Below are positions 1-64,000 of a stretch of DNA of 64,000 bases, in pieces. The notes beneath the pieces were generated by a model, which did no database searches, had not been told where the DNA came from, and was given only the letters and a program-made list of their open reading frames with translations. The stretch lies in assembly GCA_947471505.1 (NCBI GenBank), contig CANIWM010000021.1:1-64000 (forward strand), given 5' to 3'. A program made the position numbers and the translations under genes. The stretch's first letter is position 1. The number at the start of each line of letters is the position of its first letter. This DNA comes from Chthoniobacteraceae bacterium (GTDB taxonomy: Bacteria > Verrucomicrobiota > Verrucomicrobiia > Chthoniobacterales > Chthoniobacteraceae).

Positions 1-283
1 CCAGAGGCATTCCGGCCTACTTTCCCGCCATACACGTCCCCACTTTACACACCTGCTCCCGCTCGCAACCCTCTGTTACTCCCATCCCGTCGAATGTTTC
101 ACTTTTTCCCGTGCTAACCATGCGCTGCAGCGGACGCGCCTCGCAGTCACGCCGCCTGCTTCCCCCGCCGCCTTGCCACCCGCCATGCAGGCGTCGGCGC
201 ATGCGAGGCGCGTCGCTGAGCTTGGGGTCGTAGCGTATGCTCGCCGCAGCCGCAATGTATTTGCCGATTCGACTAGGAGTTCC

Positions 284-1429
284 GTGAATGTCGATTGCCT
301 ATTGCTCACTGCCCTGTTGCTGGCCAACCTTTTCTCCAGCACCGCATCTGCCGTGCAGCAGCGCGTCTTCTTCGCGCCGAGCGCGACTGATCCGGCGATT
401 ACGCAGTTCAACAACAACCACTATGCCGTGGTGGATCCGGCGGTGACGAATCGTGGACGCCTGGTGCTGTTTCTGCCGGGCACAGGCGCGACGCCTTTTG
501 ATTATCGTCTCTTCCCGCAGAACGCGGCGAGCCTTGGTTTCCATGCGCTGGGGCTGATTTATCCGAATGGCAGCGCGATCAACACACTCTGCGCACAGAA
601 TGCGCCGCTCGATGCTAACGCCGCAGGCAATGCAAGGCTGGAGGTGATTGATGGCACGGACCGCGTCAGCTTTCTCAGCGTGGATAGCACCAACTGCATT
701 CAGAGCCGGTTGCTCAAAGCGCTGCAATACCTGAACACGACGTATCCCACACGGGGCTGGGGACAGTATTACAGCGGTAATGCGGTGCTGTGGAACAAGC
801 TCATCGTGTGCGGTCACTCGCAGGGTGCGGGCATGGCGGCGATGCTGGCGAAGACACGCGTCACGGATCGTTGCGTCATGTTCACTGACATGGACTGGTG
901 GGTCGCCGGCAATCGCCCTTACAACTGGATGTCCACCACGCCGCTGACGCCAGTGGACCACTGGTATCTCTTCGCTCACGAGCGCGATCAATATCTCGAC
1001 TTCACCCAGATGCAGACCTGTGCCACCGCGCTCGATGTGTCCCGCTACGGTGCCTATGTGCAAGTGGAGACTGCGACATCCGCCAGCTACGGCGGCCGCC
1101 ATTTTCTCTCGACCAATCTCGAGCCTGCCCCCGCGCAATCCACCAGCTACCACGGCTGCCCCATCGTCGATGCCGCCACACCGCTGCAAGTCGATGGCAT
1201 CACGCCCGTCTTCAAACCCGTGTGGGATTACATGCTGCTGCACGACACCGCACCGATCACCATCGAGTCCGCGAGCGGCAACATCAGCGTCATTTTCTCG
1301 CCCGGCACGCTGGAGCAATCGGACGATCTCACGCTCTGGACTCCACAGCCAGCGGCCACCAGCCCGCTGACAATGCCGCTCGGCACGCTTCCTCCGCGCC
1401 GTTTCTATCGACTTCGGGATACACCATGA
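284..1429 (+). CDS. Secreted alpha/beta-hydrolase-like protein
   Basis: This is a probable exported hydrolase of the alpha/beta fold. The GTG at 284 is preferred because an AGGAG-like site lies just upstream and the product then starts with a clean signal peptide (hydrophobic LLLTALLLANL, then ASA before the mature region). A longer reading from 173 would bury that signal. The nucleophile elbow GHSQGAG places the likely catalytic Ser near residue 179, preceded by a strand, and an early LVLFLPGTGA segment could form the oxyanion region. The C-terminal ~60 residues look like a small added beta domain ending in a 'FYRLR' motif, often seen at the end of verrucomicrobial secreted proteins. The substrate cannot be told. 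The gene stands alone, with decayed DNA downstream. Confidence 0.75.
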   Translation: MNVDCLLLTALLLANLFSSTASAVQQRVFFAPSATDPAITQFNNNHYAVVDPAVTNRGRLVLFLPGTGATPFDYRLFPQNAASLGFHALGLIYPNGSAINTLCAQNAPLDANAAGNARLEVIDGTDRVSFLSVDSTNCIQSRLLKALQYLNTTYPTRGWGQYYSGNAVLWNKLIVCGHSQGAGMAAMLAKTRVTDRCVMFTDMDWWVAGNRPYNWMSTTPLTPVDHWYLFAHERDQYLDFTQMQTCATALDVSRYGAYVQVETATSASYGGRHFLSTNLEPAPAQSTSYHGCPIVDAATPLQVDGITPVFKPVWDYMLLHDTAPITIESASGNISVIFSPGTLEQSDDLTLWTPQPAATSPLTMPLGTLPPRRFYRLRDTP

Positions 1430-1450
1430 TCACACGCCGACTGTTCCATT

Positions 1451-1711
1451 ACGGAACTAATCCTGCTACGGCAACCAGCCTTCTACCGCAAGCTAGGATT
1501 CGAGCGCGCCGGACAGACCGTAGTGCGACGGGGACAGACTGATTATCCTGCGCGCGAAGCCATCAAGGAAGCCACGCGAGACGGTGCGCCTGCTATTGAC
1601 CTCGTGGACGGCGACCAACTCGCCGACAAGCTCAAGCAATTTTGTCTCGGCATGAAGACCGAAATGATTGAGAACGTCACCGTAGATGGAGCTTGGTTCA
1701 AACAACTCTGA
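1451..1711 (+). pseudogene. Fused remnants: GNAT acetyltransferase C-terminus and Mrr-type endonuclease C-terminus
   Basis: One open frame joins the tail ends of two unrelated families. Residues read from about 1451 contain FYRKLGFERAG, the typical C-terminal signature of GNAT acetyltransferases. From about 1550 the same frame reads REAIKEATRDGAPAIDL, then VDGDQLADKL and VTVDGAWF, which resembles the last ~45 residues of Mrr-type restriction endonucleases. The PD-(D/E)XK catalytic core is absent, and there is no convincing start codon or ribosome site. I read this as two gene remnants brought together by deletion. An alternative is a functional small peptide starting at the GTG at 1523, which seems less likely. 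Confidence 0.6.
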
Positions 1712-1760
1712 ACGAACGCGGGCTCCCATGCGCTGCAGCGCAAACTCTGCAACCGAAGCA

Positions 1761-2318
1761 ATGAACACATCAGTCCAGACACCACTTTCAGCCCCAAGCC
1801 GTTTTACGCGATTGGTCGTTCCCGCTCTTTCGCGCGCCCCAACTTATCTGGCCATCGGTGTTGCTATTTTGCTGCTCGATTTGTTAACAGGCCCGTTCCT
1901 GCTCTTTCCCATCCTCTTTGTCATCCCTGTCACGCTTGCCGCTTGGTTCCACAGCCCGCGCTTGGCCTACGCACTTGCCATTTTGCTGCCGCTGGGTCGG
2001 CTTTTGATTGCCGAGTTTCTGGATACTCCTTCTCCGTTGGTTTATATCGTCGCCAACGCTCTCATCCGGGTCGTGGTGCTAGTCTTAATGGCGTTTCTTG
2101 TCAGCCGTACCGCTCGCCTGACCAAAGAGCTGGAGCGGCGCGTCAACGACCTCGTGACGATGTGCGCCTGGTCGCGCACCGTCGAGTATCAGGGCGAGTG
2201 GATTTCCTTCGAGGAGTATTTGCTCCGCCGCTTCAACATCAACACGAGTCACGGCATCTCTCCCGCCGAAGCCGAAAAGGCATTCGGGGAACTTAAATCC
2301 AATGACCGCAACGCCTAA
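1761..2318 (+). CDS. Small integral membrane protein with conserved cytoplasmic tail
   Basis: About 185 residues if translation starts at the ATG at 1761; an upstream in-frame start at 1686 would overlap the pseudogene. Residues ~25-115 form three to four hydrophobic membrane segments in a sensor-like arrangement. A charged helix (RLTKELERRVNDL) follows, then a soluble tail with GEWISFEEYLLRRF and a TSHGISPAEAEK motif. I recall similar tails in other verrucomicrobial membrane proteins but cannot assign a function. There is no kinase, GGDEF or HTH domain. It could be a stand-alone input module for a signalling partner encoded elsewhere. Confidence 0.6.
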   Translation: MNTSVQTPLSAPSRFTRLVVPALSRAPTYLAIGVAILLLDLLTGPFLLFPILFVIPVTLAAWFHSPRLAYALAILLPLGRLLIAEFLDTPSPLVYIVANALIRVVVLVLMAFLVSRTARLTKELERRVNDLVTMCAWSRTVEYQGEWISFEEYLLRRFNINTSHGISPAEAEKAFGELKSNDRNA

Positions 2319-2420
2319 ACTTTTCTGAAGGCATCCGTGCGAAGCTGCTGTGTCATCACGGGTTGATCCGTAAAAGGGCTTACAGCCCTCACGCGATCCA
2401 CTAGTCGTGCGGCTTCGCTG

Positions 2421-2427
2421 TTTTTTT
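2421..2427 (+). terminator. Possible weak terminator (T7 tract) after the membrane protein gene
   Basis: A run of seven T follows a short GC-rich segment with weak self-complementarity (GCG/CGC around a four-base loop). It lies about 100 bases downstream of the stop at 2318. The stem is poor, so this is a tentative call. The rest of 2319-2576 holds no gene that I can support. Confidence 0.25.
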
Positions 2428-2576
2428 AGGCGCGAAGGGATTGCCTTTCAGACGACTTCGTAGCGCGGGCTACTTTGCGCTGTTCCACTTTTACTCACAC
2501 CCAAACGGGCGCGCTTTGCATTCTTTTGCCTGCTTGTTTGCCCGCAAATACGTGGCACAGTTCAGGAATTACTCTT

Positions 2577-4832
2577 ATGAATCGCTCGCTCGCTTTCGTT
2601 CTCACCCTTCTTTTCGCCGGTGTGCTGCCGGTCAGTGCGGTCACGCGCGCGACGATCAATCTCGCTGGTGCGGAATTTGGAAACGCGAAATCTGTGAACC
2701 TCTCGAGCGCACCGGCGACGCTCGATCCTGCGCCCCGATATTATTACACGCTCGATGCAAAAATCCACGGCACAGGTTTGCTCGCACCATTACTCCCTGC
2801 GGGAACTTCGCTCGAAGCATTGCTCGAACAGTTGCAGGTTGGAGCGGGGGCGCTGCTGAGCGGTAATTACGAGAACCCTTCCGGCACGCTCCCGTTTACG
2901 TTCATCGATCAGTCGTTCGACAATACGATTCCAATTGGTGATGTCGTCACGGCACGAATTGGGTTCGACATCACGGGAGACGTGACGGCGGGGGGAGTCG
3001 CCCGTTTTCGGATTCTGAATGTCGTGGCTACGGCAGCAGGGATTCCTCTTACGGGCGGGATTGTTTTCGAGCCGGGCTCGAAGCTTACGATTTCGGTGCC
3101 GGCGGTTGTGGAGTTTGGCAGCGCGACTGCGACGGTGGGCGAGGACTCGGGAAGTGTTTCGATTACGGTGGTTCGCTCTGCGAGTCTCTCCGGCGCAGCT
3201 TCGATTCGTTACAGCACTGCGGACGGAACTGCGTCTGCCGGCGGGCACTACAGCGCAAAATCGGGGATGCTTAATTTCGCGGGCGGCGATACTTTTAAGA
3301 CCATTTCGATTCCGATTATCCCAAACACGACGGTCGGAACAGACAAGACGTTTACCGTTACCCTCAGCCGACCTGGGCCGGGAACGGAACTGGGGGCGCT
3401 CAGCGAGATGACGGTGACTATCGTGAACAACGACACGGGTGAACCGCCTTCGGTGCGGTTCACGAGCACGACGTTCGAGGGGCGCGAAGGAGGAAGCGTG
3501 GTCGTCGAACTGGAAAGAAGCGGCGACGTCAATTCTCCGATTTCCGTCCGCGTGGATACCGTTGGGGGTTCGGCTCTGCCGAATCGTCATTTCAAGCCGA
3601 TCACACGGACGGTCAGTTTCGGGCCGGGCCAGACTCATCAAACCGTTGCTGTTTCGCTGATCGATAACCGCCTCGAAGAATCGGGACGCAGCTTCGGTTG
3701 TGAACTCGTGGAAGGATCGGTGGATGTCGTATTTGGCGACCCGGCGGAGACCACCGTTTCCATTACCGAGGATGATTACAATGTGCCCGCCACTCTCAAA
3801 GGACCGTTCGTCGGTCTTGTGAATCCCTCGCCAGTCCTTGTTTCAAACGCGGGCGTCGCAAGCATCACCGTCACACCTTTTGGAGTCTATACCGCTAAGA
3901 TCCAAATCGGTGGCAAGCATTACTCCGTGAAAGGGAAATTCGGCAGCGGCGGAATCGCGGGACGCGTCCAATTCGCCAAAAACCCGAATCGATTTTTCGA
4001 CCTGAGCATCGATATTTCCAATGCCGGTTCACTCACAGGCAGCGTCCGGGATGATGTCGGGGTGATTGCTTCGTTCTTCGGGATACGCTCGCGGTTTAGC
4101 CCGAAGGTGAGTTTCTCCCGCCCTGGAGGGTATCCCCTCGCGTTCTCGCCTGTTGCGTCCGGAGATCCCGCTGCCGAACCAACGGGGCACGGTTTCGCAG
4201 TGGCGAAACTCGGGAAAGCCGGAACTGCTCGCGTCGCTGGACGGCTGGCGGACAACTCACCATTCGCATTCTCGTCGGTCTTGATTCCGGGTACCGGAAG
4301 CGATGAGCAAGTCGCTGCATACGCACCGCTCAACCGACGCCGCGGTATGCTCCACGGGACGCTGATTTTCCCAGCCGCGACTACGGCCAGCGGCGACTTG
4401 CGTTGGAAGAAAGACGCCGCAGTTTTGCCGGTGAAGCCGGACAAGATTTATCCGTCGGGGTTTGACGTGAGCTTGGAGACGAGCAGTTCGGCACTTGTTC
4501 CACCTGCTGATCTTCTCGCTGCGGGCGCTTATAGCCTAAACCTTGCAGGCGGCAATTTGTCCGGGCCTCTTTCAATTCCGGCGACAGTGGTGTCTGGAAA
4601 CAAAATCACAGCCGACGCGCCAAACGCGAACGGAGCCCAAATGAAAATCGCCCCGCGCACGTGGTTGCTGACTGGAAAGTTCGTGTCCGATGGCACCACC
4701 CATAAGTTCAGCGGCATCGTCCTTCCGAGCCAGGGCGCTGCGTTCGGATTCTTCGTCGGCGCACCGCCAACGGGAATGCCTATTCAAACAGGCTCCGTGG
4801 AACTCGCAGTGCCAGCTCCCCCCATTCCCTGA
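2577..4832 (+). CDS. Secreted Calx-beta domain surface protein
   Basis: A 751-residue exported protein. The start at 2577 has an AGGA site about ten bases upstream and gives a standard signal peptide (MNRSLAFVLTLLFAG, cleavage near VSA). Two Calx-beta domains follow at roughly residues 173-288 and 290-400. Each shows the family pattern of a YSTADGTA-type strand, an 'F..G.T..TISIPI' strand and a terminal NDD- or EDD-type acidic motif that can bind calcium. The remaining ~350 residues carry a repeated beta-rich module with GPFVGL and GVYTAKI motifs and a final 'FSGIVLPSQG.AFGFFVG' region, common in verrucomicrobial surface proteins. The role is probably adhesion or polymer contact. It ends against the terminator shared with gnd. 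Confidence 0.75.
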   Translation: MNRSLAFVLTLLFAGVLPVSAVTRATINLAGAEFGNAKSVNLSSAPATLDPAPRYYYTLDAKIHGTGLLAPLLPAGTSLEALLEQLQVGAGALLSGNYENPSGTLPFTFIDQSFDNTIPIGDVVTARIGFDITGDVTAGGVARFRILNVVATAAGIPLTGGIVFEPGSKLTISVPAVVEFGSATATVGEDSGSVSITVVRSASLSGAASIRYSTADGTASAGGHYSAKSGMLNFAGGDTFKTISIPIIPNTTVGTDKTFTVTLSRPGPGTELGALSEMTVTIVNNDTGEPPSVRFTSTTFEGREGGSVVVELERSGDVNSPISVRVDTVGGSALPNRHFKPITRTVSFGPGQTHQTVAVSLIDNRLEESGRSFGCELVEGSVDVVFGDPAETTVSITEDDYNVPATLKGPFVGLVNPSPVLVSNAGVASITVTPFGVYTAKIQIGGKHYSVKGKFGSGGIAGRVQFAKNPNRFFDLSIDISNAGSLTGSVRDDVGVIASFFGIRSRFSPKVSFSRPGGYPLAFSPVASGDPAAEPTGHGFAVAKLGKAGTARVAGRLADNSPFAFSSVLIPGTGSDEQVAAYAPLNRRRGMLHGTLIFPAATTASGDLRWKKDAAVLPVKPDKIYPSGFDVSLETSSSALVPPADLLAAGAYSLNLAGGNLSGPLSIPATVVSGNKITADAPNANGAQMKIAPRTWLLTGKFVSDGTTHKFSGIVLPSQGAAFGFFVGAPPTGMPIQTGSVELAVPAPPIP

Positions 4833-4914
4833 CGTTCCGCGCTTCTGTGGAGACGGAGAAAACAGAGTGCGCACCGGGAAGTCTCCTCTCGTCGGTAAAA
4901 CGGTGGCGTTTCGG

Positions 4915-4965
4915 GAAAAAATACGGCGAAACCGCATGTCTGCGATTTCGCCGTTTTGATTTTTT
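4915..4965. terminator. Bidirectional intrinsic terminator between the Calx-beta gene and gnd
   Basis: A perfect nine-base stem (ACGGCGAAA at 4923-4931 with TTTCGCCGT at 4946-4954) encloses a 14-base loop. An A-rich tract lies on its left and TTTTGATTTTTT on its right, so it can act on both strands. It sits between two convergent genes. Confidence 0.8.
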
Positions 4966-4980
4966 AGGCGGGGGATTCCG

Positions 4981-6399
4981 TTAGCTCAGCCAGTCGTAAT
5001 GGAACTTCTCTCCCGCTGGTTTGTCCGTGCGCTCGTAGGTGTGGGCTCCGAAGAAGTCGCGTTGGGCTTGGAGGAGGTTGGCTGGGAGGTTCGCGGAGCG
5101 ATAGCTGTCGAAGTAGGCCAGCGCGGAGCTGAAGCCGGGGACTGCGACGCCGTTTTCCACGGCGGAAGTGACTGCGATGCGCCAGTTGGACTGCGTGCGG
5201 TTGAGGACTTCGGCGAAGAACGGATCGAGCATCAGGTTTTTGAGCGTCGGGTCTTTTTTGTAGGCCTCGGTGATGCGGTTGAGGAAGCGGGCGCGGATGA
5301 TGCAGCCGCCGCGCCAGATGGAGGCGATGTCCTCGAAGTTGAGGTTCCAGTTGTAGAGTTCGCTGGCTGCGCCGAGTTGGACCATGCCTTGTGCGTAGCT
5401 GGTGATTTTCGAGGCGTAGAGGGCGTCGCGGACGGCTTCGATGAGCTTGGCGCGGTCGCCGGTGAAGGGCTTGGCTGCGGGGCCTTTGAGGATGCTGCTG
5501 GCGAAGACGCGCTGCTCTTTGATGGAGGAGAGAATGCGGGCTTCGACTGCGCTGCCGATGACGCTGAGCGGGACGCCCATTTCCACGGCGTGGCCGACGG
5601 TCCATTTGCCGGTGCCTTTTTGGCCGGCTTTGTCGAGGATGAGATCCACGATGGGCTTGCCGGTTTCGGGGTCTTTGCGGGTGAATATCTTGGAGGTGAT
5701 TTCGATGAGGAAGCTGTCGAGTTCGCCTTTGTTCCAGTCGGTGAAAATCTGTGCGAACTCTTCGGCGGTGGGGTTGATGGCGGCTTTCAAAATCGCGTAG
5801 GCTTCGCAGATGAGCTGCATGTCGCCGTATTCGATGCCGTTGTGGGCCATCTTTACGTAGTGGCCTGCGCCGTCTGGGCCCATGTGGCGGCAGCATGGGG
5901 AGCCGTCCACGACTGCGGCGATTTTTGTGTAAATCGGTGCGAGGGATTCCCAGCCTTCTTTGGAGCCGCCGGGCATGATGCTTGGGCCTTTGAGCGCGCC
6001 TTCTTCTCCGCCGGAGACGCCGACGCCGAAGAAGTGGATGCCCTTTTCCTTGAGCGCTTTTTCGCGGCGCTGGGTGTCGGTCCAGAGGGAGTTGCCGCCG
6101 TCAATGATGACATCGCCGGGCTCCATCAAGGGGATGAGTTGTTCGATGACTGCGTCCACGGGAGCGCCTGCTTTTACCATGATCTGCGCACGGCGAGGGC
6201 GTTTGAGTGCGCCGACGAAATCGGCGAGCGATTTGGCAAAGACGAAGTTCTTTCCGTTGCCGCGGCCTTTTTCAAACGCCTCTACGACGGAGGTGGTGCG
6301 ATTATAGACAGCGACGCGGAAGCCGCGGCTCTCCATGTTTAGGACGAGGTTTTCGCCCATTACTGCGAGGCCGATCAGGCCGATGTCACAAGTGCTCAT
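4981..6399 (-). CDS. gnd: 6-phosphogluconate dehydrogenase, decarboxylating
   Basis: Oxidative pentose phosphate enzyme that converts 6-phosphogluconate and NADP+ to ribulose 5-phosphate, CO2 and NADPH in the cytosol. Its 472 residues match the usual ~470-residue long form. The N-terminal Rossmann fold begins with GLAVMGENLVLNM and is followed by a VYNRT segment typical of the cofactor site. GGEEGALKGPSIMPGG and KMAHNGIEYGDMQ carry the substrate-binding residues and the catalytic Lys. The all-helical C-terminal half and tail are intact, ending in HYDWLS. It is transcribed divergently from the DUF4175-like gene, with about 200 bases between them for promoters. No other pentose phosphate gene is adjacent. 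Confidence 0.97.
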   Translation of the reverse strand: MSTCDIGLIGLAVMGENLVLNMESRGFRVAVYNRTTSVVEAFEKGRGNGKNFVFAKSLADFVGALKRPRRAQIMVKAGAPVDAVIEQLIPLMEPGDVIIDGGNSLWTDTQRREKALKEKGIHFFGVGVSGGEEGALKGPSIMPGGSKEGWESLAPIYTKIAAVVDGSPCCRHMGPDGAGHYVKMAHNGIEYGDMQLICEAYAILKAAINPTAEEFAQIFTDWNKGELDSFLIEITSKIFTRKDPETGKPIVDLILDKAGQKGTGKWTVGHAVEMGVPLSVIGSAVEARILSSIKEQRVFASSILKGPAAKPFTGDRAKLIEAVRDALYASKITSYAQGMVQLGAASELYNWNLNFEDIASIWRGGCIIRARFLNRITEAYKKDPTLKNLMLDPFFAEVLNRTQSNWRIAVTSAVENGVAVPGFSSALAYFDSYRSANLPANLLQAQRDFFGAHTYERTDKPAGEKFHYDWLS

Positions 6400-6600
6400 G
6401 TTAGTATTTTCGGTGTTTAATAATTACGGCGTACCGGGCCGCACCGGGCTCTGGGAAAGGGCGAGCAGATTGCAAAGTTGCGGGACGATTGGCAAGCGCG
6501 GTGTGCTTCCTAAACGTATATTTCTACTTGGCGCATCTGCGGCTTGTATCGGGAGAGGGAACCACCGACACACGTTGCTGTGGAATCCGTGACCGAAACT

Positions 6601-8256
6601 ATGTCTCTGCGGGAATGCGCGCCGGAGTTGGCGCGCTGCCTTACGTCCGTACGGGCGGCATCGGGCCGGGCGGCGTTGCAGACGGGGCTGGCGATGGTGC
6701 CGCCGGTGCTCTTCTGCTGGCTGGCGATTACGATGCCGCTGGATTGGATGGTGGAGCTTCCTCGCTGGGCCCGTGCGTTGTTTCTCGTCGCGGGGATGGG
6801 CGGGGCGGCGTGGGTCTGGTGGCGTTATGGGCTGTGTGAGTGGTTGCATCGCCCGAGCGACGAGGAGGTGGCGCTCCGCATCGAGAAGGCGCTGCCGGAG
6901 TTTCGCAGCCGCTTTATCGCGAGTGTGCAGCTCTCACGGGAGGGCGACGGCGCGCTCGTCCGCGCGCTGCTCGCGGAGACGACGAATCTTGCGCGCTCCG
7001 CGCGACTGGATGCTGTGGTGAAACGGGCGCGCTTGTTCCGCTGGATGAAAGTTGGAGCGGTGCTCGCGCTGACGGGGGCTGCGGCGTGGTTGTTCGCGGG
7101 CAAGGCGAGCTTGCCGCTGTTTCGGCGCGCGTGGCTCGTGGAGACTCCGGTGCCGCGCAAGACGCAGGTGGTGCGCTTTACGGGAGATCGCGTGCTGGCG
7201 CTCGGCGACGATCTTCGCATCGAGGCGACGGCGGCGGGCGTCATCCCGGCGGTGGGGAAATTGAAGATCACTACGGCTTCGGGGAAGGCGCAGGAGTTTG
7301 TGTTTGATCCCGTTCCGGCGACCCCGCAGACGTTCCAGCGCACGCTTCAATCCGTCCAAGAGAGCTTCACCTACACCGTGCAGCTCGGCGATAGTCACTC
7401 CGCGCTCGGTCATGTAAAAGTCCGTCCGCGCCCCTCCATCGTGAAAGTGGACGCCGAACAAATCTGGCCCGCCTACACCGCGCTCCCGCCCAGGCCGCGC
7501 GCGATGAGCGACCTGAAACTCCTCGCGGGCTCAAAGCTGAACGTCCGCCTGCGCGCCTCATCCCGCCTACGTTCCGCGACGTTGCGCTTCCTTGATGCCG
7601 AGCGGAAGAATGTCGTCCGCGATACTTTGCTCAAGCCCGTGGGCTCCACGATGAGCGAATGGGAAGCGCTTTCGGATGTGCCGACAAAAGACGCCAGCGC
7701 GCTCACTTTCTACCTCGTCGATGAAGACGGTATCGAGAGCAAAGGCAGCGCGATCCACCGGCTCGAAGTCATCCCCGACGAGTCGCCCACCATCCGCGTG
7801 CTTTGGCCCATCCGCCGCGAGGAACTCGTGACGCGCGGCGCGACGTTGCTCGTCTCCTTTGAGGCGAAAGACGACTACGGCGTGGACAAAGTGCGCCTCC
7901 ATTATGGCGTGAACTGGAACCCGAACACTCCCAACAAGACGCTCGACCTAGACCTCGAAGGCGACACCCCAAAAGCCATCACGCGCCGCTTCGACTGGCA
8001 TCTCGACAGGCTCGCTCTCGTGGAAGGCGATGTCGTGGAGTTCTGGCTCGAAGCCGTGGACGGCAACACCGCCACCGGCCCCGGCGTCGGCCTCCTCGCA
8101 GAGCACTACCAAGCCCGCGTCGTCACCGAAGCCGAAAAACGCGCCGACCTTGCCTCGCGGCTCGACGACACACTTCGCGGGCTCAACGACGTGAAGGACG
8201 GGCAAGAGGAACTCTCAAAGCGGCTCAGCGAAATGATCCAGATTCGCCCGCAGTAG
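6601..8256 (+). CDS. DUF4175-like membrane-anchored protein
   Basis: About 551 residues from the ATG at 6601; upstream in-frame starts at 6544 (TTG) and 6589 (GTG) cannot be excluded because no ribosome site is clear. Two N-terminal membrane segments near residues 35-80 and a third near 155-170 anchor a large beta-rich extracytoplasmic region. This order matches the DUF4175 family of Planctomycetota and Verrucomicrobiota, normally found beside MoxR ATPase, DUF58 and von Willebrand factor genes. Those partners are not in this neighbourhood, which is unusual. The C-terminus is a charged helix (DDTLRGLNDVKDGQEEL) that may form a coiled coil. It ends six bases before the convergent DUF1080-like gene. 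Confidence 0.65.
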   Translation: MSLRECAPELARCLTSVRAASGRAALQTGLAMVPPVLFCWLAITMPLDWMVELPRWARALFLVAGMGGAAWVWWRYGLCEWLHRPSDEEVALRIEKALPEFRSRFIASVQLSREGDGALVRALLAETTNLARSARLDAVVKRARLFRWMKVGAVLALTGAAAWLFAGKASLPLFRRAWLVETPVPRKTQVVRFTGDRVLALGDDLRIEATAAGVIPAVGKLKITTASGKAQEFVFDPVPATPQTFQRTLQSVQESFTYTVQLGDSHSALGHVKVRPRPSIVKVDAEQIWPAYTALPPRPRAMSDLKLLAGSKLNVRLRASSRLRSATLRFLDAERKNVVRDTLLKPVGSTMSEWEALSDVPTKDASALTFYLVDEDGIESKGSAIHRLEVIPDESPTIRVLWPIRREELVTRGATLLVSFEAKDDYGVDKVRLHYGVNWNPNTPNKTLDLDLEGDTPKAITRRFDWHLDRLALVEGDVVEFWLEAVDGNTATGPGVGLLAEHYQARVVTEAEKRADLASRLDDTLRGLNDVKDGQEELSKRLSEMIQIRPQ

Positions 8257-8262
8257 CGGCGG

Positions 8263-9000
8263 CTACTTCTTCGCCGACTCCGCGTTCCAGACTTTGATGT
8301 CGTCGAAAAAGCCGTCTTTCCCTGCGACGCCGAGTTCGATCTTCGACTTTGTCTCGTGTGCGATGCCGGGGGATTTGAGGTAGCCAGCGGGCTTGCCGTC
8401 GAGGGAGACGCGCATCTCATCGCCGACAGTCTCCACGACGAACGTGTACCATTTCCCGGCCTCTAGTTTGGCGGGGTACGTGGCGCTGCGGCCTTCGAGG
8501 AGCTTGGTGCGTTCGGCCGTCTTCGTGGGGTCTTTGCTCATCTCGTAAATGTCGTTCCGCATGGAGCCATCGCGCTCGTCGATGAGCGTCACGCCGTTCA
8601 GCCGCACCTGTGCGCGGCAGAGGTGGCCGTAGTGCGCGCCGGTGTATTTGCGGTCGTCAAATTCCACATCGACCATCGAGGCCCCATCAAGCCGAATCTT
8701 CACTTCCACGACGCTGTCTTTCGTCGGGATTTCCAGCCCATGCACCGCCGCGTGAGCCGTCACTGCGGGCTTGCCGTCGGCGGCGGGCGTATTCTGGTCG
8801 CGGGTCTGGGTGCCTTTCAGCGTGCCCTTTTCCACTGAGAATGTCGGCACGACTTTGTGCCATACCGCTGCGGGTTCTGCGCCCTCGAAGTCATCGGAAA
8901 AAAGCAGCTCTTTCTTTTTGGCGAGCGCACCTTCCGGGATGGCCGTGAGGTCGGCAGCAATGGCGGCAGTGGAAAGGACGAGGATGGAACGGATGATCAT
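8263..9000 (-). CDS. Secreted DUF1080-like (laminin G-fold) protein
   Basis: A 245-residue exported protein with a short signal peptide (MIIRSILVLSTAAIAA). The mature part is a single concanavalin/laminin G-like sandwich of the DUF1080 (3-keto-disaccharide hydrolase) type. It has the opening LLFSDDFEGAEPAAVWH, an internal VEVKIRLDGA strand and a final IELGVAGKDGFFDDIKVW. Family members bind or cleave modified sugars outside the cytoplasm. No catalytic residues can be assigned here, so a purely binding role is possible. It lies nine bases downstream of the GNAT gene on the same strand and may be cotranscribed with it. Confidence 0.7.
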   Translation of the reverse strand: MIIRSILVLSTAAIAADLTAIPEGALAKKKELLFSDDFEGAEPAAVWHKVVPTFSVEKGTLKGTQTRDQNTPAADGKPAVTAHAAVHGLEIPTKDSVVEVKIRLDGASMVDVEFDDRKYTGAHYGHLCRAQVRLNGVTLIDERDGSMRNDIYEMSKDPTKTAERTKLLEGRSATYPAKLEAGKWYTFVVETVGDEMRVSLDGKPAGYLKSPGIAHETKSKIELGVAGKDGFFDDIKVWNAESAKK

Positions 9001-9009
9001 AGCAGCGAT

Positions 9010-9534
9010 TTAGAGCGCGGTTTTGAGGATAGAGAAATCCACGTCCTGATTGGTCGAGCCAAACTTTGGATAGACGAACTTCCCGGCGGGCACGTTGTCT
9101 TTGCAAATGCCGACCGCTTTCTCGATGCCCGCCGTTTTCAAATGCGCGAGCGATTCGTAGAGCAACGCCGTGCCAAGCCCCCGGCTGCGATACTCGGCGA
9201 GGATACACGGGCCGGAGATGAGGTGGCTCGTCGCGTCGTCGGCCACATTCAGCGCGGAGGCTCCGATGATGCGCGAGCCGTGCGTGATGACGAGGCAGGG
9301 GACCGCGCGGTGCAGGAAGCTCTTGGTGACCTGGCTCTCGATGAAGTCGCTGATTTGTTTAAAAGAATCTCCCCACGCGGTATCGAGGCCAAAAGCCGTG
9401 ATGATCACATTGTGAATCACCTTCTCCTCATCGCGCCCCGCCGAGCGGATGTTGTAGTGCGTTGGAATCTGCGGCTCGAAGTCGGGGAGGTTGGCGAGTT
9501 CCCAAATATATTTTTTCCAGCGGACTAGTTTCAT
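9010..9534 (-). CDS. GNAT family N-acetyltransferase
   Basis: A single-domain acetyltransferase of 174 residues, using the ATG at 9534 (MKLVRWKKYIW). A longer frame extends upstream, but that part is not protein-like. The acetyl-CoA loop appears as ILAEYRSRGLGTALL, equivalent to the R/Q-x-x-G-x-G/A signature, near residues 114-124. The preceding strand (RIIGASALNVADD) and the following helix fit the fold. The acceptor substrate is unknown. It precedes the DUF1080-like gene, but a shared pathway is only a guess. Confidence 0.8.
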   Translation of the reverse strand: MKLVRWKKYIWELANLPDFEPQIPTHYNIRSAGRDEEKVIHNVIITAFGLDTAWGDSFKQISDFIESQVTKSFLHRAVPCLVITHGSRIIGASALNVADDATSHLISGPCILAEYRSRGLGTALLYESLAHLKTAGIEKAVGICKDNVPAGKFVYPKFGSTNQDVDFSILKTAL

Positions 9535-9632
9535 GTGCGGGCGCGGACCGTAGCGGGCAGGGCGGGTGTGTCGAGTGTTTCTAAAACAACCGCTTTCCCC
9601 CCAGCCCATCCATCGGGTATGGAGGCGGGACC

Positions 9633-10109
9633 ATGAACGCACCATCCATCCAATATCCGCCGATGAGCCCGTACATCTATGTGCCTGACGCGCAGAAGGC
9701 CATCGAGTTTTACCAAGCAGCATTCGGGGCGACGGAGCTTTACCGGCTCACGGATGCGAAGACGGGCAAGGTTATTCATGCCGAAATCATGCTCAATGGC
9801 AGCCACATCATGCTTGCGGATGAGAATGCTGAGTGGGGCACGAAGTCGCCGCTGACGCTGGGTGGAACGGTGGGCAAACTCTGCCTCATGGTGGAAAATG
9901 CGGACACCGCAATCGCTCGCGCCACCGCTGCCGGAGCGACTGCGGAGATGCCGCCGTGTGATATGTTTTACGGTTTCCGCTGCGGGTCGATTCGCGATCC
10001 GTTTGGCCACCAATGGCTCATCCAACACGAGATCGAAAAAGTCACGCCGGAGGAAATGCAGCGCCGCTGGGATGCGATCATGGAGCAAGGCGGCTGCCAG
10101 TCGGAGTAA
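9633..10109 (+). CDS. VOC family (glyoxalase/PhnB-like) protein
   Basis: A cytoplasmic 158-residue protein of the vicinal oxygen chelate fold. A strong GGAGGCGGGA ribosome site lies directly before the ATG. The two beta-alpha-beta-beta-beta repeats are visible. The first runs from YIYVPDAQKAIEFYQAAFGA to GSHIMLADE, and the second from KLCLMVENADTAIARATAAGA to IRDPFGHQWLIQHE. The DPFGH.W motif with an acidic residue nearby is typical of the PhnB-like/bleomycin-resistance branch. Substrates vary widely in this family, so no specific activity is claimed. Confidence 0.85.
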   Translation: MNAPSIQYPPMSPYIYVPDAQKAIEFYQAAFGATELYRLTDAKTGKVIHAEIMLNGSHIMLADENAEWGTKSPLTLGGTVGKLCLMVENADTAIARATAAGATAEMPPCDMFYGFRCGSIRDPFGHQWLIQHEIEKVTPEEMQRRWDAIMEQGGCQSE

Positions 10110-10180
10110 TCCCTTTTGCGCTGTACCATAGTGCGGCGAGCTTTGCGTATGGGAACGCGACATCCCGACCTGGAGGGATG

Positions 10181-10279
10181 TCACTTCCAGTCGAGCCAGT
10201 TCTCCACACGGAGGCCGGGGATTTTCTCGAAGTCCACGAGGTTGCGGCTGAGGAAGTGGGCGTCGTGGGCGATGCAGAT
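10181..10279 (-). pseudogene. C-terminal remnant of a VapC-like PIN-domain toxin
   Basis: Read on the minus strand, this 32-codon segment encodes IAHDAHFLSRNLVDFEKI followed by PGLRVENWLDW and a stop. That is the characteristic last strand-helix-strand of VapC-type PIN ribonucleases, including the late acidic residue in NLVDFEKI. A stop codon lies immediately upstream in frame (10280), so the catalytic N-terminal three quarters and any antitoxin gene are missing. The break coincides with the 3' edge of the structured RNA element, which suggests that a rearrangement joined the two. Confidence 0.65.
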
Positions 10280-10288
10280 TCAAGCCAC

Positions 10289-10326
10289 AAAAAAGAGCCG
10301 CCCCGGCCATTGCTGACCGGGACGGC
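10289..10326 (-). terminator. Intrinsic terminator of the candidate ncRNA
   Basis: A stem of about 14 pairs (10313-10326 with 10296-10309) is followed on the minus strand by C and six T. Read on the plus strand, two C-A mismatches appear and no T tract follows, so it serves minus-strand transcription. Confidence 0.75.
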
Positions 10327-10445
10327 TATAGTAGGCACCGACTACGAGAGTCGGTTATCCTGACGAGGCAATCGCCGAAGCGATTCCTCAAGTTCACCTC
10401 GCGGTGAAAGTGGTTGCGGCAAAGCACTGTCGCATGGACGAATTA
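10289..10445 (-). ncRNA. Candidate structured non-coding RNA with four hairpins and terminator
   Basis: In transcript order on the minus strand there are four successive hairpins. The first is at 10408-10393, a six-pair stem with GCGA tetraloop. The second is at 10389-10365, a ten-pair stem with one bulge and a UUCG tetraloop. The third is at 10355-10337, six pairs and a seven-base loop. The last is a long GC-rich hairpin at 10326-10296 followed by six U. The last stem is fully paired, using G-U wobbles, only when read on the minus strand, which fixes the orientation. The 5' end is uncertain; 10445 is an estimate. No open frame fits the region. It does not match tRNA, tmRNA, RNase P, SRP or 6S features known to me. 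Confidence 0.6.
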
Positions 10446-10552
10446 GGAGCAAATCGTGATTGAACGAACAAGCGTTTTTTGAGTTTTTTCGGCGGCGGTG
10501 CTTGGAGCGAAAAGTTCGCCTCCCCCGTGGCACGCGGCGGGCTATCTCACGG

Positions 10553-11275
10553 ATGCCTATGGCTGGAATGTGCGATACGTGCCACGCGGGCTGCTGCCGT
10601 GGTTATAACCTTCTTATTACGGCGTTCGATGCACTCCGCATCTCTCGTGATCTCAGTTTGCCCGTGGGCGAATTCAGCACGCTGTTGAGCTTCTCGGCGG
10701 AGCAATCGAAGCGGTTTGAGAACAGCTTCACGCCCATCAAGCTCAGTGACCTCGGTTGCTCGGAGAAACGATATTTCCTCGCGCTCCGACGGATCGAGAG
10801 CAAGCAGTTCCCCGGCACGGTGAAGTGCTATTTTTTGAACGAATGGCTGCGCGAACACGACGCGCCCAATCGCGAGGGGCACAGCGGGAAGCGCGTGATC
10901 GGGCGGTGCAGTATCTACGGCTCGCGCCCGATGATGTGCCGCACTTACCCGACTTCGCTGCATAACGAGACGCCGCTCGGTTTCATCTCCACGCCACGGC
11001 CCATCGACCTCGCGGATAAGCACGCGATTTACCAACTCTGCCCGGAGAAATGGACCGCCGAGGCGTTATCCACAGACCCGACGACGGTGCTGCACAATCT
11101 CGCGGTGAATCGCTTCGAGATGGATTTTTACAATCGCTCCATCAGCGAGTTCAACAAAGGTGGACACAAGGTTGCGGAGTTTTTCCCGTTCATGGCGCGG
11201 CTCTACGAAAACCGCTTCCGTACCGTCCCAAGTTTGATCTCCACGCCGCCTGTTGCGGTCGAGAAAACTGAATGA
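10553..11275 (+). CDS. YkgJ family cysteine cluster protein
   Basis: About 240 residues from the ATG at 10553; closely spaced ATGs at 10559 and 10568 and a TTG at 10460 are alternatives, since no ribosome site decides. Two Cys groups define the family: CDTCHAGCC near the start and CSIYGSRPMMCRTYP near the middle. Together they could bind zinc or an iron-sulfur cluster. The family is widespread and functionally unresolved. The 5' side carries the candidate RNA on the other strand, so transcription of the two diverges. Downstream is the first large repeat protein, 30 bases away, possibly cotranscribed. Confidence 0.75.
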   Translation: MPMAGMCDTCHAGCCRGYNLLITAFDALRISRDLSLPVGEFSTLLSFSAEQSKRFENSFTPIKLSDLGCSEKRYFLALRRIESKQFPGTVKCYFLNEWLREHDAPNREGHSGKRVIGRCSIYGSRPMMCRTYPTSLHNETPLGFISTPRPIDLADKHAIYQLCPEKWTAEALSTDPTTVLHNLAVNRFEMDFYNRSISEFNKGGHKVAEFFPFMARLYENRFRTVPSLISTPPVAVEKTE

Positions 11276-11305
11276 GGCAGAGATAATGCTTAACCCGACA
11301 CACAC

Positions 11306-13525
11306 ATGAGAAAACACACCACACACCCTGAAGCTCTCGAATCACGGATCGCTCCCGCTTCCGTCATCCCTACGATTTCATCGGATGGACACAAGGCGAC
11401 TTGGACCGATGTGGATGGCGATGCGGTGACGCTCCTCATCACAAAAGGCACACTCGACGAGACAAACATCGACCTCGAAGGCGCGGGCGGCGGCGCGGTG
11501 TTGCAGGGATTGTTTTTGACGGATGTGGATTTCAAAGGAACCAGCATCACCATCACCGCAAAGCCGGACAAAATCGCGGGCGGTGATGCAGCGGTGAACG
11601 TCGGCTATATCAATGCCGCCGGAAACTCGCTCGGAGCCGTGAAGATCGTCGGTGACCTATCGCGTATTGATGCGGGGATCGTAGCGCCGACGGCGACGAC
11701 GCCACTGGCGATTGTCTCGCTCACGGTGAATTCGATGGGCCTTTACGGCGACAGCAATCTTGATGCGCCCGCTCCGCTCGTGAGTGAGATCGTCGGCAAG
11801 GTGGGCGCAGTCACGGTAAAGGGCGCGGTCGAGGGCGTGTTGTTTAATGTCACCGGCGGAACGTTGGGCTCGATTGCATCGGTGAAAATCGGCGGCTCTC
11901 TCATCGGCACGAGCGGTGCGGATACGGGCCGCATCGTCACGACAGGCAATATCGGCTCCGTGATCGTGGGACAAAATATCACCGGCGGCGACGGCCAGCA
12001 TTCCGGCTCTATCGAAGTCGGCGGCATCGTCCGTGTGGACGGGATGCTCGGCATCGCCACCGTGCTCGGGAACCTCTCCGGCGGGACTCAGCAAAACAGC
12101 GGCGTGATCTCCGCAGGTGGCGGCGCTGGCACCATCACGATTGGCGGCTCCATCCTCGGCGGCAGCGCAGGCGCGGATGCAGGCGCAGTGCTCATCGGTG
12201 GGAACGTCGTGGCACTCTCCGTGAAGGGCGACATAATCGGCGGCGGAGCGCAGCGTTCCGGCTATGTCGAAGTCACCGGCAATACGGGCAAACTTGCGAT
12301 CTCCGGCTTCCTCATCGGTGGCTCCGTGCCGGATTCCGGCGTAGTCGCTCTCGGACACGATGCAACGAATGTCGTCGGCTCATTCACGCTCGGACGCGAC
12401 TTAATTGGTGGCACGGGGGAAGATTCCGGTGTCGTCCAGATGGACGCCATCGCGAAGCTCGCCGTGTTTAAGGGCGGCATCATCGGCGGCAACGGCGAAG
12501 ACTCGGGGAAGGTTCTTTTTAATGGCGGAGCGACCGTGGCCACCATCGCCGGGCAAGTGCAAGGCGGGCGCGGCTCCGGCTCCGGCACAGTCTCTGGCGG
12601 TGCGGCCATCAGCGCGCTCACCATCTCCGGCTCGCTCATCGGCGGCGCTGGCACCGGGTCGGGCAACGTCCTCTCCACCTCCACCATCGCGACCCTCACG
12701 ATCCTCGGCAACGTCGTCGGCGGCGACCTCGCATCTGGCGCGACGAGCGATTCCATCGAGAGCGGCTACATTCAGGCGAAGTCCATCAAAGCACTCACTG
12801 TCGGCGGAACCGTCCGCACCGGCGTGGACTACGATGCGACGCACGATTTGATAAACAGCGGCGCGATTCGCACCGAGTTCAACTTCGGCTCTATCACCAT
12901 CAAAGGCAGCCTCGAAGGCAACGCCACGCAGCGCGCCCTCATCACCGCCAGCGGGCAGGAAGTCGTCCCCGTCGGCACGCGCAACAACTTCGCCATCACC
13001 ACGCTGAAAATCGGCGGCGCAGTGCGGCACGCCGATTTACTCTTCGGCTACAACCTCACGAACGACCGCACCGCCGCTGCCGAAAACCCCGACGCACAAG
13101 TCGGCGCAGTCAGCGTCGGCGGCGATTGGGTGGCCACGAACCTCGTAGCCGGCATCGCCTACAGCGCGAAGTTCGGCGATGGAAATGACACGCTCGCTGG
13201 CGGAGTGGATCGCCTCGACATCCTTGCACGCATCAGCGCCGTCGCCATTCGCGGCCAAGTCCTCGGCACCGCAGGTAGCAGCACGGATCAATTCGGCATC
13301 GTCGCGCAGATCGTTTCCTCCGTCCGGCTCAATACGACCGTCACCGGCCCGATCCTCATTTCCCCGCCCGTCGGAGTCCCGGTGCCGCCATTGGTGACAG
13401 TCCCCGCCCCTGCCGGAGCCGTCGAGATCGCGCTGAACCCCGGCAAAGGCAACGACAACAACCCCGCCAACCCGCTCACCAATCTAGGCTCCACGCTCGA
13501 CGTCCGCGTCTTTGAAGTGCTGTAA
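11306..13525 (+). CDS. Large LEPR-XLL-like surface protein with GG-x-SG repeats
   Basis: A 739-residue protein beginning HPEALESRIAPASV, which resembles the N-terminal LEPR-XLL motif of large exported proteins in Planctomycetota and Verrucomicrobiota. Residues ~20-110 hold a module (KATWTDVDGDAVTLLITKG) shared with the protein at 18871. Residues ~195-475 contain about ten repeats of ~30 residues, each centred on a turn of the type I-I-G-G-x-x-x-S-G followed by two short strands, consistent with a parallel beta-solenoid. The C-terminus ends LDVRVFEV, similar to DVKLREV in the other protein. No enzyme motif is seen. It is likely surface-displayed; the export route is inferred, not shown. Confidence 0.7.
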   Translation: MRKHTTHPEALESRIAPASVIPTISSDGHKATWTDVDGDAVTLLITKGTLDETNIDLEGAGGGAVLQGLFLTDVDFKGTSITITAKPDKIAGGDAAVNVGYINAAGNSLGAVKIVGDLSRIDAGIVAPTATTPLAIVSLTVNSMGLYGDSNLDAPAPLVSEIVGKVGAVTVKGAVEGVLFNVTGGTLGSIASVKIGGSLIGTSGADTGRIVTTGNIGSVIVGQNITGGDGQHSGSIEVGGIVRVDGMLGIATVLGNLSGGTQQNSGVISAGGGAGTITIGGSILGGSAGADAGAVLIGGNVVALSVKGDIIGGGAQRSGYVEVTGNTGKLAISGFLIGGSVPDSGVVALGHDATNVVGSFTLGRDLIGGTGEDSGVVQMDAIAKLAVFKGGIIGGNGEDSGKVLFNGGATVATIAGQVQGGRGSGSGTVSGGAAISALTISGSLIGGAGTGSGNVLSTSTIATLTILGNVVGGDLASGATSDSIESGYIQAKSIKALTVGGTVRTGVDYDATHDLINSGAIRTEFNFGSITIKGSLEGNATQRALITASGQEVVPVGTRNNFAITTLKIGGAVRHADLLFGYNLTNDRTAAAENPDAQVGAVSVGGDWVATNLVAGIAYSAKFGDGNDTLAGGVDRLDILARISAVAIRGQVLGTAGSSTDQFGIVAQIVSSVRLNTTVTGPILISPPVGVPVPPLVTVPAPAGAVEIALNPGKGNDNNPANPLTNLGSTLDVRVFEVL

Positions 13526-13655
13526 CCCCGGGAGCGGTGGCACTCCTGCCGCCGACAGCGAGCCGAAGCAGAGAAGTGGATGAGCGCATTTGGGTAATGA
13601 CTCGTTTTGTAAGAGTGATACCGCTCTTTCCCTGAACACCGCACGCCCGAGACTG

Positions 13656-14387
13656 ATGCCGCCTTACCCGCCGCGCATCGTCGTGGAGACGGAGGACTTT
13701 CTCGTCGTGGACAAGCCGCCCTTTATGCAGGCGCACCCGAGTAAGCCCTCGGACATCGGGACGCTGTGGGACGCGCTGCGCGGGCTGCTGGCATACGAGA
13801 TCGCGAACGGCGGGCAAGTCAGCATCATCAACCGCCTCGACCGCGAGACGAGCGGGCTCACGCTCATCGCCAAGCACCTTGCCGCCGCGCGGGAGTTTCA
13901 CCAGCGCATGGAACGGCGCGAGATTGCGAAAGCATACGACGCCATCGTCTTCGGCTGGCCGGAGCAGGATGCGTGGGAAGTGGACGCGCCGATCCTCCGG
14001 CAGGGCACCGTTCGCGAGAGCCGCGTGTGGGTGAAGCAATGCGTCCACCCCGATGGCGTCGCAGCGCGCACGGGCTTCCGCGTCACGCATCGCTTCGCGA
14101 AAAACGGGGCGCATTTTGCCGTCGTCCGCGCCACTCCATTCACGGGCCGGATGCACCAAATCCGAGTCCACCTCGCGCACAGCGGCTACCCGATTGTCGG
14201 CGATAAACTCTACGGCCACTCCGAGGAGTGCTACTTGGAGTTCATCGAGACGGGATGGACGCCGGAGCTGGAGGCTCGCTTGCTCCTACCGCGCCAAGCC
14301 TTGCACAGCGCGGAACTCTCCGCCGCCGGGCACCGCTGGTCCGCGCCGCTGCCGCCAGACCTTCGTGCGATGATGGGTCTCCTATAA
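13656..14387 (+). CDS. RluA-family RNA pseudouridine synthase
   Basis: Isomerises specific uridines in RNA to pseudouridine. The ATG at 13656 (MPPYPPRIV) gives a 243-residue single-domain enzyme without an S4 domain. The family signature INRLDRETSGL contains the catalytic Asp. FVVVRATPFTGRMHQIRVHL-like C-terminal residues (TGRMHQIRVHLAHSG) form the second conserved block. Its length is typical of the short RluA/TruC-like enzymes. The RNA target cannot be deduced. It overlaps the end of the DeoR gene on the other strand by six bases. Confidence 0.9.
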   Translation: MPPYPPRIVVETEDFLVVDKPPFMQAHPSKPSDIGTLWDALRGLLAYEIANGGQVSIINRLDRETSGLTLIAKHLAAAREFHQRMERREIAKAYDAIVFGWPEQDAWEVDAPILRQGTVRESRVWVKQCVHPDGVAARTGFRVTHRFAKNGAHFAVVRATPFTGRMHQIRVHLAHSGYPIVGDKLYGHSEECYLEFIETGWTPELEARLLLPRQALHSAELSAAGHRWSAPLPPDLRAMMGLL

Positions 14388-15182
14388 GTAATGCACTGGC
14401 ATGTCTCCAGAATCGGACTCCGCATTTGTGTCGGCGGGAGGCCGGGCGGTGATGCCTGCCTTGGAAAGGCGGGGGACGGTGGCGTCGGTGAGGAGCGTGC
14501 CGACTTCGTCCCAGCGGGCGAGGAAATGGGGCGCGGTTTGGTCGAGCTTGGAACTGTCGATACAGAAGGCGTTGTGCTTGCTGCGGCGGAGGACGGTGCG
14601 CTGTTGGGCGACGATTTCGGCCTGGGAATTCCAGAGTCCTTGGGCGTTCATCGCTTCGGCGGAGAGAAGAGCGAGGTCGAACTCCCAGAACTCGATGCTG
14701 CGTTGCGCGGTTTCTCCGAGGAGGGTGGATTGGAGATGGAGGAGCTGGCCGGCGAGTTGGAAGACTTGGACGCCGGGGATGGTCGCGAGGATTTCGCCGA
14801 CGGGGAGATTGGAAGTGACGATTTTAATGGGCGTCACGGGCTGCTCGCGGAAGGCTTCGGCGACGGCGAAGAGGGTCGTCCCGGAATCGAAAAAGTAAAT
14901 GCCGCCGGGCCTTAAGAGGGTGAGCGCTTGTTTGGCGATCTTGAGTTTTGCCACGGAGCCTTGCCCGCGACGCTCGCGGAAGGATGGGAAGCGGTCGTTG
15001 TATTCCGAGAGTGCGCCGCCGTAGGTGCGGGTGATGCGTTTGTCCTGCACGAGTGCGGCGAGGTCGCGCCGGGCGGTGGCTTCGGAGACTCCGAGGCGGG
15101 TGCAGAGGTCTTTGACGGGGAGGTAACGCTCTTGCTCAATGAGCTTCGCAAGCTTGTCTCGCCGGGCGAGCACGATGTGCAT
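14382..15182 (-). CDS. DeoR family transcriptional regulator
   Basis: A cytoplasmic repressor-type protein. The N-terminal winged helix-turn-helix (residues ~1-55) includes VKDLCTRLGVSEATARRDL, the DeoR signature. The C-terminal DeoRC effector domain contains FFDSGTTLFAVAEAF, IVTSNLPVGEIL and LLSAEAMNAQGLWN, the positions where sugar phosphates bind in the family. The ATG at 15182 was chosen; a GTG four codons upstream at 15194 is also possible. No sugar operon lies next to it, so the target genes are unknown. The extended C-terminal ~25 residues are probably disordered. Confidence 0.88.
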   Translation of the reverse strand: MHIVLARRDKLAKLIEQERYLPVKDLCTRLGVSEATARRDLAALVQDKRITRTYGGALSEYNDRFPSFRERRGQGSVAKLKIAKQALTLLRPGGIYFFDSGTTLFAVAEAFREQPVTPIKIVTSNLPVGEILATIPGVQVFQLAGQLLHLQSTLLGETAQRSIEFWEFDLALLSAEAMNAQGLWNSQAEIVAQQRTVLRRSKHNAFCIDSSKLDQTAPHFLARWDEVGTLLTDATVPRLSKAGITARPPADTNAESDSGDMPVHYL

Positions 15183-15231
15183 CGGAACTTTCACGAACAG
15201 AGAGGAGAGGGGAATTTATGGCGGATGGCAA

Positions 15232-15990
15232 TCATAAAGGCTTCGGTTTACGAGGGGATTTCGGAGTTTTATGAGGCTCGACTTTCTTCGCTGTCGGAGT
15301 GGCGTCTTCACGGAGCTTCGCGACTTCTTTTTGGTTGAGGAGTCGCCAGTTGCCGGGGGAGACTTCGCCGGTAAGGATGGGGCCGATGCGGACTCGGACG
15401 AGGCGTTCGACTTCGTAGCCCATTTTATAAAACATGAGGCGGATTTGGCGCTTGAGCCCTTGCCGGAGGGTCACGCGGATCTTCTCGCGTCGGATGGAGT
15501 CGATGACTTCGCATTTGGCAAAGCCGGGTTCGATGCGGAAGCCGCGCAGGAGTTTTTCCCGGTGGGTGATGTCGAAGGGCTTGTCGAGGCAGACTTCGTA
15601 TTCTTTTTCGACCTCGTGGCGTGGGTGGGTGAGGAGGTTGGTGAGGTCGCCGTCGTTGGTGATGATGAGGAGGCCTTCGCTGTCCTTATCGAGCCGCCCG
15701 ACGTAGTGTACGCGGGGCCAGTCGCGCGGAAGCAGCGAGAAAATGGTCTTTCGCTCCTCGGGGTCGTTTGCAGTGCAGAGGTAGCCGCGCGGTTTGTTGA
15801 GCACGGCGTGGATGAGGCGCTCGGAGTGAAGCAGTTTGCTGCCGACTTTCACGGCATCAGTCGGCTCGACCTGGGTGGCGAGGCTTGTGACGACTTTGCC
15901 GTTGATCCGGACGATGCCAGACGCGATGAGTTCTTCCACGCTTCGACGTGAGCCGAGCCCGGCTGCTGCTAAAAATTTGTTCAGACGCAT
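15232..15990 (-). CDS. RsuA/RluB-family pseudouridine synthase
   Basis: A rRNA pseudouridine synthase of 252 residues starting at the ATG at 15990. The N-terminal S4 RNA-binding domain (RLNKFLAAAGLGSRRSVEEL) is followed by the catalytic domain with VGRLDKDSEGLLIITNDG, which holds the catalytic Asp, and GLKRQIRLMFYKMGYEVE near the end. This architecture is that of RsuA, RluB, RluE and RluF; the exact site cannot be told. A Lys/Pro-rich tail of ~25 residues is extra. The gene is 64 bases downstream of the repeat protein on the same strand. Confidence 0.9.
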   Translation of the reverse strand: MRLNKFLAAAGLGSRRSVEELIASGIVRINGKVVTSLATQVEPTDAVKVGSKLLHSERLIHAVLNKPRGYLCTANDPEERKTIFSLLPRDWPRVHYVGRLDKDSEGLLIITNDGDLTNLLTHPRHEVEKEYEVCLDKPFDITHREKLLRGFRIEPGFAKCEVIDSIRREKIRVTLRQGLKRQIRLMFYKMGYEVERLVRVRIGPILTGEVSPGNWRLLNQKEVAKLREDATPTAKKVEPHKTPKSPRKPKPL

Positions 15991-16054
15991 AATGTCACAC
16001 CACAAGGCAACGGAGGGCCGGGAAGAAGGAAAAAGTGCGGGAGGGCGTTTCTTT

Positions 16055-17179
16055 TTACCGGCGGCGCATCGATTCGCGCTCTGCGGCGCGCATCGTCCGG
16101 TATTTTTCGATGATGGATTGGAAAGCGGCGGGGCGCTCGTCCATCGGCAGCGTATCAAGCTTCGCCAGTGCGTCGGAGAACCAACGGGAGCTTGGCAGCT
16201 TCACGATGAGCGGACGGGGGGAGGTTCCCGTGGACCGGGTGGGGTGCTCTTTAGAAAGTATGGCGGCGACTTCGGCGGCGATTTCTTGTGAATCGGCGTC
16301 AGTGCCGAGGTCGGTGTTGTAGGGGAGTTTTTCACGGCTGGAAACACGGGCACTCGGCACAGGCGGCGAGACTTGCTCGGTATCGGGGCCCGGTCGGGGT
16401 TCGGGCATCGAAGGCTCCGTCGTAGCAGCAGTGGAGCGAGGGGCGGGTTCTGAGATCGCTTGTGGTTTAGGCTCGGGCGTGGGCTCTGGGGTGGGCTTCG
16501 GCATAGGTTCGGGAGTCGGTTTTGAAGCGGGCTTCGGCGTTGGCTCGGGAATCGGCTTTGGAGTGGGCTTCGGCGTAGGCTCAGGGGTCGGCTTTGGAGT
16601 GGGTTTCGGCGTAGGCTCAGGGGTCGGTTTTGGAGTGGGTTTCGGCGTAGGCTCGGGGGTCGGTTTTGGAGTGGGTTTCGGTGTAGGCTCGGGAGTCGGT
16701 TTTGGAGTGGGCTTCGGCGTAGGCTCGGGGGTCGGCTTTGGAGTGGGTTTCGGCGTAGGCTCAGGGGTCGGTTTTGGAGTGGGTTTCGGTGTAGGCTCGG
16801 GAGTCGGCTTTGGAGTGGGTTTCGGCGTAGGCTCAGGGGTCGGTTTTGGAGTGGGTTTCGGTGTAGGCTCGGGAGTCGGCTTTGGCGTCGTTGGAGGATT
16901 TGGTACTGCGTTGATCGGCGGAACTGGGGGCATCGGAGGGCGTGGTGTTGGTGGAGTGATGCTGCTGGTTCCGGATGGAGGTGAAAGTCTGGAAATACCT
17001 TCTCGTTTGGGCTCCGGTGTCGCTGCGGGAATCGGCCGCGCGATCGGAAGAGGAAGAGAATCGGGACGTGCGGGAATGAGCGAACTGACCGCCTCCTTTC
17101 GCGGAGCGGGAGTTTGAGCGCGCGCAGAAACGACAGCGAAAAAGGCTGCGAGCGAGATCTGCGCTATGCGGTTGAACAT
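16055..17179 (-). CDS. Secreted proline/threonine/lysine-rich repeat protein
   Basis: A 374-residue protein with a signal peptide ([21 protein letters not shown]). Its middle third is a low-complexity spacer of repeating [12 protein letters not shown] units, encoded by nine near-perfect 36-base repeats. The C-terminal ~100 residues (from about [12 protein letters not shown]) are a non-repetitive, mostly helical region that ends in RESMRRR. Such Pro-rich stretches usually span the periplasm or cell wall, as in TonB-like and surface proteins. No TonB C-terminal domain is recognisable, so the function is unknown. Confidence 0.65.
16554..16877 (-). repeat. Nine tandem 36-base repeats inside the Pro/Thr/Lys-rich gene
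   Basis: Nine consecutive 36-base units encode 12 residues each. Units differ by only a few synonymous changes, and units 6-7 (16734-16805) are identical to units 8-9 (16806-16877), showing a recent 72-base duplication. Degenerate copies flank the array at 16470-16553. Confidence 0.9.
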
Positions 17180-17219
17180 ACGGGTCGGATTTACAATGCG
17201 CCGGACTGACGGAAAGTAG

Positions 17220-17255
17220 AAAAAATCTGCGTTCCTCGCATTTTCCGGCGGAAAA
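17220..17255 (-). terminator. Probable terminator downstream of tRNA-Lys
   Basis: On the minus strand, just after the tRNA, a TTTTCC/GGAAAA hairpin with three-base loop is followed by a short TGCG/CGCA stem and six T. The stems are short but the arrangement is terminator-like. Confidence 0.45.
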
Positions 17256-17262
17256 GCGGGGT

Positions 17263-17333
17263 GGATCGTGTGGGACTCGAACCTACAACCTAGTGATTAA
17301 GAGTCACTTGCTCTACCATTGAGCTAACGATCC
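17263..17333 (-). tRNA. tRNA-Lys (anticodon CTT)
   Basis: A complete 71-base cloverleaf on the minus strand. The seven-pair acceptor stem GGATCGT/ACGATCC, D arm GCTC...GAGC, anticodon stem AGTGA/TCACT with loop CTCTTAA, and T arm with TTCGAGT loop are all present. The T stem has one A-C mismatch. The anticodon is CTT, which reads AAG lysine codons. CCA is not encoded at the 3' end. Confidence 0.95.
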
Positions 17334-17412
17334 TTTTCCGTTTGGGGACGCGGACTCTAATCAGCCATTTCTCAGGCTCAAGCGTTTTTTAGAGAAATTT
17401 CCGTTTTGGAAA

Positions 17413-17544
17413 CTACCAGATGCCTTTAGCCCGTTGCTTGAGCTCCCAAACGCGGAGTGCTGCACGGATGAGGCGGATATTTTTTCCGCTCCAAGGTGTC
17501 CGTTTCATGCGACGTTTGACTTGCGATTTCGTGTTCTCATTCAT
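17413..17544 (-). CDS. Possible 43-residue basic protein upstream of tRNA-Lys
   Basis: A short open frame from ATG at 17544 encodes MNENTKSQVKRRMKRTPWSG, then a helical segment (IRLIRAALRVWELKQRAKG) ending in IW. It is very basic, with three Trp. It lies on the tRNA-Lys strand, ending 79 bases before the tRNA, so one transcript could carry both. The ribosome site is weak and I do not recognise a family. Base composition and the regular amphipathic pattern favour a real protein, but the evidence is thin. Confidence 0.45.
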   Translation of the reverse strand: MNENTKSQVKRRMKRTPWSGKNIRLIRAALRVWELKQRAKGIW

Positions 17545-17697
17545 GGTCAGTGAAAAGGTTCGCTGTCGATTTTAGCATCGCCTGTTCCATTTTACCTCAG
17601 GGATTTTCGCGCGGTGGAAAATGACAGAGATCGTGTCGGCTGCGGCACGTTCCCTGCGTTCGGACACGCCATCAAAGTATCCGAAACAGTCCACGGC

Positions 17698-18822
17698 ATG
17701 AGCAATAAACGCATTCTCCTTATCCACGAAGACCGCATCGTCACCAATCTCTATCGCGAGAAACTGGAAGCAAGCGGCCTTTTGGTCGATTCTACGCGAC
17801 ACATCGATCAGGCCCAAAAATTGATCGAGCAGCGAAAGCCTGACGCGATCCTCGTGGACCTCGTTTTGCAGTCGGGCAGCTCGATCGCGTTGATCGAAGC
17901 GCTACGGGCTGACCCAGACACGATGGGTTTGCCCATCCTGATCTTCCCGAACTCGCTCCATCAACTCAGCGCTTCCGCGATGACGGCGGGTGCGAACAAA
18001 GTGATCCTTCGCGGAAGGCGAGCCATCGGCTCAGTCATTGATGCTGCCAGGGTCGCCATCGGGTTGGAAGGCCTCGGAGATTCTGTAGATGCCGCCATTT
18101 ATAACCCTGACGAGGGGTGGATCAGTTCGATATCCGGCTCCGCCGTAGAAAGCGTCAATCAAATGCGGCATTGCATACCCGGTCTCGTCTCGGTGCCGCC
18201 AGACACGATGATGCTCAAGAGCCTCTGGGCTATCGTCCATGCGGTCGCAGAGCGCGTGCATTTCTTGGGGGATCGCGTGCTTTCCCAGTTCGCCGCAGCG
18301 CTCGATCTATTGCTTGCAGACCTCAATGAAATACCTGAGCAACTGAATTCATCGACTCTTCGCACGGTCGGCCAAGCGATCGATTTTTTTGGCATCCTCT
18401 TGGCGGACGATGTTGGTAAGTTATGCAAAGACCCGGCGCTCGCGAAAATCCTCGTGGTGGACGATGAGGAAAGTGCGCTTCAATTCATCAGCGCGGCGAT
18501 GCAGATGGTCGGACTCAAAACCGACACTGCTGATTCGCCAATTTCTGCGCTGAATAAGCTCGAAGGAAGTAGCAAAGATTTGATTTTTCTCGATGTCGGA
18601 CTGCCGGATATGAGCGGCTTTGACCTCTGTCAAAAAATCCGTGCGCTCGACGCGCACAAGAAGACTCCGATCGTGTTTCTTACCGGTATGGCTACTTTCC
18701 AGAACAAGGCGCTGGCCAGTCTCAGCGGAGGCAGCGACTTCGTGGGCAAGCCCTTTAATTTACCGGAGCTTGGAGTGAAAGCGCTCATGTGGCTCTTTCG
18801 CGGGCAACTCTCGATGAATTGA
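17698..18822 (+). CDS. Double-receiver response regulator
   Basis: A signalling protein of 374 residues starting at ATG 17698 (MSNKRILLIHED). Two CheY-like receiver domains flank a helical middle. Receiver 1 (residues 1-125) keeps an acidic pair in LIHED and the phospho-acceptor Asp54 in ILVDLVL. Receiver 2 (from ~250) is more canonical, with KILVVDDEES, Asp299 in LIFLDVGLPDMSG, and FLTGMA and GKPF for the Thr/Ser and Lys. The middle (~145-240) has Hpt-like helices but no clear phospho-His. No output domain is present and no kinase is adjacent. It may act as a phosphorelay hub or motility/adhesion switch. Confidence 0.85.
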   Translation: MSNKRILLIHEDRIVTNLYREKLEASGLLVDSTRHIDQAQKLIEQRKPDAILVDLVLQSGSSIALIEALRADPDTMGLPILIFPNSLHQLSASAMTAGANKVILRGRRAIGSVIDAARVAIGLEGLGDSVDAAIYNPDEGWISSISGSAVESVNQMRHCIPGLVSVPPDTMMLKSLWAIVHAVAERVHFLGDRVLSQFAAALDLLLADLNEIPEQLNSSTLRTVGQAIDFFGILLADDVGKLCKDPALAKILVVDDEESALQFISAAMQMVGLKTDTADSPISALNKLEGSSKDLIFLDVGLPDMSGFDLCQKIRALDAHKKTPIVFLTGMATFQNKALASLSGGSDFVGKPFNLPELGVKALMWLFRGQLSMN

Positions 18823-18870
18823 GGAAACTCCGGTTGAAAGTTCGCAAGCGTTGCGGCAGCGTTGGCGGCG

Positions 18871-21800
18871 ATGCAGACCTTCCAAATTGAGCCCCTCGAA
18901 TTCCGAATCGCCCCGGCGACTGTGCTTACGAGCGCGGTTTTCACCAGCGAGAGCACGATCATTTCTGGGACTTACGATGGGGGCGTGGATGCCACGATTG
19001 AGGTCTTCGCGAAGCCCATTGGCGGCGCTCCGGTTTCACTCGGAACGCTGAACTATTTCGCAGCAGACGGCCCGGTCTTTACTGCGTTTGCGCCGGTCTT
19101 GGAGCCGGGCACTTCGGTGGCGGTGATCGTCACGCCGCTGGGCGGGATTGCGGATGCGGTGGCGGGGCCGATGGGGGCCACGCGCGGCTTGTGGGCGGAG
19201 GATATGGAGGTGCTGGAGAGTGGCGCTTCGCAGGTGGTGAATTTCACCGTGCATCTCAGCCTTCCTTCGGCGCAGCAGGTGTCGGTTGTTTACACGACTG
19301 CTGCTGGCACTGCGACTGCGGGGCAGGACTTCGCGGCGACTTCCGGCACGATCAATTTTGCGCCGGGTGAGACGGTGAAAACGGTGGCGGTGACGCTGCT
19401 CGGCGACACCGTGAGCGAGGGCAGCGAGGGCTTCGAGCTTCTGCTCTCCAACAGCATTGGCGCGCTGGTCGCCGACTCGAATGCCTCCTGCGTGGTTCGC
19501 GATGACGACGCCTCCTCGGCGGGTGCAATTGGCGTCTACTTTGTCCCGCTCACCGTCACGGAAGGCGGCACAGCGATGATGGAGCTGCGCCTCACTCGCG
19601 CCGCAGGGGTCTCGGTGAATGTGGACTTGGCCACGAGCGATGGTTCGGCGCTGGGCGGCTCCGATTTCACCAGCACCACGGGGACGATTACGTTCGCGCC
19701 GGGGCAGACTTCGCAGACGTTCGCCATCCCGATTTTGAATGACGCGACCTTCGAGGGCCGCGAGCGATTTTTCGTGAATGTGCAGGGCGCGACTTCTGGG
19801 CTCGAAGTGCTCTCGCAGTCGGGCGTTGTCACCGTGCTCGATAACGACGCGCCGACGGGGCCGCTCGTGACGATTGCGGACGTAGCCATCGCGGAGGGAA
19901 CGTCCGCTTCCCCCACCAGCTACACGATCACCGTTGCGCTGAGCGCGCCAGCCGTAGAAGCAGTCTCCCTCCGCATCGCCACGGGCGATGGTTCGGCGCG
20001 CTCGACGGACTACCAAGGCGGCACGGGGACGCTCACGTTTGAAGTCGGAGAGAGCGCGGGGAGCATCAGCCTACTCGTCCGCGCGGACGACTTTTTCGAG
20101 ACGAATGAGACGTTCTTTTTCGCCCTCGATCAAGTGACGGGAGCCGTCGCCAGCGACACCTTCGCCGTCTGCACGATCACGAACGACGACACCGGCCTGC
20201 CCGTGCTCGAAATCACCGATGCAACGCCCGTCACCGAGACCGACGCGAGCGGCGTCTCCGCGCAGTTCACCATCACACTTTCCGCCGTCTCCGCGACTGC
20301 GGTAAGCGTGAACGTCTTCACAGACCTCGGCACCGCAGTGGGCGGGCTCGACTACACGCCCGCCAGCGGCACGCTCACTTTCGCCCCCGGCGAAACGAGC
20401 AAAAACCTCTCCATCGCCATCACCGGCGACCTTTCCTACGAGTCCACGGAAACCTTTGGTGTGAACCTTGCCAGCCCCACAGGCGCAAGGATTGCGGACA
20501 CCGTCGGCGTCGGCACCATCCTCGACAACGACCCCGTGAACACCGCCACCCCGCAGCTCCGCATCCTAGACAGCCAGTTCCTCGAAGGCACGGGGCAAAA
20601 CAAAACGGCCAACGTCATCATCGCCCTCGACCACGCCGCGCCAGCGCCCATCACCGTGCAACTTCGCTACCGTAATGGGACCGCTGTTGTAGGCAGTGAT
20701 GTTGGCAACCCCACGCTCACCGTCACCATCCCGGCGGGTGCAAATTCCGGTCTGTCGTCCTTCGGCATCGGGGGCGATTTCGCCTTGGAGCCCGACGAGT
20801 TTTTCTACGTGGATGTGCTCTCCGCGACCGCCTCCACCGTCGTGGATAATCGCGCCCGCATCACCCTCCTCAACGACGACTCCGGCCCCGACATCAGCGA
20901 GGATCAAAAGACCGCCCGTTGGCGCGATGTGGACGGCGACTTCATCACCCTCACTGCCAGCAAAGGAATCCTCACCACGGCCAACTTCGCCATGCTCCCC
21001 GTTGCCAGCGGGCTCGTCCTCGGCGCGCTGTTTTTCGACACGCCAGACGCCACCGGCCTCTCGTTCACCATCTCCGCGAAGGGCTCTGGCAAAAGCATCC
21101 AGATGGGCGGCATCATCGCCACGGGCATCGATCTCGGAGCGGTCAAAGTGCAAGGCGACATCGCCCGCATCGTCGCCGGCAGCGGGGGGAAAGCGCCCGC
21201 CGTAGCCAAGCTCGATCTCCTCTCCATCGGCGCGCAAGGCTCCGCGAACGACCTCTCCAATAGCAGCCTCTCCGAACTCACCGGGCGACTCGGCACCGTC
21301 AACGTCCTCGGCAACATCGGCAGCGCCACCATCAGCATCAACTCCGGCACAGCCCCGAGCATCGCCAGCCTCAAAGTCGGCGGCCAAATCAAAGGCGGCA
21401 GCACCGACGGAGCAGGCTACATTTTCGCCACCGGCGACATCGCCAGCATCGCCATACGCGGCGACCTCGAAGGCGGCGCGGGCTTTTACAGCGGCAGCAT
21501 CCAGACGCTCGGCAGCGTCGGCAAACTCACCATCGGCGGCAGCATAAAGGGCGGCGCTGGCAGTCGTAGCGGCGGCATCTTCGCACACGGCTTCCACACG
21601 CCCGCCGCACCGGGCATCGCCAGCATCGCCGTCGCGGGAAGCATCATCGGCGGCAGCGGCGCAGGCGCAGGAGCCATCTACAGCTACGGCGCAGTGGGTT
21701 CGCTTAAAGTGGGTGGCGATATTCTCAATGGGTTCATCGCAACGGGCGGCATCGCGAAGCTCACCGTCGGGCGCGATGTCAGCGGCACGCAGATCGTTTC

Positions 21801-22197
21801 CGGCGTCACGATTGCGGGCACGGGATTCACCAACCCGACTGCGTCCATTGCTCCAGCAGGCCGCGCTACCAAAGGCTTTGGGTCCGTCACCGTCGGCAGA
21901 AACTGGATCGCCAGCTCGCTCGCCGCCGACATTCAGCCCGACGTGGGCGGGATGTATGGCACCGCAGAAAACCGTCTCCTTTACGCAAACACTGTCGCCG
22001 CGATTCAGTCCGTGAATATCAAAGGCACCGTCAGCGGAAGCTCGGCGCTGAACGACACATTCGGCTTCGTCGCCCGCACCATCGGCGCATTCCACGCCGC
22101 CAACGCATCGCCATCACTGAACCCCAGCAGCGTAGATGTGCTCACCATCGGAGCGGGCACCGACGTGAAGCTCCGCGAAGTCATCACCGCCGCGTAG
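18871..22197 (+). CDS. Giant LEPR-XLL-like surface protein with five Calx-beta domains
   Basis: About 1108 residues from the ATG at 18871 (MQTFQIEPLEFRIAPAT); a TTG three codons earlier is possible. After the LEPR-like start and a ~90-residue beta module come five Calx-beta domains in tandem (roughly residues 110-210, 218-325, 328-440, 442-550, 553-665). Each ends in a D-D-D/N-D type acidic motif for calcium and contains a DGSA/GTA strand. A DVDGDFITLTASKG module shared with the protein at 11306 follows, then four ~30-residue I-x-G-G-x-x-x-S/A-G solenoid repeats, and a C-terminal DVKLREV tail. It is probably a calcium-stabilised extracellular adhesin. Confidence 0.75.
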   Translation: MQTFQIEPLEFRIAPATVLTSAVFTSESTIISGTYDGGVDATIEVFAKPIGGAPVSLGTLNYFAADGPVFTAFAPVLEPGTSVAVIVTPLGGIADAVAGPMGATRGLWAEDMEVLESGASQVVNFTVHLSLPSAQQVSVVYTTAAGTATAGQDFAATSGTINFAPGETVKTVAVTLLGDTVSEGSEGFELLLSNSIGALVADSNASCVVRDDDASSAGAIGVYFVPLTVTEGGTAMMELRLTRAAGVSVNVDLATSDGSALGGSDFTSTTGTITFAPGQTSQTFAIPILNDATFEGRERFFVNVQGATSGLEVLSQSGVVTVLDNDAPTGPLVTIADVAIAEGTSASPTSYTITVALSAPAVEAVSLRIATGDGSARSTDYQGGTGTLTFEVGESAGSISLLVRADDFFETNETFFFALDQVTGAVASDTFAVCTITNDDTGLPVLEITDATPVTETDASGVSAQFTITLSAVSATAVSVNVFTDLGTAVGGLDYTPASGTLTFAPGETSKNLSIAITGDLSYESTETFGVNLASPTGARIADTVGVGTILDNDPVNTATPQLRILDSQFLEGTGQNKTANVIIALDHAAPAPITVQLRYRNGTAVVGSDVGNPTLTVTIPAGANSGLSSFGIGGDFALEPDEFFYVDVLSATASTVVDNRARITLLNDDSGPDISEDQKTARWRDVDGDFITLTASKGILTTANFAMLPVASGLVLGALFFDTPDATGLSFTISAKGSGKSIQMGGIIATGIDLGAVKVQGDIARIVAGSGGKAPAVAKLDLLSIGAQGSANDLSNSSLSELTGRLGTVNVLGNIGSATISINSGTAPSIASLKVGGQIKGGSTDGAGYIFATGDIASIAIRGDLEGGAGFYSGSIQTLGSVGKLTIGGSIKGGAGSRSGGIFAHGFHTPAAPGIASIAVAGSIIGGSGAGAGAIYSYGAVGSLKVGGDILNGFIATGGIAKLTVGRDVSGTQIVSGVTIAGTGFTNPTASIAPAGRATKGFGSVTVGRNWIASSLAADIQPDVGGMYGTAENRLLYANTVAAIQSVNIKGTVSGSSALNDTFGFVARTIGAFHAANASPSLNPSSVDVLTIGAGTDVKLREVITAA

Positions 22198-22202
22198 GAG
22201 GC

Positions 22203-23507
22203 CTATTGCCCTGCCGGGTCAAAGCGGAACTTCCACTGACTCTCCACGCGCTTTCCTCGAACCATCGCGGTAATTGTCACCGTGTATTCCCCCGGCTCCA
22301 GCGGCTTGGGCAGCTTCGCCGAGAGGGTCGTCTTCGTCGTGTCCACCCACGAGTGGGGAATCATGCCCGCGCCGCTCAGTCGCAGCATCACAGAGTTTGC
22401 GTCGAAGGCACCCAGCGTCGAGAGGTTCGCCCGCAGCACTGGGCGCGGGTCTTTGATCACCTCTCCATCGAGCGGCTGCGTGAGCAGCGCAGGCGTGGAG
22501 GGCGCGGAAGGGCTCACCGCCGGAGCCGTCGGCGCATCTACCGACTGTGCCCGGCCCGACCACGCAAAGACGGGATTGAAATCCTGCGGACGCTCATCCA
22601 GCCAGCTAAAGCGCGGCACGCGGTCCACCGGTCCCGCGAAAATCGCTCGCGACGCACCGAGGGTGAATCCCGCCTCGTAGCCCGCTTGTTTGATCAGCTC
22701 CAGCACCCGAGGCGACGTGTAGCCGAAGGGATACGCGTAAGTCGCGCACTTGATCCCCAGTCGCTGCTCCAGCGCTTGCTTTGGCACCACGATCTCCTGC
22801 TTTAGCCACTCGTCGAAAGCCTCCGGCGTCTTCCCCTGCATATCGCGCAGATTTGCGTGCGAATGGCTGTGGCAGCCGATCTCCACGCCTTCATCCCGCA
22901 ACTGCGCGAGCTGCTCCCACGTGAGCGCCGTCCCCCGGCTGATGAAGTTTGTGTAAACGAAACACGTCCACGGATAGCCAAATTTCTTCAGGATCGGGCG
23001 GGCAATATCGAACGTGGAGCCGAACCCGTCATCAATCGTGATCATCGCGCTCTTCGCCGGGATCGTCTTTTCCCCACGCTTCCACGCGAGGAAGTCCTGC
23101 ATGGAGATCACCGTGATTCCGCCGTCCTTGAGCTTCTGCATGTGCTCCTCAAACACCGCAGGCGCGATGTGCAGCGCAGGCGGGGCCTTCAGTTCCACGC
23201 GATGATAAAGCAGCACGGCCACCTGCGCATTCCGGTCCACCGTCACCGGCCCCGTGGGCACCGGTTCGACGACATTTCCCGCGTTTACCTTTGGCACGAC
23301 GGGTGCCCCGAGCACCGGCGCAGGCTCTAGCTTCACATCGGGCCCCGGCGCAGCCAGCGCCTTGTCGTGCTTTTGCCAAAAAGCCAGTCGCTCCAGCGTT
23401 GCGGGCGACCACTTCTTCAGCCCGAAGAAAGCCGCACACAGCAGCAGTGCGGAAATGAGGAACTTTCGCAAAAACGGACGCTTTGGCTCTTGGTCGTGGT
23501 AATACAT
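22203..23507 (-). CDS. Membrane-anchored polysaccharide deacetylase
   Basis: A 434-residue NodB-domain protein that removes acetyl groups from a cell-wall or exopolysaccharide amino sugar. Residues ~15-32 form a single N-terminal membrane anchor. The NodB motifs are visible: MITIDDGFGSTFD (catalytic and metal Asp), EIGCHSHSHANL (metal His pair) and YAYPFGYTSPRVL (groove). A Pro/Val linker separates the anchor from the catalytic domain. The C-terminal ~110 residues are an Ig-like beta domain with 'PLDGEVIKDPRPVLRANLS'-type strands, perhaps for polymer binding. It converges with the giant surface protein, five bases apart. Confidence 0.88.
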   Translation of the reverse strand: MYYHDQEPKRPFLRKFLISALLLCAAFFGLKKWSPATLERLAFWQKHDKALAAPGPDVKLEPAPVLGAPVVPKVNAGNVVEPVPTGPVTVDRNAQVAVLLYHRVELKAPPALHIAPAVFEEHMQKLKDGGITVISMQDFLAWKRGEKTIPAKSAMITIDDGFGSTFDIARPILKKFGYPWTCFVYTNFISRGTALTWEQLAQLRDEGVEIGCHSHSHANLRDMQGKTPEAFDEWLKQEIVVPKQALEQRLGIKCATYAYPFGYTSPRVLELIKQAGYEAGFTLGASRAIFAGPVDRVPRFSWLDERPQDFNPVFAWSGRAQSVDAPTAPAVSPSAPSTPALLTQPLDGEVIKDPRPVLRANLSTLGAFDANSVMLRLSGAGMIPHSWVDTTKTTLSAKLPKPLEPGEYTVTITAMVRGKRVESQWKFRFDPAGQ

Positions 23508-23634
23508 GATGACGCCGCGATAGAACCGGCATTCCCCAAAATGGCGAGCGGGAAAAAGCGCCGTTCGAGCGAGCTGCGGCAGTTTGAATTTGCGTAGCGG
23601 CGGCTGCCCGCTAGGTTCCGCGCCCTTTTATAAA

Positions 23635-26352
23635 ATGAGCGCGAACTACAAAGACACACTGCTACTGCCCAAGACCGATTTCCCGATGAAGGCCGACCTC
23701 GTGAAACGCGAGCCCGAGCGCCTGGCGAAGTGGGAGGCCGCGGGGCTCTACCAGCAGATTCTCGACAGCCGCATCGGCGCACCGCTTTTCGTCCTGCACG
23801 ACGGACCTCCGTTCGCAAATGGCGACGTCCACATGGGCACGGCGCTCAACAAGATCCTCAAGGACCTCATCGTAAAGAGCCGCTCGATGCTTGGCTTCCG
23901 CGCACCGTTCGTGCCGGGCTGGGACTGCCACGGTCTGCCCATCGAGTTCAAAGTGGTGAAAGAACAGCGCGGCCTAGAGCCCGCAGAAATCCGCCGTCGC
24001 GCCGAGGCGTTTGCGCGCAAGTATATCGAGATTCAGCGCGGGCAGTTTAAGCGGCTAGGCGTCTTCGGTTCGTGGGCCGATCCGTATCTCACGCTCGCGC
24101 CTTCGTACGAGGCGGACATCATCCGTGCGTTCGGCGGGTTCGTGGAAAAGGGGCTCGTGTATCAGTCGAAAAAGCCCGTGTACTGGAGCACGGGCGCACA
24201 GACGGCGCTGGCGGAGGCTGAGGTGGAATACGCGCAGAGAACGGACCCGGCGATCTTTGTGAGGCTCCGACTTACGCCGGAGTCCGAGGAGATTATCGGA
24301 CAGGATGGCCCAACATACCTCATCATCTGGACAACGACACCTTGGACGCTACCCGCGAATGTTGCGGTCGCATTTAATCCGAACCTCAAATACCGGCTTA
24401 GTAGAGGCGCTGGAGCAAACTACCTCACTGCGGGTACTCCACATCTTCCGCCGGATATTTTCGACCCAATTCCAGGAGAACCAGGCTTGCGGATGTTGCT
24501 CGCGGTTCCAGCACAGGTGCTTTCTGAATTGAAATATCAGCACCCATTCCTCGAACGAACCGGGCCAATGATCCCCGCCGATTTTGTGACCGCTGAAACT
24601 GGCTCGGGACTTGTCCACATCGCCCCCGGCCACGGCAAGGACGACTACATCGCCGGACAAGCCAACGGCCTGCCCGTCCTCTCGCCCGTGGACGACTACG
24701 GCAAGCTCACCGAGGACTGCGGGATGCCGCAATGGGTCGGCAAGTATGTGTTCGACGCCAACGCCGAGATCGTCGCCTTCCTCCGCAAAAGCGGCGCGCT
24801 GCTCGCCGAGCAAAAATACACCCACGACTACCCCCACTGCTGGCGCAGCAAGACGCCCATCGTTTTCCGCGCGGTGGAGCAGTTCTTCATCAACGTGGAC
24901 AAGATTCGCGCCGACGCGCTGGAGGCGATTGATAAGACGCAGTGGCTCCCGCATTGGGGCCGCAACCGCATCTTCGGCACCGTGGAATCGCGGCCCGACT
25001 GGTGCATCTCGCGGCAGCGCACTTGGGGCGTTCCTCTGCCTGTATTCTACGAAGCGAACGGGACTCCCATCGTTCGCGCTGACCTCGCGGCGCGCGTCGC
25101 GGACCTCGTCGAGAGCGGCGGGACGAATCTGTGGTTTGAAAAGGACGACGCATGGTGGGCCGCGCAACTCGGCTTGCCCGCCGACACTTCGCGCCGCAAC
25201 GACACGCTCGACGTGTGGATCGACTCCGGCGTTTCCCATCGCGCAGTCACGTCGCGGCACCCGGAACTCAAGGCGTGCGGCGGTGTCGCCGACGTTTACC
25301 TCGAAGCGACCGATCAGCATCGCGGCTGGTTCCAGTCGTCGCTCATGACGAGCGTCGCCCTCACCGGACACGCGCCGTATAAGACCGTCATCACGCACGG
25401 CTTCGTCGTGGACAAAGACACCAAGCGCAAGATCAGCAAGAGCGAGCAGGGCGCTTACAAAAAGCCGATGGAAGCCGAGTATTTCGTCGGCAAATACGGC
25501 GCAGACATCGTGCGCCTGTGGGCCGCGAGCGTGGAATACACAAACGACGTTCCGTTTTCCGAAGACGGCTTCGCCCGCACCAGCGAGGCATACCGCAGCT
25601 TCCGCAACGTGCTCCGCATTTTGCTCGCGAACATCTCCGACTACGACGCTTCGCAAAGCGCCGAGCCGACCACCGTGGACCGCTGGATCCTCAGCAAACT
25701 GCAAACGGTCATCGCCACGTGCCGCACGGCGTATGATGCGTTCGACTTCCGCAAAGTCTTCGAGACCGTAAATCAATTCTGCACCGTCGATCTCAGCGCG
25801 CTCTACGTGGACATCACAAAAGACCGCATGTATTGCGACGCCGCTAACTCGCCACGCCGCCGCGCCACGCAAGCCGTCATGCACGCTTCGTTTGAAGCCG
25901 TCGCGAAACTCCTCGCGCCCATCCTCGCATACACCGCCGATGAAGCGTGGGAGTTCTCCGGCAAGACCACGAGCATCCACATCGAGAAGCTCCCCGAGGC
26001 AAACGCCGCCCTGCGCGACGAAGCTCTCGAAGCCAAAGTGGACGAGTGGCTCAAACTCCGCGCCGCCATTTACCAGCAAGCCATCGAGCCCGCACGCCAG
26101 GCGAAGACCGTCGCCAAATCGCTCGAAGCCGCAGTCGTGCTGGAGCTCCCCGACGCCGCGCCTTACACGCCCGCCGAGCACGCCGAGCTAGAGGAGTTCC
26201 TCATCATCAGCGAACTCACGCTCACCAGCGCGACGACACTCGGAGCCCGCGTCACAAAGAGCGCACAGCCCCAATGCCCCCGCTGCTGGCGGCACCAGCC
26301 GCTCACCGCACGCGAGGTCTGCGCCCGCTGCGACGAAGCGCTGCCTGCGTAG
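23635..26352 (+). CDS. ileS: Isoleucyl-tRNA synthetase
   Basis: Charges tRNA-Ile in the cytosol. It is 905 residues from the ATG at 23635. The class I HIGH motif appears as GDVHMGTALNK near residue 63, the CP1 editing domain shows TTPWTLPANVAVAF, and the KMSKS loop is KRKISKSEQGA near residue 598. The C-terminal zinc ribbon (CPRCW...CARC) is intact, placing it with bacterial-type IleRS. The stretch around 24260-24600, within the editing domain, uses noticeably more A/T-ending codons than the rest of the gene. Neighbours are unrelated and no T-box leader is visible. Confidence 0.97.
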   Translation: MSANYKDTLLLPKTDFPMKADLVKREPERLAKWEAAGLYQQILDSRIGAPLFVLHDGPPFANGDVHMGTALNKILKDLIVKSRSMLGFRAPFVPGWDCHGLPIEFKVVKEQRGLEPAEIRRRAEAFARKYIEIQRGQFKRLGVFGSWADPYLTLAPSYEADIIRAFGGFVEKGLVYQSKKPVYWSTGAQTALAEAEVEYAQRTDPAIFVRLRLTPESEEIIGQDGPTYLIIWTTTPWTLPANVAVAFNPNLKYRLSRGAGANYLTAGTPHLPPDIFDPIPGEPGLRMLLAVPAQVLSELKYQHPFLERTGPMIPADFVTAETGSGLVHIAPGHGKDDYIAGQANGLPVLSPVDDYGKLTEDCGMPQWVGKYVFDANAEIVAFLRKSGALLAEQKYTHDYPHCWRSKTPIVFRAVEQFFINVDKIRADALEAIDKTQWLPHWGRNRIFGTVESRPDWCISRQRTWGVPLPVFYEANGTPIVRADLAARVADLVESGGTNLWFEKDDAWWAAQLGLPADTSRRNDTLDVWIDSGVSHRAVTSRHPELKACGGVADVYLEATDQHRGWFQSSLMTSVALTGHAPYKTVITHGFVVDKDTKRKISKSEQGAYKKPMEAEYFVGKYGADIVRLWAASVEYTNDVPFSEDGFARTSEAYRSFRNVLRILLANISDYDASQSAEPTTVDRWILSKLQTVIATCRTAYDAFDFRKVFETVNQFCTVDLSALYVDITKDRMYCDAANSPRRRATQAVMHASFEAVAKLLAPILAYTADEAWEFSGKTTSIHIEKLPEANAALRDEALEAKVDEWLKLRAAIYQQAIEPARQAKTVAKSLEAAVVLELPDAAPYTPAEHAELEEFLIISELTLTSATTLGARVTKSAQPQCPRCWRHQPLTAREVCARCDEALPA

Positions 26353-26385
26353 CCCGGCCCTACATCGAAGAGGAATATCCAGGGT

Positions 26386-26832
26386 TCATTTCACCCGCCC
26401 GTGCTCGATCTCCGGCGCGTCCGTATCGCTGCCGCCTTGCGCGAGATGTTCACGCGCCAGCTCGGCGAGCCGCGCGTAATCGCTGCGGATTTCACTCAGT
26501 TCTTCTTCCGACAGTTTTTCCAAATCGAGCAGCGCGACGTGTGCGCCGACGGTCGCGCGGATGAGTTCATCGAGCTTGATCTGAATCGCCTGCGTGTCCC
26601 GGTTCTGGCTGTTCTGGATGAGGAAAACCATGAGGAACGTGATGATCGTCGTGCTCGTATTAATGATCAGTTGCCACGTATCGCTGAAGTGGAAAATGGG
26701 GCCGGTGATGAGCCACAGCGCGATCAGCCCGGCGGCGATGGAGAAGGAAATCGGGCGGCCCGTCATCACGGAGCACCATTGCGCGAGTCGGGTAAATTTC
26801 GAGGACGGGTTTGGTTTGGCGTCTAAAATCAT
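26386..26832 (-). CDS. Low-affinity iron permease family membrane protein
   Basis: A 148-residue inner-membrane protein starting at ATG 26832. It has two membrane segments (ISFSIAAGLIALWLITGPIF and LIINTSTTIITFLMVFLIQ) separated by a short FSDTWQL turn. The following QNSQNRDTQAIQIKLDELIR helix is the signature of the family named after yeast Fet4, although bacterial members are short and iron transport is unproven for them. The C-terminal ~50 residues form a charged helix, possibly a coiled coil. It converges with ileS. Confidence 0.82.
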   Translation of the reverse strand: MILDAKPNPSSKFTRLAQWCSVMTGRPISFSIAAGLIALWLITGPIFHFSDTWQLIINTSTTIITFLMVFLIQNSQNRDTQAIQIKLDELIRATVGAHVALLDLEKLSEEELSEIRSDYARLAELAREHLAQGGSDTDAPEIEHGRVK

Positions 26833-27056
26833 ATTACCGCAATTACACCGCGTCCGCACGGGGAAGGAGAGGATATAAATAGAAACTATGCCCAGCCTCC
26901 GCTGGTCACAGTTCTCTCCCAACGTGAGCACGGAGCGCTGGTGCGTGGGTGTCGATGTGCGGCGTTGGGCTCTTTACATGCCCCTGACAATTTTTCGGAT
27001 GCACCGTTCGCCACTTCCCATCATGGTCGGTGCGCCATGTCGTTCTTCTTCCATTC

Positions 27057-28628
27057 ATGAAATTCGTCGGATTTGTATTCATCACGATTGCTGCGGCGTG
27101 CGGCTGGTTTGGCGCGACGATGGCGCATCGGACTACGACGGCTCCGGCTGGACGCAAGGTGTTGTTTTTTCAAAGCCCGATGCACCCGTGGGTGAAGTCC
27201 GACAAGCCGGGGCAATGCACGGTTTGCGGCATGGACCTCGTGCCGGTGTACGAGGGCGGCGCGAGCTTTGATTACGCGGGGAGCGACCTCGTGATGCTCC
27301 CGCAGGGCAGCCCGAATGTCGTGGGTGTGCAGACGGCGGAGGTGAAGAAGCAACCGCTCGTTCGCACGCTGCGCGTGGCGGGGATGATCGGCGAGGACGA
27401 GTCGCGCCACGGGGTCATCAGCGCGCCGGTGGAGGGTCGGCTCGACGGGCTGGCGATGAACCACGAGGGCCAGCAAGTGACGCGTCGCCAGCCGCTCGCC
27501 ACGATGTTTAGCCGCACGCTGCTCGCCGCCGCCGAGGACTACAAAACCGCGCTGGCGCAGGGCGAGGCCGCAGCGGAACCGGCGAAGCGCCGACTGGAGC
27601 AGCACGGGCTGGTGTGGGAGCAGATTAAGACCATCCCGCAGCGGCAGCCGGACGACATTTACTTCGGCGTGCTCGCGCCGCTCACGGGGACGATCGTGAA
27701 GAGCTACGTCCACGAAGGGCAGGTTGTGAAGGAGGGCGAGCGGATGTTTGAAATCGCGGACTTCTCGCGGATGTGGTTCATGTTACCCGTGTCCGAGCAG
27801 GACCTGCCGCTGGTGAAAGTCGGGCAGCTTGTGAACGTCACAACGCCCAGTCTGCCGGGCGAGACGATGCGCGGACGCATCGCGGGAATCAGCCCGAACC
27901 TCAACGAAATGATGCGCGCAGCCGATGTGCGCGTCGTGTTGGAAAATCCGGAGCGCCGGCTGAAAAACAAATCATTTGCGCAAGGCACGGTGGAACTCGA
28001 AGCACCGGAGGTCGCGGCGATTCCGCGGAGCGCGGTGCTGTGGCCGGGGAATTCGCCGCGCGTATTTGTGGAAAAGGCGGAGGGCACGTACGAGCAGCGC
28101 GGCGTGAAGCTCGGCCGCGCGGGAGACTCGCTGTGGGAAGTGCTCGACGGGTTGCGCGAAGGCGAGCGGGTCGTGGTGCGCGGGAATATGCTCATCGACA
28201 GTCAGGCGCAACTCGACGCGATGGTCGCGCTGCCGACGTCTGAGATGAGCGTGGAGCTTGCCGCCTTTATGAAAGCCGTGGCGGTGCTGAGCGATGCGCT
28301 GGCAAACGACGACATCCACGCGGCGAACGAAGCGCTGGCGAAGATCCCGCCAGCTCCGGACGGCGTGGTAAAGACTCCGCCGCCCACGAAGAGCGACGAC
28401 CTCAAGGCGATGCGCAAAGCGTTTCTGCCGTGGAGTCAGGAAGTCGCCGCGCTGGCGCTGACGATGAAGTCGCAGATGCCGGAACTGCGCGTGTTCCGGT
28501 GCTCGATGACGGACCAGCTTTGGCCCGGAGCGCCTGCGAATGCAGGGTGGATTCAGCTCGGCGGCGGCCTGCGAAATCCGTATTGGGGCGAGGAGATGCT
28601 GGAGTGTGGAATGGAAGTAAAACGATGA
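27057..28628 (+). CDS. RND efflux periplasmic adaptor with heavy-metal-binding and DUF3347-like domains
   Basis: Membrane fusion protein of a CusB/CzcB-type metal efflux system, 523 residues from ATG 27057. After an N-terminal membrane/signal segment comes a heavy-metal-binding domain (SPMHPWVKSDKPGQC, then CGMDLVPVYEG) near residues 35-70. The lipoyl-like, beta-barrel and hairpin regions follow (GVISAPVEGRLDGL, LAPLTGTIVKSYVHEGQVV). From about residue 400 a DUF3347-like domain is appended, with Met- and Cys-bearing motifs (CSMTDQLWPG, ECGM) that could hand copper to the pump. Its stop overlaps the start of the pump gene (ATGA), so the two are translationally coupled. Confidence 0.9.
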   Translation: MKFVGFVFITIAAACGWFGATMAHRTTTAPAGRKVLFFQSPMHPWVKSDKPGQCTVCGMDLVPVYEGGASFDYAGSDLVMLPQGSPNVVGVQTAEVKKQPLVRTLRVAGMIGEDESRHGVISAPVEGRLDGLAMNHEGQQVTRRQPLATMFSRTLLAAAEDYKTALAQGEAAAEPAKRRLEQHGLVWEQIKTIPQRQPDDIYFGVLAPLTGTIVKSYVHEGQVVKEGERMFEIADFSRMWFMLPVSEQDLPLVKVGQLVNVTTPSLPGETMRGRIAGISPNLNEMMRAADVRVVLENPERRLKNKSFAQGTVELEAPEVAAIPRSAVLWPGNSPRVFVEKAEGTYEQRGVKLGRAGDSLWEVLDGLREGERVVVRGNMLIDSQAQLDAMVALPTSEMSVELAAFMKAVAVLSDALANDDIHAANEALAKIPPAPDGVVKTPPPTKSDDLKAMRKAFLPWSQEVAALALTMKSQMPELRVFRCSMTDQLWPGAPANAGWIQLGGGLRNPYWGEEMLECGMEVKR

Positions 28629-31600
28629 TCGATGCGCTCATCACATGGTCGCTGAGGAACCGCTTCCTCGTCGTGTGCGCCACGCTTTTCCTCGTGGCGT
28701 TTGGCATCAAGGCGCTGCGCGAGACGCCCGTGGATGCGCTGCCAGACTTAAGCGAGAATCAGGTGATCGTCTTTGCCGACTGGATGGGCCGGAGCCCGCA
28801 GGAAGTGGAGGACCAAATCACCATGCCGCTCTCCGCGAGTCTGCAAGGGCTCGCGCAGGTGAAGAGCGTGCGGGCGACGAGCATGTTCGGCTTCTCGCTC
28901 ATCAACGTGATTTTCGAAGACAGCGCGGACAAGGTCGCCGCGCGCCAGCGAATCTTCGAGCGGCTGAATCTCGCGAGCGACGCGCTGCCCGAGGGCGTGA
29001 GAGCGAAGCTCGGCCCGGATGCGACGGGGCTCGGCTGGGTGTATCAATACTACCTCGCAGTCGATCCCGCGGACGGGGACCGATACGACCTCGGCGAGCT
29101 GCGCTCCGTGCAGGATTCGTTTGTGCGCAACCAGCTCAACGCAGTCCCCGGCGTGGCGGAAGTGGGGAGCGTTGGCGGGTTTGTGCGGCAGTATCAGGTG
29201 GAGGTGGATTCGCAGAAAATGCGCGCAGCCGGCGTATCGCTCAACATGGTGATGATGGCCGTGAGCCAGTCGAATCTCAACGTCGGCGGAAAGAGCATCG
29301 AGGAGAACGGCATGGAGTTTATCGTGCGCGGAATCGGTGTGATTCGCAGCGCGGAGGATCTGGAGAAGATCGCGGTGATGGAAAACGTGCGCCTCAAAGA
29401 CATCGCGCGAATCGAGCTTGGCGGCGATTTCCGGCGCGGCGCACTCGACATCGGCGGACACGAGATCGTCGGCGGCACCGTGGTGATGCGCACCGGCGAA
29501 AACGCCCGCGAAGTCATCGCCCGGGTGAAGGCAAAGGTCGCGCAGATTTCGGCCGCGCTTCCGCCGGGCGTGAGCATCAAGGCGTTCTACGACCGCAGTG
29601 AGCTCATCGACCGCACCATCGACACACTCAAAACCGCGCTCACCGAGGAACTCGTGCTCGTGACGCTCGCGCACATCATTTTCCTGTTTCACTTCCGCAG
29701 CATCTTCATCGTCATGCTCCCGCTGCCGGTGAGCATTTTGATCTCGTTCATCCTCATGCGTGAGTTCGGCTTCACGTCGAACATCATGAGCCTCTCCGGC
29801 ATCGCCATTGCCATCGGCGTGCTCGTGGACGCTGCCATCGTCATCACGGAAAACGTCATCCGCCGCTGCGAGCAGGCTGGGAACACAAGCGCGGAAACCA
29901 TTCTCGCTGCGGCGAAGCAAGTCGGCCGGCCCATCGTCTTCGCGATGGCGATCATCATTCTGGCATTCATCCCCGTCTTCGCGCTGAGCGGGATGGAGGG
30001 CAAAATGTTTCACCCGCTCGCATTCACAAAGACGTTCGCGATGCTCGGCTCCACACTGCTCGCCGTGACCATCGTGCCTGTCCTTTGCACCTGGCTCGTG
30101 CGCGGACCATTCCGCGCGGAAGACCGAAACATGGTGATGCGCGCGCTACTCAAACTCTACGATCCCGCGCTCGATTTCGCCCTGCGGCGCAAGAAGACGA
30201 CCATCGCCTGCGCCGCAATTATCCTCGTTGGAGCGCTCGCGCTTGTTCCCTGGATGGGCTCGGAATTTATGCCGCCGCTCAACGAAGGCAGCCTGCTTTT
30301 CATGCCGAGCTTCACGCCCGCCACATCGCTCTCGGAAGTGAAGCGCGCGATGGCGTGGCAGGACCAGGTGTTTGCCAGTTTCCCCGAAGTGCGCAGCGCA
30401 GTCGGCAAGCTCGGACGCGCCGAAACAGCGACCGACCCCGCGCCCGTGGAGATGATCGAAACGACCATCATGCTAAAGCCCGAGAGCGAATGGCGCAGCG
30501 GCATGACGAAGCAAAAGCTCGTCGCCGAAATGATGGACGCGCTGCGAAAAGTTCCCGGCTCCATTCCCGGATTCCTCCAGCCCATCGAGGGCCGCGTGCT
30601 CATGATTTCCACCGGCATCCGCTCGCAGCTCGGTGTGAAGATTTTCGGCGACGACCTCGGCAAACTCCAGCAGGCCGCGTTCGACGCGCAGCGGATTATC
30701 CAAAGCGTGAACGGCGCGACGGGCGTCACTCCGAGCCGCATTCAGGGCAAACCGTACGTCGAGATTTCGCTGAACCGCGACGCCATCGCACGAGTCGGTA
30801 TGAGGGCGCGGGATGTCCTCGAAACAGTCGAAGCAGGGCTAGGCGGAACGACCGTCACCACTGCGCTCGAAGGTCGCCAGCGCGTTCCGGTTTCCGTGCG
30901 CTTGCAACGAAGCGAGCGCGAAGATTTGACCCGGCTGAAAGACGTCCTCGTCACCACGCCATCGAAACAAGTCATCCCGCTCGGCCAGCTCGCGAGCATC
31001 AACCGGGTCGAAGGTCCCAACGAAATCTCCAGCGAAAACGGCCAGCTCCGCGGATACGTGCAGGCAAACGTGAGCGGGCGCGACCTCGGCGGATTTGTCG
31101 AGGAAGTGAAATCGCGCCTGCAACTAGAACTCGCGCCAAAGCTCGCCGCGCAAGGCATGACGCTCGACTACAGCGGCGAGTACGAAAACCAGCTCCACGC
31201 CGCGCGCACGCTGAAGTTCATCGTTCCGACCGTCCTCTTCATCATCTTCGCACTGCTCTTCCAATTGTACGGAAAAGCCCGCGAAGCCGCGCACGTCCTG
31301 CTCGCGATTCCCTTCGCTCTCAGCGGCGGTGTGTTTCTGCAATACGCGCTCGGTTGGAATTTCAGCGTCGCCGTGTGGGTCGGCTACATCGCGCTTTTCG
31401 GCACCGCCGTGCAGACAAGTGTCGTCATGGTCGTGTATCTCGACGAAGCCGTTCAGCGCCTCGGCAGCACCTACACGCGTGACGAACTCATCGCCGCCGT
31501 GAAAGAAGGAGCCCGCCTCCGCCTCCGGCCAAAAGTGATGACCGTCGCGACGATCATCGCCAGCCTGCTCCCCATCATGTGGAGCCAACGCACCGGCTCG

Positions 31601-31726
31601 GAAGTGATGCAACCCCTCGCCACACCCATCCTCGGCGGAATGCTGAGCAGCTTGATCCACATCCTGATCGTCACGCCGGTCATTTTCCTGTGGATTCGGG
31701 GCAGCGAGATTGAGCGGTCTGCGTGA
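28625..31726 (+). CDS. CusA/CzcA-family heavy-metal RND efflux pump
   Basis: Inner-membrane proton-driven transporter of 1033 residues that expels metal ions such as Cu(I), Ag(I), Zn or Co through a tripartite channel. The start at 28625 is fixed by the ATGA overlap with the adaptor. The family opening (WSLRNRFLVVC, ETPVDALPDLSENQVIV) and twelve membrane segments are present. The fourth segment, GIAIAIGVLVDAAIVITENV, carries the proton-relay acidic residues. The porter-domain Met-rich sites resemble the Cus type, but the metal is not certain. No outer-membrane channel gene follows in the window. Confidence 0.92.
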   Translation: MIDALITWSLRNRFLVVCATLFLVAFGIKALRETPVDALPDLSENQVIVFADWMGRSPQEVEDQITMPLSASLQGLAQVKSVRATSMFGFSLINVIFEDSADKVAARQRIFERLNLASDALPEGVRAKLGPDATGLGWVYQYYLAVDPADGDRYDLGELRSVQDSFVRNQLNAVPGVAEVGSVGGFVRQYQVEVDSQKMRAAGVSLNMVMMAVSQSNLNVGGKSIEENGMEFIVRGIGVIRSAEDLEKIAVMENVRLKDIARIELGGDFRRGALDIGGHEIVGGTVVMRTGENAREVIARVKAKVAQISAALPPGVSIKAFYDRSELIDRTIDTLKTALTEELVLVTLAHIIFLFHFRSIFIVMLPLPVSILISFILMREFGFTSNIMSLSGIAIAIGVLVDAAIVITENVIRRCEQAGNTSAETILAAAKQVGRPIVFAMAIIILAFIPVFALSGMEGKMFHPLAFTKTFAMLGSTLLAVTIVPVLCTWLVRGPFRAEDRNMVMRALLKLYDPALDFALRRKKTTIACAAIILVGALALVPWMGSEFMPPLNEGSLLFMPSFTPATSLSEVKRAMAWQDQVFASFPEVRSAVGKLGRAETATDPAPVEMIETTIMLKPESEWRSGMTKQKLVAEMMDALRKVPGSIPGFLQPIEGRVLMISTGIRSQLGVKIFGDDLGKLQQAAFDAQRIIQSVNGATGVTPSRIQGKPYVEISLNRDAIARVGMRARDVLETVEAGLGGTTVTTALEGRQRVPVSVRLQRSEREDLTRLKDVLVTTPSKQVIPLGQLASINRVEGPNEISSENGQLRGYVQANVSGRDLGGFVEEVKSRLQLELAPKLAAQGMTLDYSGEYENQLHAARTLKFIVPTVLFIIFALLFQLYGKAREAAHVLLAIPFALSGGVFLQYALGWNFSVAVWVGYIALFGTAVQTSVVMVVYLDEAVQRLGSTYTRDELIAAVKEGARLRLRPKVMTVATIIASLLPIMWSQRTGSEVMQPLATPILGGMLSSLIHILIVTPVIFLWIRGSEIERSA

Positions 31727-31768
31727 GGACGGTTGCATCGCGGTGGGGTTTGCGAGTATCCGCGCTGG

Positions 31769-32839
31769 ATGCAACGTCTCATCATCGCAGCCCTCGCACT
31801 TTATCTCGTCAACGCGCAAGCCGCCAACGTGAGTAACTTCGCCGGGACCGGCATGAAGGGCTTTTCCGGCGATGGTGGACCTGCGGAGAAGGCGCAGCTC
31901 AACAACGTGTTTGCCATCGCTCGCGGGCCGGACGGCGCGCTCTACGTATGCGATGTGGACAACCACCGCATTCGCAAAATCGCGCTCGACGGCACCATCT
32001 CGACCTTCGCAGGAAACGGCCAGCGCGGCTATAGCGGCGACGGTGGGCCCGCCACGCAAGCCGCGCTGAATGAGCCCTACGAGCTGGCGTGGGACCGCGC
32101 TGGGAACTTGTTTTTCGTCGAACGCCTGAACCACCTCGTGCGCCGCGTGGACGCGAAGACGGGCGTGATCTCCACCGTCGCTGGAAATGGCAAACCTGGC
32201 TTCGCAGGCGACGGCGGCCCGGCGAAAGACGCGCAGTTTAGCCAGCCGCACAGCCTCGCCTTCGACGAAGCGGGAGACCTCTTTATCTGCGACATCATCA
32301 ATCATCGCATCCGCAAACTCGCGATGCAGAGCGGCACCATCGCCACATGGTCCGGCACGGGAGAAAAGACCACCGCGCCCGACGGTTCGCCCATCACCGG
32401 CTCCGCGCTGAACGGCCCGCGAGCCCTCGCATTTGCTCGCGATGGCAAATGCTACGTGGCCCTCCGCGAAGGCAACGCCCTGCTCCTCCTCGACCCCAAA
32501 GCGAACACCCTCAAGCGCGTCGCGGGCACGGGGAAATCCGGCTTTACCGGCAATGGCGGCCCTGCTCTCGACGCCAAACTCGCCGGGCCGAAATGCGTGA
32601 GCCTCGACGCCGTCGGCAACGTTTATCTCGCCGATACGGAATCCCACTCCATCCGCTTCCTCGATGTGAAAAAAGGCACCGTCGAATTTCTCGTCGGTAA
32701 CGGCACCAAAGGCGACGGCCCCGACGGCGACCCTCCTACCTGCACACTCGCCCGCCCCCATGGCGTCTTCGTCGATCGCGACGGCAGCATCTTCATCGGC
32801 GACAGCGAGAACCATCGCGTGCGGGTGTGGAGGAAGTGA
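31769..32839 (+). CDS. Secreted NHL-repeat beta-propeller protein
   Basis: A 356-residue exported propeller, starting at ATG 31769 with a short signal peptide (MQRLIIAALALYLVNAQA). Six repeats are visible, each with an FAGTG..G.SGDGGPA.. loop and a LYVCDVDNHRIRKI-type strand. NHL propellers bind other proteins or carbohydrates and sometimes act as lyases; nothing here marks an active site. It follows the RND pump by 43 bases and precedes selO by five, so cotranscription of all four genes is plausible, without an obvious functional link. Confidence 0.88.
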   Translation: MQRLIIAALALYLVNAQAANVSNFAGTGMKGFSGDGGPAEKAQLNNVFAIARGPDGALYVCDVDNHRIRKIALDGTISTFAGNGQRGYSGDGGPATQAALNEPYELAWDRAGNLFFVERLNHLVRRVDAKTGVISTVAGNGKPGFAGDGGPAKDAQFSQPHSLAFDEAGDLFICDIINHRIRKLAMQSGTIATWSGTGEKTTAPDGSPITGSALNGPRALAFARDGKCYVALREGNALLLLDPKANTLKRVAGTGKSGFTGNGGPALDAKLAGPKCVSLDAVGNVYLADTESHSIRFLDVKKGTVEFLVGNGTKGDGPDGDPPTCTLARPHGVFVDRDGSIFIGDSENHRVRVWRK

Positions 32840-32843
32840 TGGG

Positions 32844-34295
32844 ATGAACATTCCATTTGATAACACCTATGCGCGGCTGCCGGAGCGGTTCTTCGCTAAG
32901 CGAGCGCCAGCGCGGGTTCCCGCGCCGAAGCTCATCCGGGTGAACACGGCGCTGGCTATGCGACTAGGGCTCGATGCGGCTTGGTTGCAGACGCCGGAGG
33001 GAGTAGGGATGCTCTCGGGGAATTGCGTCCCGGCGGGCGCGGAGCCGATTGCGCAAGCGTACGCTGGGCATCAGTTCGGAGGCTGGGTGCCGCAGCTTGG
33101 CGATGGGCGTGCGATCTTGCTCGGCGAGGTCATCGGCGTCGATGGGGCGCGGCGCGATATTCAGCTCAAGGGCTCGGGTCGGACGCCGTTTTCGCGGGGC
33201 GGCGATGGGAAGGCAGCGCTCGGTCCGGTGCTGCGCGAATACCTCGTGAGCGAGGCGATGTTCGCGCTCGGAGTGCCTGCGACTCGTGCGTTGGCTGCGG
33301 TTAGCACGGGCGAGCTCGTGTCGCGAGAGACGTCACTTCCCGGTGCGGTGTTCACCCGTGTGGCGGCCAGCCATATTCGCGTGGGCACTTTTCAATTCTT
33401 CGCGGCGCGCAACGATGTCGATGCCCTCCGCTTGCTCGCGGACTACGCCATCGCGCGCCATTATCCGGAGGCCGCCGGGGCGGTAAATCCCGGCCTCGCG
33501 CTGCTGCAATCCGTTATTGCCGCACAGGCTGACCTCATCGCGCGCTGGCTCCCGCTGGGCTTTATCCACGGCGTGATGAATACGGACAACGTCGCCATTT
33601 CCGGTGAGACGATCGACTTCGGGCCGTGTGCGTTTATGGACGGCTTTCACCCGGAGTGCGTCTTCAGCGCGATTGACCGGAACGCTCGGTATGCTTGGGG
33701 GAATCAGCCGTCTATCTGCCAGTGGAATCTCACGCGCTTCGCCGAGACGTTGCTGCCGCTGTTGGCGGATTCGCAGGACGAAGCGCGCTCGCTCGCTGAG
33801 GCTGCGCTCGACGGATTTGGCGAACGCTTTCACGCCCGCTATCTCGCAGGCTTTCGCGCCAAGCTGGGGCTTTCGGAAGGAGCCGATGCCAGCGGCGCTT
33901 TTGTAAAAGACACGCTCGCCGTGCTTGCCGAGCACGAGGTGGATTTCACCCTTTTCTTCCGCCACCTCACGCGCGTCGCGGCGGGGGAAAGCCCTGATGC
34001 GCTCGTCGGGTTATTTCCCAGCCGCGAGTCTTGCGAGGCTTGGCTGGCCGGGTGGCGCAGCGTCGCCGAGCCCGCCGTGCACCTCGCCGAGATGCGCGCG
34101 GCAAATCCAATCCGCATTCCGCGCAATCACCGCATCGAGGAAGCGATCCAGCACGCCTACTCGGGTGACTTCGCGCCCTTTCACCGCTTGGCGGAAGCTC
34201 TCGCGCATCCCTACGCTGAGTGCGCGGAGACGAGCGACCTTGAGCTTGCGCCGCTCCCGCACGAGGTCGTCCATCAGACATTCTGCGGGACGTAA
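32844..34295 (+). CDS. selO: SelO-family protein AMPylase
   Basis: A pseudokinase-fold enzyme that transfers AMP from ATP onto proteins involved in redox homeostasis (UPF0061/YdiU family), 483 residues. The ATG at 32844 has a GAGGAAG ribosome site just upstream. Family blocks include AYAGHQFGGWVPQLGDGRA, the SGRTPFSRGGDGKAA nucleotide region, HGVMNTDN with the metal ligands, and IDFGPCAF. It ends FCGT: the third-from-last residue is Cys, the position held by selenocysteine in eukaryotic relatives. It is last in the plus-strand run and converges with sucC. Confidence 0.95.
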   Translation: MNIPFDNTYARLPERFFAKRAPARVPAPKLIRVNTALAMRLGLDAAWLQTPEGVGMLSGNCVPAGAEPIAQAYAGHQFGGWVPQLGDGRAILLGEVIGVDGARRDIQLKGSGRTPFSRGGDGKAALGPVLREYLVSEAMFALGVPATRALAAVSTGELVSRETSLPGAVFTRVAASHIRVGTFQFFAARNDVDALRLLADYAIARHYPEAAGAVNPGLALLQSVIAAQADLIARWLPLGFIHGVMNTDNVAISGETIDFGPCAFMDGFHPECVFSAIDRNARYAWGNQPSICQWNLTRFAETLLPLLADSQDEARSLAEAALDGFGERFHARYLAGFRAKLGLSEGADASGAFVKDTLAVLAEHEVDFTLFFRHLTRVAAGESPDALVGLFPSRESCEAWLAGWRSVAEPAVHLAEMRAANPIRIPRNHRIEEAIQHAYSGDFAPFHRLAEALAHPYAECAETSDLELAPLPHEVVHQTFCGT

Positions 34296-34316
34296 TGGTC
34301 GCGGACCTATTTCCGA

Positions 34317-34340
34317 GAAGCGCGCCCTTCGCGCCGCTTC
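34317..34340. terminator. Hairpin between convergent selO and sucC
   Basis: A GAAGCG/CGCTTC stem with further GC pairing inside fills most of the 46-base gap between the two stops. No T tract follows, so it may only stabilise 3' ends. Confidence 0.3.
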
Positions 34341-34341
34341 G

Positions 34342-35526
34342 TCACTTGCCGACCGCGGCGACGACCTTCTGCGCGGCATCGTCGAGCGTGTCGCCGGTGA
34401 TGAGGGCGAGGCCGCTGCTGGCCAGCGTGGCTTTGCCTTCGGCGACGTTGTTGCCTTCCAGGCGGACGACGAGCGGGATGGTGATGCTGACTTCTTTCGC
34501 CGCCGCGACAATGCCGGTGGCGATGACGTTGCAGTCCATGATTCCGCCGAAGATGTTCACGAGGATGCCCTTCACGTTTGGATCGCTGAGGATGATTTTG
34601 AACGCCGCCGTGACTTGGTCTTTCGAGGCTCCGCCGCCGACATCGAGGAAGTTCGCGGGGCTGCCGCCGTAGTGCTGGATGATGTCCATCGTGGCCATTG
34701 CGAGGCCCGCGCCGTTGACGAGGCAGGCGATGTTTCCGTCGAGGCCGATGTAGTTGAGGTTGAACTCGCTGGCGGCGACTTCGCGGGGGTCTTCCTCCGT
34801 TTTGTCGCGCATGGCGACGACTTCGGGCTGCCGGTAGAGGGCGTTGTCGTCGAAGTTAAATTTCGCATCGAGTGCCATGAGGCGTCCGTCTTTAGTGACG
34901 ACGAGCGGGTTCACTTCCACCATCGAGCAATCAGCGCGGAGGAAGAGTGTGAAGAGGTTGCCAAAGAGCTTCACCGCTTGGTTCATCAGCGCGCCGCGCA
35001 GGCCGAGTGCCGCGGCGAGGTTGCGGCTCTGGTAGCTTTGCAAACCGAGCGCGGGATTGACGTGGACGCGGTCAATTTTCTCCGGCGTGTGCTCGGCGAC
35101 TTCCTCGATGTTCACGCCGCCTTCCGTGCTGGCGATGATGGTGAAGCCGCTCGTCGCGCGGTCGTGCAGGATGGCGAAGTAAAGCTCCCGTGCGATCTCC
35201 ACGGCTTCGCCGACGAACACTTTGCCCACCAGCTTCCCCTCTGCGCCGGTCTGATGCGTCACGAGCACTTGCCCGAGCATCTTGCCTGCGATGTCGCGCG
35301 CTTCCACAGGCGAGGAGCACACATGCACGCCGCCTTTGAATCCGTTCTTAAAGGTCCCTTTTCCACGCCCGCCGGCGTGAATCTGCGCCTTCACGATCAG
35401 CTCCTTTGTCCCCAGTTTCGTGGCGATAGTCTCCGCTTCCTCTGCTGTGCTCGCGACGCTGCCGGGCTGAGTGGCGACGCCATATTTTCCGAAAAGTTCA
35501 CGCGCTTGGTATTCGTGGATGTTCAT
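34342..35526 (-). CDS. sucC: Succinyl-CoA synthetase beta subunit (ADP-forming)
   Basis: Citric-acid-cycle enzyme subunit that, with SucD, converts succinyl-CoA and ADP to succinate, CoA and ATP. It is 394 residues from ATG 35526 ([12 protein letters not shown], the family start). ATP-grasp motifs [15 protein letters not shown] and [19 protein letters not shown] are present, and the CoA-ligase part contains [27 protein letters not shown] and [13 protein letters not shown]. sucD does not follow, since the next gene downstream is selO in the opposite direction. The usual sucCD pair is therefore split, at least in this region. Confidence 0.97.
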
Positions 35527-35615
35527 AAAGTGCGCGCTGGGTAGCGGGCGGCGCGGGAGAATGCAAGGAGAGCGATTGCTTGCACCCGGCCTGACGTGCC
35601 CACACACTCCCTCTC

Positions 35616-37019
35616 ATGCCTGACGAAGAAATACTCAATACCCATCAGAAAGCTCTCCGCGTAAACCTCGACCGCCGCTGGTATGGCAGCTTCGCGGAAA
35701 TCGGCGCGGGCCAAGAAGTCGTCCGCTGGTTCTTCCGCGTCGGCGGGGCGAGCGGCACCGTCGCGAAGAGCATGAGCGCTTACGACATGGCCGTGAGCGA
35801 TGCCATTTACGGCACCGCCGAGCGTTACGTCTCCCGCCCTCGCCTCCAGGCCATGCTCGACCACGAGTATGCCCTCAACATCGAGCGCCTCTCCGCCATG
35901 CGCGGCGATACCACTTCCTTCTTCGCGTTTGCCGACACCGTCGCCACTCGCAACTTCCAAGGCACGAACGAATGTCACGGCTGGCTCGGCGTCAAATTCC
36001 AAGCCCAGCCCCACGATAAAGCCAGCCAAGTCCTCGTCCACATCCGCCTCCTCGACCAAGACGCCGCGGCCCAGCAAGAGGCGCTCGGCATCGTCGGCGT
36101 GAACCTTTGCCACGGCTGCTTCTTCAAACACCACGAACCCGAGAAGCTTGTCGAGAGCCTCCTCGACGGTCTCACCGTCGGGCGCATCGAGATCGATCTC
36201 ATCGAGTTTAGCGGCATTGAGTTTCGCAACGTGGACAACCGCCTCATGGCGCTCAAGCTCGTCCAAGTCGGCCTCAGTGGCGCCGCCATGTTCGGCCCCG
36301 ATGGGACCGTCCTTCAGCCGAGCGAAGTCTTTTATAAAAAGGCCGTCCTCGTCGAGCGCGGCAGCTTCCGTCCCGTCACCCACGTCAATGTGGACATGAT
36401 GCGTTGCGCCCGCGAAAAATTCGCCGCAGACCCCGCCGTCATCGGCAAGGACATCCTCCAAGTCATGGAACTCACCATGAGCAACCTCCTCCAAACCGGA
36501 GCCATGGACCGCCGCGATTTCCTCGCCCGCGCCGACGTCCTCGCTTCCTGCGGCACCACCGTCATCATCACCGACTTCAGCGAATTTCACCGCCTCGGTG
36601 CCTACCTCAGCCGCATGACGAAAGAGCGCATCGGCCTCGTCCTCGGCGTCCCCACGCTCACCGAAATCTTCCAGGAAAAATACTACACCTCTCTTCCTGG
36701 TGGCATCTTGGAAAGCTTCGGGCGACTTTTCAAAAACGCGCTCCGCCTCTACGTCTATCCGCTCCAAGACCCCGTCACCGGCTACCTCTCCACCGTCGAG
36801 ACCCTCCAAGTCCCTGCCGAAGTCCAGGACCTCTATCAATACCTCCGCCAGCGCGGCAGCTTCGTCGGACTCGACAACTACCGCCCTGAATACCTCTCCA
36901 TCCTCAGTCGGGAAGTCATGGCCCTCATTGCCAAAGGCGATCCTGCATGGGAAAGTATGGTTCCCGAAGCCGTCGCTGTGATTGTTAAAGCGCGCAGGTA
37001 TTTCGGCTACAAGGGGTAG
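35616..37019 (+). CDS. Conserved protein of unknown function upstream of hemB
   Basis: A 467-residue soluble protein without signal peptide or membrane segments. It opens with MPDEEILNTHQKALRVNL and has conserved-looking blocks such as GASGTVAKSMSAYDM, GTAERYVSRPRLQAML, NLCHGCFFKH and GSFRPVTHVNVDMM. I recall close relatives in Verrucomicrobiota, Planctomycetota and Cyanobacteria but know no proven function. Two Cys in CHGC could bind a metal. It ends four bases before hemB on the same strand, so it may share its transcript. It starts divergently from sucC about 90 bases away. Confidence 0.75.
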   Translation: MPDEEILNTHQKALRVNLDRRWYGSFAEIGAGQEVVRWFFRVGGASGTVAKSMSAYDMAVSDAIYGTAERYVSRPRLQAMLDHEYALNIERLSAMRGDTTSFFAFADTVATRNFQGTNECHGWLGVKFQAQPHDKASQVLVHIRLLDQDAAAQQEALGIVGVNLCHGCFFKHHEPEKLVESLLDGLTVGRIEIDLIEFSGIEFRNVDNRLMALKLVQVGLSGAAMFGPDGTVLQPSEVFYKKAVLVERGSFRPVTHVNVDMMRCAREKFAADPAVIGKDILQVMELTMSNLLQTGAMDRRDFLARADVLASCGTTVIITDFSEFHRLGAYLSRMTKERIGLVLGVPTLTEIFQEKYYTSLPGGILESFGRLFKNALRLYVYPLQDPVTGYLSTVETLQVPAEVQDLYQYLRQRGSFVGLDNYRPEYLSILSREVMALIAKGDPAWESMVPEAVAVIVKARRYFGYKG

Positions 37020-37023
37020 TAGC

Positions 37024-38004
37024 ATGAACATCACACATCGACTCCGCCGACTCCGCGCTACGCCGCAGCTCCGTGCCCTTGTGCGCGAAACAGCGGTGAC
37101 CGTGGACGACCTTATTTTGCCGCTCTTTGTCTCCGAGAAAATCACCGGACGTGTCGCTGTTGCGAGTATGCCCGGTGTATTCCAACTCGATATAGATGAA
37201 CTCATCTTCGATGCCCGGGCGGCCCACGCAGCGGGCGTTCGCGCGGTGTTGCTGTTTGGGATTCCCGCGCAAAAAGATGAGCATGCGACACAGGCCTACG
37301 CGGAAAACGGAGTCACCCAACGCGCCATCCGGCGGCTGAAGTCGGAGCTGCCCGCGCTCATCGTCATCACCGACGTGTGCCTTTGCGAATACATGAGCCA
37401 CGGGCACTGCGGCATCACCGAGTTTCACGACGGCGTCCCTCATGTTCACAACGATCCAAGCGTAGAACTGCTTGCGGCCACTGCCGTTTCACACGCCCGC
37501 GCAGGGGCCGATATCGTAGCTCCGAGCGACATGATGGATGGCCGAATCGGAGCGATGCGCACCGCTCTGGATGAAGCGGGATTTGCGAACACCGCCATCA
37601 TGAGCTACGCGGCGAAATTCGCCTCCGCATTCTACGGCCCCTTTCGCGATGCCGCCGAGAGCGCGCCCATGTCTGGCGACCGTCGCACTTATCAAATGGA
37701 CGCCGCCAACGCGGGCGAGGCGCTGCGGGAAGTCGAGCGCGACATCGCGGAAGGAGCCGACATCGTGATGGTGAAGCCCGGGCTGCCCTACCTCGACCTC
37801 GTCTGGCGGGTAAAGGAGCGGTTCGGCGTCCCCACCGCTGTCTATAATGTGAGTGGCGAATACGCCATGCTCAAAGCCGCAGCGGAGCGCGGCTGGCTCG
37901 ACGAACGGAACTGCGTGCTCGAGCAAATGCTCGCGTTCAAACGCGCCGGGGCCGACCTCATCATCACCTATTGGGCGCGGCAGGTGGCGGAGTGGCTGCG
38001 GTAG
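37024..38004 (+). CDS. hemB: Delta-aminolevulinic acid dehydratase (porphobilinogen synthase)
   Basis: Second common step of tetrapyrrole synthesis: joins two 5-aminolevulinate molecules into porphobilinogen. It is 326 residues from ATG 37024. The zinc-type active-site cluster is DVCLCEYMSHGHCG, with three Cys, so this is a Zn- rather than Mg-dependent form. The two active-site lysines lie in MSYAAKFASAFYGPFR and in MVKPGLPYLD; SDMMDGRIGAMR and the C-terminal YNVSGEYAMLKAA are also canonical. It follows the unknown protein by four bases. Confidence 0.97.
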   Translation: MNITHRLRRLRATPQLRALVRETAVTVDDLILPLFVSEKITGRVAVASMPGVFQLDIDELIFDARAAHAAGVRAVLLFGIPAQKDEHATQAYAENGVTQRAIRRLKSELPALIVITDVCLCEYMSHGHCGITEFHDGVPHVHNDPSVELLAATAVSHARAGADIVAPSDMMDGRIGAMRTALDEAGFANTAIMSYAAKFASAFYGPFRDAAESAPMSGDRRTYQMDAANAGEALREVERDIAEGADIVMVKPGLPYLDLVWRVKERFGVPTAVYNVSGEYAMLKAAAERGWLDERNCVLEQMLAFKRAGADLIITYWARQVAEWLR

Positions 38005-38028
38005 CGTCCGCCCACCGATCGAAAAGCC

Positions 38029-38520
38029 TCAGTCTCGGAAGTTCCCAAACGCCAGCCCGACCTCGAAATTCTTGCTCCGGCAGAAAGCGATCACCGCTTG
38101 CAGATCATCGCGATTTTTCCCCGTCACTCGAATCTGTCGCTCTTGCAGCGTGCTCTGCACTTTCAAGCCTTTATCCTTAATCGCTCGCACGATCTCTTTC
38201 GCCTTTTCGCCATCGAGCCCCTGCTTGATCAGCAGTTCCTGCGTCGCGTGGCCAAGCGGCGAGATTGTCGCGTCTTTCGACTCCACATTGCGCAGGTCCA
38301 CGCCGCGCTTGCTCAGTTTTCCGATGACGATGTCGTGGACTCCGCGCACGCGGCTTGCATCTTCCGCCGTGAGTTTGATTTTCGACTCCTTCGCATCCAG
38401 TTCGATGCGAGCGGTGCTGCCTTTGAAATCAAACCGCGTCGCGAGTTCTTTCACGGCTTGGTTGATGGCGTTGTCGAGTTCTTGTTTGTCCACTTCGGAA
38501 GTGATGTCGAACGATGGCAT
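38029..38520 (-). CDS. yajQ: YajQ-family nucleotide/c-di-GMP-binding protein
   Basis: A 163-residue cytoplasmic protein of the UPF0234 family. Its start, MPSFDITSEVDKQELDNAIN, and the following TRFDFKGS are diagnostic, as is QVTGKNRDDLQ-like RVTGKNRDDLQAVIAF near the end. Some family members bind cyclic di-GMP and relay it to transcription factors; others bind nucleotides or RNA. It lies just downstream of the DUF1501 gene on the same strand (five-base gap), probably by chance. Confidence 0.95.
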   Translation of the reverse strand: MPSFDITSEVDKQELDNAINQAVKELATRFDFKGSTARIELDAKESKIKLTAEDASRVRGVHDIVIGKLSKRGVDLRNVESKDATISPLGHATQELLIKQGLDGEKAKEIVRAIKDKGLKVQSTLQERQIRVTGKNRDDLQAVIAFCRSKNFEVGLAFGNFRD

Positions 38521-38525
38521 AAAAA

Positions 38526-39992
38526 TTAAGCGAGCAGAGCCTTCACGACCTTCGATGCTTCGACGCCCGTGAGCTTCGCGTCGAGCCCCTGGAACTTGTA
38601 GGAGAGTCGGTCGTGGTCGATGCCTAGGCAGTGCAGAAGCGTGGCGTTAAGGTCGTTAATGTGGACGGGGTTTTCCACGACGTTGTAGCTGAAGTCGTCC
38701 GTCTCGCCGTAAGTCTGCCCGCCTTTGATTCCCCCGCCTGCCAGCCACATGCAGAAGTTGCGTGGGTGATGGTCGCGCCCGTAATCGTTCTTCGTCAGCG
38801 TGCCTTGCGAATAGACCGTGCGACCAAATTCCCCGCCCCACACGACGAGCGTGTCGTCGAGCAAGCCGCGCTGTTTCAAGTCCGTGACGAGAGCCGCGCT
38901 GCCTTGGTCCGTATCCTTGCACTGGCCGCTGAGTTGCGCGGGCAGGGAGCCATGTTGATCCCACCCGCGATGGAACATCTGCACCACCCGCACGCCGCGC
39001 TCCACGAGTCGCCGCGCCAGCAAGCAGCTATGCGCGAAAGAGCCCGGCTCCTTGGCTTTCGGGCCATAGAGGTCCATCACGCTCTGCGGCTCATTGCTGA
39101 TGTCTACCAGCTCCGGCACGCTCGTCTGCATCCGAAACGCCATCTCGTATTGCGCGATGCGCGTGGCCGTCTCCGGGTCGCCGAGGCGGGTGAGATTGCG
39201 TTGGTTGAGCTGGTTCACCGCATCGAGCATCGCGCGCCGGTCGCTGCCGCTCACGCCATCGGGATTCGGCAGATAGAGCACCGGATCGCCCGCGCCGCGA
39301 AAGGCGACGCCGCTGTGCTTTGTTGGCAGGAAACCGCTCGACCACATCCGCGTGAAGAGCGCCTGCCCGTTGCTGCCCTCCGGCCATTTCGGGGTGAAAA
39401 CGACGAACGCCGGAAGGTCGTTATTTTCACTGCCGAGACCGTAAGCGAGCCACGAGCCGATGCTGGCGTAGCCCGGCACTTCGCGGCCCGTCATCACGAA
39501 CGTGCAGGCCGGGTCGTGGTTGATGGCGTTTGTATTCACCGTCTTGACCACCGCGATGTCGTCCACGATTTTCGACGTGTAAGGAAGTAGGTCGGTATTC
39601 ACCCAAGTTCCCGCTTTTCCCATACGCTCGAATTTGAACTTCGACGGCGCGACTGGGAACCGCGATTGCCCGCTCGTCATCGTGGAAAGCCGCTGCCCGC
39701 CTTGGATGCTGGGCGGGATGTCCTTATCAAAAAACTCCCCGAGCTTCGGCTTGTAGTCCCACGTATCGAGCTGCGACGGCCCACCGTTCATGTGCATGTA
39801 GATGATGGATTTTGCCTTTGGCTTAAAGTGCGGCAGCCCCGGCAATGGCGGATGAACGCGTCCGCTAGTCGCCGCTGCTTGCGCCGTATTTTGCAGCATC
39901 ATCGCCAGTGCAGCCCCGCCGAGGCGAAGGCCGACATCGCCGAAAAACTGACGTCGAGTGAGGTCGCGGTGGTATTCGAGAAGTGGATTCAT
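38526..39992 (-). CDS. Tat-exported DUF1501 protein (sulfatase-like fold)
   Basis: A 488-residue member of DUF1501, related to alkaline-phosphatase/sulfatase-fold enzymes. The twin-arginine signal [19 protein letters not shown] at the N-terminus indicates export of a folded protein. Family blocks include [29 protein letters not shown] and [14 protein letters not shown]. The ending [15 protein letters not shown] is also typical. It lies three bases downstream of the PSD1 cytochrome-like gene, the classic pairing in Planctomycetota and Verrucomicrobiota. The shared role is unknown; the paired genes are thought to act outside the cytoplasm. Confidence 0.92.
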
Positions 39993-39995
39993 GGC

Positions 39996-42900
39996 TTAGT
40001 TTCTGGAGACGGTTTCATCGAGGTTGAGCAGGGTGCTGGCGACTAGCGTGTGAGCGGCGAGCTGGGCCGGGTCTAGCGTGGGTGGCGCTTTGGATTCGCC
40101 GATGGCGATGAGCTTTTTCGCCGCTTCGGCGTCTTGCTGGTAGCGGATGAGGTGGGCGGCGAGTTGCTGCTGGAGCGTAGCCATTTCCTCCGGTTCGGGG
40201 CGGCGGGCGAGGATGGTGCGGAAGGCGAAGGTGATGCGGGCGGTGGGCTCGGTGCCGCCTTCGGTGAGCATCCGCTGCGCGAGGACGCGGGCAGCCTCGA
40301 CGTGCTGCGTGTCGTTCATGAGTTGCAGGGCTTGCATGGGCGTGTTGCTGCGCTCGCGGACGGTGCAGCTTTGCTCGCGGTTGGGCGCGTCGAAATTGGA
40401 CATGAAGGGCGGCGGCGCGGTGCGCTTGAAGAATGCGTAGATGCTGCGGCGGTAGAGGGCGTCGCCTTTATCCTGCGTGTAGTTGCGCGTGTTCGAGCCT
40501 GCGAAGCCGACGGGCTCCCAGATGTTCGCGGGCTGGTAGCTCTTCGCGCCGACGCCTCCCATTTTCAAATTGATGAGCCCGGCGACGGCGAGGACGTTGT
40601 CGCGGACTTGCTCGGCATCAAGCCGGAAGCGCGGGCCTCGTGCGAGGAGGAGGTTCTCCGGGTCGCGGGTGACGAGGTCTTGCGAGACGCGCGACGATTG
40701 CCGGAAGGCGGCGGACGTGACCATTTGCCGCACAAGCGCCTTTACGTCCCAGCCGCCGTCGCGGAAGGAAACGGCGAGCCAGTCGAGCAGCGTGGGGTGA
40801 GTCGGCGGGAGTCCTTGCGAGCCGAAATCGCCGAGGGACTTCACCAAGCCGACGCCGAAGAACTGGTGCCAGAAGCGGTTCACCGTGACGCGGGCGGTGA
40901 GCGGGTGCTCGGGCGAGACGAGCCATTTTGCAAGGTCGAGCCGCGTGGCGCGCTCGGCGGCTTTTGCGAGCGGCGGGAGGAATGCGGGCGTCGCCGGGAT
41001 GACTTTGTCGCCCGGTTTGTCGTAAGCTCCGCGCATCATCACGAAGCTGTCGCGCGGCTTATCGAGGTCTTTGAAGATGAACGTGCTCGGGACGATTTTA
41101 TCGAGATCGTCCTGCTCCTTCTTCGCGGTGGCGACTGCGGCGGCAACGGGACCGAGGGCGGCTTTCGTGTCGGAGCAAATCGTCGCCAGATAGAAGTCGC
41201 GCGCCTTCTTTTCATCGGCTGCGGCGGGCTTTTTGTCCGGGCCCGCCTTCACGATTTTGATGACCTCTGCCGAAGCGCCAGCCACGTCTTTCCCGGTGTT
41301 CGCTTTCCACCACGCGAGGAAAGAGCGGCTCGGGTCCGTGGCGGGATCGCTCTTCCCGGCGACGCCGATTTTGTCCCAGAAGACCAAGCCGCCAAACTGC
41401 GTGAGCGCGAAACCTGAAAGCTGGTCGCCTGTTTTGATGCCGAGCTTCTCCGCCGGGAACTCCAGCCGGACCCACTTGCCCTTCTCCGGCAGCGGGCCGG
41501 CGTTCACGCGCTCGTTCGTGTTCACGGTGCCAAACTCAATCGCCGCGTAGTCGCCCCACACCGCGCGATGGTTCCAGCCGCCGTTGTTGTGAAACTGCAG
41601 CATGACGGACTTCGGCGGATTCGCCGGATCGAGGAAGACGTGGGCGAAGAACACCGCGTCTTGCGGGATCGCCAGCGGTGCAGCACCGCCGTTGTAGAAG
41701 TCCTGAACCATGCCATCGCCGGACCGCTTGATTGAGATTTTCCCGCTGAAAACCTGCGCGCCATTTTCCACCGTGCGCAGCTTCAGCGGATGCCCGGAGG
41801 ACATTACATTTGCGCCAGCGGGGAAGGCGTCGTCGAACCACACATTCTCCGCCTGCGCGACCGGCGGGCGGGGCTCGGCCTTCGCCGGATCGTTGTACAC
41901 GAGCACGGACGCTGCAGCCTCCAGCGCCTTCTCTGTCTCGGTAATCTTCCCCGTCGCAGCCGCGAGTTTTGCGTCCGTCTCGGGGGTGGTGATTTTCATC
42001 ACGGGCTTCGTCAGCAGTGCGTTGCCGTCCATCGCCGGGTCGGCTGAGGAGTGGAAAAATGCGTAGAGCGAGTAGAACTCTTTTTGCGAAAGCGGGTCGA
42101 ACTTGTGGTCGTGGCACTGCGCGCAGCCTGCCGTGAGGCCCATCCAAGTCTGCGCCGTCGTCGCAGCGCGCTCCACGGCGTAGCGGAAGGTGTATTCCGC
42201 ATCAATGGAGCCGCCCTCGCTGGTCGTCGCCGTGCAGCGATTGAAGCCCGTGGCGATGAGCTGTTTCATCGTCGGATTTGGAAGTTGGTCGCCTGCAAGC
42301 TGCTCGATGGTGAACTGGTCGAACCGTTGGTTTTCATTAAACGAACCCACCACCCAATCCCGGTAAGCCCACATCTGCCGTTCGTTGTCGAGATGCAGCC
42401 CGTGGGTGTCGGCGTAGCGCGCGACATCCAGCCAATGGCGCGCCATTTCCTCGCCGTAGCGCGGCGACGCGAGGTAGCGATCCACGAGCTTCTCGTAAGC
42501 GTCTGGCGCGCTATCCGCGAGAAAGGCGTCCACCTCCGCGACGCTTGGCGGCAGGCCGGTCAAAGCGAACGCTGCCCGGCGAGCGAGCGTCTCCTTGTCC
42601 GCCTGCGGGGCCATCGTCAGACCCTCGCGCTTCAGCCGCTCTTGGATGAAAGTATCGATGGAATTTGCAGCCGCCGATTTAAGCGGAGCCTCAAACGACC
42701 AGTGCTTTTGGTAAGCCGCGCCCTGCTCAATCCAGCGCTTGATGGTCGCGCGCTCCTCGTCGTTAAGGGTCTTGTTCGACTTCGGCGGCGGCATCATTTC
42801 GTCCGCGTCTTTGCTCAAGATGCGTTTCCAGGCCTCGCTTTCCATCAGCTTTCCCGGCACGATGGCCTTGGCTCCGTCGTGGTCCGCAAACGCGCCCTCC

Positions 42901-43076
42901 GGCGTATCCAGCCGCAGTTCGGCTTTGCGATGCTTCGCATCGAGCCCGTGGCACGAAAAGCATTTGTCCGACAGGATGGGCCGGATGTGCTGATTAAAGA
43001 CTACCTTCTCCGGCACCGCAGCCGGCACGGCGGATACTGTGGAAAGGAAAAGCCCGATGGATGCGATCATCTTCAT
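39996..43076 (-). CDS. DUF1549/DUF1553 (PSD1) c-type cytochrome-like protein
   Basis: A 1026-residue exported protein with a signal peptide. The N-terminal planctomycete cytochrome C domain carries one haem motif, CFSCH (Cys39, Cys42, His43). DUF1549 follows (IDTFIQERLKREGL, RHWLDVARYADTHG, and a SGFNRCTAT-like region), and DUF1553 sits at the C-terminus (FWHQFFGVGLVKSLGDFG, ANREQSCTVRERSNTPMQAL). An inserted ~250-residue beta-rich region near the middle, with concanavalin-like strands, separates the two DUFs. It precedes the DUF1501 gene in the same transcript. Confidence 0.93.
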   Translation of the reverse strand: MKMIASIGLFLSTVSAVPAAVPEKVVFNQHIRPILSDKCFSCHGLDAKHRKAELRLDTPEGAFADHDGAKAIVPGKLMESEAWKRILSKDADEMMPPPKSNKTLNDEERATIKRWIEQGAAYQKHWSFEAPLKSAAANSIDTFIQERLKREGLTMAPQADKETLARRAAFALTGLPPSVAEVDAFLADSAPDAYEKLVDRYLASPRYGEEMARHWLDVARYADTHGLHLDNERQMWAYRDWVVGSFNENQRFDQFTIEQLAGDQLPNPTMKQLIATGFNRCTATTSEGGSIDAEYTFRYAVERAATTAQTWMGLTAGCAQCHDHKFDPLSQKEFYSLYAFFHSSADPAMDGNALLTKPVMKITTPETDAKLAAATGKITETEKALEAAASVLVYNDPAKAEPRPPVAQAENVWFDDAFPAGANVMSSGHPLKLRTVENGAQVFSGKISIKRSGDGMVQDFYNGGAAPLAIPQDAVFFAHVFLDPANPPKSVMLQFHNNGGWNHRAVWGDYAAIEFGTVNTNERVNAGPLPEKGKWVRLEFPAEKLGIKTGDQLSGFALTQFGGLVFWDKIGVAGKSDPATDPSRSFLAWWKANTGKDVAGASAEVIKIVKAGPDKKPAAADEKKARDFYLATICSDTKAALGPVAAAVATAKKEQDDLDKIVPSTFIFKDLDKPRDSFVMMRGAYDKPGDKVIPATPAFLPPLAKAAERATRLDLAKWLVSPEHPLTARVTVNRFWHQFFGVGLVKSLGDFGSQGLPPTHPTLLDWLAVSFRDGGWDVKALVRQMVTSAAFRQSSRVSQDLVTRDPENLLLARGPRFRLDAEQVRDNVLAVAGLINLKMGGVGAKSYQPANIWEPVGFAGSNTRNYTQDKGDALYRRSIYAFFKRTAPPPFMSNFDAPNREQSCTVRERSNTPMQALQLMNDTQHVEAARVLAQRMLTEGGTEPTARITFAFRTILARRPEPEEMATLQQQLAAHLIRYQQDAEAAKKLIAIGESKAPPTLDPAQLAAHTLVASTLLNLDETVSRN

Positions 43077-43142
43077 TGTGATGTGTGGGTATCCGTTAAG
43101 AGGGAAAACGATAGTGAAAAAGCGGGCAGACCCGCAGCTACT

Positions 43143-44588
43143 CTACAGCGCAGGTCGCTCTTTGTGCCAGCCGGTGGATTGTTCGTAGGCGTGGGCGATT
43201 TGCAGCAATCGCGCCTCTTTCCACGGCTGACCGATGAGCTGCACCCCGATGGGTAGCCGCACACCGTCCGTCGTCGCGAATCCGCACGGCAGACTCACGC
43301 CGCATGTCCCGGCGAGGTTGCACGCGATGGTGAAGATGTCGGCGAGATACATTTTCATCGGGTCGTCTGAGCGGTCACCGGCCTTGAACGCGGGCTCGGG
43401 CGACGTGGGGCAGATGATGGCGTCCACTTGCTCGAACGCCTTGGTGAAGTCCTGCCGGATGAGCGTCCGCACCTTCTGGGCGCGGAGGTAGTAAGCGTCG
43501 TAGTAGCCGCTGGAGAGGACGTATGTGCCGAGGATGATGCGGCGTTTTACCTCCGGGCCGAAGCCTTCTGCGCGGCTGCGCGCATACATTTCGAGGAGGT
43601 TCTCGGTCTGCGCGCGGTGTCCGTAGCGCACGCCGTCGAAGCGGGCCAAATTTGCCGAAGCCTCTGCCGTTGCGATGACGTAGTAGACGCTCACAGCGTG
43701 CTCGGTATGCGGCAGTGAAACCTCGACGATTTCCGCGCCGAGCGACTCGTAGTGTTTACACGCGGCCCGCACGGCGGCGTCCACCTGCGGGTCTATTCCG
43801 CTGATGAAATACTCGCGCGGCATCCCGAGCTTCACGCCTTTCAAATCTTGGCCCAGCAGCGCCGTCGCGTCTTCCACCGGCACGTCGAGGCTTGTGGAAT
43901 CCATCGTATCGCGCCCGGCGATGACGTTCGTCAGCAGTCCCGCATCGCGCACCGTTTTGGTAAAAGGCCCGATTTGATCCAGCGACGACGCGAAAGCGAT
44001 GAGCCCAAAGCGCGACACGCGCCCGTAGGTCGGTTTCAGCCCCACGCAGCCGCAGAGCGCGGCGGGCTGGCGGATGCTGCCGCCGGTGTCCGAGCCGAGC
44101 GCCGCGAACGCTTCATCCGCCGCGACGACTGCCGCCGAGCCGCCCGAGGAGCCGCCGGGAACGCGGGAGAAATCCCACGGATTCATCGTGCGCCCGAAGG
44201 CCGAGTTTTCCGTCGAGCTGCCCATCGCAAACTCATCCAGATTGCACCGCCCAAACGGGATCGCGCCCGCCGCCCGCAGCTTCGAGATGACCGTCGCATC
44301 GTAGGTGGAAGTGTAGCCGAGCAAGATCTTCGACGCCGCAGTGCAAGGCTCGCCCTTCACATTGATCACGTCTTTGATCGCAATCGGCACACCGCCCAGC
44401 GGCAGCGAAATGTCCGCCTTTTCCGCCAGCGCCCGAGCCGTGGCGAAATCGCGCGACAGATACCCGTGAATGCGACCGTCCAGCGCCGCGATGCGGGCCT
44501 CCAGCGCATCAATCGCCTCGACGGGAGACGCTGCGCCTGAGCGGAATTGCGCTTGGAGTTCCGCGATAGAAAGAGAAGTGAGCGACAT
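43143..44588 (-). CDS. gatA: Aspartyl/glutamyl-tRNA amidotransferase subunit A
   Basis: Amidase subunit of GatCAB, which releases ammonia from glutamine so that GatB can convert Glu-tRNA-Gln or Asp-tRNA-Asn to the amide forms. It is 481 residues. The amidase-signature triad is intact: Lys72 in IKDVI, Ser147 in PGGSSGGSAA and Ser171 in GSDTGGSIRQPA, with the same spacing as characterised enzymes. gatC lies three bases upstream. gatB is not adjacent; the next gene downstream is the PSD1 protein. Confidence 0.97.
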   Translation of the reverse strand: MSLTSLSIAELQAQFRSGAASPVEAIDALEARIAALDGRIHGYLSRDFATARALAEKADISLPLGGVPIAIKDVINVKGEPCTAASKILLGYTSTYDATVISKLRAAGAIPFGRCNLDEFAMGSSTENSAFGRTMNPWDFSRVPGGSSGGSAAVVAADEAFAALGSDTGGSIRQPAALCGCVGLKPTYGRVSRFGLIAFASSLDQIGPFTKTVRDAGLLTNVIAGRDTMDSTSLDVPVEDATALLGQDLKGVKLGMPREYFISGIDPQVDAAVRAACKHYESLGAEIVEVSLPHTEHAVSVYYVIATAEASANLARFDGVRYGHRAQTENLLEMYARSRAEGFGPEVKRRIILGTYVLSSGYYDAYYLRAQKVRTLIRQDFTKAFEQVDAIICPTSPEPAFKAGDRSDDPMKMYLADIFTIACNLAGTCGVSLPCGFATTDGVRLPIGVQLIGQPWKEARLLQIAHAYEQSTGWHKERPAL

Positions 44589-44591
44589 AAG

Positions 44592-44876
44592 TTATTCGAT
44601 GACTTTTGGGACGACGATGAGCCCATTTGCGGAGCGCGGCGCATTCGAGAGCACCGTCTCCTGGGAGAAAAACGGGCGCGATTCATCGGCGCGAAAAACG
44701 TTCGTCACCGCATTCGCATGAGCCGTCGCCGCGACCGCCGAGACATCCACCTTGCGGAGCTGCTCGACGTGGGAAAGCACCTGCCCGAGCTGGCTCTGAA
44801 ATTTCTCGATTTCAGCATCGGTCAAATCAAGCCGCGCAAGCTGCGCGGTGTAGCGGACATTAAATTGGTCATCCAT
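44592..44876 (-). CDS. gatC: Aspartyl/glutamyl-tRNA amidotransferase subunit C
   Basis: A 94-residue subunit that wraps around GatA and GatB and stabilises the complex. The N-terminal VRYTAQLARLDLTDAEIEKF and QLGQVLSHVEQLRKVD are characteristic, and the C-terminus has the RADESRPFFSQETVLSNAP segment. It is first in a gatC-gatA operon with three bases between genes. Confidence 0.95.
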   Translation of the reverse strand: MDDQFNVRYTAQLARLDLTDAEIEKFQSQLGQVLSHVEQLRKVDVSAVAATAHANAVTNVFRADESRPFFSQETVLSNAPRSANGLIVVPKVIE

Positions 44877-44988
44877 AGCGGGCGCGGAATGGAGCGGAAA
44901 GCCGGGGCGGGGGGAAGCGCGATGTGCGACGAAGACGCGGTATCGCTCATGGCTTGGAAACTACGGAACTCCCGCCTAGCGTCCGCGC

Positions 44989-45522
44989 ATGAGACAAAAC
45001 ACGACGAGGGAATTGATTGAGTGCTTCATGCGCGAGCTTGGCTCGGTGGTGAGGTCGGACGGCTGTGTTTACTTCACCGGCGGTGTCTCCGCAGTCCTTC
45101 TCGGCTGGCGGGAGATGACGCTTGATGTGGACGTGAAGGCAGACCCCGAGCCGCTGGGTTTTTTCGAGGGTTTGCCGAAACTGAAGGAGCAACTCGACAT
45201 CAACATCGAACTCGCTTCGCCGGACCTGTTCGTCCCGCCGCTGCCGGGATGGCGCGAGCGCTCGCTCTTCATCGCCACGCACGGGCGGCTGGCTTTTTAC
45301 CACTACGACTTCTACGGGCAGGCGCTGGCGAAAATCGAGAGGGCGCATCCGCGAGATCGGCTTGATGTTCGCTCAATGATTGAAGCCGGGCTCGTGCAGC
45401 CAGACCGCCTCGCCGCACTCGTCGCGGAAGTGCAGGGAGAAATGCTCCGGTATCCCGCCATTGATGCAGCAGCGCTCACCGAGAGCGTCAGAACGATTGC
45501 GCAGGAAGGGCGCTGGGCGTAA
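44989..45522 (+). CDS. Nucleotidyltransferase-superfamily protein (DUF6036-like)
   Basis: A 177-residue cytoplasmic protein. The central FTGGVSAVLLGWREMTLDVD matches the G-G-x-x-A-x-x-x-G-x-R-x-T-x-D-x-D pattern of Pol-beta-like nucleotidyltransferases such as AbiEii-like and DUF6036 proteins, with Asp-x-Asp for metal. A second acidic position could be DVRSM or DINIEL. Helical C-terminal residues end in ALTESVRTIAQ. It is followed 15 bases later by a 108-residue partner. Such pairs occur among toxin-antitoxin and phage-defence modules, but toxicity is not shown by sequence. Confidence 0.6.
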   Translation: MRQNTTRELIECFMRELGSVVRSDGCVYFTGGVSAVLLGWREMTLDVDVKADPEPLGFFEGLPKLKEQLDINIELASPDLFVPPLPGWRERSLFIATHGRLAFYHYDFYGQALAKIERAHPRDRLDVRSMIEAGLVQPDRLAALVAEVQGEMLRYPAIDAAALTESVRTIAQEGRWA

Positions 45523-45537
45523 AGGCAACGGAAAACC

Positions 45538-45864
45538 ATGATCCACGACATCACCACACTGTTCGAGAACCTACCCGGCGCGGATTTGATGATCGCGGGG
45601 CTCGATGATGTCGCCGCCGGGCGTGAGACGGTGGCGGGCGAGTTGGTGAAAATCGGCAGTCCCCGCTTACGAGAGAGCGGAGTGAATGTGGACGTTTCGC
45701 CCGAGGCTGCGCTGGATGCCGACCGGCAGCTCTACCGCCTCCTCAGTGCTTCGCATGGGCTAGCGGCGCACTCGCAATACAACGCGCTCGTCCGGCAACT
45801 CGTGAGCTTCGAGCGGGCGCTGGCGCAGCGCATTGCGCGTGAGCGTCGGCTTTCACCGGGCTAA
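45538..45864 (+). CDS. Small unknown protein paired with the nucleotidyltransferase-like gene
   Basis: A 108-residue, mostly helical soluble protein (MIHDITTLFENLPGADL at the start, HSQYNALVRQLVSFERALA near the end). It shows no DNA-binding motif. Spacing and strand suggest an operon with the nucleotidyltransferase-like gene, where it could be an antitoxin or specificity partner. I do not recognise a family; some length and composition features recall HEPN-like helices, but the R-x4-6-H motif is not evident. Confidence 0.55.
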   Translation: MIHDITTLFENLPGADLMIAGLDDVAAGRETVAGELVKIGSPRLRESGVNVDVSPEAALDADRQLYRLLSASHGLAAHSQYNALVRQLVSFERALAQRIARERRLSPG

Positions 45865-45866
45865 TA

Positions 45867-46649
45867 TCACGGCAGCTCCGGCTGCATCTTCTGGCGCTGG
45901 CGGCAGATGGGGCAGTTATCGTTGGGCGTGGTGTGGAGGAGTTGATTGAGGTCGGGCGGGAGTCCTGGGTCACCGGTCAACGCGTTGTCCACGGACATTT
46001 TGTAGAGCGCCATCGCTTTTCCTCGCGCCCACGGGTTGCGGAGGGCGAGGCGTTTCAGTGCTTCGTCCGCGAGAAGTGCGGGGGCCTTTGCGGGGTTTGA
46101 GATTTGGACCAATGCGAGGGCGTCCACGGCTTGTGCGACTTCGGCGGGGGAGATGGGCTGCTTGGGGCGCGTGGCATCCAGCCATTGCGTCCATGCTTCC
46201 CAGCCCATGTCTTCCATGACGATGAAGATGGCGAGCTGCGCGGTGGGGCGGGGGAGGTCGTTCTGCTTTGCAAAGAGCGGGAGCAGCGGGGCCAGCTTCG
46301 GCTCGGCATCGGGGGAAAGGTGCAGCGTGCGCTGAGTGCCCGCATTTTTCGAGGAGAGTGCGGCCATCGGCAGCACCGCGTCTGCCTCGCCCATCGGCTC
46401 CAGCTTTGCGTCCAAGGCGCGCAGCACCACTTGCCGCTCGCCATTTTCTGCGATGAAAACGGCGCCTGCGGGAATCGCCACCGTCACCGGCTGCGCGGTG
46501 GTATTCGTGAGCCGCATCGATGCGGAATCGCGGCCATTGCCGGAGAGCGCCGCTTTCACCGTCTGGGCTTCCAGCGCGGCAGAAAACGGCACCGCTTCCG
46601 CAAAAACGGAAACGCAGAGCGCGAGCAGGACGATGGCGGACTTCAGCAC
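45867..46649 (-). CDS. Secreted protein of unknown function
   Basis: About 260 residues if translation begins at GTG 46649, which gives a signal peptide (LKSAIVLLALCVSVFAEA). The open frame runs further upstream, but that part lies antisense to the DUF1501 gene and is unlikely to be coding. A beta-rich first half (VTVAIPAGAVFIAENGERQ) is followed by a helical region and a C-terminal CPICRQR pair of Cys that might bind a metal. The gene is divergent from the DUF1501 gene at 46743. Confidence 0.6.
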   Translation of the reverse strand: MLKSAIVLLALCVSVFAEAVPFSAALEAQTVKAALSGNGRDSASMRLTNTTAQPVTVAIPAGAVFIAENGERQVVLRALDAKLEPMGEADAVLPMAALSSKNAGTQRTLHLSPDAEPKLAPLLPLFAKQNDLPRPTAQLAIFIVMEDMGWEAWTQWLDATRPKQPISPAEVAQAVDALALVQISNPAKAPALLADEALKRLALRNPWARGKAMALYKMSVDNALTGDPGLPPDLNQLLHTTPNDNCPICRQRQKMQPELP

Positions 46650-46742
46650 GGCTCCATATAGAGAGCGGTCTGCGCGGGAATGCAACCCGTGGGCGAAAGG
46701 AACCCCAAACAAACGCCCGCCAAAACCGTTGTATCCCTCGCC

Positions 46743-48119
46743 ATGAATCGCCGCTCTTTTATCCGTTCGCTCGCCGCGTCCTCGCTTGTCATGCCGGGGA
46801 TGCTGTCCAGTCTCATGGCGGAGGCGGAGGTCCGTCCGCCGCACGCCCGAGCACGGGCAAAGCGCGTCATTTTCCTCCACATGAGCGGCGGCGTGTCGCA
46901 TGTGGATTCGTTCGACTACAAGCCCCGCCTCTTCTCCGACCACAACGCGCCCTATGCCGTTCCGCAGAAGATGCTCGACGCATTTGCGCCCGAGAATCGC
47001 AGCGCGGTGAAGTTTTACAAAAAGCCCGACTGGGCGTTCAAGCAGCGCGGCCAGTCCGGGCTGTGGATGAGCGAGCTTTTCCCCGAGACTGCGGCGCGGG
47101 CGGACGACATCTGCCTCGTGCGCTCCATGTTCTCCGATAATGCGGACCACCAGCAGGCGACGCTCGGGATTCACACCGGGTCTGTCGGCTTCACGCGGCC
47201 CAGCATGGGCTCATGGGTCACTTACGGGCTCGGCTCGGAGAACGCGAATCTGCCCGGCTTCATGGTCCTCGCGCCCGTGCTGCCCTACTCGGGGCCGCAG
47301 TTGTGGTCGTCCGATTTCCTGCCGGGGCGCAACCAAGGAACCCACGTCATCCCCGGCCCCGAGCCCCTGCCCAATGTCCGCCGCCGCATCGCCGATGCCG
47401 CCGAGCAGGAAGCCGAACTCGGCCTCGCCGCCGCCCTCAACCGCCGCCACCTCCTCGCCAACGACAACGACCCCAAACTCGCCGCCCGCATCAGCGCCTT
47501 CGAGACGGCATTTCGGATGCAGACCGCTGCGCCCGAGGCGTTCGATTTATCAAAAGAGAACGACGCCACGCACGCACTCTACGGTCTCCCGCGCGGCAGC
47601 ACCAAAGGCTTCGCGTGGCAGTGCCTCATGGCTCGCAGACTCGCCGAACGCGGCGTCCGCTTCATCGAGCTCATCGACACCGGTGCCAGCAACAACTGGG
47701 ATTCCCACGGCGACATGGCGCAGCACGGACCCCTCGCAAAAAACGTGGACCGCCCCATCGGCGCACTCCTCACCGACCTCCGGCAGCGCGGGATGCTCGA
47801 AGACACCCTCGTCGTCTGGGCCACCGAGTTTGGCCGCACGCCGTTCAACACCGGCAAAGACGCCAAAGGCCGCGAGCACCACGCCCAAGCCTTCACCTGC
47901 TGGATGGCCGGCGGCGGAGTCAAAGGCGGCATCGCCTACGGCCAGACGGACGAGTTCGGCAACACCATCGTAGAAAACCCCGTCCACATCCACGACCTCC
48001 ACGCCACCATCCTGCACCTCCTCGGCCTCGACCACAAAGCCCTCACCTACCGCCACGCAGGTCGCGACTACCGGCTCACCGACGTGCATGGGAACGTGCT
48101 GCACGATGTAGTGGCGTAG
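46743..48119 (+). CDS. Tat-exported DUF1501 protein, stand-alone
   Basis: A 458-residue DUF1501 protein from ATG 46743, with a twin-arginine signal NRRSFIRSLAASSLV. Core motifs are FLHMSGGVSHVDSFDYKP, SMFSDNADHQQATLG, GIHTGSVGF and WATEFGRTPFNTG. Unlike the one at 38526, it has no PSD1 gene beside it. Its closest neighbour on the left is the divergent secreted protein. Confidence 0.92.
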   Translation: MNRRSFIRSLAASSLVMPGMLSSLMAEAEVRPPHARARAKRVIFLHMSGGVSHVDSFDYKPRLFSDHNAPYAVPQKMLDAFAPENRSAVKFYKKPDWAFKQRGQSGLWMSELFPETAARADDICLVRSMFSDNADHQQATLGIHTGSVGFTRPSMGSWVTYGLGSENANLPGFMVLAPVLPYSGPQLWSSDFLPGRNQGTHVIPGPEPLPNVRRRIADAAEQEAELGLAAALNRRHLLANDNDPKLAARISAFETAFRMQTAAPEAFDLSKENDATHALYGLPRGSTKGFAWQCLMARRLAERGVRFIELIDTGASNNWDSHGDMAQHGPLAKNVDRPIGALLTDLRQRGMLEDTLVVWATEFGRTPFNTGKDAKGREHHAQAFTCWMAGGGVKGGIAYGQTDEFGNTIVENPVHIHDLHATILHLLGLDHKALTYRHAGRDYRLTDVHGNVLHDVVA

Positions 48120-48164
48120 CGGCCTTGTTTGTTAAGCGCGATTGGAGCGTCGTGGCTCACGCGG

Positions 48165-48626
48165 TCACAGCACAACCACCTCGTCGCCCACACGGATACA
48201 GCCTTCCGTCATGACCTGCGCTCTCAAACCGCCCTTATGAACCAGGCCTTTGAGCGTCTCGGGAAAGGTCGTCTTCGCCAGATAATTGCATGGCTCACAA
48301 AGCCGAATGCCGCGAATACGCACTTCGCCAATCAGAAACTCCTTCCCCGCCAGCGCATTCAAATCCACCCCTTCCGTCACGAGATTGCGCCGGGCGTGGG
48401 CTGCGGTGAATGGCAGGCCCGACTCGCGCGCAAACGCATCAATCTTCTCCCGTTCGATCAGCGTAATCTCGAAATCGTGCTTCTGCGGTTGCGGCGAAAA
48501 CGTGCCGGTGCCGGTGAAGTAACGGCCTCCCTCGATTCCTTTGCCTGGGACGGTGCGCACTTCGGAGCGGCTGCACATGGGCGCACTTGGCGACTCGGCA
48601 ATCAGGATTTGAGAAACGGATGGCAT
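48165..48626 (-). CDS. MOSC domain protein
   Basis: A 153-residue cytoplasmic protein of the MOSC family, the molybdenum-cofactor sulfurase C-terminal domain, which carries sulfur in metal-cofactor handling or reduces N-hydroxylated compounds. The core VPGKGIEGGRYF, AHARRNLVTEGVDLNAL, RGIRLCEPCNYL (conserved Cys) and GLRAQVMTEGCIRVGDEV is complete. It is a single-domain member. Confidence 0.9.
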   Translation of the reverse strand: MPSVSQILIAESPSAPMCSRSEVRTVPGKGIEGGRYFTGTGTFSPQPQKHDFEITLIEREKIDAFARESGLPFTAAHARRNLVTEGVDLNALAGKEFLIGEVRIRGIRLCEPCNYLAKTTFPETLKGLVHKGGLRAQVMTEGCIRVGDEVVVL

Positions 48627-48734
48627 GATTTGGCTAACGGTCCAAGCTCAGCGGCCCGGCCTGCGGGAGGCGTGGATTGCAACCGCAGCGCGATGGCCGG
48701 GTTCGCTACCGGGCATGGTGAGGCCACATCATCG

Positions 48735-49208
48735 TCATCGCCAAAATGGTCGATTGTCTCCAACTCGACACCACTCGTCGAGAGTGATGGTCTTGCCGGT
48801 GCGGTCAAAGAACTCGGCAGACTCCAAACCCTCCTGCCGAAAAACACCGCGCGAGGAAACCTGTCCATTGTCGTAGCCAACTACAAAAGGGCCGTCCCGC
48901 TGGCCCGTCTTCCATGTAACCCTGTATTTCGGCTTGCAGTTGGCGAACCAATTGGTGGCGACGCCGTGCCGGTGGCCTGATGAGTAGTAGATGGCTGATT
49001 CGTTCTTGCCGTCCTGATACCAAGACTGGAAAAACCCGTCGTATGCGTAGCGCGGTGTGCCGCATACCACGCCGAGAAACTTGCGCTTGCCCTGCTCCTG
49101 CTTCTGGCCTGATGGAAAAGTGTCGGTGTAGCTCCGGTAGCCGCCCGTGTCGCAGCCTGCGAGAACTGCTACGCAGAGCAAAGGAATGATGAGTGTGGTG
49201 TGGCGCAT
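48735..49208 (-). CDS. Lipoprotein with MORN/YwqK-like repeats
   Basis: A 157-residue protein from ATG 49208 with a lipoprotein signal; the lipobox LAGC puts the modified Cys at residue 19. The mature part has repeated short beta-hairpins of the type GFFQSWYQDGKNES and YRVTWKTGQRDGPFVVGYDNGQ, as in MORN or YwqK-like proteins. Role unknown; it is probably at the inner face of the outer membrane. It lies upstream of the MOSC gene on the same strand, 108 bases away. Confidence 0.7.
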   Translation of the reverse strand: MRHTTLIIPLLCVAVLAGCDTGGYRSYTDTFPSGQKQEQGKRKFLGVVCGTPRYAYDGFFQSWYQDGKNESAIYYSSGHRHGVATNWFANCKPKYRVTWKTGQRDGPFVVGYDNGQVSSRGVFRQEGLESAEFFDRTGKTITLDEWCRVGDNRPFWR

Positions 49209-49436
49209 ACGATGTTGCCTAACATCTTTCTCCACCGCAAACGGACAGGCGTTGTTGGTGTATGGGTGTCGTCATATTGGCAGTGGTGTTGGCGGAGGCC
49301 GAGGGGAGCAGTGGTGTGGGGGTGTGTCGAGCGCTCTACGCAAGCGCCTTTGGCGCTCGGGGCCGAGACGGCCCCGCTACCATTGCGACTCATTCGCTTG
49401 TTCCACTTTCAATCACACCCCATGAATGGAGCCCCG

Positions 49437-50051
49437 CTATTTCGTCTTTTTCTTCGGTGTCTCGCTCTTCGTGGTGGTCGGCTTTTTCACGGGCGCCTTT
49501 TCCGCGGACTTCTTCTTCACTGGTTCGGGTTCCGTAGTTTTCTTCGTGAACGTGAGCACGATGACCAACTCGCGCGTTTTCGTTTCTGCGTCCTTGGCAG
49601 CCGCTTTCGTGACGGCTGGGGCCGTGTGGAGCACCACGGTCTCGCCGCTGCTCGCCGTGCCGCTGAAATAAACTTCGCGCGTCGCAAACTCCACCACGCT
49701 GATCTTCCCTTCGCTGCGCTTGCCGTGCATCGCGCGATCCGTCGCATAGCCGAAAAAGGAGATGCCTTTCTCCGCAAGCGTCGGTGTGATGTCGAGCTTG
49801 AGCCCCAGCGGTACAGAGGCGCCGCCGGGCGCGGACTGCTCTTGCGTGACTTCGATGAGGCCATTCTTTCCCGGCTCCACGACGATTGTCGGCGCGCTTA
49901 AAACATTCACGCCTTTGATCTTCTCAAGCTTCGGCGTCGTGGGCGAAATCTCGGTGCCCACTGGGACATCTGCAAACTTTGCGGAGACCACGATGGTCGT
50001 GGCGGCGTGGAGTGGAAGTGCGGCGGCAAAAATGAGGAGTAGTCGTTTCAT
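49437..50051 (-). CDS. Secreted secretin-domain-like small protein
   Basis: A 204-residue exported protein from ATG 50051 with signal MKRLLLIFAAALPLHA. The middle (VNVLSAPTIVVEPGKNGLIE, then GLKLDITPTL) resembles part of the secretin/type II-III secretion channel fold seen in PilQ- and GspD-like proteins, but the pore-forming remainder is missing. The C-terminal ~35 residues are Lys-rich (KKKSAEKAPVKKPTTTKSET). Such truncated secretin-like proteins are frequent in Verrucomicrobiota; function not assigned. The intergenic region 49209-49436 shows a GGGGCC/GGCCCC hairpin but no gene. Confidence 0.6.
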   Translation of the reverse strand: MKRLLLIFAAALPLHAATTIVVSAKFADVPVGTEISPTTPKLEKIKGVNVLSAPTIVVEPGKNGLIEVTQEQSAPGGASVPLGLKLDITPTLAEKGISFFGYATDRAMHGKRSEGKISVVEFATREVYFSGTASSGETVVLHTAPAVTKAAAKDAETKTRELVIVLTFTKKTTEPEPVKKKSAEKAPVKKPTTTKSETPKKKTK

Positions 50052-50193
50052 CGGCCCGCGACTTATCACGCTGTCGCAGGATGTGCGAGCGCTTCCCTTG
50101 GGAAAATCACTCCGCCTTCCCGTGGCCTATTTTCACCCCGCACGACAATGGACATTGCCGCGCAGACTTTCGCCCGTAGAGTCCGCCGCCTTT

Positions 50194-51316
50194 ATGGCAT
50201 TTGATCCCGCTTCCGTTGACACCTCTGCATTGAAGGCCCGCGTGGCCGAGATGCGGAGGTTCCTTTGACTTACCGAAACTCCAATCCCGGCTCGATGAGC
50301 TAGAGGGACTGATGGGCGAGCAGGACTTCTGGACGAACCAAGAGCGTGCGCAGGCGCAGGTGGAAGAAGTCTCCCTTTTACGCAAGAAAGTGCATCCTTT
50401 TCTGGAGTTAGAGAAGCGCCCCGACGACATCGCGATCCTCGTCGAGTTTGCAAAAGAGGACGCTGCCTCGGTGCTCGACCTTGAGCGGGAATACGCCGCC
50501 TTTTTGAAAGACATGAACGCCTTCGAGCTTGCGCAGTTCTTGAACGGCGCGAACGACCGCTGCAACTGCTTCCTCACCATCAACAGCGGCGCGGGCGGCA
50601 CGGAGGCGCAGGACTGGGCCGACATGCTCATGCGCATGTATGTGCGCTGGGCGGAGCGCAACGAATTCAAAGTCTCCACCGTGGACATCCAGCTCGGCGA
50701 AGGCGCGGGCATCAAGAGCGCCACGCTCAAAATTGATGGCGACCATGCGTTCGGCTATCTGGCGTGCGAGCGCGGCGTGCATCGGCTCGTGCGCATCAGC
50801 CCGTTCGACTCCAACAAACGCCGCCACACCTCCTTCGCCAGCCTCGACGCAGTGCCCGAGCTAAAGGAAGACGCGCCCATCGAGATCCGAATCGAAGACA
50901 TCAACGTGGACACCTACCGCGCAGGCGGAAAGGGCGGGCAAAACGTGAACAAAGTGGAAACAGCAGTCCGCATCACCCATCTCCCCACCGGCCTCGTCGC
51001 CGCGTGCCAAGTCGAGCGCAGCCAAGCGCAGAACAAGGCCACAGCGATGAAGATGCTCACCGCAAAGCTCTACCAGATGGAGCAGGACAAAAAGCGCGCC
51101 GACCTCAACGCCGCATACGGCGAAAAGCTCGACATCAGCTTCGGCAGCCAGATTCGCAGCTACGTCTTCCAGCCCTACCAGAAAGTGCTCGACCTACGCA
51201 CCGGCGTAGCCACGAGCGACATCCAAGGTGTGATGGATGGAGACATCAGCGGCTTCATCGAGGGAAAACTGCGCGGCCTCGTGCGAGTGAAAGGTGCGAG
51301 CGACGAAGACGAATAA
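50194..51316 (+). CDS. prfB: Peptide chain release factor 2 (programmed +1 frameshift)
   Basis: Releases finished proteins at UGA and UAA stop codons. Translation starts at ATG 50194, reads 24 codons to an in-frame TGA at 50266-50268, then shifts +1 (skipping T50266) and continues to 51316, giving a ~373-residue protein. The GGQ motif (residues ~247-249, [13 protein letters not shown]) contacts the peptidyl-transferase centre and the SPF motif ([11 protein letters not shown]) recognises the stop codon. The GTS/ECT-like pieces and C-terminal [15 protein letters not shown] are standard. The shift makes RF2 regulate its own level. Confidence 0.97.
50255..50269 (+). promoter_or_regulatory. prfB programmed +1 frameshift site
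   Basis: GGAGG acts as an internal Shine-Dalgarno sequence three bases before CTT-TGA-C. When RF2 is scarce, the ribosome slips from CTT to the +1 TTT and resumes at GAC; when RF2 is ample, it terminates at TGA. The arrangement is the classical bacterial site. Confidence 0.95.
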
Positions 51317-51339
51317 GTTGAGAGCAGAGCGTTAGTTGA

Positions 51340-51523
51340 GAGTTGAGAGTTGAGAGCTGAGAGACCGCGCGGTCTCTCAACCCTCAACCCTCAACTAGCC
51401 GTAGCTGCGACGCCCCCGTCGCAAAGGAGCGACAACGGCGGCGAGGCGCCGCTGGCACCACCTGCGACGAGGCGTCGCAGCAACGACCCGCTGTCGCGGT
51501 CTCTCAACCCTCAACCCTCAACT
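51340..51523. repeat. Palindromic repeat element between prfB and the GspF-like gene
   Basis: A long imperfect inverted repeat (51340-51367 with 51368-51396) forms a hairpin of about 28 pairs around a central GAGACCGCGCGGTCTC palindrome. Its right arm, a 29-base stretch, recurs as an exact direct repeat at 51495-51523. Between them, GCTGCGACGC near 51403 and GCGTCGCAGC near 51472 form a second inverted pair. No gene lies here. It may be a mobile repeat of the REP/MITE kind, and also serve as a 3'-end block for both flanking convergent genes. Confidence 0.7.
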
Positions 51524-51532
51524 CTCATCTCC

Positions 51533-52879
51533 CTAATGCGTCTTGATGCCGGACGTGAGGTTGAAGACTGCGACGAGGATGCCGTAGATCACGACGCCGA
51601 TGACGGCGGCGATGACGACCATGACCATCGGCGGGATGAGCGTGCTGACGACCTGCACTTGCTTGTCGAGTTCGCGCTCATACACGTCGGCGATGAGGTT
51701 CATCGTGTCGGAGAATTTGCCCGTTTGCTCGCCGACGCCCATCATGTCCACGAACATCTCGGGGAAGATATTCTGCGGAGCGGCTGCGCCTGAGAGCGTC
51801 GCGCCGTCCACGACGGAGGCGCGGAGTTCCACCATGCGGAGGCGCACGAATTCATTGTCGGCGACATCTTCGAGCAGCTCTAGCGCGCGGAGAAGCGTCA
51901 CACCGTTCTCGGTGAGCGTGCCGAGCGTGCGGGCAAACTGCGCGTAAAAGCGGTAGCGCGGGATGCGGCTGAAGACGGGGATGTGCCACTTGAATTTGTG
52001 CCACGCCAGCTTCCCGGCGGGGCTGGAGACTGCGGCTTTGAACAGCACGACTGCGCCGACGATTCCGCCGAGCATCGCCCACCAGTAGCTCGTGAGGAGG
52101 TCGTTCGCATCAATGAGCATCTTCGTCACGGCGGGGAGCTTGGAGTTCGTGTCTTTGAAAAAGCTGGTGAGCTGGGGCACCATCGTCGTCATGAACACGA
52201 GGATGAGGCCGATGCCCGCGACGACGAGAAACGCGGGATACATGAGCGCCTGCTGCACTTTATCGCGGAGGGATTTGATGTCGGCGAGATACACGGTGAG
52301 CCGCCGCAAAATCACCGACAGCGAGCCCGACGCTTCGCCTGCGGAAATCATGTTCACGAAGAGCGAGTTGAAGATTTTCGGGAAGTCCTTCATCGCTTGC
52401 GAGAGGCTCCGGCCATCGAGCAGCGATTGATGGAGCGACTGCGAGAGCGCCCGGAGTTTCGGCTGTTTCAGACGCTTCACGAGCACGCCGAGTGATTCGT
52501 CGAGCGTCATCCCCGCGCTGAGCAAATGGGCGAGCTGTTCGCAAAAAAGATACTGCTGCGCATGGCTGATCGTCGTCACCACCACAGGCGGGTTTGCAGC
52601 CGAAGTGGCCGTCCCATTTTTCGCGGACGATGCGGAGCTTTTCGTGGCCACCTGCTTTTGCTCCACCTTTGCCAGCGTCTTCTCGCCGCCTTTGTCTGGG
52701 GCTGGCAGCGCCTTCACCGGCGATTCCGCCGTGGAGGGACCGTCCGCCGCGATGATTTTGATGGGCGTGAATTTCTTCTGCTCTACTTGAGAGATCGCGT
52801 TTGAGCGGTCATTGGCAGTAATGACTCCATCGACGAGTTGTCCACTGGAGTCACGGGCGGTGTAGCGAAATTGCGGCAT
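51533..52879 (-). CDS. Type II secretion/type IV pilus GspF/PilC family protein
   Basis: Inner-membrane platform protein of 448 residues. It starts MPQFRYTARDSSGQLVDGVI, the family opening. Two GspF domains each have a cytoplasmic helical bundle (LFCEQLAHLLSAGMTLDESL; YAQFARTLGTLTENGVTLLRAL) followed by membrane segments (ALMYPAFLVVAGIGLILVFM; IPPMVMVVIAAVIGVVIYGI). A ~65-residue Ala/Lys-rich linker (residues ~45-110) is unusual. It works with an ATPase and a pilin assembly elsewhere in the genome, as none is adjacent. Confidence 0.93.
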   Translation of the reverse strand: MPQFRYTARDSSGQLVDGVITANDRSNAISQVEQKKFTPIKIIAADGPSTAESPVKALPAPDKGGEKTLAKVEQKQVATKSSASSAKNGTATSAANPPVVVTTISHAQQYLFCEQLAHLLSAGMTLDESLGVLVKRLKQPKLRALSQSLHQSLLDGRSLSQAMKDFPKIFNSLFVNMISAGEASGSLSVILRRLTVYLADIKSLRDKVQQALMYPAFLVVAGIGLILVFMTTMVPQLTSFFKDTNSKLPAVTKMLIDANDLLTSYWWAMLGGIVGAVVLFKAAVSSPAGKLAWHKFKWHIPVFSRIPRYRFYAQFARTLGTLTENGVTLLRALELLEDVADNEFVRLRMVELRASVVDGATLSGAAAPQNIFPEMFVDMMGVGEQTGKFSDTMNLIADVYERELDKQVQVVSTLIPPMVMVVIAAVIGVVIYGILVAVFNLTSGIKTH

Positions 52880-52980
52880 TGGCGATGGTTGTAGGTTGAG
52901 AGAAGCAGTCTTCGCGGAACGAACGCAAGCATTCGCATCGCGCCGTCATTGGACCGTGGGGCGGTGATTTCGTTCGATGT

Positions 52981-54057
52981 TCACCGTCTTCCCCGCGTCA
53001 CCGGCCAGCGCTCGGTGGCTACACCATCGCGGACGATCCATGCTTCGTTGTGCAGGGCGACGGTGGGGCAGATGTGCTTCGGCAGGGCGTGGAGGGGCTG
53101 GCCTATGAAGCATTCGCGGGCTTGGGCGGTCTCGATGACGAGGTGCTCTTCGCTTTGCATGATGGTGACGGCGTCGGGGAGTTCGGCGATACGGACGCGC
53201 TCGGTGAGTGGGTTCTCGGCGGCGATGGATTTGTGGCCGAGGTCGAGCGTGAGGCGATCTTTGCCGGGCTTGCTGACGACGCGGGTGAGCACGACGGCTG
53301 CGATCTCGAAGGGCAAATCCGGGAACTTTTCGGCGTAGCCAAAGTCCCACAGCACGGTGGTTCCCGGTGAGCATTCACGGTCGGCGTGGGCGGCGTGGAT
53401 GGGCAATGTCGGCGTCCCGCCAGCGATGAGCGCCGGGGCGTCGAGACTGCGGCGGAGCTCCAGAACGGGTGCAAACGCGGCATCGCACGCAGCGCGCCGA
53501 GCTTCCGGGTTGAAGTCCTGAATGTGCCCGTCGTAGGCGTGCAGACCGGCGGCGATGAGGGAGGGGCTTTCGGTGATCAATTTATAAAGGACAGCGGCTC
53601 GCTCGAGGGACGCGCCCGTGCGGTGCATTCCGCAATCGAGGTCGAGGAAAACGTGGAGTTTCACCCCAGCGATACGCGCGGCGACGCTGAGGCCCCGAAT
53701 GGCCTGCGAGCTGTCGGCAGTAGTGGAGAGCCGCACGTCGGGAAACCGCGCGACGAGCCCGCAAAAGCGCGCAATCGCAGGCCCGGCGAGGGGGTAGGCG
53801 ACAAGGACATCCCGCGCACCAGCCGCTACGCACATCTCGGCTTCGGCGAGCGTGGCGGTTTTGAATTTTGTGATGCCGAGCGCGATCTGCCGCTGCACGA
53901 GCGGGGCGAGTTTGTGTGTCTTGACGTGGGGACGTAGTCGCTCCGGTCCGCCCGCGATGGCGAGCATCCGAGCGAGGTTGCGTTCTACCCTTTCGTGGAA
54001 AATGAGCAGGGCAGGGGATTCGATGGCGGCTTCGCTGCCGATGGTGAAAGGCGTCAT
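52981..54057 (-). CDS. Alanine-racemase-fold PLP enzyme, D-serine dehydratase/D-threonine aldolase family
   Basis: A 358-residue fold-type III PLP enzyme. RPHVKTHK contains the PLP-binding Lys46. LDLDCGMHRTG and AGGTPT line the cofactor, as in eukaryotic-type D-serine dehydratase and D-threonine aldolase. The C-terminal metal site reads H-I-C (His328, Cys330). His-x-Cys is the zinc site of D-serine dehydratase, whereas D-threonine aldolase has His-x-Asp, so dehydratase chemistry is favoured. Its start overlaps the stop of the RidA-like gene (ATGA). RidA removes the 2-aminoacrylate such enzymes generate, so the pairing makes biochemical sense. Confidence 0.85.
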   Translation of the reverse strand: MTPFTIGSEAAIESPALLIFHERVERNLARMLAIAGGPERLRPHVKTHKLAPLVQRQIALGITKFKTATLAEAEMCVAAGARDVLVAYPLAGPAIARFCGLVARFPDVRLSTTADSSQAIRGLSVAARIAGVKLHVFLDLDCGMHRTGASLERAAVLYKLITESPSLIAAGLHAYDGHIQDFNPEARRAACDAAFAPVLELRRSLDAPALIAGGTPTLPIHAAHADRECSPGTTVLWDFGYAEKFPDLPFEIAAVVLTRVVSKPGKDRLTLDLGHKSIAAENPLTERVRIAELPDAVTIMQSEEHLVIETAQARECFIGQPLHALPKHICPTVALHNEAWIVRDGVATERWPVTRGRR

Positions 54058-54518
54058 CCCTCGACCTCAAAAATCGCCTCGATTTCCACGGCGATGTTCC
54101 CCGGTAGTGGTCCCATGCCCACTGCGCTGCGGGCTCCGATTCCGTGATCGGGGCCCCACACTTCGGCGAAGAGTTCGGAGCAGCCGTTGATGACTTTTGG
54201 GTGGTCGTAAAAGTCGGGCGCGGAGTTGACCATGCCGAGCACTTTGATGATTCGCTTCACGCGGTCGAGACTGCCAAAATGCGCGCGCAGGGTCGCCAAA
54301 ATCGCGAGGCCAACTTGCCGCGCGGCGAGCTTCCCGGCGTCGAGGTCGAGGTCGCGCCCGACGACGCCGGTGATGAGCGATTTATCTGCCCGCAGCGGAC
54401 CATGCCCGGAGACGTAGGCGAGATTTCCCGTCACGACGACGGGCTTGTAAACAGCGACTGGCTTGGGCGCGGGCGGGAGTTCGACGTTGAGTGAGGCGAG
54501 ACGAGATTCAGGTGACAT
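54054..54518 (-). CDS. RidA family protein (enamine/imine deaminase-like)
   Basis: A 154-residue YjgF/YER057c/UK114-family protein. Family blocks VVVTGNLAYVSGHGP, AARQVGLAILATLRAHFG, VKVLGMVNS-like (IKVLGMVNSAPDF) and NIAVEIEAIFEV are present. Canonical RidA has Arg near the end (R105, in a P-x-x-x-x-V-E context); here the equivalent region reads ARSAVGMGPLPGNIAVEIE, so an Arg is nearby, but the subfamily is the longer RidA-like branch. It is first in a coupled pair with the PLP enzyme. Confidence 0.9.
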   Translation of the reverse strand: MSPESRLASLNVELPPAPKPVAVYKPVVVTGNLAYVSGHGPLRADKSLITGVVGRDLDLDAGKLAARQVGLAILATLRAHFGSLDRVKRIIKVLGMVNSAPDFYDHPKVINGCSELFAEVWGPDHGIGARSAVGMGPLPGNIAVEIEAIFEVEG

Positions 54519-54625
54519 GCCGCCGCTTGTATCCCCTCCGCGCGGTATTGGGAAAGTGGGAAAGCACTCTAACGTAGTTTCTTTCTCGTGGTTGCAGAGA
54601 ACTTAATCGCCACTTCGCCGCTCGC

Positions 54626-56239
54626 ATGAAATCACACATTGTCACTTTGTCTCTTCTTACGCTTTCACCGGGGCTTTTTGCCCAAGACAAGCCGCTGGAA
54701 ATTACGATCAAGACCCTCGCGGCGCAGATGAAATACGACACCACCGATTTCCTTGTCCCGCCGGGAGCAAATGTGAAGCTGACACTCGTGAACGATGACG
54801 AAATGCCGCACAATCTTGTCGTCACGAAGCCGGCGGCGGATAAAGGCATGGCGCTCGCGCAGACGGCTTGGGCGCTTGGTGAGAAGGGCATGGAGATGCA
54901 CTGGATTCCGAACGACCCGCGCGTTCTCGCCGCAACGAAAACCCTCGCGCCACATCGAAAGGAAGAGCTCGTTTTCACCGCTCCGACCGAGCCGGGAGAC
55001 TATCCGTATGTCTGCACTTTCCCCGGCCACGCGGCGGCGATGAACGGTGTAATGCAAGTGCGCCCCGGCGGGCTGAACATGCCTGCCGGACCAAAGCTCG
55101 CCGATGGCAAGTTCCAGCTTTTCCTCGGAAAATGGGAGATGCTTCCGGACTTCGGGCAGCTCAAGCCGTTGCGCGAAGGTGCGCTGGAGAAAGGGCTCAT
55201 CGCTTGGAAATTCGACGACTACAAAAACGAATACGGCATCCGCTTCACCGGCAAGCTGGAGGTGAAGAAAGAGGGCGAACACACGTTCCGCCTCGCGTCG
55301 GATGACGGCTCGCGCATCCGCATCGACGGCAAGACGGTCGTCGCTCAGGACGGCATCCATCCTCCCGGCACCGGCAAGACGGCGAGTGTGAAACTCGCGC
55401 CGGGCCTACATGATTTCCAGCTCGATTACTTTCAGGGCGGCGGTGGCGCGGAGTTGTATGTTTCGTGGACGGGCCCGGATTTCTCCGAGACGTGGCTCAC
55501 GAAAACGACGCTCGATTCTTCGCCAAAAAAGAAGAAGAGCGAGAGCCAGACGGGCATGCCGCTCGTCGTGAAAGATGAAGCAATTATCTATCGCAATTTC
55601 ATCACAGGGGTCGGTTCGCGCGGCATCGCAGTCGGTCTGCCCGGGGGGGTGAATGCGGCTTACGACGCCGAGCTTTGCAACGTTGCCCTCGTTTGGCGCG
55701 GCGCATTTATCGATGCGAAGCGGCACTGGACCGACCGCGGCACCGGCACGCAGCCTCCGCTCGGTTACTCGGTCGTCGCGCTGGACAAAAACGTGCCGCT
55801 CGCTGTGCTCGGCGGTGCCGATGCGCAGTGGCCTGCCGCGCCGAAAGATTTGCCGTGGGGCGACTGGCCTGCGGGCTACAAGTTCGGCGGCTACACGCTC
55901 GATAAAAAGGGCATCCCGACATTTCGCTATTCGTTCATGGGAATCGAAGTCGAAGACCGGATGGAAGCCGCGCCTACTGCGGCCTCGCACAGCGGACACA
56001 CCGGCGCGACCATGCAGCGCGTCATCACACTTCGCGCGAGCAAATCGCCCGAGGGGCTGCACTTCCGGCTCGCCTCTGGAAAGCCCGTGGTTGCGGGGAA
56101 AAATGGCGTCTTTCCGCTCGATGAGGGTGTTTCTCTCAACGCCGCCGGCGCGGTCGTTCGCGGCACCGATTTGCTCGTGCCGGTCACTTTCAAAGACGGC
56201 ATCGCCCGCATCGAAGTCAGCTACGTCTGGAACCACTAA
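54626..56239 (+). CDS. Secreted cupredoxin-PA14 fusion protein
   Basis: A 537-residue exported protein with signal MKSHIVTLSLLTLSPGLFA. Residues ~25-145 form an azurin/plastocyanin-like copper domain: MPHNLVV carries the first His ligand, and YVCTFPGHAAAMNGVM the Cys, His and Met ligands of a type 1 site. Residues ~165-295 form a PA14 domain (FRLASDDGSRIRIDGKTVV), which usually binds carbohydrate. The C-terminal ~220 residues are a beta-rich domain of unknown type. The propeller gene starts 15 bases later, suggesting a two-gene operon for extracellular electron transfer or sugar oxidation. Confidence 0.85.
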   Translation: MKSHIVTLSLLTLSPGLFAQDKPLEITIKTLAAQMKYDTTDFLVPPGANVKLTLVNDDEMPHNLVVTKPAADKGMALAQTAWALGEKGMEMHWIPNDPRVLAATKTLAPHRKEELVFTAPTEPGDYPYVCTFPGHAAAMNGVMQVRPGGLNMPAGPKLADGKFQLFLGKWEMLPDFGQLKPLREGALEKGLIAWKFDDYKNEYGIRFTGKLEVKKEGEHTFRLASDDGSRIRIDGKTVVAQDGIHPPGTGKTASVKLAPGLHDFQLDYFQGGGGAELYVSWTGPDFSETWLTKTTLDSSPKKKKSESQTGMPLVVKDEAIIYRNFITGVGSRGIAVGLPGGVNAAYDAELCNVALVWRGAFIDAKRHWTDRGTGTQPPLGYSVVALDKNVPLAVLGGADAQWPAAPKDLPWGDWPAGYKFGGYTLDKKGIPTFRYSFMGIEVEDRMEAAPTAASHSGHTGATMQRVITLRASKSPEGLHFRLASGKPVVAGKNGVFPLDEGVSLNAAGAVVRGTDLLVPVTFKDGIARIEVSYVWNH

Positions 56240-56254
56240 TCACATTCTCTTTCC

Positions 56255-57742
56255 ATGAAACGCATCACATTTTCCATCGCCCTCGCAGCACTCAGCGGCG
56301 TCGCATTTGCACAAAAGGCGGGCTCGTCCGACCTCATCAAAGCCGAGCGCGAATTCTACAACGTCACCAGCGTACCGATGCCCGAAGGCGAAGTGCTGGA
56401 GGTCTCGGGACTCGAAATGCTGCCCGACGGCAAACTCGCCGTCGCCACGCGTCGCGGGGAAATCTGGATGGCTGCGAGCCCATCGAGCACCGCGCCGAAG
56501 TGGACGCGCTTCGCCGCCGGGCTCCACGAACCGCTCGGCATCTCGTTCAAAGACGGCTGCCTGTGGGCCACGCAGCGCCCCGAAGTCACCCGGATGACAG
56601 ACACCGATGGCGATGGAAAGGCCGACGTTTTTGAGACCGTCGCCGCGCCGTGGGGAATCAACGGCGACTACCACGAATATGCGTTTGGCGCCCGCTCGCC
56701 GAAGGACGGTTCAATTTGGAATGCGCTCTGTCTTACGGGCTCCGGAGGCTCCAGCAGCCTGTTTCGTGGATGGGTCATGCGCGTTTTTCCGGATGGAAAA
56801 TCCGAGACTGTTGCCACAGGCGTCCGCTCGCCCGGCGGCATTGGCTTTGGGCCGGACGGCGAGGCTTTCTACACCGACAACCAAGGGCCGTGGAACGGCA
56901 GTTCGTCGCTGAAGCATCTCAAAGTGGGCTCATTCCAAGGCAACCCAACCGGTTTCAACTCGTTTGAGGCAGCGGAGAAACGCGGCATCGCACTCGGTGC
57001 TGTGAAGAAAAAGCCCGTCACGCCGAAGAGCGGCAGTCGCATTGATACCGAGCGCGCCAACGTCGAGGAATTCGTCCCACCCGCAGTCGTCCTGCCGCAC
57101 GGAATTCTCGGCCATTCGCCGACCGGATTTTGCTACGACGCCAGCGGCAAGTTCGGTCCATTCAAGAACCAGCTCTTCATCGGCGAGCAGACGTTCTCCA
57201 ATGTGCAGCGCGTCTTCATGGAGAAAGTGAACGGTGTTTACCAAGGGGCAGTCTTCCACTTCCTCAGCGGATTTGGCAGCGGCAACATCGCCACCATTAT
57301 GACGCCCGACGGCGTGCTCTACACCGGCGGGAGCGACCGCGGTTGGGGCGCAAAAGGCGGCAAACCATTTGCTCTTGAGCGCGCCGAGTGGAACGGGAAG
57401 GTGCCATTTGAGATTCACGAGATGCGCGCAAAGCCCGACGGCTTCGAGCTGACATTCACCCAGCCCGCCGACGCCAAGACCGCCGCCGACCCTGCAAGCT
57501 ACAGCGTCTCCGCGTGGACATATATTTACCAAAGCAGCTACGGCAGCCCCGAAGTGGACAAGATGGAACCAAAAATCCTCTCTGCCACCGTAGCCGCCGA
57601 CGGCAAGAGCGTTGTGCTGAAGCTCGACAAACTCACGAAAGGCCACATCCACGCAATCACCGCCGCCGGGCTGAAAAGCGCGGAAGGCAAAGGACTGCTG
57701 CACAACGTCGGCTACTACACGCTGAACGAAATCCCGAAGTGA
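56255..57742 (+). CDS. Secreted PQQ-dehydrogenase-like beta-propeller protein
   Basis: A 495-residue exported protein with signal MKRITFSIALAALSGVAFA. Propeller blades are evident: VLEVSGLEMLPDGKLAVAT, LHEPLGISFKDGCLWATQ, a TDTDGDGKADVFE calcium-type motif, GVRSPGGIGFGPDGEAFYTDNQG and an HGILGHSPTG loop. These resemble soluble glucose-dehydrogenase-like proteins of Planctomycetota and Verrucomicrobiota, but PQQ ligands are not certain. A C-terminal ~110-residue Ig-like region follows. It probably accepts or donates electrons with the cupredoxin partner upstream. Its 3' end overlaps the CoaB-like gene by 28 bases. Confidence 0.8.
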   Translation: MKRITFSIALAALSGVAFAQKAGSSDLIKAEREFYNVTSVPMPEGEVLEVSGLEMLPDGKLAVATRRGEIWMAASPSSTAPKWTRFAAGLHEPLGISFKDGCLWATQRPEVTRMTDTDGDGKADVFETVAAPWGINGDYHEYAFGARSPKDGSIWNALCLTGSGGSSSLFRGWVMRVFPDGKSETVATGVRSPGGIGFGPDGEAFYTDNQGPWNGSSSLKHLKVGSFQGNPTGFNSFEAAEKRGIALGAVKKKPVTPKSGSRIDTERANVEEFVPPAVVLPHGILGHSPTGFCYDASGKFGPFKNQLFIGEQTFSNVQRVFMEKVNGVYQGAVFHFLSGFGSGNIATIMTPDGVLYTGGSDRGWGAKGGKPFALERAEWNGKVPFEIHEMRAKPDGFELTFTQPADAKTAADPASYSVSAWTYIYQSSYGSPEVDKMEPKILSATVAADGKSVVLKLDKLTKGHIHAITAAGLKSAEGKGLLHNVGYYTLNEIPK

Positions 57743-58365
57743 TCGCAGTCCGCCGCCAACGCCGCACAGAGTTCGGCGCGGCTGGCGAGTTCTCGCGTAG
57801 TGCCGTCGCGGGCGAGGATGCCGAAGCCGCTGCCCCACGCTCGGCCGTTGACGACGCAGCCGTCGGTCGAGCAGTCGCGGAGTTGTTGTGCTGCCTTTTG
57901 AAGGACGTCGGTGCGAGTGCCATCAAGCTCGAACTTCCAGCCGATGATGCGCGCTTTCGGGAAGAGGGCGCGGAGTTGCGGGAGCACCTTCGTCGTAGGC
58001 TCTAGCGTGAGGGCGAGGTCGCCGGAGCGCGTGGGGAGTTTCGCGAGGGCGGAGAGCGCGCCGTCGGCGGTGCGCGTTTCTTTTACGCGGAAATCGCAGA
58101 GCGCGGCGGCGTGAAAAATGACGTCTGCGGGTAAAGTGCGGAGCTTGGCAAGGAGGTCGTCGTTCGTGGAAAATGGAAGGACTTCCGCGTTGCCGTGCGG
58201 GTGCTGGCTGGTGGCCATCTCGCCTTTCAGGACGGTGACGCTGTGGCCGGCGGCGGCGAGGGTTTGCGCGAGCATGAGGCCGAGTTCGCCGGTCGAGGCG
58301 TTGGTGATGCGGCGCATCTCGTCGATGGGCTCGTAGCTAGGGCCGCATGTGATGATGACTTTCAT
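57715..58365 (-). CDS. Stand-alone CoaB-like phosphopantothenate-cysteine ligase domain
   Basis: A 216-residue protein matching the synthetase half of the bifunctional Dfp/CoaBC enzyme of coenzyme A synthesis. It opens VIITCGPSYEPIDEMRRITNASTGELG, corresponding to the T-x-G-x-x-x-E-P-I-D and I-T-N-x-S-x-G nucleotide-binding motifs, and has VIFHAAALCDFRVKE and ARIIGWKFELDG. The flavin CoaC half is absent. It could make 4'-phosphopantothenoyl-cysteine in trans, or be a divergent paralogue with another role. Confidence 0.8.
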   Translation of the reverse strand: MKVIITCGPSYEPIDEMRRITNASTGELGLMLAQTLAAAGHSVTVLKGEMATSQHPHGNAEVLPFSTNDDLLAKLRTLPADVIFHAAALCDFRVKETRTADGALSALAKLPTRSGDLALTLEPTTKVLPQLRALFPKARIIGWKFELDGTRTDVLQKAAQQLRDCSTDGCVVNGRAWGSGFGILARDGTTRELASRAELCAALAADCDHFGISFSV

Positions 58366-58426
58366 GGTGCGGAGATTGTGCTGCGTCTGTGCTGGAAATC
58401 GAACGGTTTATTTCCGACAAAGCGCC

Positions 58427-58639
58427 ATGACACGAGCCGAAGCCACCGAACAAATCCGCGAACACTGCAACGCCACGGGCCTCGTGGTGATGAAAATGCA
58501 CCCACTTCTCAATGCGCTCGGCGACGATGCGACGAAGGGCGAAATCGTGCGGGCGCTCTACGAAGTCACAAAGAACATCGAGGTGGTGAAAAAGCAGCTC
58601 ATGCGCTTGGAGAAGCGCGACGATAACGCGCTGGTGTAG
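58427..58639 (+). CDS. Small conserved-looking 70-residue helical protein
   Basis: Starts at ATG 58427 (MTRAEATEQIREHCNATG) and is entirely helical, with a heptad-like segment TKNIEVVKKQLMRLEKRD that could form a short coiled coil. I do not recognise a family. Codon use matches neighbours. It lies between the divergent CoaB-like gene and the convergent HhH gene, ending five bases before the latter. Confidence 0.6.
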   Translation: MTRAEATEQIREHCNATGLVVMKMHPLLNALGDDATKGEIVRALYEVTKNIEVVKKQLMRLEKRDDNALV

Positions 58640-58644
58640 GTCCG

Positions 58645-58989
58645 CTATTTGTCGGCGACGACGACTTTGTCGCGCAGCTTGGCGAGCCGTTTCTCGCCGA
58701 TGCCTTTTACTTTAACGAGTTCGTCCACAGTTTTGAAGGGGCGCTTTTTCACGATGTCTTCGGCGATTGCCTCGTTCACGTCCGGGAGGGCGACGAGTTG
58801 CTCGATTGTTGCGGTGTTCACGTTCAAGGGGCCGCGGTGGGTGAGCTTGTCGAGGAGTCCCATCTTCCACGCGCCGAAGCCTGCGAGGATCAGGACGCAG
58901 ACGATGATTTTCCACGGGGCGAGCCCGGTGATGGTGGTGGGTTTCGGTTGGTCTGGAGTGGGCGAGTTGTCGTGGTTTTCGGTGCTCAT
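58645..58989 (-). CDS. Membrane-anchored helix-hairpin-helix (ComEA-like) protein
   Basis: A 114-residue protein. After a Pro-rich start, residues ~26-44 form one membrane segment (WKIIVCVLILAGFGAW). The C-terminal half has two HhH motifs (PLNVNTATIEQLVALPDV and VDELVKVKGIGEKRLAKL), a DNA-binding fold like that of ComEA in natural transformation. It is shorter than most ComEA proteins and no other competence gene is near, so the role is tentative. Confidence 0.85.
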   Translation of the reverse strand: MSTENHDNSPTPDQPKPTTITGLAPWKIIVCVLILAGFGAWKMGLLDKLTHRGPLNVNTATIEQLVALPDVNEAIAEDIVKKRPFKTVDELVKVKGIGEKRLAKLRDKVVVADK

Positions 58990-59063
58990 GCGCGGAGTGA
59001 AGCAGGTTCCCGCGAAAGCTCAATCTGCCGTTCAATAAACACGCCGCATCTCACAATTCCGAA

Positions 59064-59909
59064 CTACCTCCGCGCGCGATACTCGGTTGGGTTCACTCCG
59101 ATCCAGCGTTTGAAGGCGCGGGAGAAAACGAGGGCACTCTCGTATCCGACGAGCGGGGCTACGACTTCCAGTTTGTCGTCGGTCGTCTCCAGCAGTCGCT
59201 GAGCGTGCTGCATTCGCAGATACGTGACGTGGTGTATCGGGGAACGGCCGAGTTCTTTCATGCAGAGCCGCCGGAGGTGTTCGGCACTGAGGTGCGCGCG
59301 GGTTGCGAGTGTGGTGAGCGACCATGCTGCTGCGGGCTCTTGGGCGACTTCGTCCCAAAGTTTCCACAGCCGGTCGCCACGCTGCCACGGACTGGCGAGG
59401 CGGGAGGCGAATGCGTGGACGAGGCTCACCCAGTGGTGCAGCACTTTGGGGTCGTGCGCATTTTCCCACTCTTGGCGCAGTCCCGCGATGGCGCGCACGA
59501 GTTCGCCAGCGCCGGAGGTGCGAACGGGCGATGCTGCGCCGATGAGCGGCTTCACCCAAACGGGTTCTTCGTAGCGGACCCACGCGAAAACGAAGCGCTT
59601 CCCGGTCGCGGCGTGAAAGGCATTTAGCACACGCGGCGGCGCCATGCAGACGGTGCCCGCCGCGACGCGCTGCCAGCGCCCATCGAGCAGGATGCGGCCT
59701 TCGCCCTCGATGCATGCGAGGACGAAACTGCCCGTGGGTTGAAGCCGAACGCGGTTGTAGCGCGGTCCGGCGTCGTCCCACCCGAGGCGGCCGATACGGT
59801 GCGATGCGAGCTCGGGGCACTCGTGTGCGTGGAGCTTCCAGACCTTCGTTCGCGGTCCGTCCACGGTGGTTTCTTTCAAAACGGGATCAGGCACGGCGCG
59901 AAGATGCAC
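59064..59909 (-). CDS. AraC family transcriptional regulator
   Basis: A 281-residue regulator. The N-terminal ~150 residues are a cupin-like sensing domain ([21 protein letters not shown]). The C-terminal ~95 residues hold two helix-turn-helix units, with [19 protein letters not shown] and [20 protein letters not shown], and the ending [11 protein letters not shown]. These match AraC/XylS signatures. It is divergent from the DUF1501 cluster, which it might control, though no operator can be pointed out. Confidence 0.92.
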
Positions 59910-60056
59910 GGTCTGCGAGAATGGTCACGCCGTCGTTTCTCCGAATGTGCAAAAGCCAATTCCGTCCATTGCGACGCTAAGAAAATGGACGACGGAAGGT
60001 GTTCAGTCGCGATGGCAGAGTCGATTCTTTGGCGATGCCGCGAACCCGTCACTGCG

Positions 60057-61400
60057 ATGCTTACTATTTACGGAAATAAAAACGCCAAGTTCTGCGATGG
60101 AGTCTCACGCCGCGATTTCTTGCGCATCGGCGGGCTCGCTCTCGGCGGCGCGGCGCTGCCTTCTATTTTGAGGGCGGAGGCGCAGCAAGGCGTGGGGAAA
60201 TCCCATAAGGCGGTGATTATGATTTTCCTGCCGGGCGGCCCTTCCCATCAGGACATGTTCGATTTGAAAATGGACGCGCCGTCCGAGATTCGTGGGGAGT
60301 TTCGGCCTATCGGGACGAACGTAGCGGGTATCCAAATCACTGAGCACATGCCGCTGCTGGCGAAGATGATGGACCGCTGCACGCTCATCCGCTCGATGAG
60401 CGATTGCGACGGGCGGCACGATGCTTTCCAGTGCCTCACAGGCCGCATATTTACCCAGCAACCGCCCGGCGGTTGGCCGTCGTTTGGCTCCACGGTTTCT
60501 AAAGTTCAGGGCTGCATCGACCCTGCGGTGCCCGCGTTCGTCGGCCTCGCGCCGAAGATGGGGCACATGGAGTGGGCGCGATGCGGAGACCCCGGGTTCC
60601 TCGGCGTGGCGCACGCGCCTTTCCAGCCGAATAAAGGCAGTGGTGTGGAGGATATGACGCTGAACGGGGTGACGCTCGACCGCCTCGCCGACCGGCGCAC
60701 GCTGCTCACGGGGTTCGATCAATTCCGCCGCGATGTCGATGCCAGCGGGCTGATGGACGGGCTCGATACTTTCAACCAGCAGGCGTTCGGCGTGCTGACT
60801 TCCAGCAACCTCTTGAACGCGCTCGATGTGACAAAGGAAGACCCGCGCATCGCCGCGCGCTACGGCAAAAGCGACCCGAAGAACCGCGACGACGGCGGGC
60901 CGAAAATGATGGAGCACTTCCTCGCTGCACGTCGGCTCGTGGAAGCGGGGGCACGCTGCGTGACGGTCGCCTTTAGCCGTTGGGACCATCACGGGAAGAA
61001 CTTCGACGCGCTGCGCCAAGACCTCCCGCTGCTCGACCAAGGACTGACCGCGCTGCTTGACGACCTGAAAGAGCGCGGGCTGGATAAAGACGTATCCGTG
61101 GTCGTGTGGGGCGAGTTTGGCCGCACCCCGCAGATTAATAAGGACGGCGGACGCGACCATTGGCCGAAAGTTTCATGCGCGTTGCTTGCGGGTGGCGGGA
61201 TGCGCCACGGTCAAGTCATCGGCGCGACGGACCGCCTCGGCGGCGAGGCCACAGAGCGCCCGGTGCTTTTTGGAGAAGTCTTCGCAACCCTGTACAACCG
61301 CCTCGGCATCGACGTCTCGAAAACGACCATCAACGATCTGACGGGTCGCCCGCAGTATCTCGTGCAGCCCGGCTGCCTGCCGATGAAGGAGCTCGTCTAA
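60057..61400 (+). CDS. Tat-exported DUF1501 protein (tandem copy 1)
   Basis: A 447-residue DUF1501 protein from ATG 60057 ([20 protein letters not shown]). The twin-arginine signal is [16 protein letters not shown]. Family motifs include [51 protein letters not shown] and [16 protein letters not shown]. It is very similar to the next gene throughout, so the two arose by duplication. The gap between them is four bases. Confidence 0.93.
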
Positions 61401-61404
61401 ACTG

Positions 61405-62751
61405 ATGCTTACCATTTTAGGCAACAAAACCGGCCGCTTCTGCGATGGAGTCACGCGCCGCGATTTTCTGAAAATCGGCGGGCTCGCGATGGGCGGGCTG
61501 AGCATGCCGCAAATCCTGCGCGCCGAGGCCTCGTCCGGGGTGCGCAAGTCGCCGAAGTCCGTCATCATGATCTATATGGCGGGAGCGCCGCCGCATCAGG
61601 ACATCTTCGATTTGAAAATGGACGCGCCGCTGGAGATTCGCGGTCCGTTCAAGCCCATCGGCACCAACGTCGCGGGCATCCAGATTTCCGAGCACATGCC
61701 GTATTGTGCGAAGATCATGGATAAACTCGTGCCGATTCGCTCGATGGTCGGCTCGCTGACCGGCGACCACGACTCGCACATCTGCTACACGGGCCGCTCC
61801 GCCCGCGGCGTGCCGGTGCCGCCGGGAGGTTGGCCATCCATCGGCTCCGTGATGACGAAGCTTTGCGCTGCGAGCGGAAAGACTGTGCCGCAATTCGTCG
61901 GCCTCGCACCGAATGCGGGGCATCCGCCCTACGGCTCGCCGGGGCATCCGGGATTTCTCGGCGCTGCGTGTGCGGCATTCCGCCCGAATGGAGCCGGCAC
62001 GAGCGATCTTTCGCTCAATGGAATCACGAGCGACCGCCTCGCGGATCGCCGGACGTTGCTCGCGAGCTTCGATCAATTCCGCCGCGACGCGGACCACAGC
62101 GGGCTGATGAGCGCGCTCGACGTGTTCGACCAGCAGGCGTTTGACGTGCTCACTTCCAGCAAGCTCATCGACGCGCTTGATGTCTCGAAAGAGGACGCGA
62201 AAACCCGGGAACGCTACGGCAAGGGATTCAGCGCAAACTACGGCGACGGAGCCCCGCGCAACAACGAGCACTTCCTCGTCGCCCGCCGTCTCGTGGAAGC
62301 AGGCGCGCGTTGCGTCACGATGAATTTCGGTCGCTGGGATTTCCATTCCAACAACCATTCCGAACTGCTCACGCACCTCCCGCTTTTCGATCAAGGCCTC
62401 AGCGCGCTCGTCGAAGATCTGTATCAGCGCGGCCTCGATAAAGACGTGGCCGTCGTCGCATGGGGTGAATTCGGACGCACACCGACCATCAACAAAGAAG
62501 GCGGACGCGACCACTGGCCAAACGTCGGCGGCGCAGTCGTCGCAGGCGGCGGATTCAAAACCGGCCAGGTCATCGGCGCAACGGATCGTCTCGGCGGCGA
62601 AGCAACAGAACGCCCCGTGCATTTCGGCGAAGTCTTCGCGACGCTCTACCACTGGCTCGGCATCGACCTGAACACCGTCACGCTGCCCGACCTCTCCGGC
62701 CGGCCACAGTATCTCGTGGATGGCTGGCAGCCGATGCGGGAGTTGATTTAA
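61405..62751 (+). CDS. Tat-exported DUF1501 protein (tandem copy 2)
   Basis: A 448-residue paralogue of the preceding gene, with signal VTRRDFLKIGGLAMGG and motifs [56 protein letters not shown] and RDHWPNVGGAVVAGGG. The His/Asp positions near the start (PHQD) and the GEFGRTP block, which align with metal or catalytic residues in sulfatase-like enzymes, are kept in both copies. It precedes the DUF1549-type gene by about 150 bases. Confidence 0.93.
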   Translation: MLTILGNKTGRFCDGVTRRDFLKIGGLAMGGLSMPQILRAEASSGVRKSPKSVIMIYMAGAPPHQDIFDLKMDAPLEIRGPFKPIGTNVAGIQISEHMPYCAKIMDKLVPIRSMVGSLTGDHDSHICYTGRSARGVPVPPGGWPSIGSVMTKLCAASGKTVPQFVGLAPNAGHPPYGSPGHPGFLGAACAAFRPNGAGTSDLSLNGITSDRLADRRTLLASFDQFRRDADHSGLMSALDVFDQQAFDVLTSSKLIDALDVSKEDAKTRERYGKGFSANYGDGAPRNNEHFLVARRLVEAGARCVTMNFGRWDFHSNNHSELLTHLPLFDQGLSALVEDLYQRGLDKDVAVVAWGEFGRTPTINKEGGRDHWPNVGGAVVAGGGFKTGQVIGATDRLGGEATERPVHFGEVFATLYHWLGIDLNTVTLPDLSGRPQYLVDGWQPMRELI

Positions 62752-62902
62752 GAAAGGCGACGATCCTGCGGCACGCAATTCGATGAGCACCATCGGAGCG
62801 GGCGGGGGCCATCTTCCGCACTAAGAAAACAGGCCGCTCGCGGTCGGTTGAGCGCGTGGATGGATCTACTCTTTCCACGGTGAACCGAACCCGTCTTTAC
62901 AC

Positions 62903-64000
62903 ATGCTCTCTATCTCGAAGCGCACGCTTTTCATCCTCACCAGTCTCGCACCGCTCGCGACTGCGGCTCCGACTTTACAAATCGAGGCGACGGGCACTCC
63001 TGAACTGACGCTGCGGGGGAAGGATGCGAAGCAGCAGATTATCGTTACGGCGAAACTCGATGATGGGGCGCTGCGGGATTTTACGCATAAGGCGACATAT
63101 TCGGCGTCGCCGGCTGGGATCGTGACAATTGATGCGACGGGGATTGTTGCGCCGGTTGCGGATGGCGCTGCGGTGATCACTGCGGAGGCGGACGGAGTGA
63201 AGGCGACGTTCCCGGTGAAAATCGAGGGAGCGGGGACGCGACAGCCGATCAATTTTGCGAATCAGATTGTGCCGGTGTTTACGAAGGCCGGATGCAACTC
63301 CGGTGGCTGTCACGGCAAGGCGGGCGGGCAGAATGGATTCAAACTTTCGCTGCTCGGATTTGAGCCGGGCGAAGACTACGAGCACATCGTGAAAGAGGCG
63401 CGTGGACGCCGTGTTTTTCCTGCGGCTCCGGACAACAGTCTGCTGCTCCTGAAGGGCCTTAATGTAATGCCCCACGGCGGCGGAAGGCGCATGGATGCAA
63501 AGTCGGACGACTACGCGCTTGTGGCGCGATGGATCGCGCAAGGCATGCCGTTCGGCCAGGAGAGCGACCCGAAGGTGGAGCGCATCGAAGTCATTCCGAA
63601 GGCGCGCACGATGGCACTCGGCGGAGACCAGCAAATCATCGTGCTTGCACGGTACACCGATGGTTCAGTGCAGGATGTGACCCGCAGCGCTCTTTACGAA
63701 GCGAACGAAAAGAGCATGGCCGAAGCCGATGAAACAGGGCGGGTGAAATTATTCGATCAGCCCGGCGATGTGGCGATCATGGTGCGCTATCAGGGCAAGG
63801 TCGCCACGTTCCGCGCGACGGTACCGCTCGGCGCACAAGTCGCCAGTCTTCCACCGGTGCGGAATTTCATCGACGAACAAGTCTTCACGAAGCTCAAGGC
63901 GATGGGCGTGCCTCCATCCGATCCTTGCGACGACGCGACGTTCATTCGCCGCGTGAGCATCGACATCGCGGGGCGTCTGCCATCGCTGGATGAAACGAAT
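62903..64000 (+). CDS. DUF1549-type cytochrome-like protein, N-terminal part (cut by window end)
   Basis: An open frame of 366 codons runs to the last base, starting at ATG 62903 with a signal peptide (SKRTLFILTSLAPLATA). Residues ~30-110 include a bacterial Ig-like (Big2-type) domain (YSASPAGIVTIDATGIVAPV). A haem-type motif, CNSGGCH (Cys131 to His137), follows in an unusual CX4CH spacing. A second Ig-like stretch (ARYTDGSVQDVTRSALYEAN) comes next, then the start of DUF1549 (NFIDEQVFTKLKAMGVPPSD, FIRRVSIDIAGRLPS). DUF1553 is expected beyond the window. It shares the strand of the two DUF1501 genes. Confidence 0.88.
   Translation, partial: MLSISKRTLFILTSLAPLATAAPTLQIEATGTPELTLRGKDAKQQIIVTAKLDDGALRDFTHKATYSASPAGIVTIDATGIVAPVADGAAVITAEADGVKATFPVKIEGAGTRQPINFANQIVPVFTKAGCNSGGCHGKAGGQNGFKLSLLGFEPGEDYEHIVKEARGRRVFPAAPDNSLLLLKGLNVMPHGGGRRMDAKSDDYALVARWIAQGMPFGQESDPKVERIEVIPKARTMALGGDQQIIVLARYTDGSVQDVTRSALYEANEKSMAEADETGRVKLFDQPGDVAIMVRYQGKVATFRATVPLGAQVASLPPVRNFIDEQVFTKLKAMGVPPSDPCDDATFIRRVSIDIAGRLPSLDETN

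Follow-up and report, generated by a model that had tools for sequence, protein, structure and literature searches.

The window, by which we mean the whole 64,000-nucleotide stretch of DNA that was analysed, contains on its minus strand (10408-10296) four consecutive hairpins whose loops are, in order, GCGA, UUCG, CUCGU and GCAA. This element is followed immediately by the C-terminal end of a vapC-like toxin gene. The neighbouring gene on its other side (10460-11275) reads on the plus strand, and therefore no intact minus-strand gene precedes the element. A first-pass annotation described the region 10289-10445 as a structured RNA that no protein frame explains, and indeed no recognisable protein frame accounts for it. 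The features of the locus, in minus-strand reading order, are as follows, where G000 is the genome of the window and G005 and G006 are genus-mates.

10416-10450, minus strand: upstream flank, in which TTTGCC-GCAACC is similar to the end of the vapC located before a short copy of the element on contig C74 of G000, a likeness too short for certainty.
10296-10415, minus strand: the whole element, very probably a copy of a ppdK 3' UTR and terminator region, with homology to post-stop sequence in G000 (C74), G005 (C162) and G006 (C126).
10393-10408, minus strand: hairpin 1 (H1), CACC-GCGA-GGTG plus two T-A pairs, with a GCGA loop of the GNRA type.
10365-10389, minus strand: hairpin 2 (H2), 10 pairs with one bulge and a UUCG loop.
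10331-10364, minus strand: hairpin 3 (H3), with 7 pairs in its upper stem (CCGACT..AGTCGG), which is closed by a CUCGU loop and stands on a short lower stem.
10288-10327 (stem 10327-10296), minus strand: hairpin 4 (H4), an intrinsic terminator of 14 pairs with a GCAA loop and a T6 tail.
10190-10288, minus strand: remnant of a vapC-like (PIN-domain) toxin gene, comprising the last 33 codons only, with an in-frame stop at the junction.

The first-pass annotation had recognised the four ordered hairpins, together with the GCGA and UUCG tetraloops of H1 and H2; the GCAA of H4, which is a second GNRA loop beside that of H1, went unnamed. The computed fold agrees with it, and reaches a minimum free energy of -68.3 kcal/mol over 131 nt, compared with a shuffled mean of -40.9 (z -7.5), and none of 200 shuffles was equally stable. 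Absolute stability of this kind is not unique in a G+C-rich window, the element ranking 9th in a scan of 3194 stretches, and it is therefore the z-score and the homologues, rather than the absolute stability, that place the element beyond chance. The match to covariance model R1 covers 10286-10416. The originally proposed extent stands as far as about 10415, where the structured part stops, and the remainder (10416-10445) is only flank.

In H4, 10 of the 14 stem pairs are G-C, and CTTTTTTG follows directly 3'. As a G+C-rich stem-loop with a T run directly after it, H4 has the form of an intrinsic terminator. It is the sole long terminator-like site in 9900-10900 and would work on the minus strand only, just as had been claimed. 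A scan of the same interval for sigma-70-like sites found no such promoter on either strand. H3 was also considered as a dispersed repeat, and occurs once in the window.

Elsewhere in the window there is a very strong palindromic region (51300-51520, minus strand, z -10.5), with repeat arms TTGAGGGTTGAG and CTCAACTCTCAAC. It is located between a release-factor-like gene (50312-51316, plus strand) and a GspF/PilC-like gene (51533-52879, minus strand), both named from reading their translations, and has the appearance of either a MITE-like palindrome or a convergent terminator.

Copies of the element start directly after the stop codon of one gene in G000, G005 and G006. In G005 this gene is ppdK, encoding pyruvate, phosphate dikinase (TIGR01828, 1273 bits), and its orthologues in G000 and G006 have 79% DNA identity to it. 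Three genomes thus have a copy directly behind ppdK, and the homologous element is therefore the 3' UTR of that gene together with its terminator. The homologues thus have a same-strand gene upstream, whereas the window copy has no intact one. G005 and G006 contain one copy each; G000 contains three in 6 Mb, which are the window copy and further copies on contig C74. All the long copies fold as hairpins followed by a terminator (z -4.8 to -7.6), and the G005 copy matches that of the window in having all four hairpins. The ppdK copies of G000 and G006 have no H3, and their H2 loop is GAAA, compared with UUCG in the window.

Covariation was assessed on an alignment of the four copies (A2, four sequences only), with shuffled and slid controls. 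In this alignment 96.5% of the cells pair, compared with 90.5% when shuffled and 30-45% when slid. Double-sided compensatory changes are seen at 7 pairs, 4 in H2 and 3 in H4, against a mean of 2.1 in shuffled and 0-1 in slid controls. The number of such pairs and the high pairing fraction relative to the controls support the proposal that pairing in the element is under selection, with the caveat that this is a comparison of four sequences. The reading as a structured RNA that ends in its own terminator, and whose stems carry compensatory changes, thus gains support from both the fold z-score and the double-sided pairs. The 22-nt core of H1, AACCACTTTCACCGCGAGGTGA, is nearly invariant, no two of the four copies differing at more than two positions. 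It is more conserved than the fourfold sites of ppdK, which are 61% identical between G000 and G005, and this hints at a possible sequence-specific role for the H1 core beyond termination.

The vapC remnant directly downstream of the window copy has 73% amino acid identity to the vapC1 homologue (tblastn, E 1e-12). At the nucleotide level it shares 89% identity over 101 nt with the vapC that lies downstream of ppdK in G006, and 83% with the one downstream of ppdK on C74 of G000. The order in G006 is ppdK, element, vapBC1. C74 carries, in order, ppdK, the element, vapBC2, a short copy of the element and vapBC1, where vapBC2 consists of an AbrB/MazE-like antitoxin gene and a PIN-domain toxin gene, and vapBC1 of a small gene followed by a second PIN-domain toxin gene. 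In the window, the vapC1 C-terminus comes directly after the element, and the small vapB gene and the rest of vapC are missing. Since the element runs straight into a truncated vapC and vapB is gone, the window locus would appear to be a displaced and decayed ppdK-element-vapBC junction. Its H3 matches the distant G005 copy and not the ppdK copy of its own genome, so that the present ppdK allele is not the donor. No counterpart of the gene at 10460-11275 was found in the genus, and so there is no empty site for comparison. In record L011 (478-2034), two different vapBC-like modules are found in tandem directly downstream of ppdK, with a shortened element between them.

The species distribution of the element is very limited. 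Among 40 genomes of the family, strong matches to the covariance model occur only in G000, G005 and G006, which is 3 of the 10 genomes of the genus, and in a set of 213 genomes from the order none of the others reaches a comparable score. When the best of the weaker matches were inspected, most proved to be ordinary terminators, such as those of groEL-like and RNA-binding-protein genes. G007, whose ppdK has 91% nucleotide identity to that of G005, has an unrelated 3' UTR that again contains hairpins and a terminator, and the other members of the genus likewise have unrelated but hairpin-rich ppdK 3' UTRs ending in a terminator. The ppdK 3' ends thus have a predicted architecture that keeps returning in changing sequence, which is the behaviour expected of terminators. 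When genome contigs were scanned for the H1 core, the hits were the two known genus records (L108 and L112) and 14 matches outside the genus, one of them in Akkermansia; these 14 reach no more than 30 bits with the model and were treated as chance. Plasmid, phage and viral-contig records contain no match to the element. The first-pass annotation found the element unlike the common RNA classes, and an Rfam search likewise gave no match at gathering score and none by E-value. The literature searched contains no description of it.

The window element, then, is homologous to the 3' end of ppdK, has a structure conserved by compensatory changes, and runs directly into a truncated vapC. It very probably derives, as a displaced copy, from the ppdK 3' UTR and intrinsic terminator of a Prosthecobacter-like verrucomicrobium, carried together with a downstream vapBC-like piece. 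From general knowledge of terminators, transcription of ppdK at the home position would end at H4, and the stable upstream hairpins and tetraloops would shield the mRNA from 3'-to-5' exonuclease decay, so that termination and 3'-end protection of ppdK mRNA are its most likely function. The window copy may have arisen by duplication or translocation of the ppdK-element-vapBC junction, followed by loss of vapB and most of vapC at the new locus. This would leave an orphan minus-strand terminator, which would at most stop stray leftward transcripts. With no gene to serve, it is probably a remnant. However, the window copy keeps good pairing, and its H2 pairs better than that of the ppdK copies, which counts against a wholly dead remnant, as such a remnant need not keep its pairing.

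The first-pass annotation suggested a small regulatory RNA or a verrucomicrobial RNA class, and it is here that the homologues, being ppdK 3' UTRs with terminators in three genomes of one genus, lead elsewhere. An sRNA released from the 3' end of ppdK mRNA and acting in trans, for example via H1, with the window copy as a second gene, is in our judgement unlikely. It would account for the covarying stems and for an H1 core that has stayed nearly invariant despite about 61% fourfold-site identity, and Gram-negative bacteria are known to make sRNAs from the 3' ends of mRNAs. However, most of the genus, including G007 with its closely similar ppdK, does not have the element, there is no sigma-70-like promoter site at the window copy, and the Rfam results, with a chance-level score for Spot 42, point the same way. 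That a regulatory RNA derived from the ppdK 3' UTR was duplicated with the toxin-antitoxin modules and persists as a stand-alone sRNA gene at the second locus is quite improbable.

A mobile repeat (REP/MITE-like, or a recombination site) that carries vapBC cassettes and preferentially targets the 3' end of ppdK is very improbable. Such an element would fit the three copies in a single genome, of which two lie on either side of a vapBC module, and also the ppdK 3'-end pieces with their own, different terminators that are dispersed in three genus-mates; against this, three copies in 6 Mb are few, neither terminal repeats nor a target duplication were found, and plasmid and phage records gave no match. 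A REP-like repeat family was rejected, the tested tail CTACGAATC being rare in the genus. Least credible, and largely refuted, is an independent verrucomicrobial class of structured RNA, whether riboswitch-like or an ncRNA gene. Such a class would be expected to have the strong fold and the covarying stems seen here (7 double-sided pairs, but in only 4 sequences), and also to be conserved apart from one neighbouring gene, whereas the homologues are found only as the ppdK 3' UTR or copies of it, and are narrowly spread; the weaker model matches that were inspected are mostly ordinary terminators.

Dispersed fragments of the ppdK 3' end, about 190-450 nt long and most with a terminator, are present in the genus-mates G003, G002 and G004 (L039 8694-8879; L040 7829-7642; L041 1740-1427; L044 2228-2682). 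Two of those in G003 share their start point in ppdK, one fragment lies where a trehalose synthesis gene (Glyco_transf_20 and Trehalose_PPase) ends, and one is near a tyrosine-recombinase fragment. The 3' end of ppdK is also indicated as a site of repeated DNA duplication in the genus. It is worth adding a caution, that a strong fold, a terminator, tetraloops and even compensatory changes can all be features of an ordinary mRNA 3' end that evolves fast and has been copied to another place.

Among known systems, Spot 42 (RF00021) has a similar length and hairpin-terminator layout, but its model gives 18.7 bits compared with a gathering score of 80 (E 0.35), which is chance level. MalH is an sRNA derived from the 3' end of malG mRNA (PMC8081044), and the element resembles 3'-UTR-derived sRNAs of this type in that the structured 3' end of an mRNA, with its terminator, makes up both. 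It differs in not being kept within the genus. The closest comparison is with the rho-independent terminator of an mRNA 3' UTR. The element has one or more extra hairpins upstream, and the window copy has lost its gene, but it shares with such terminators a 14-pair, G+C-rich GNRA hairpin followed by T6, positioned in three homologues directly after the gene.
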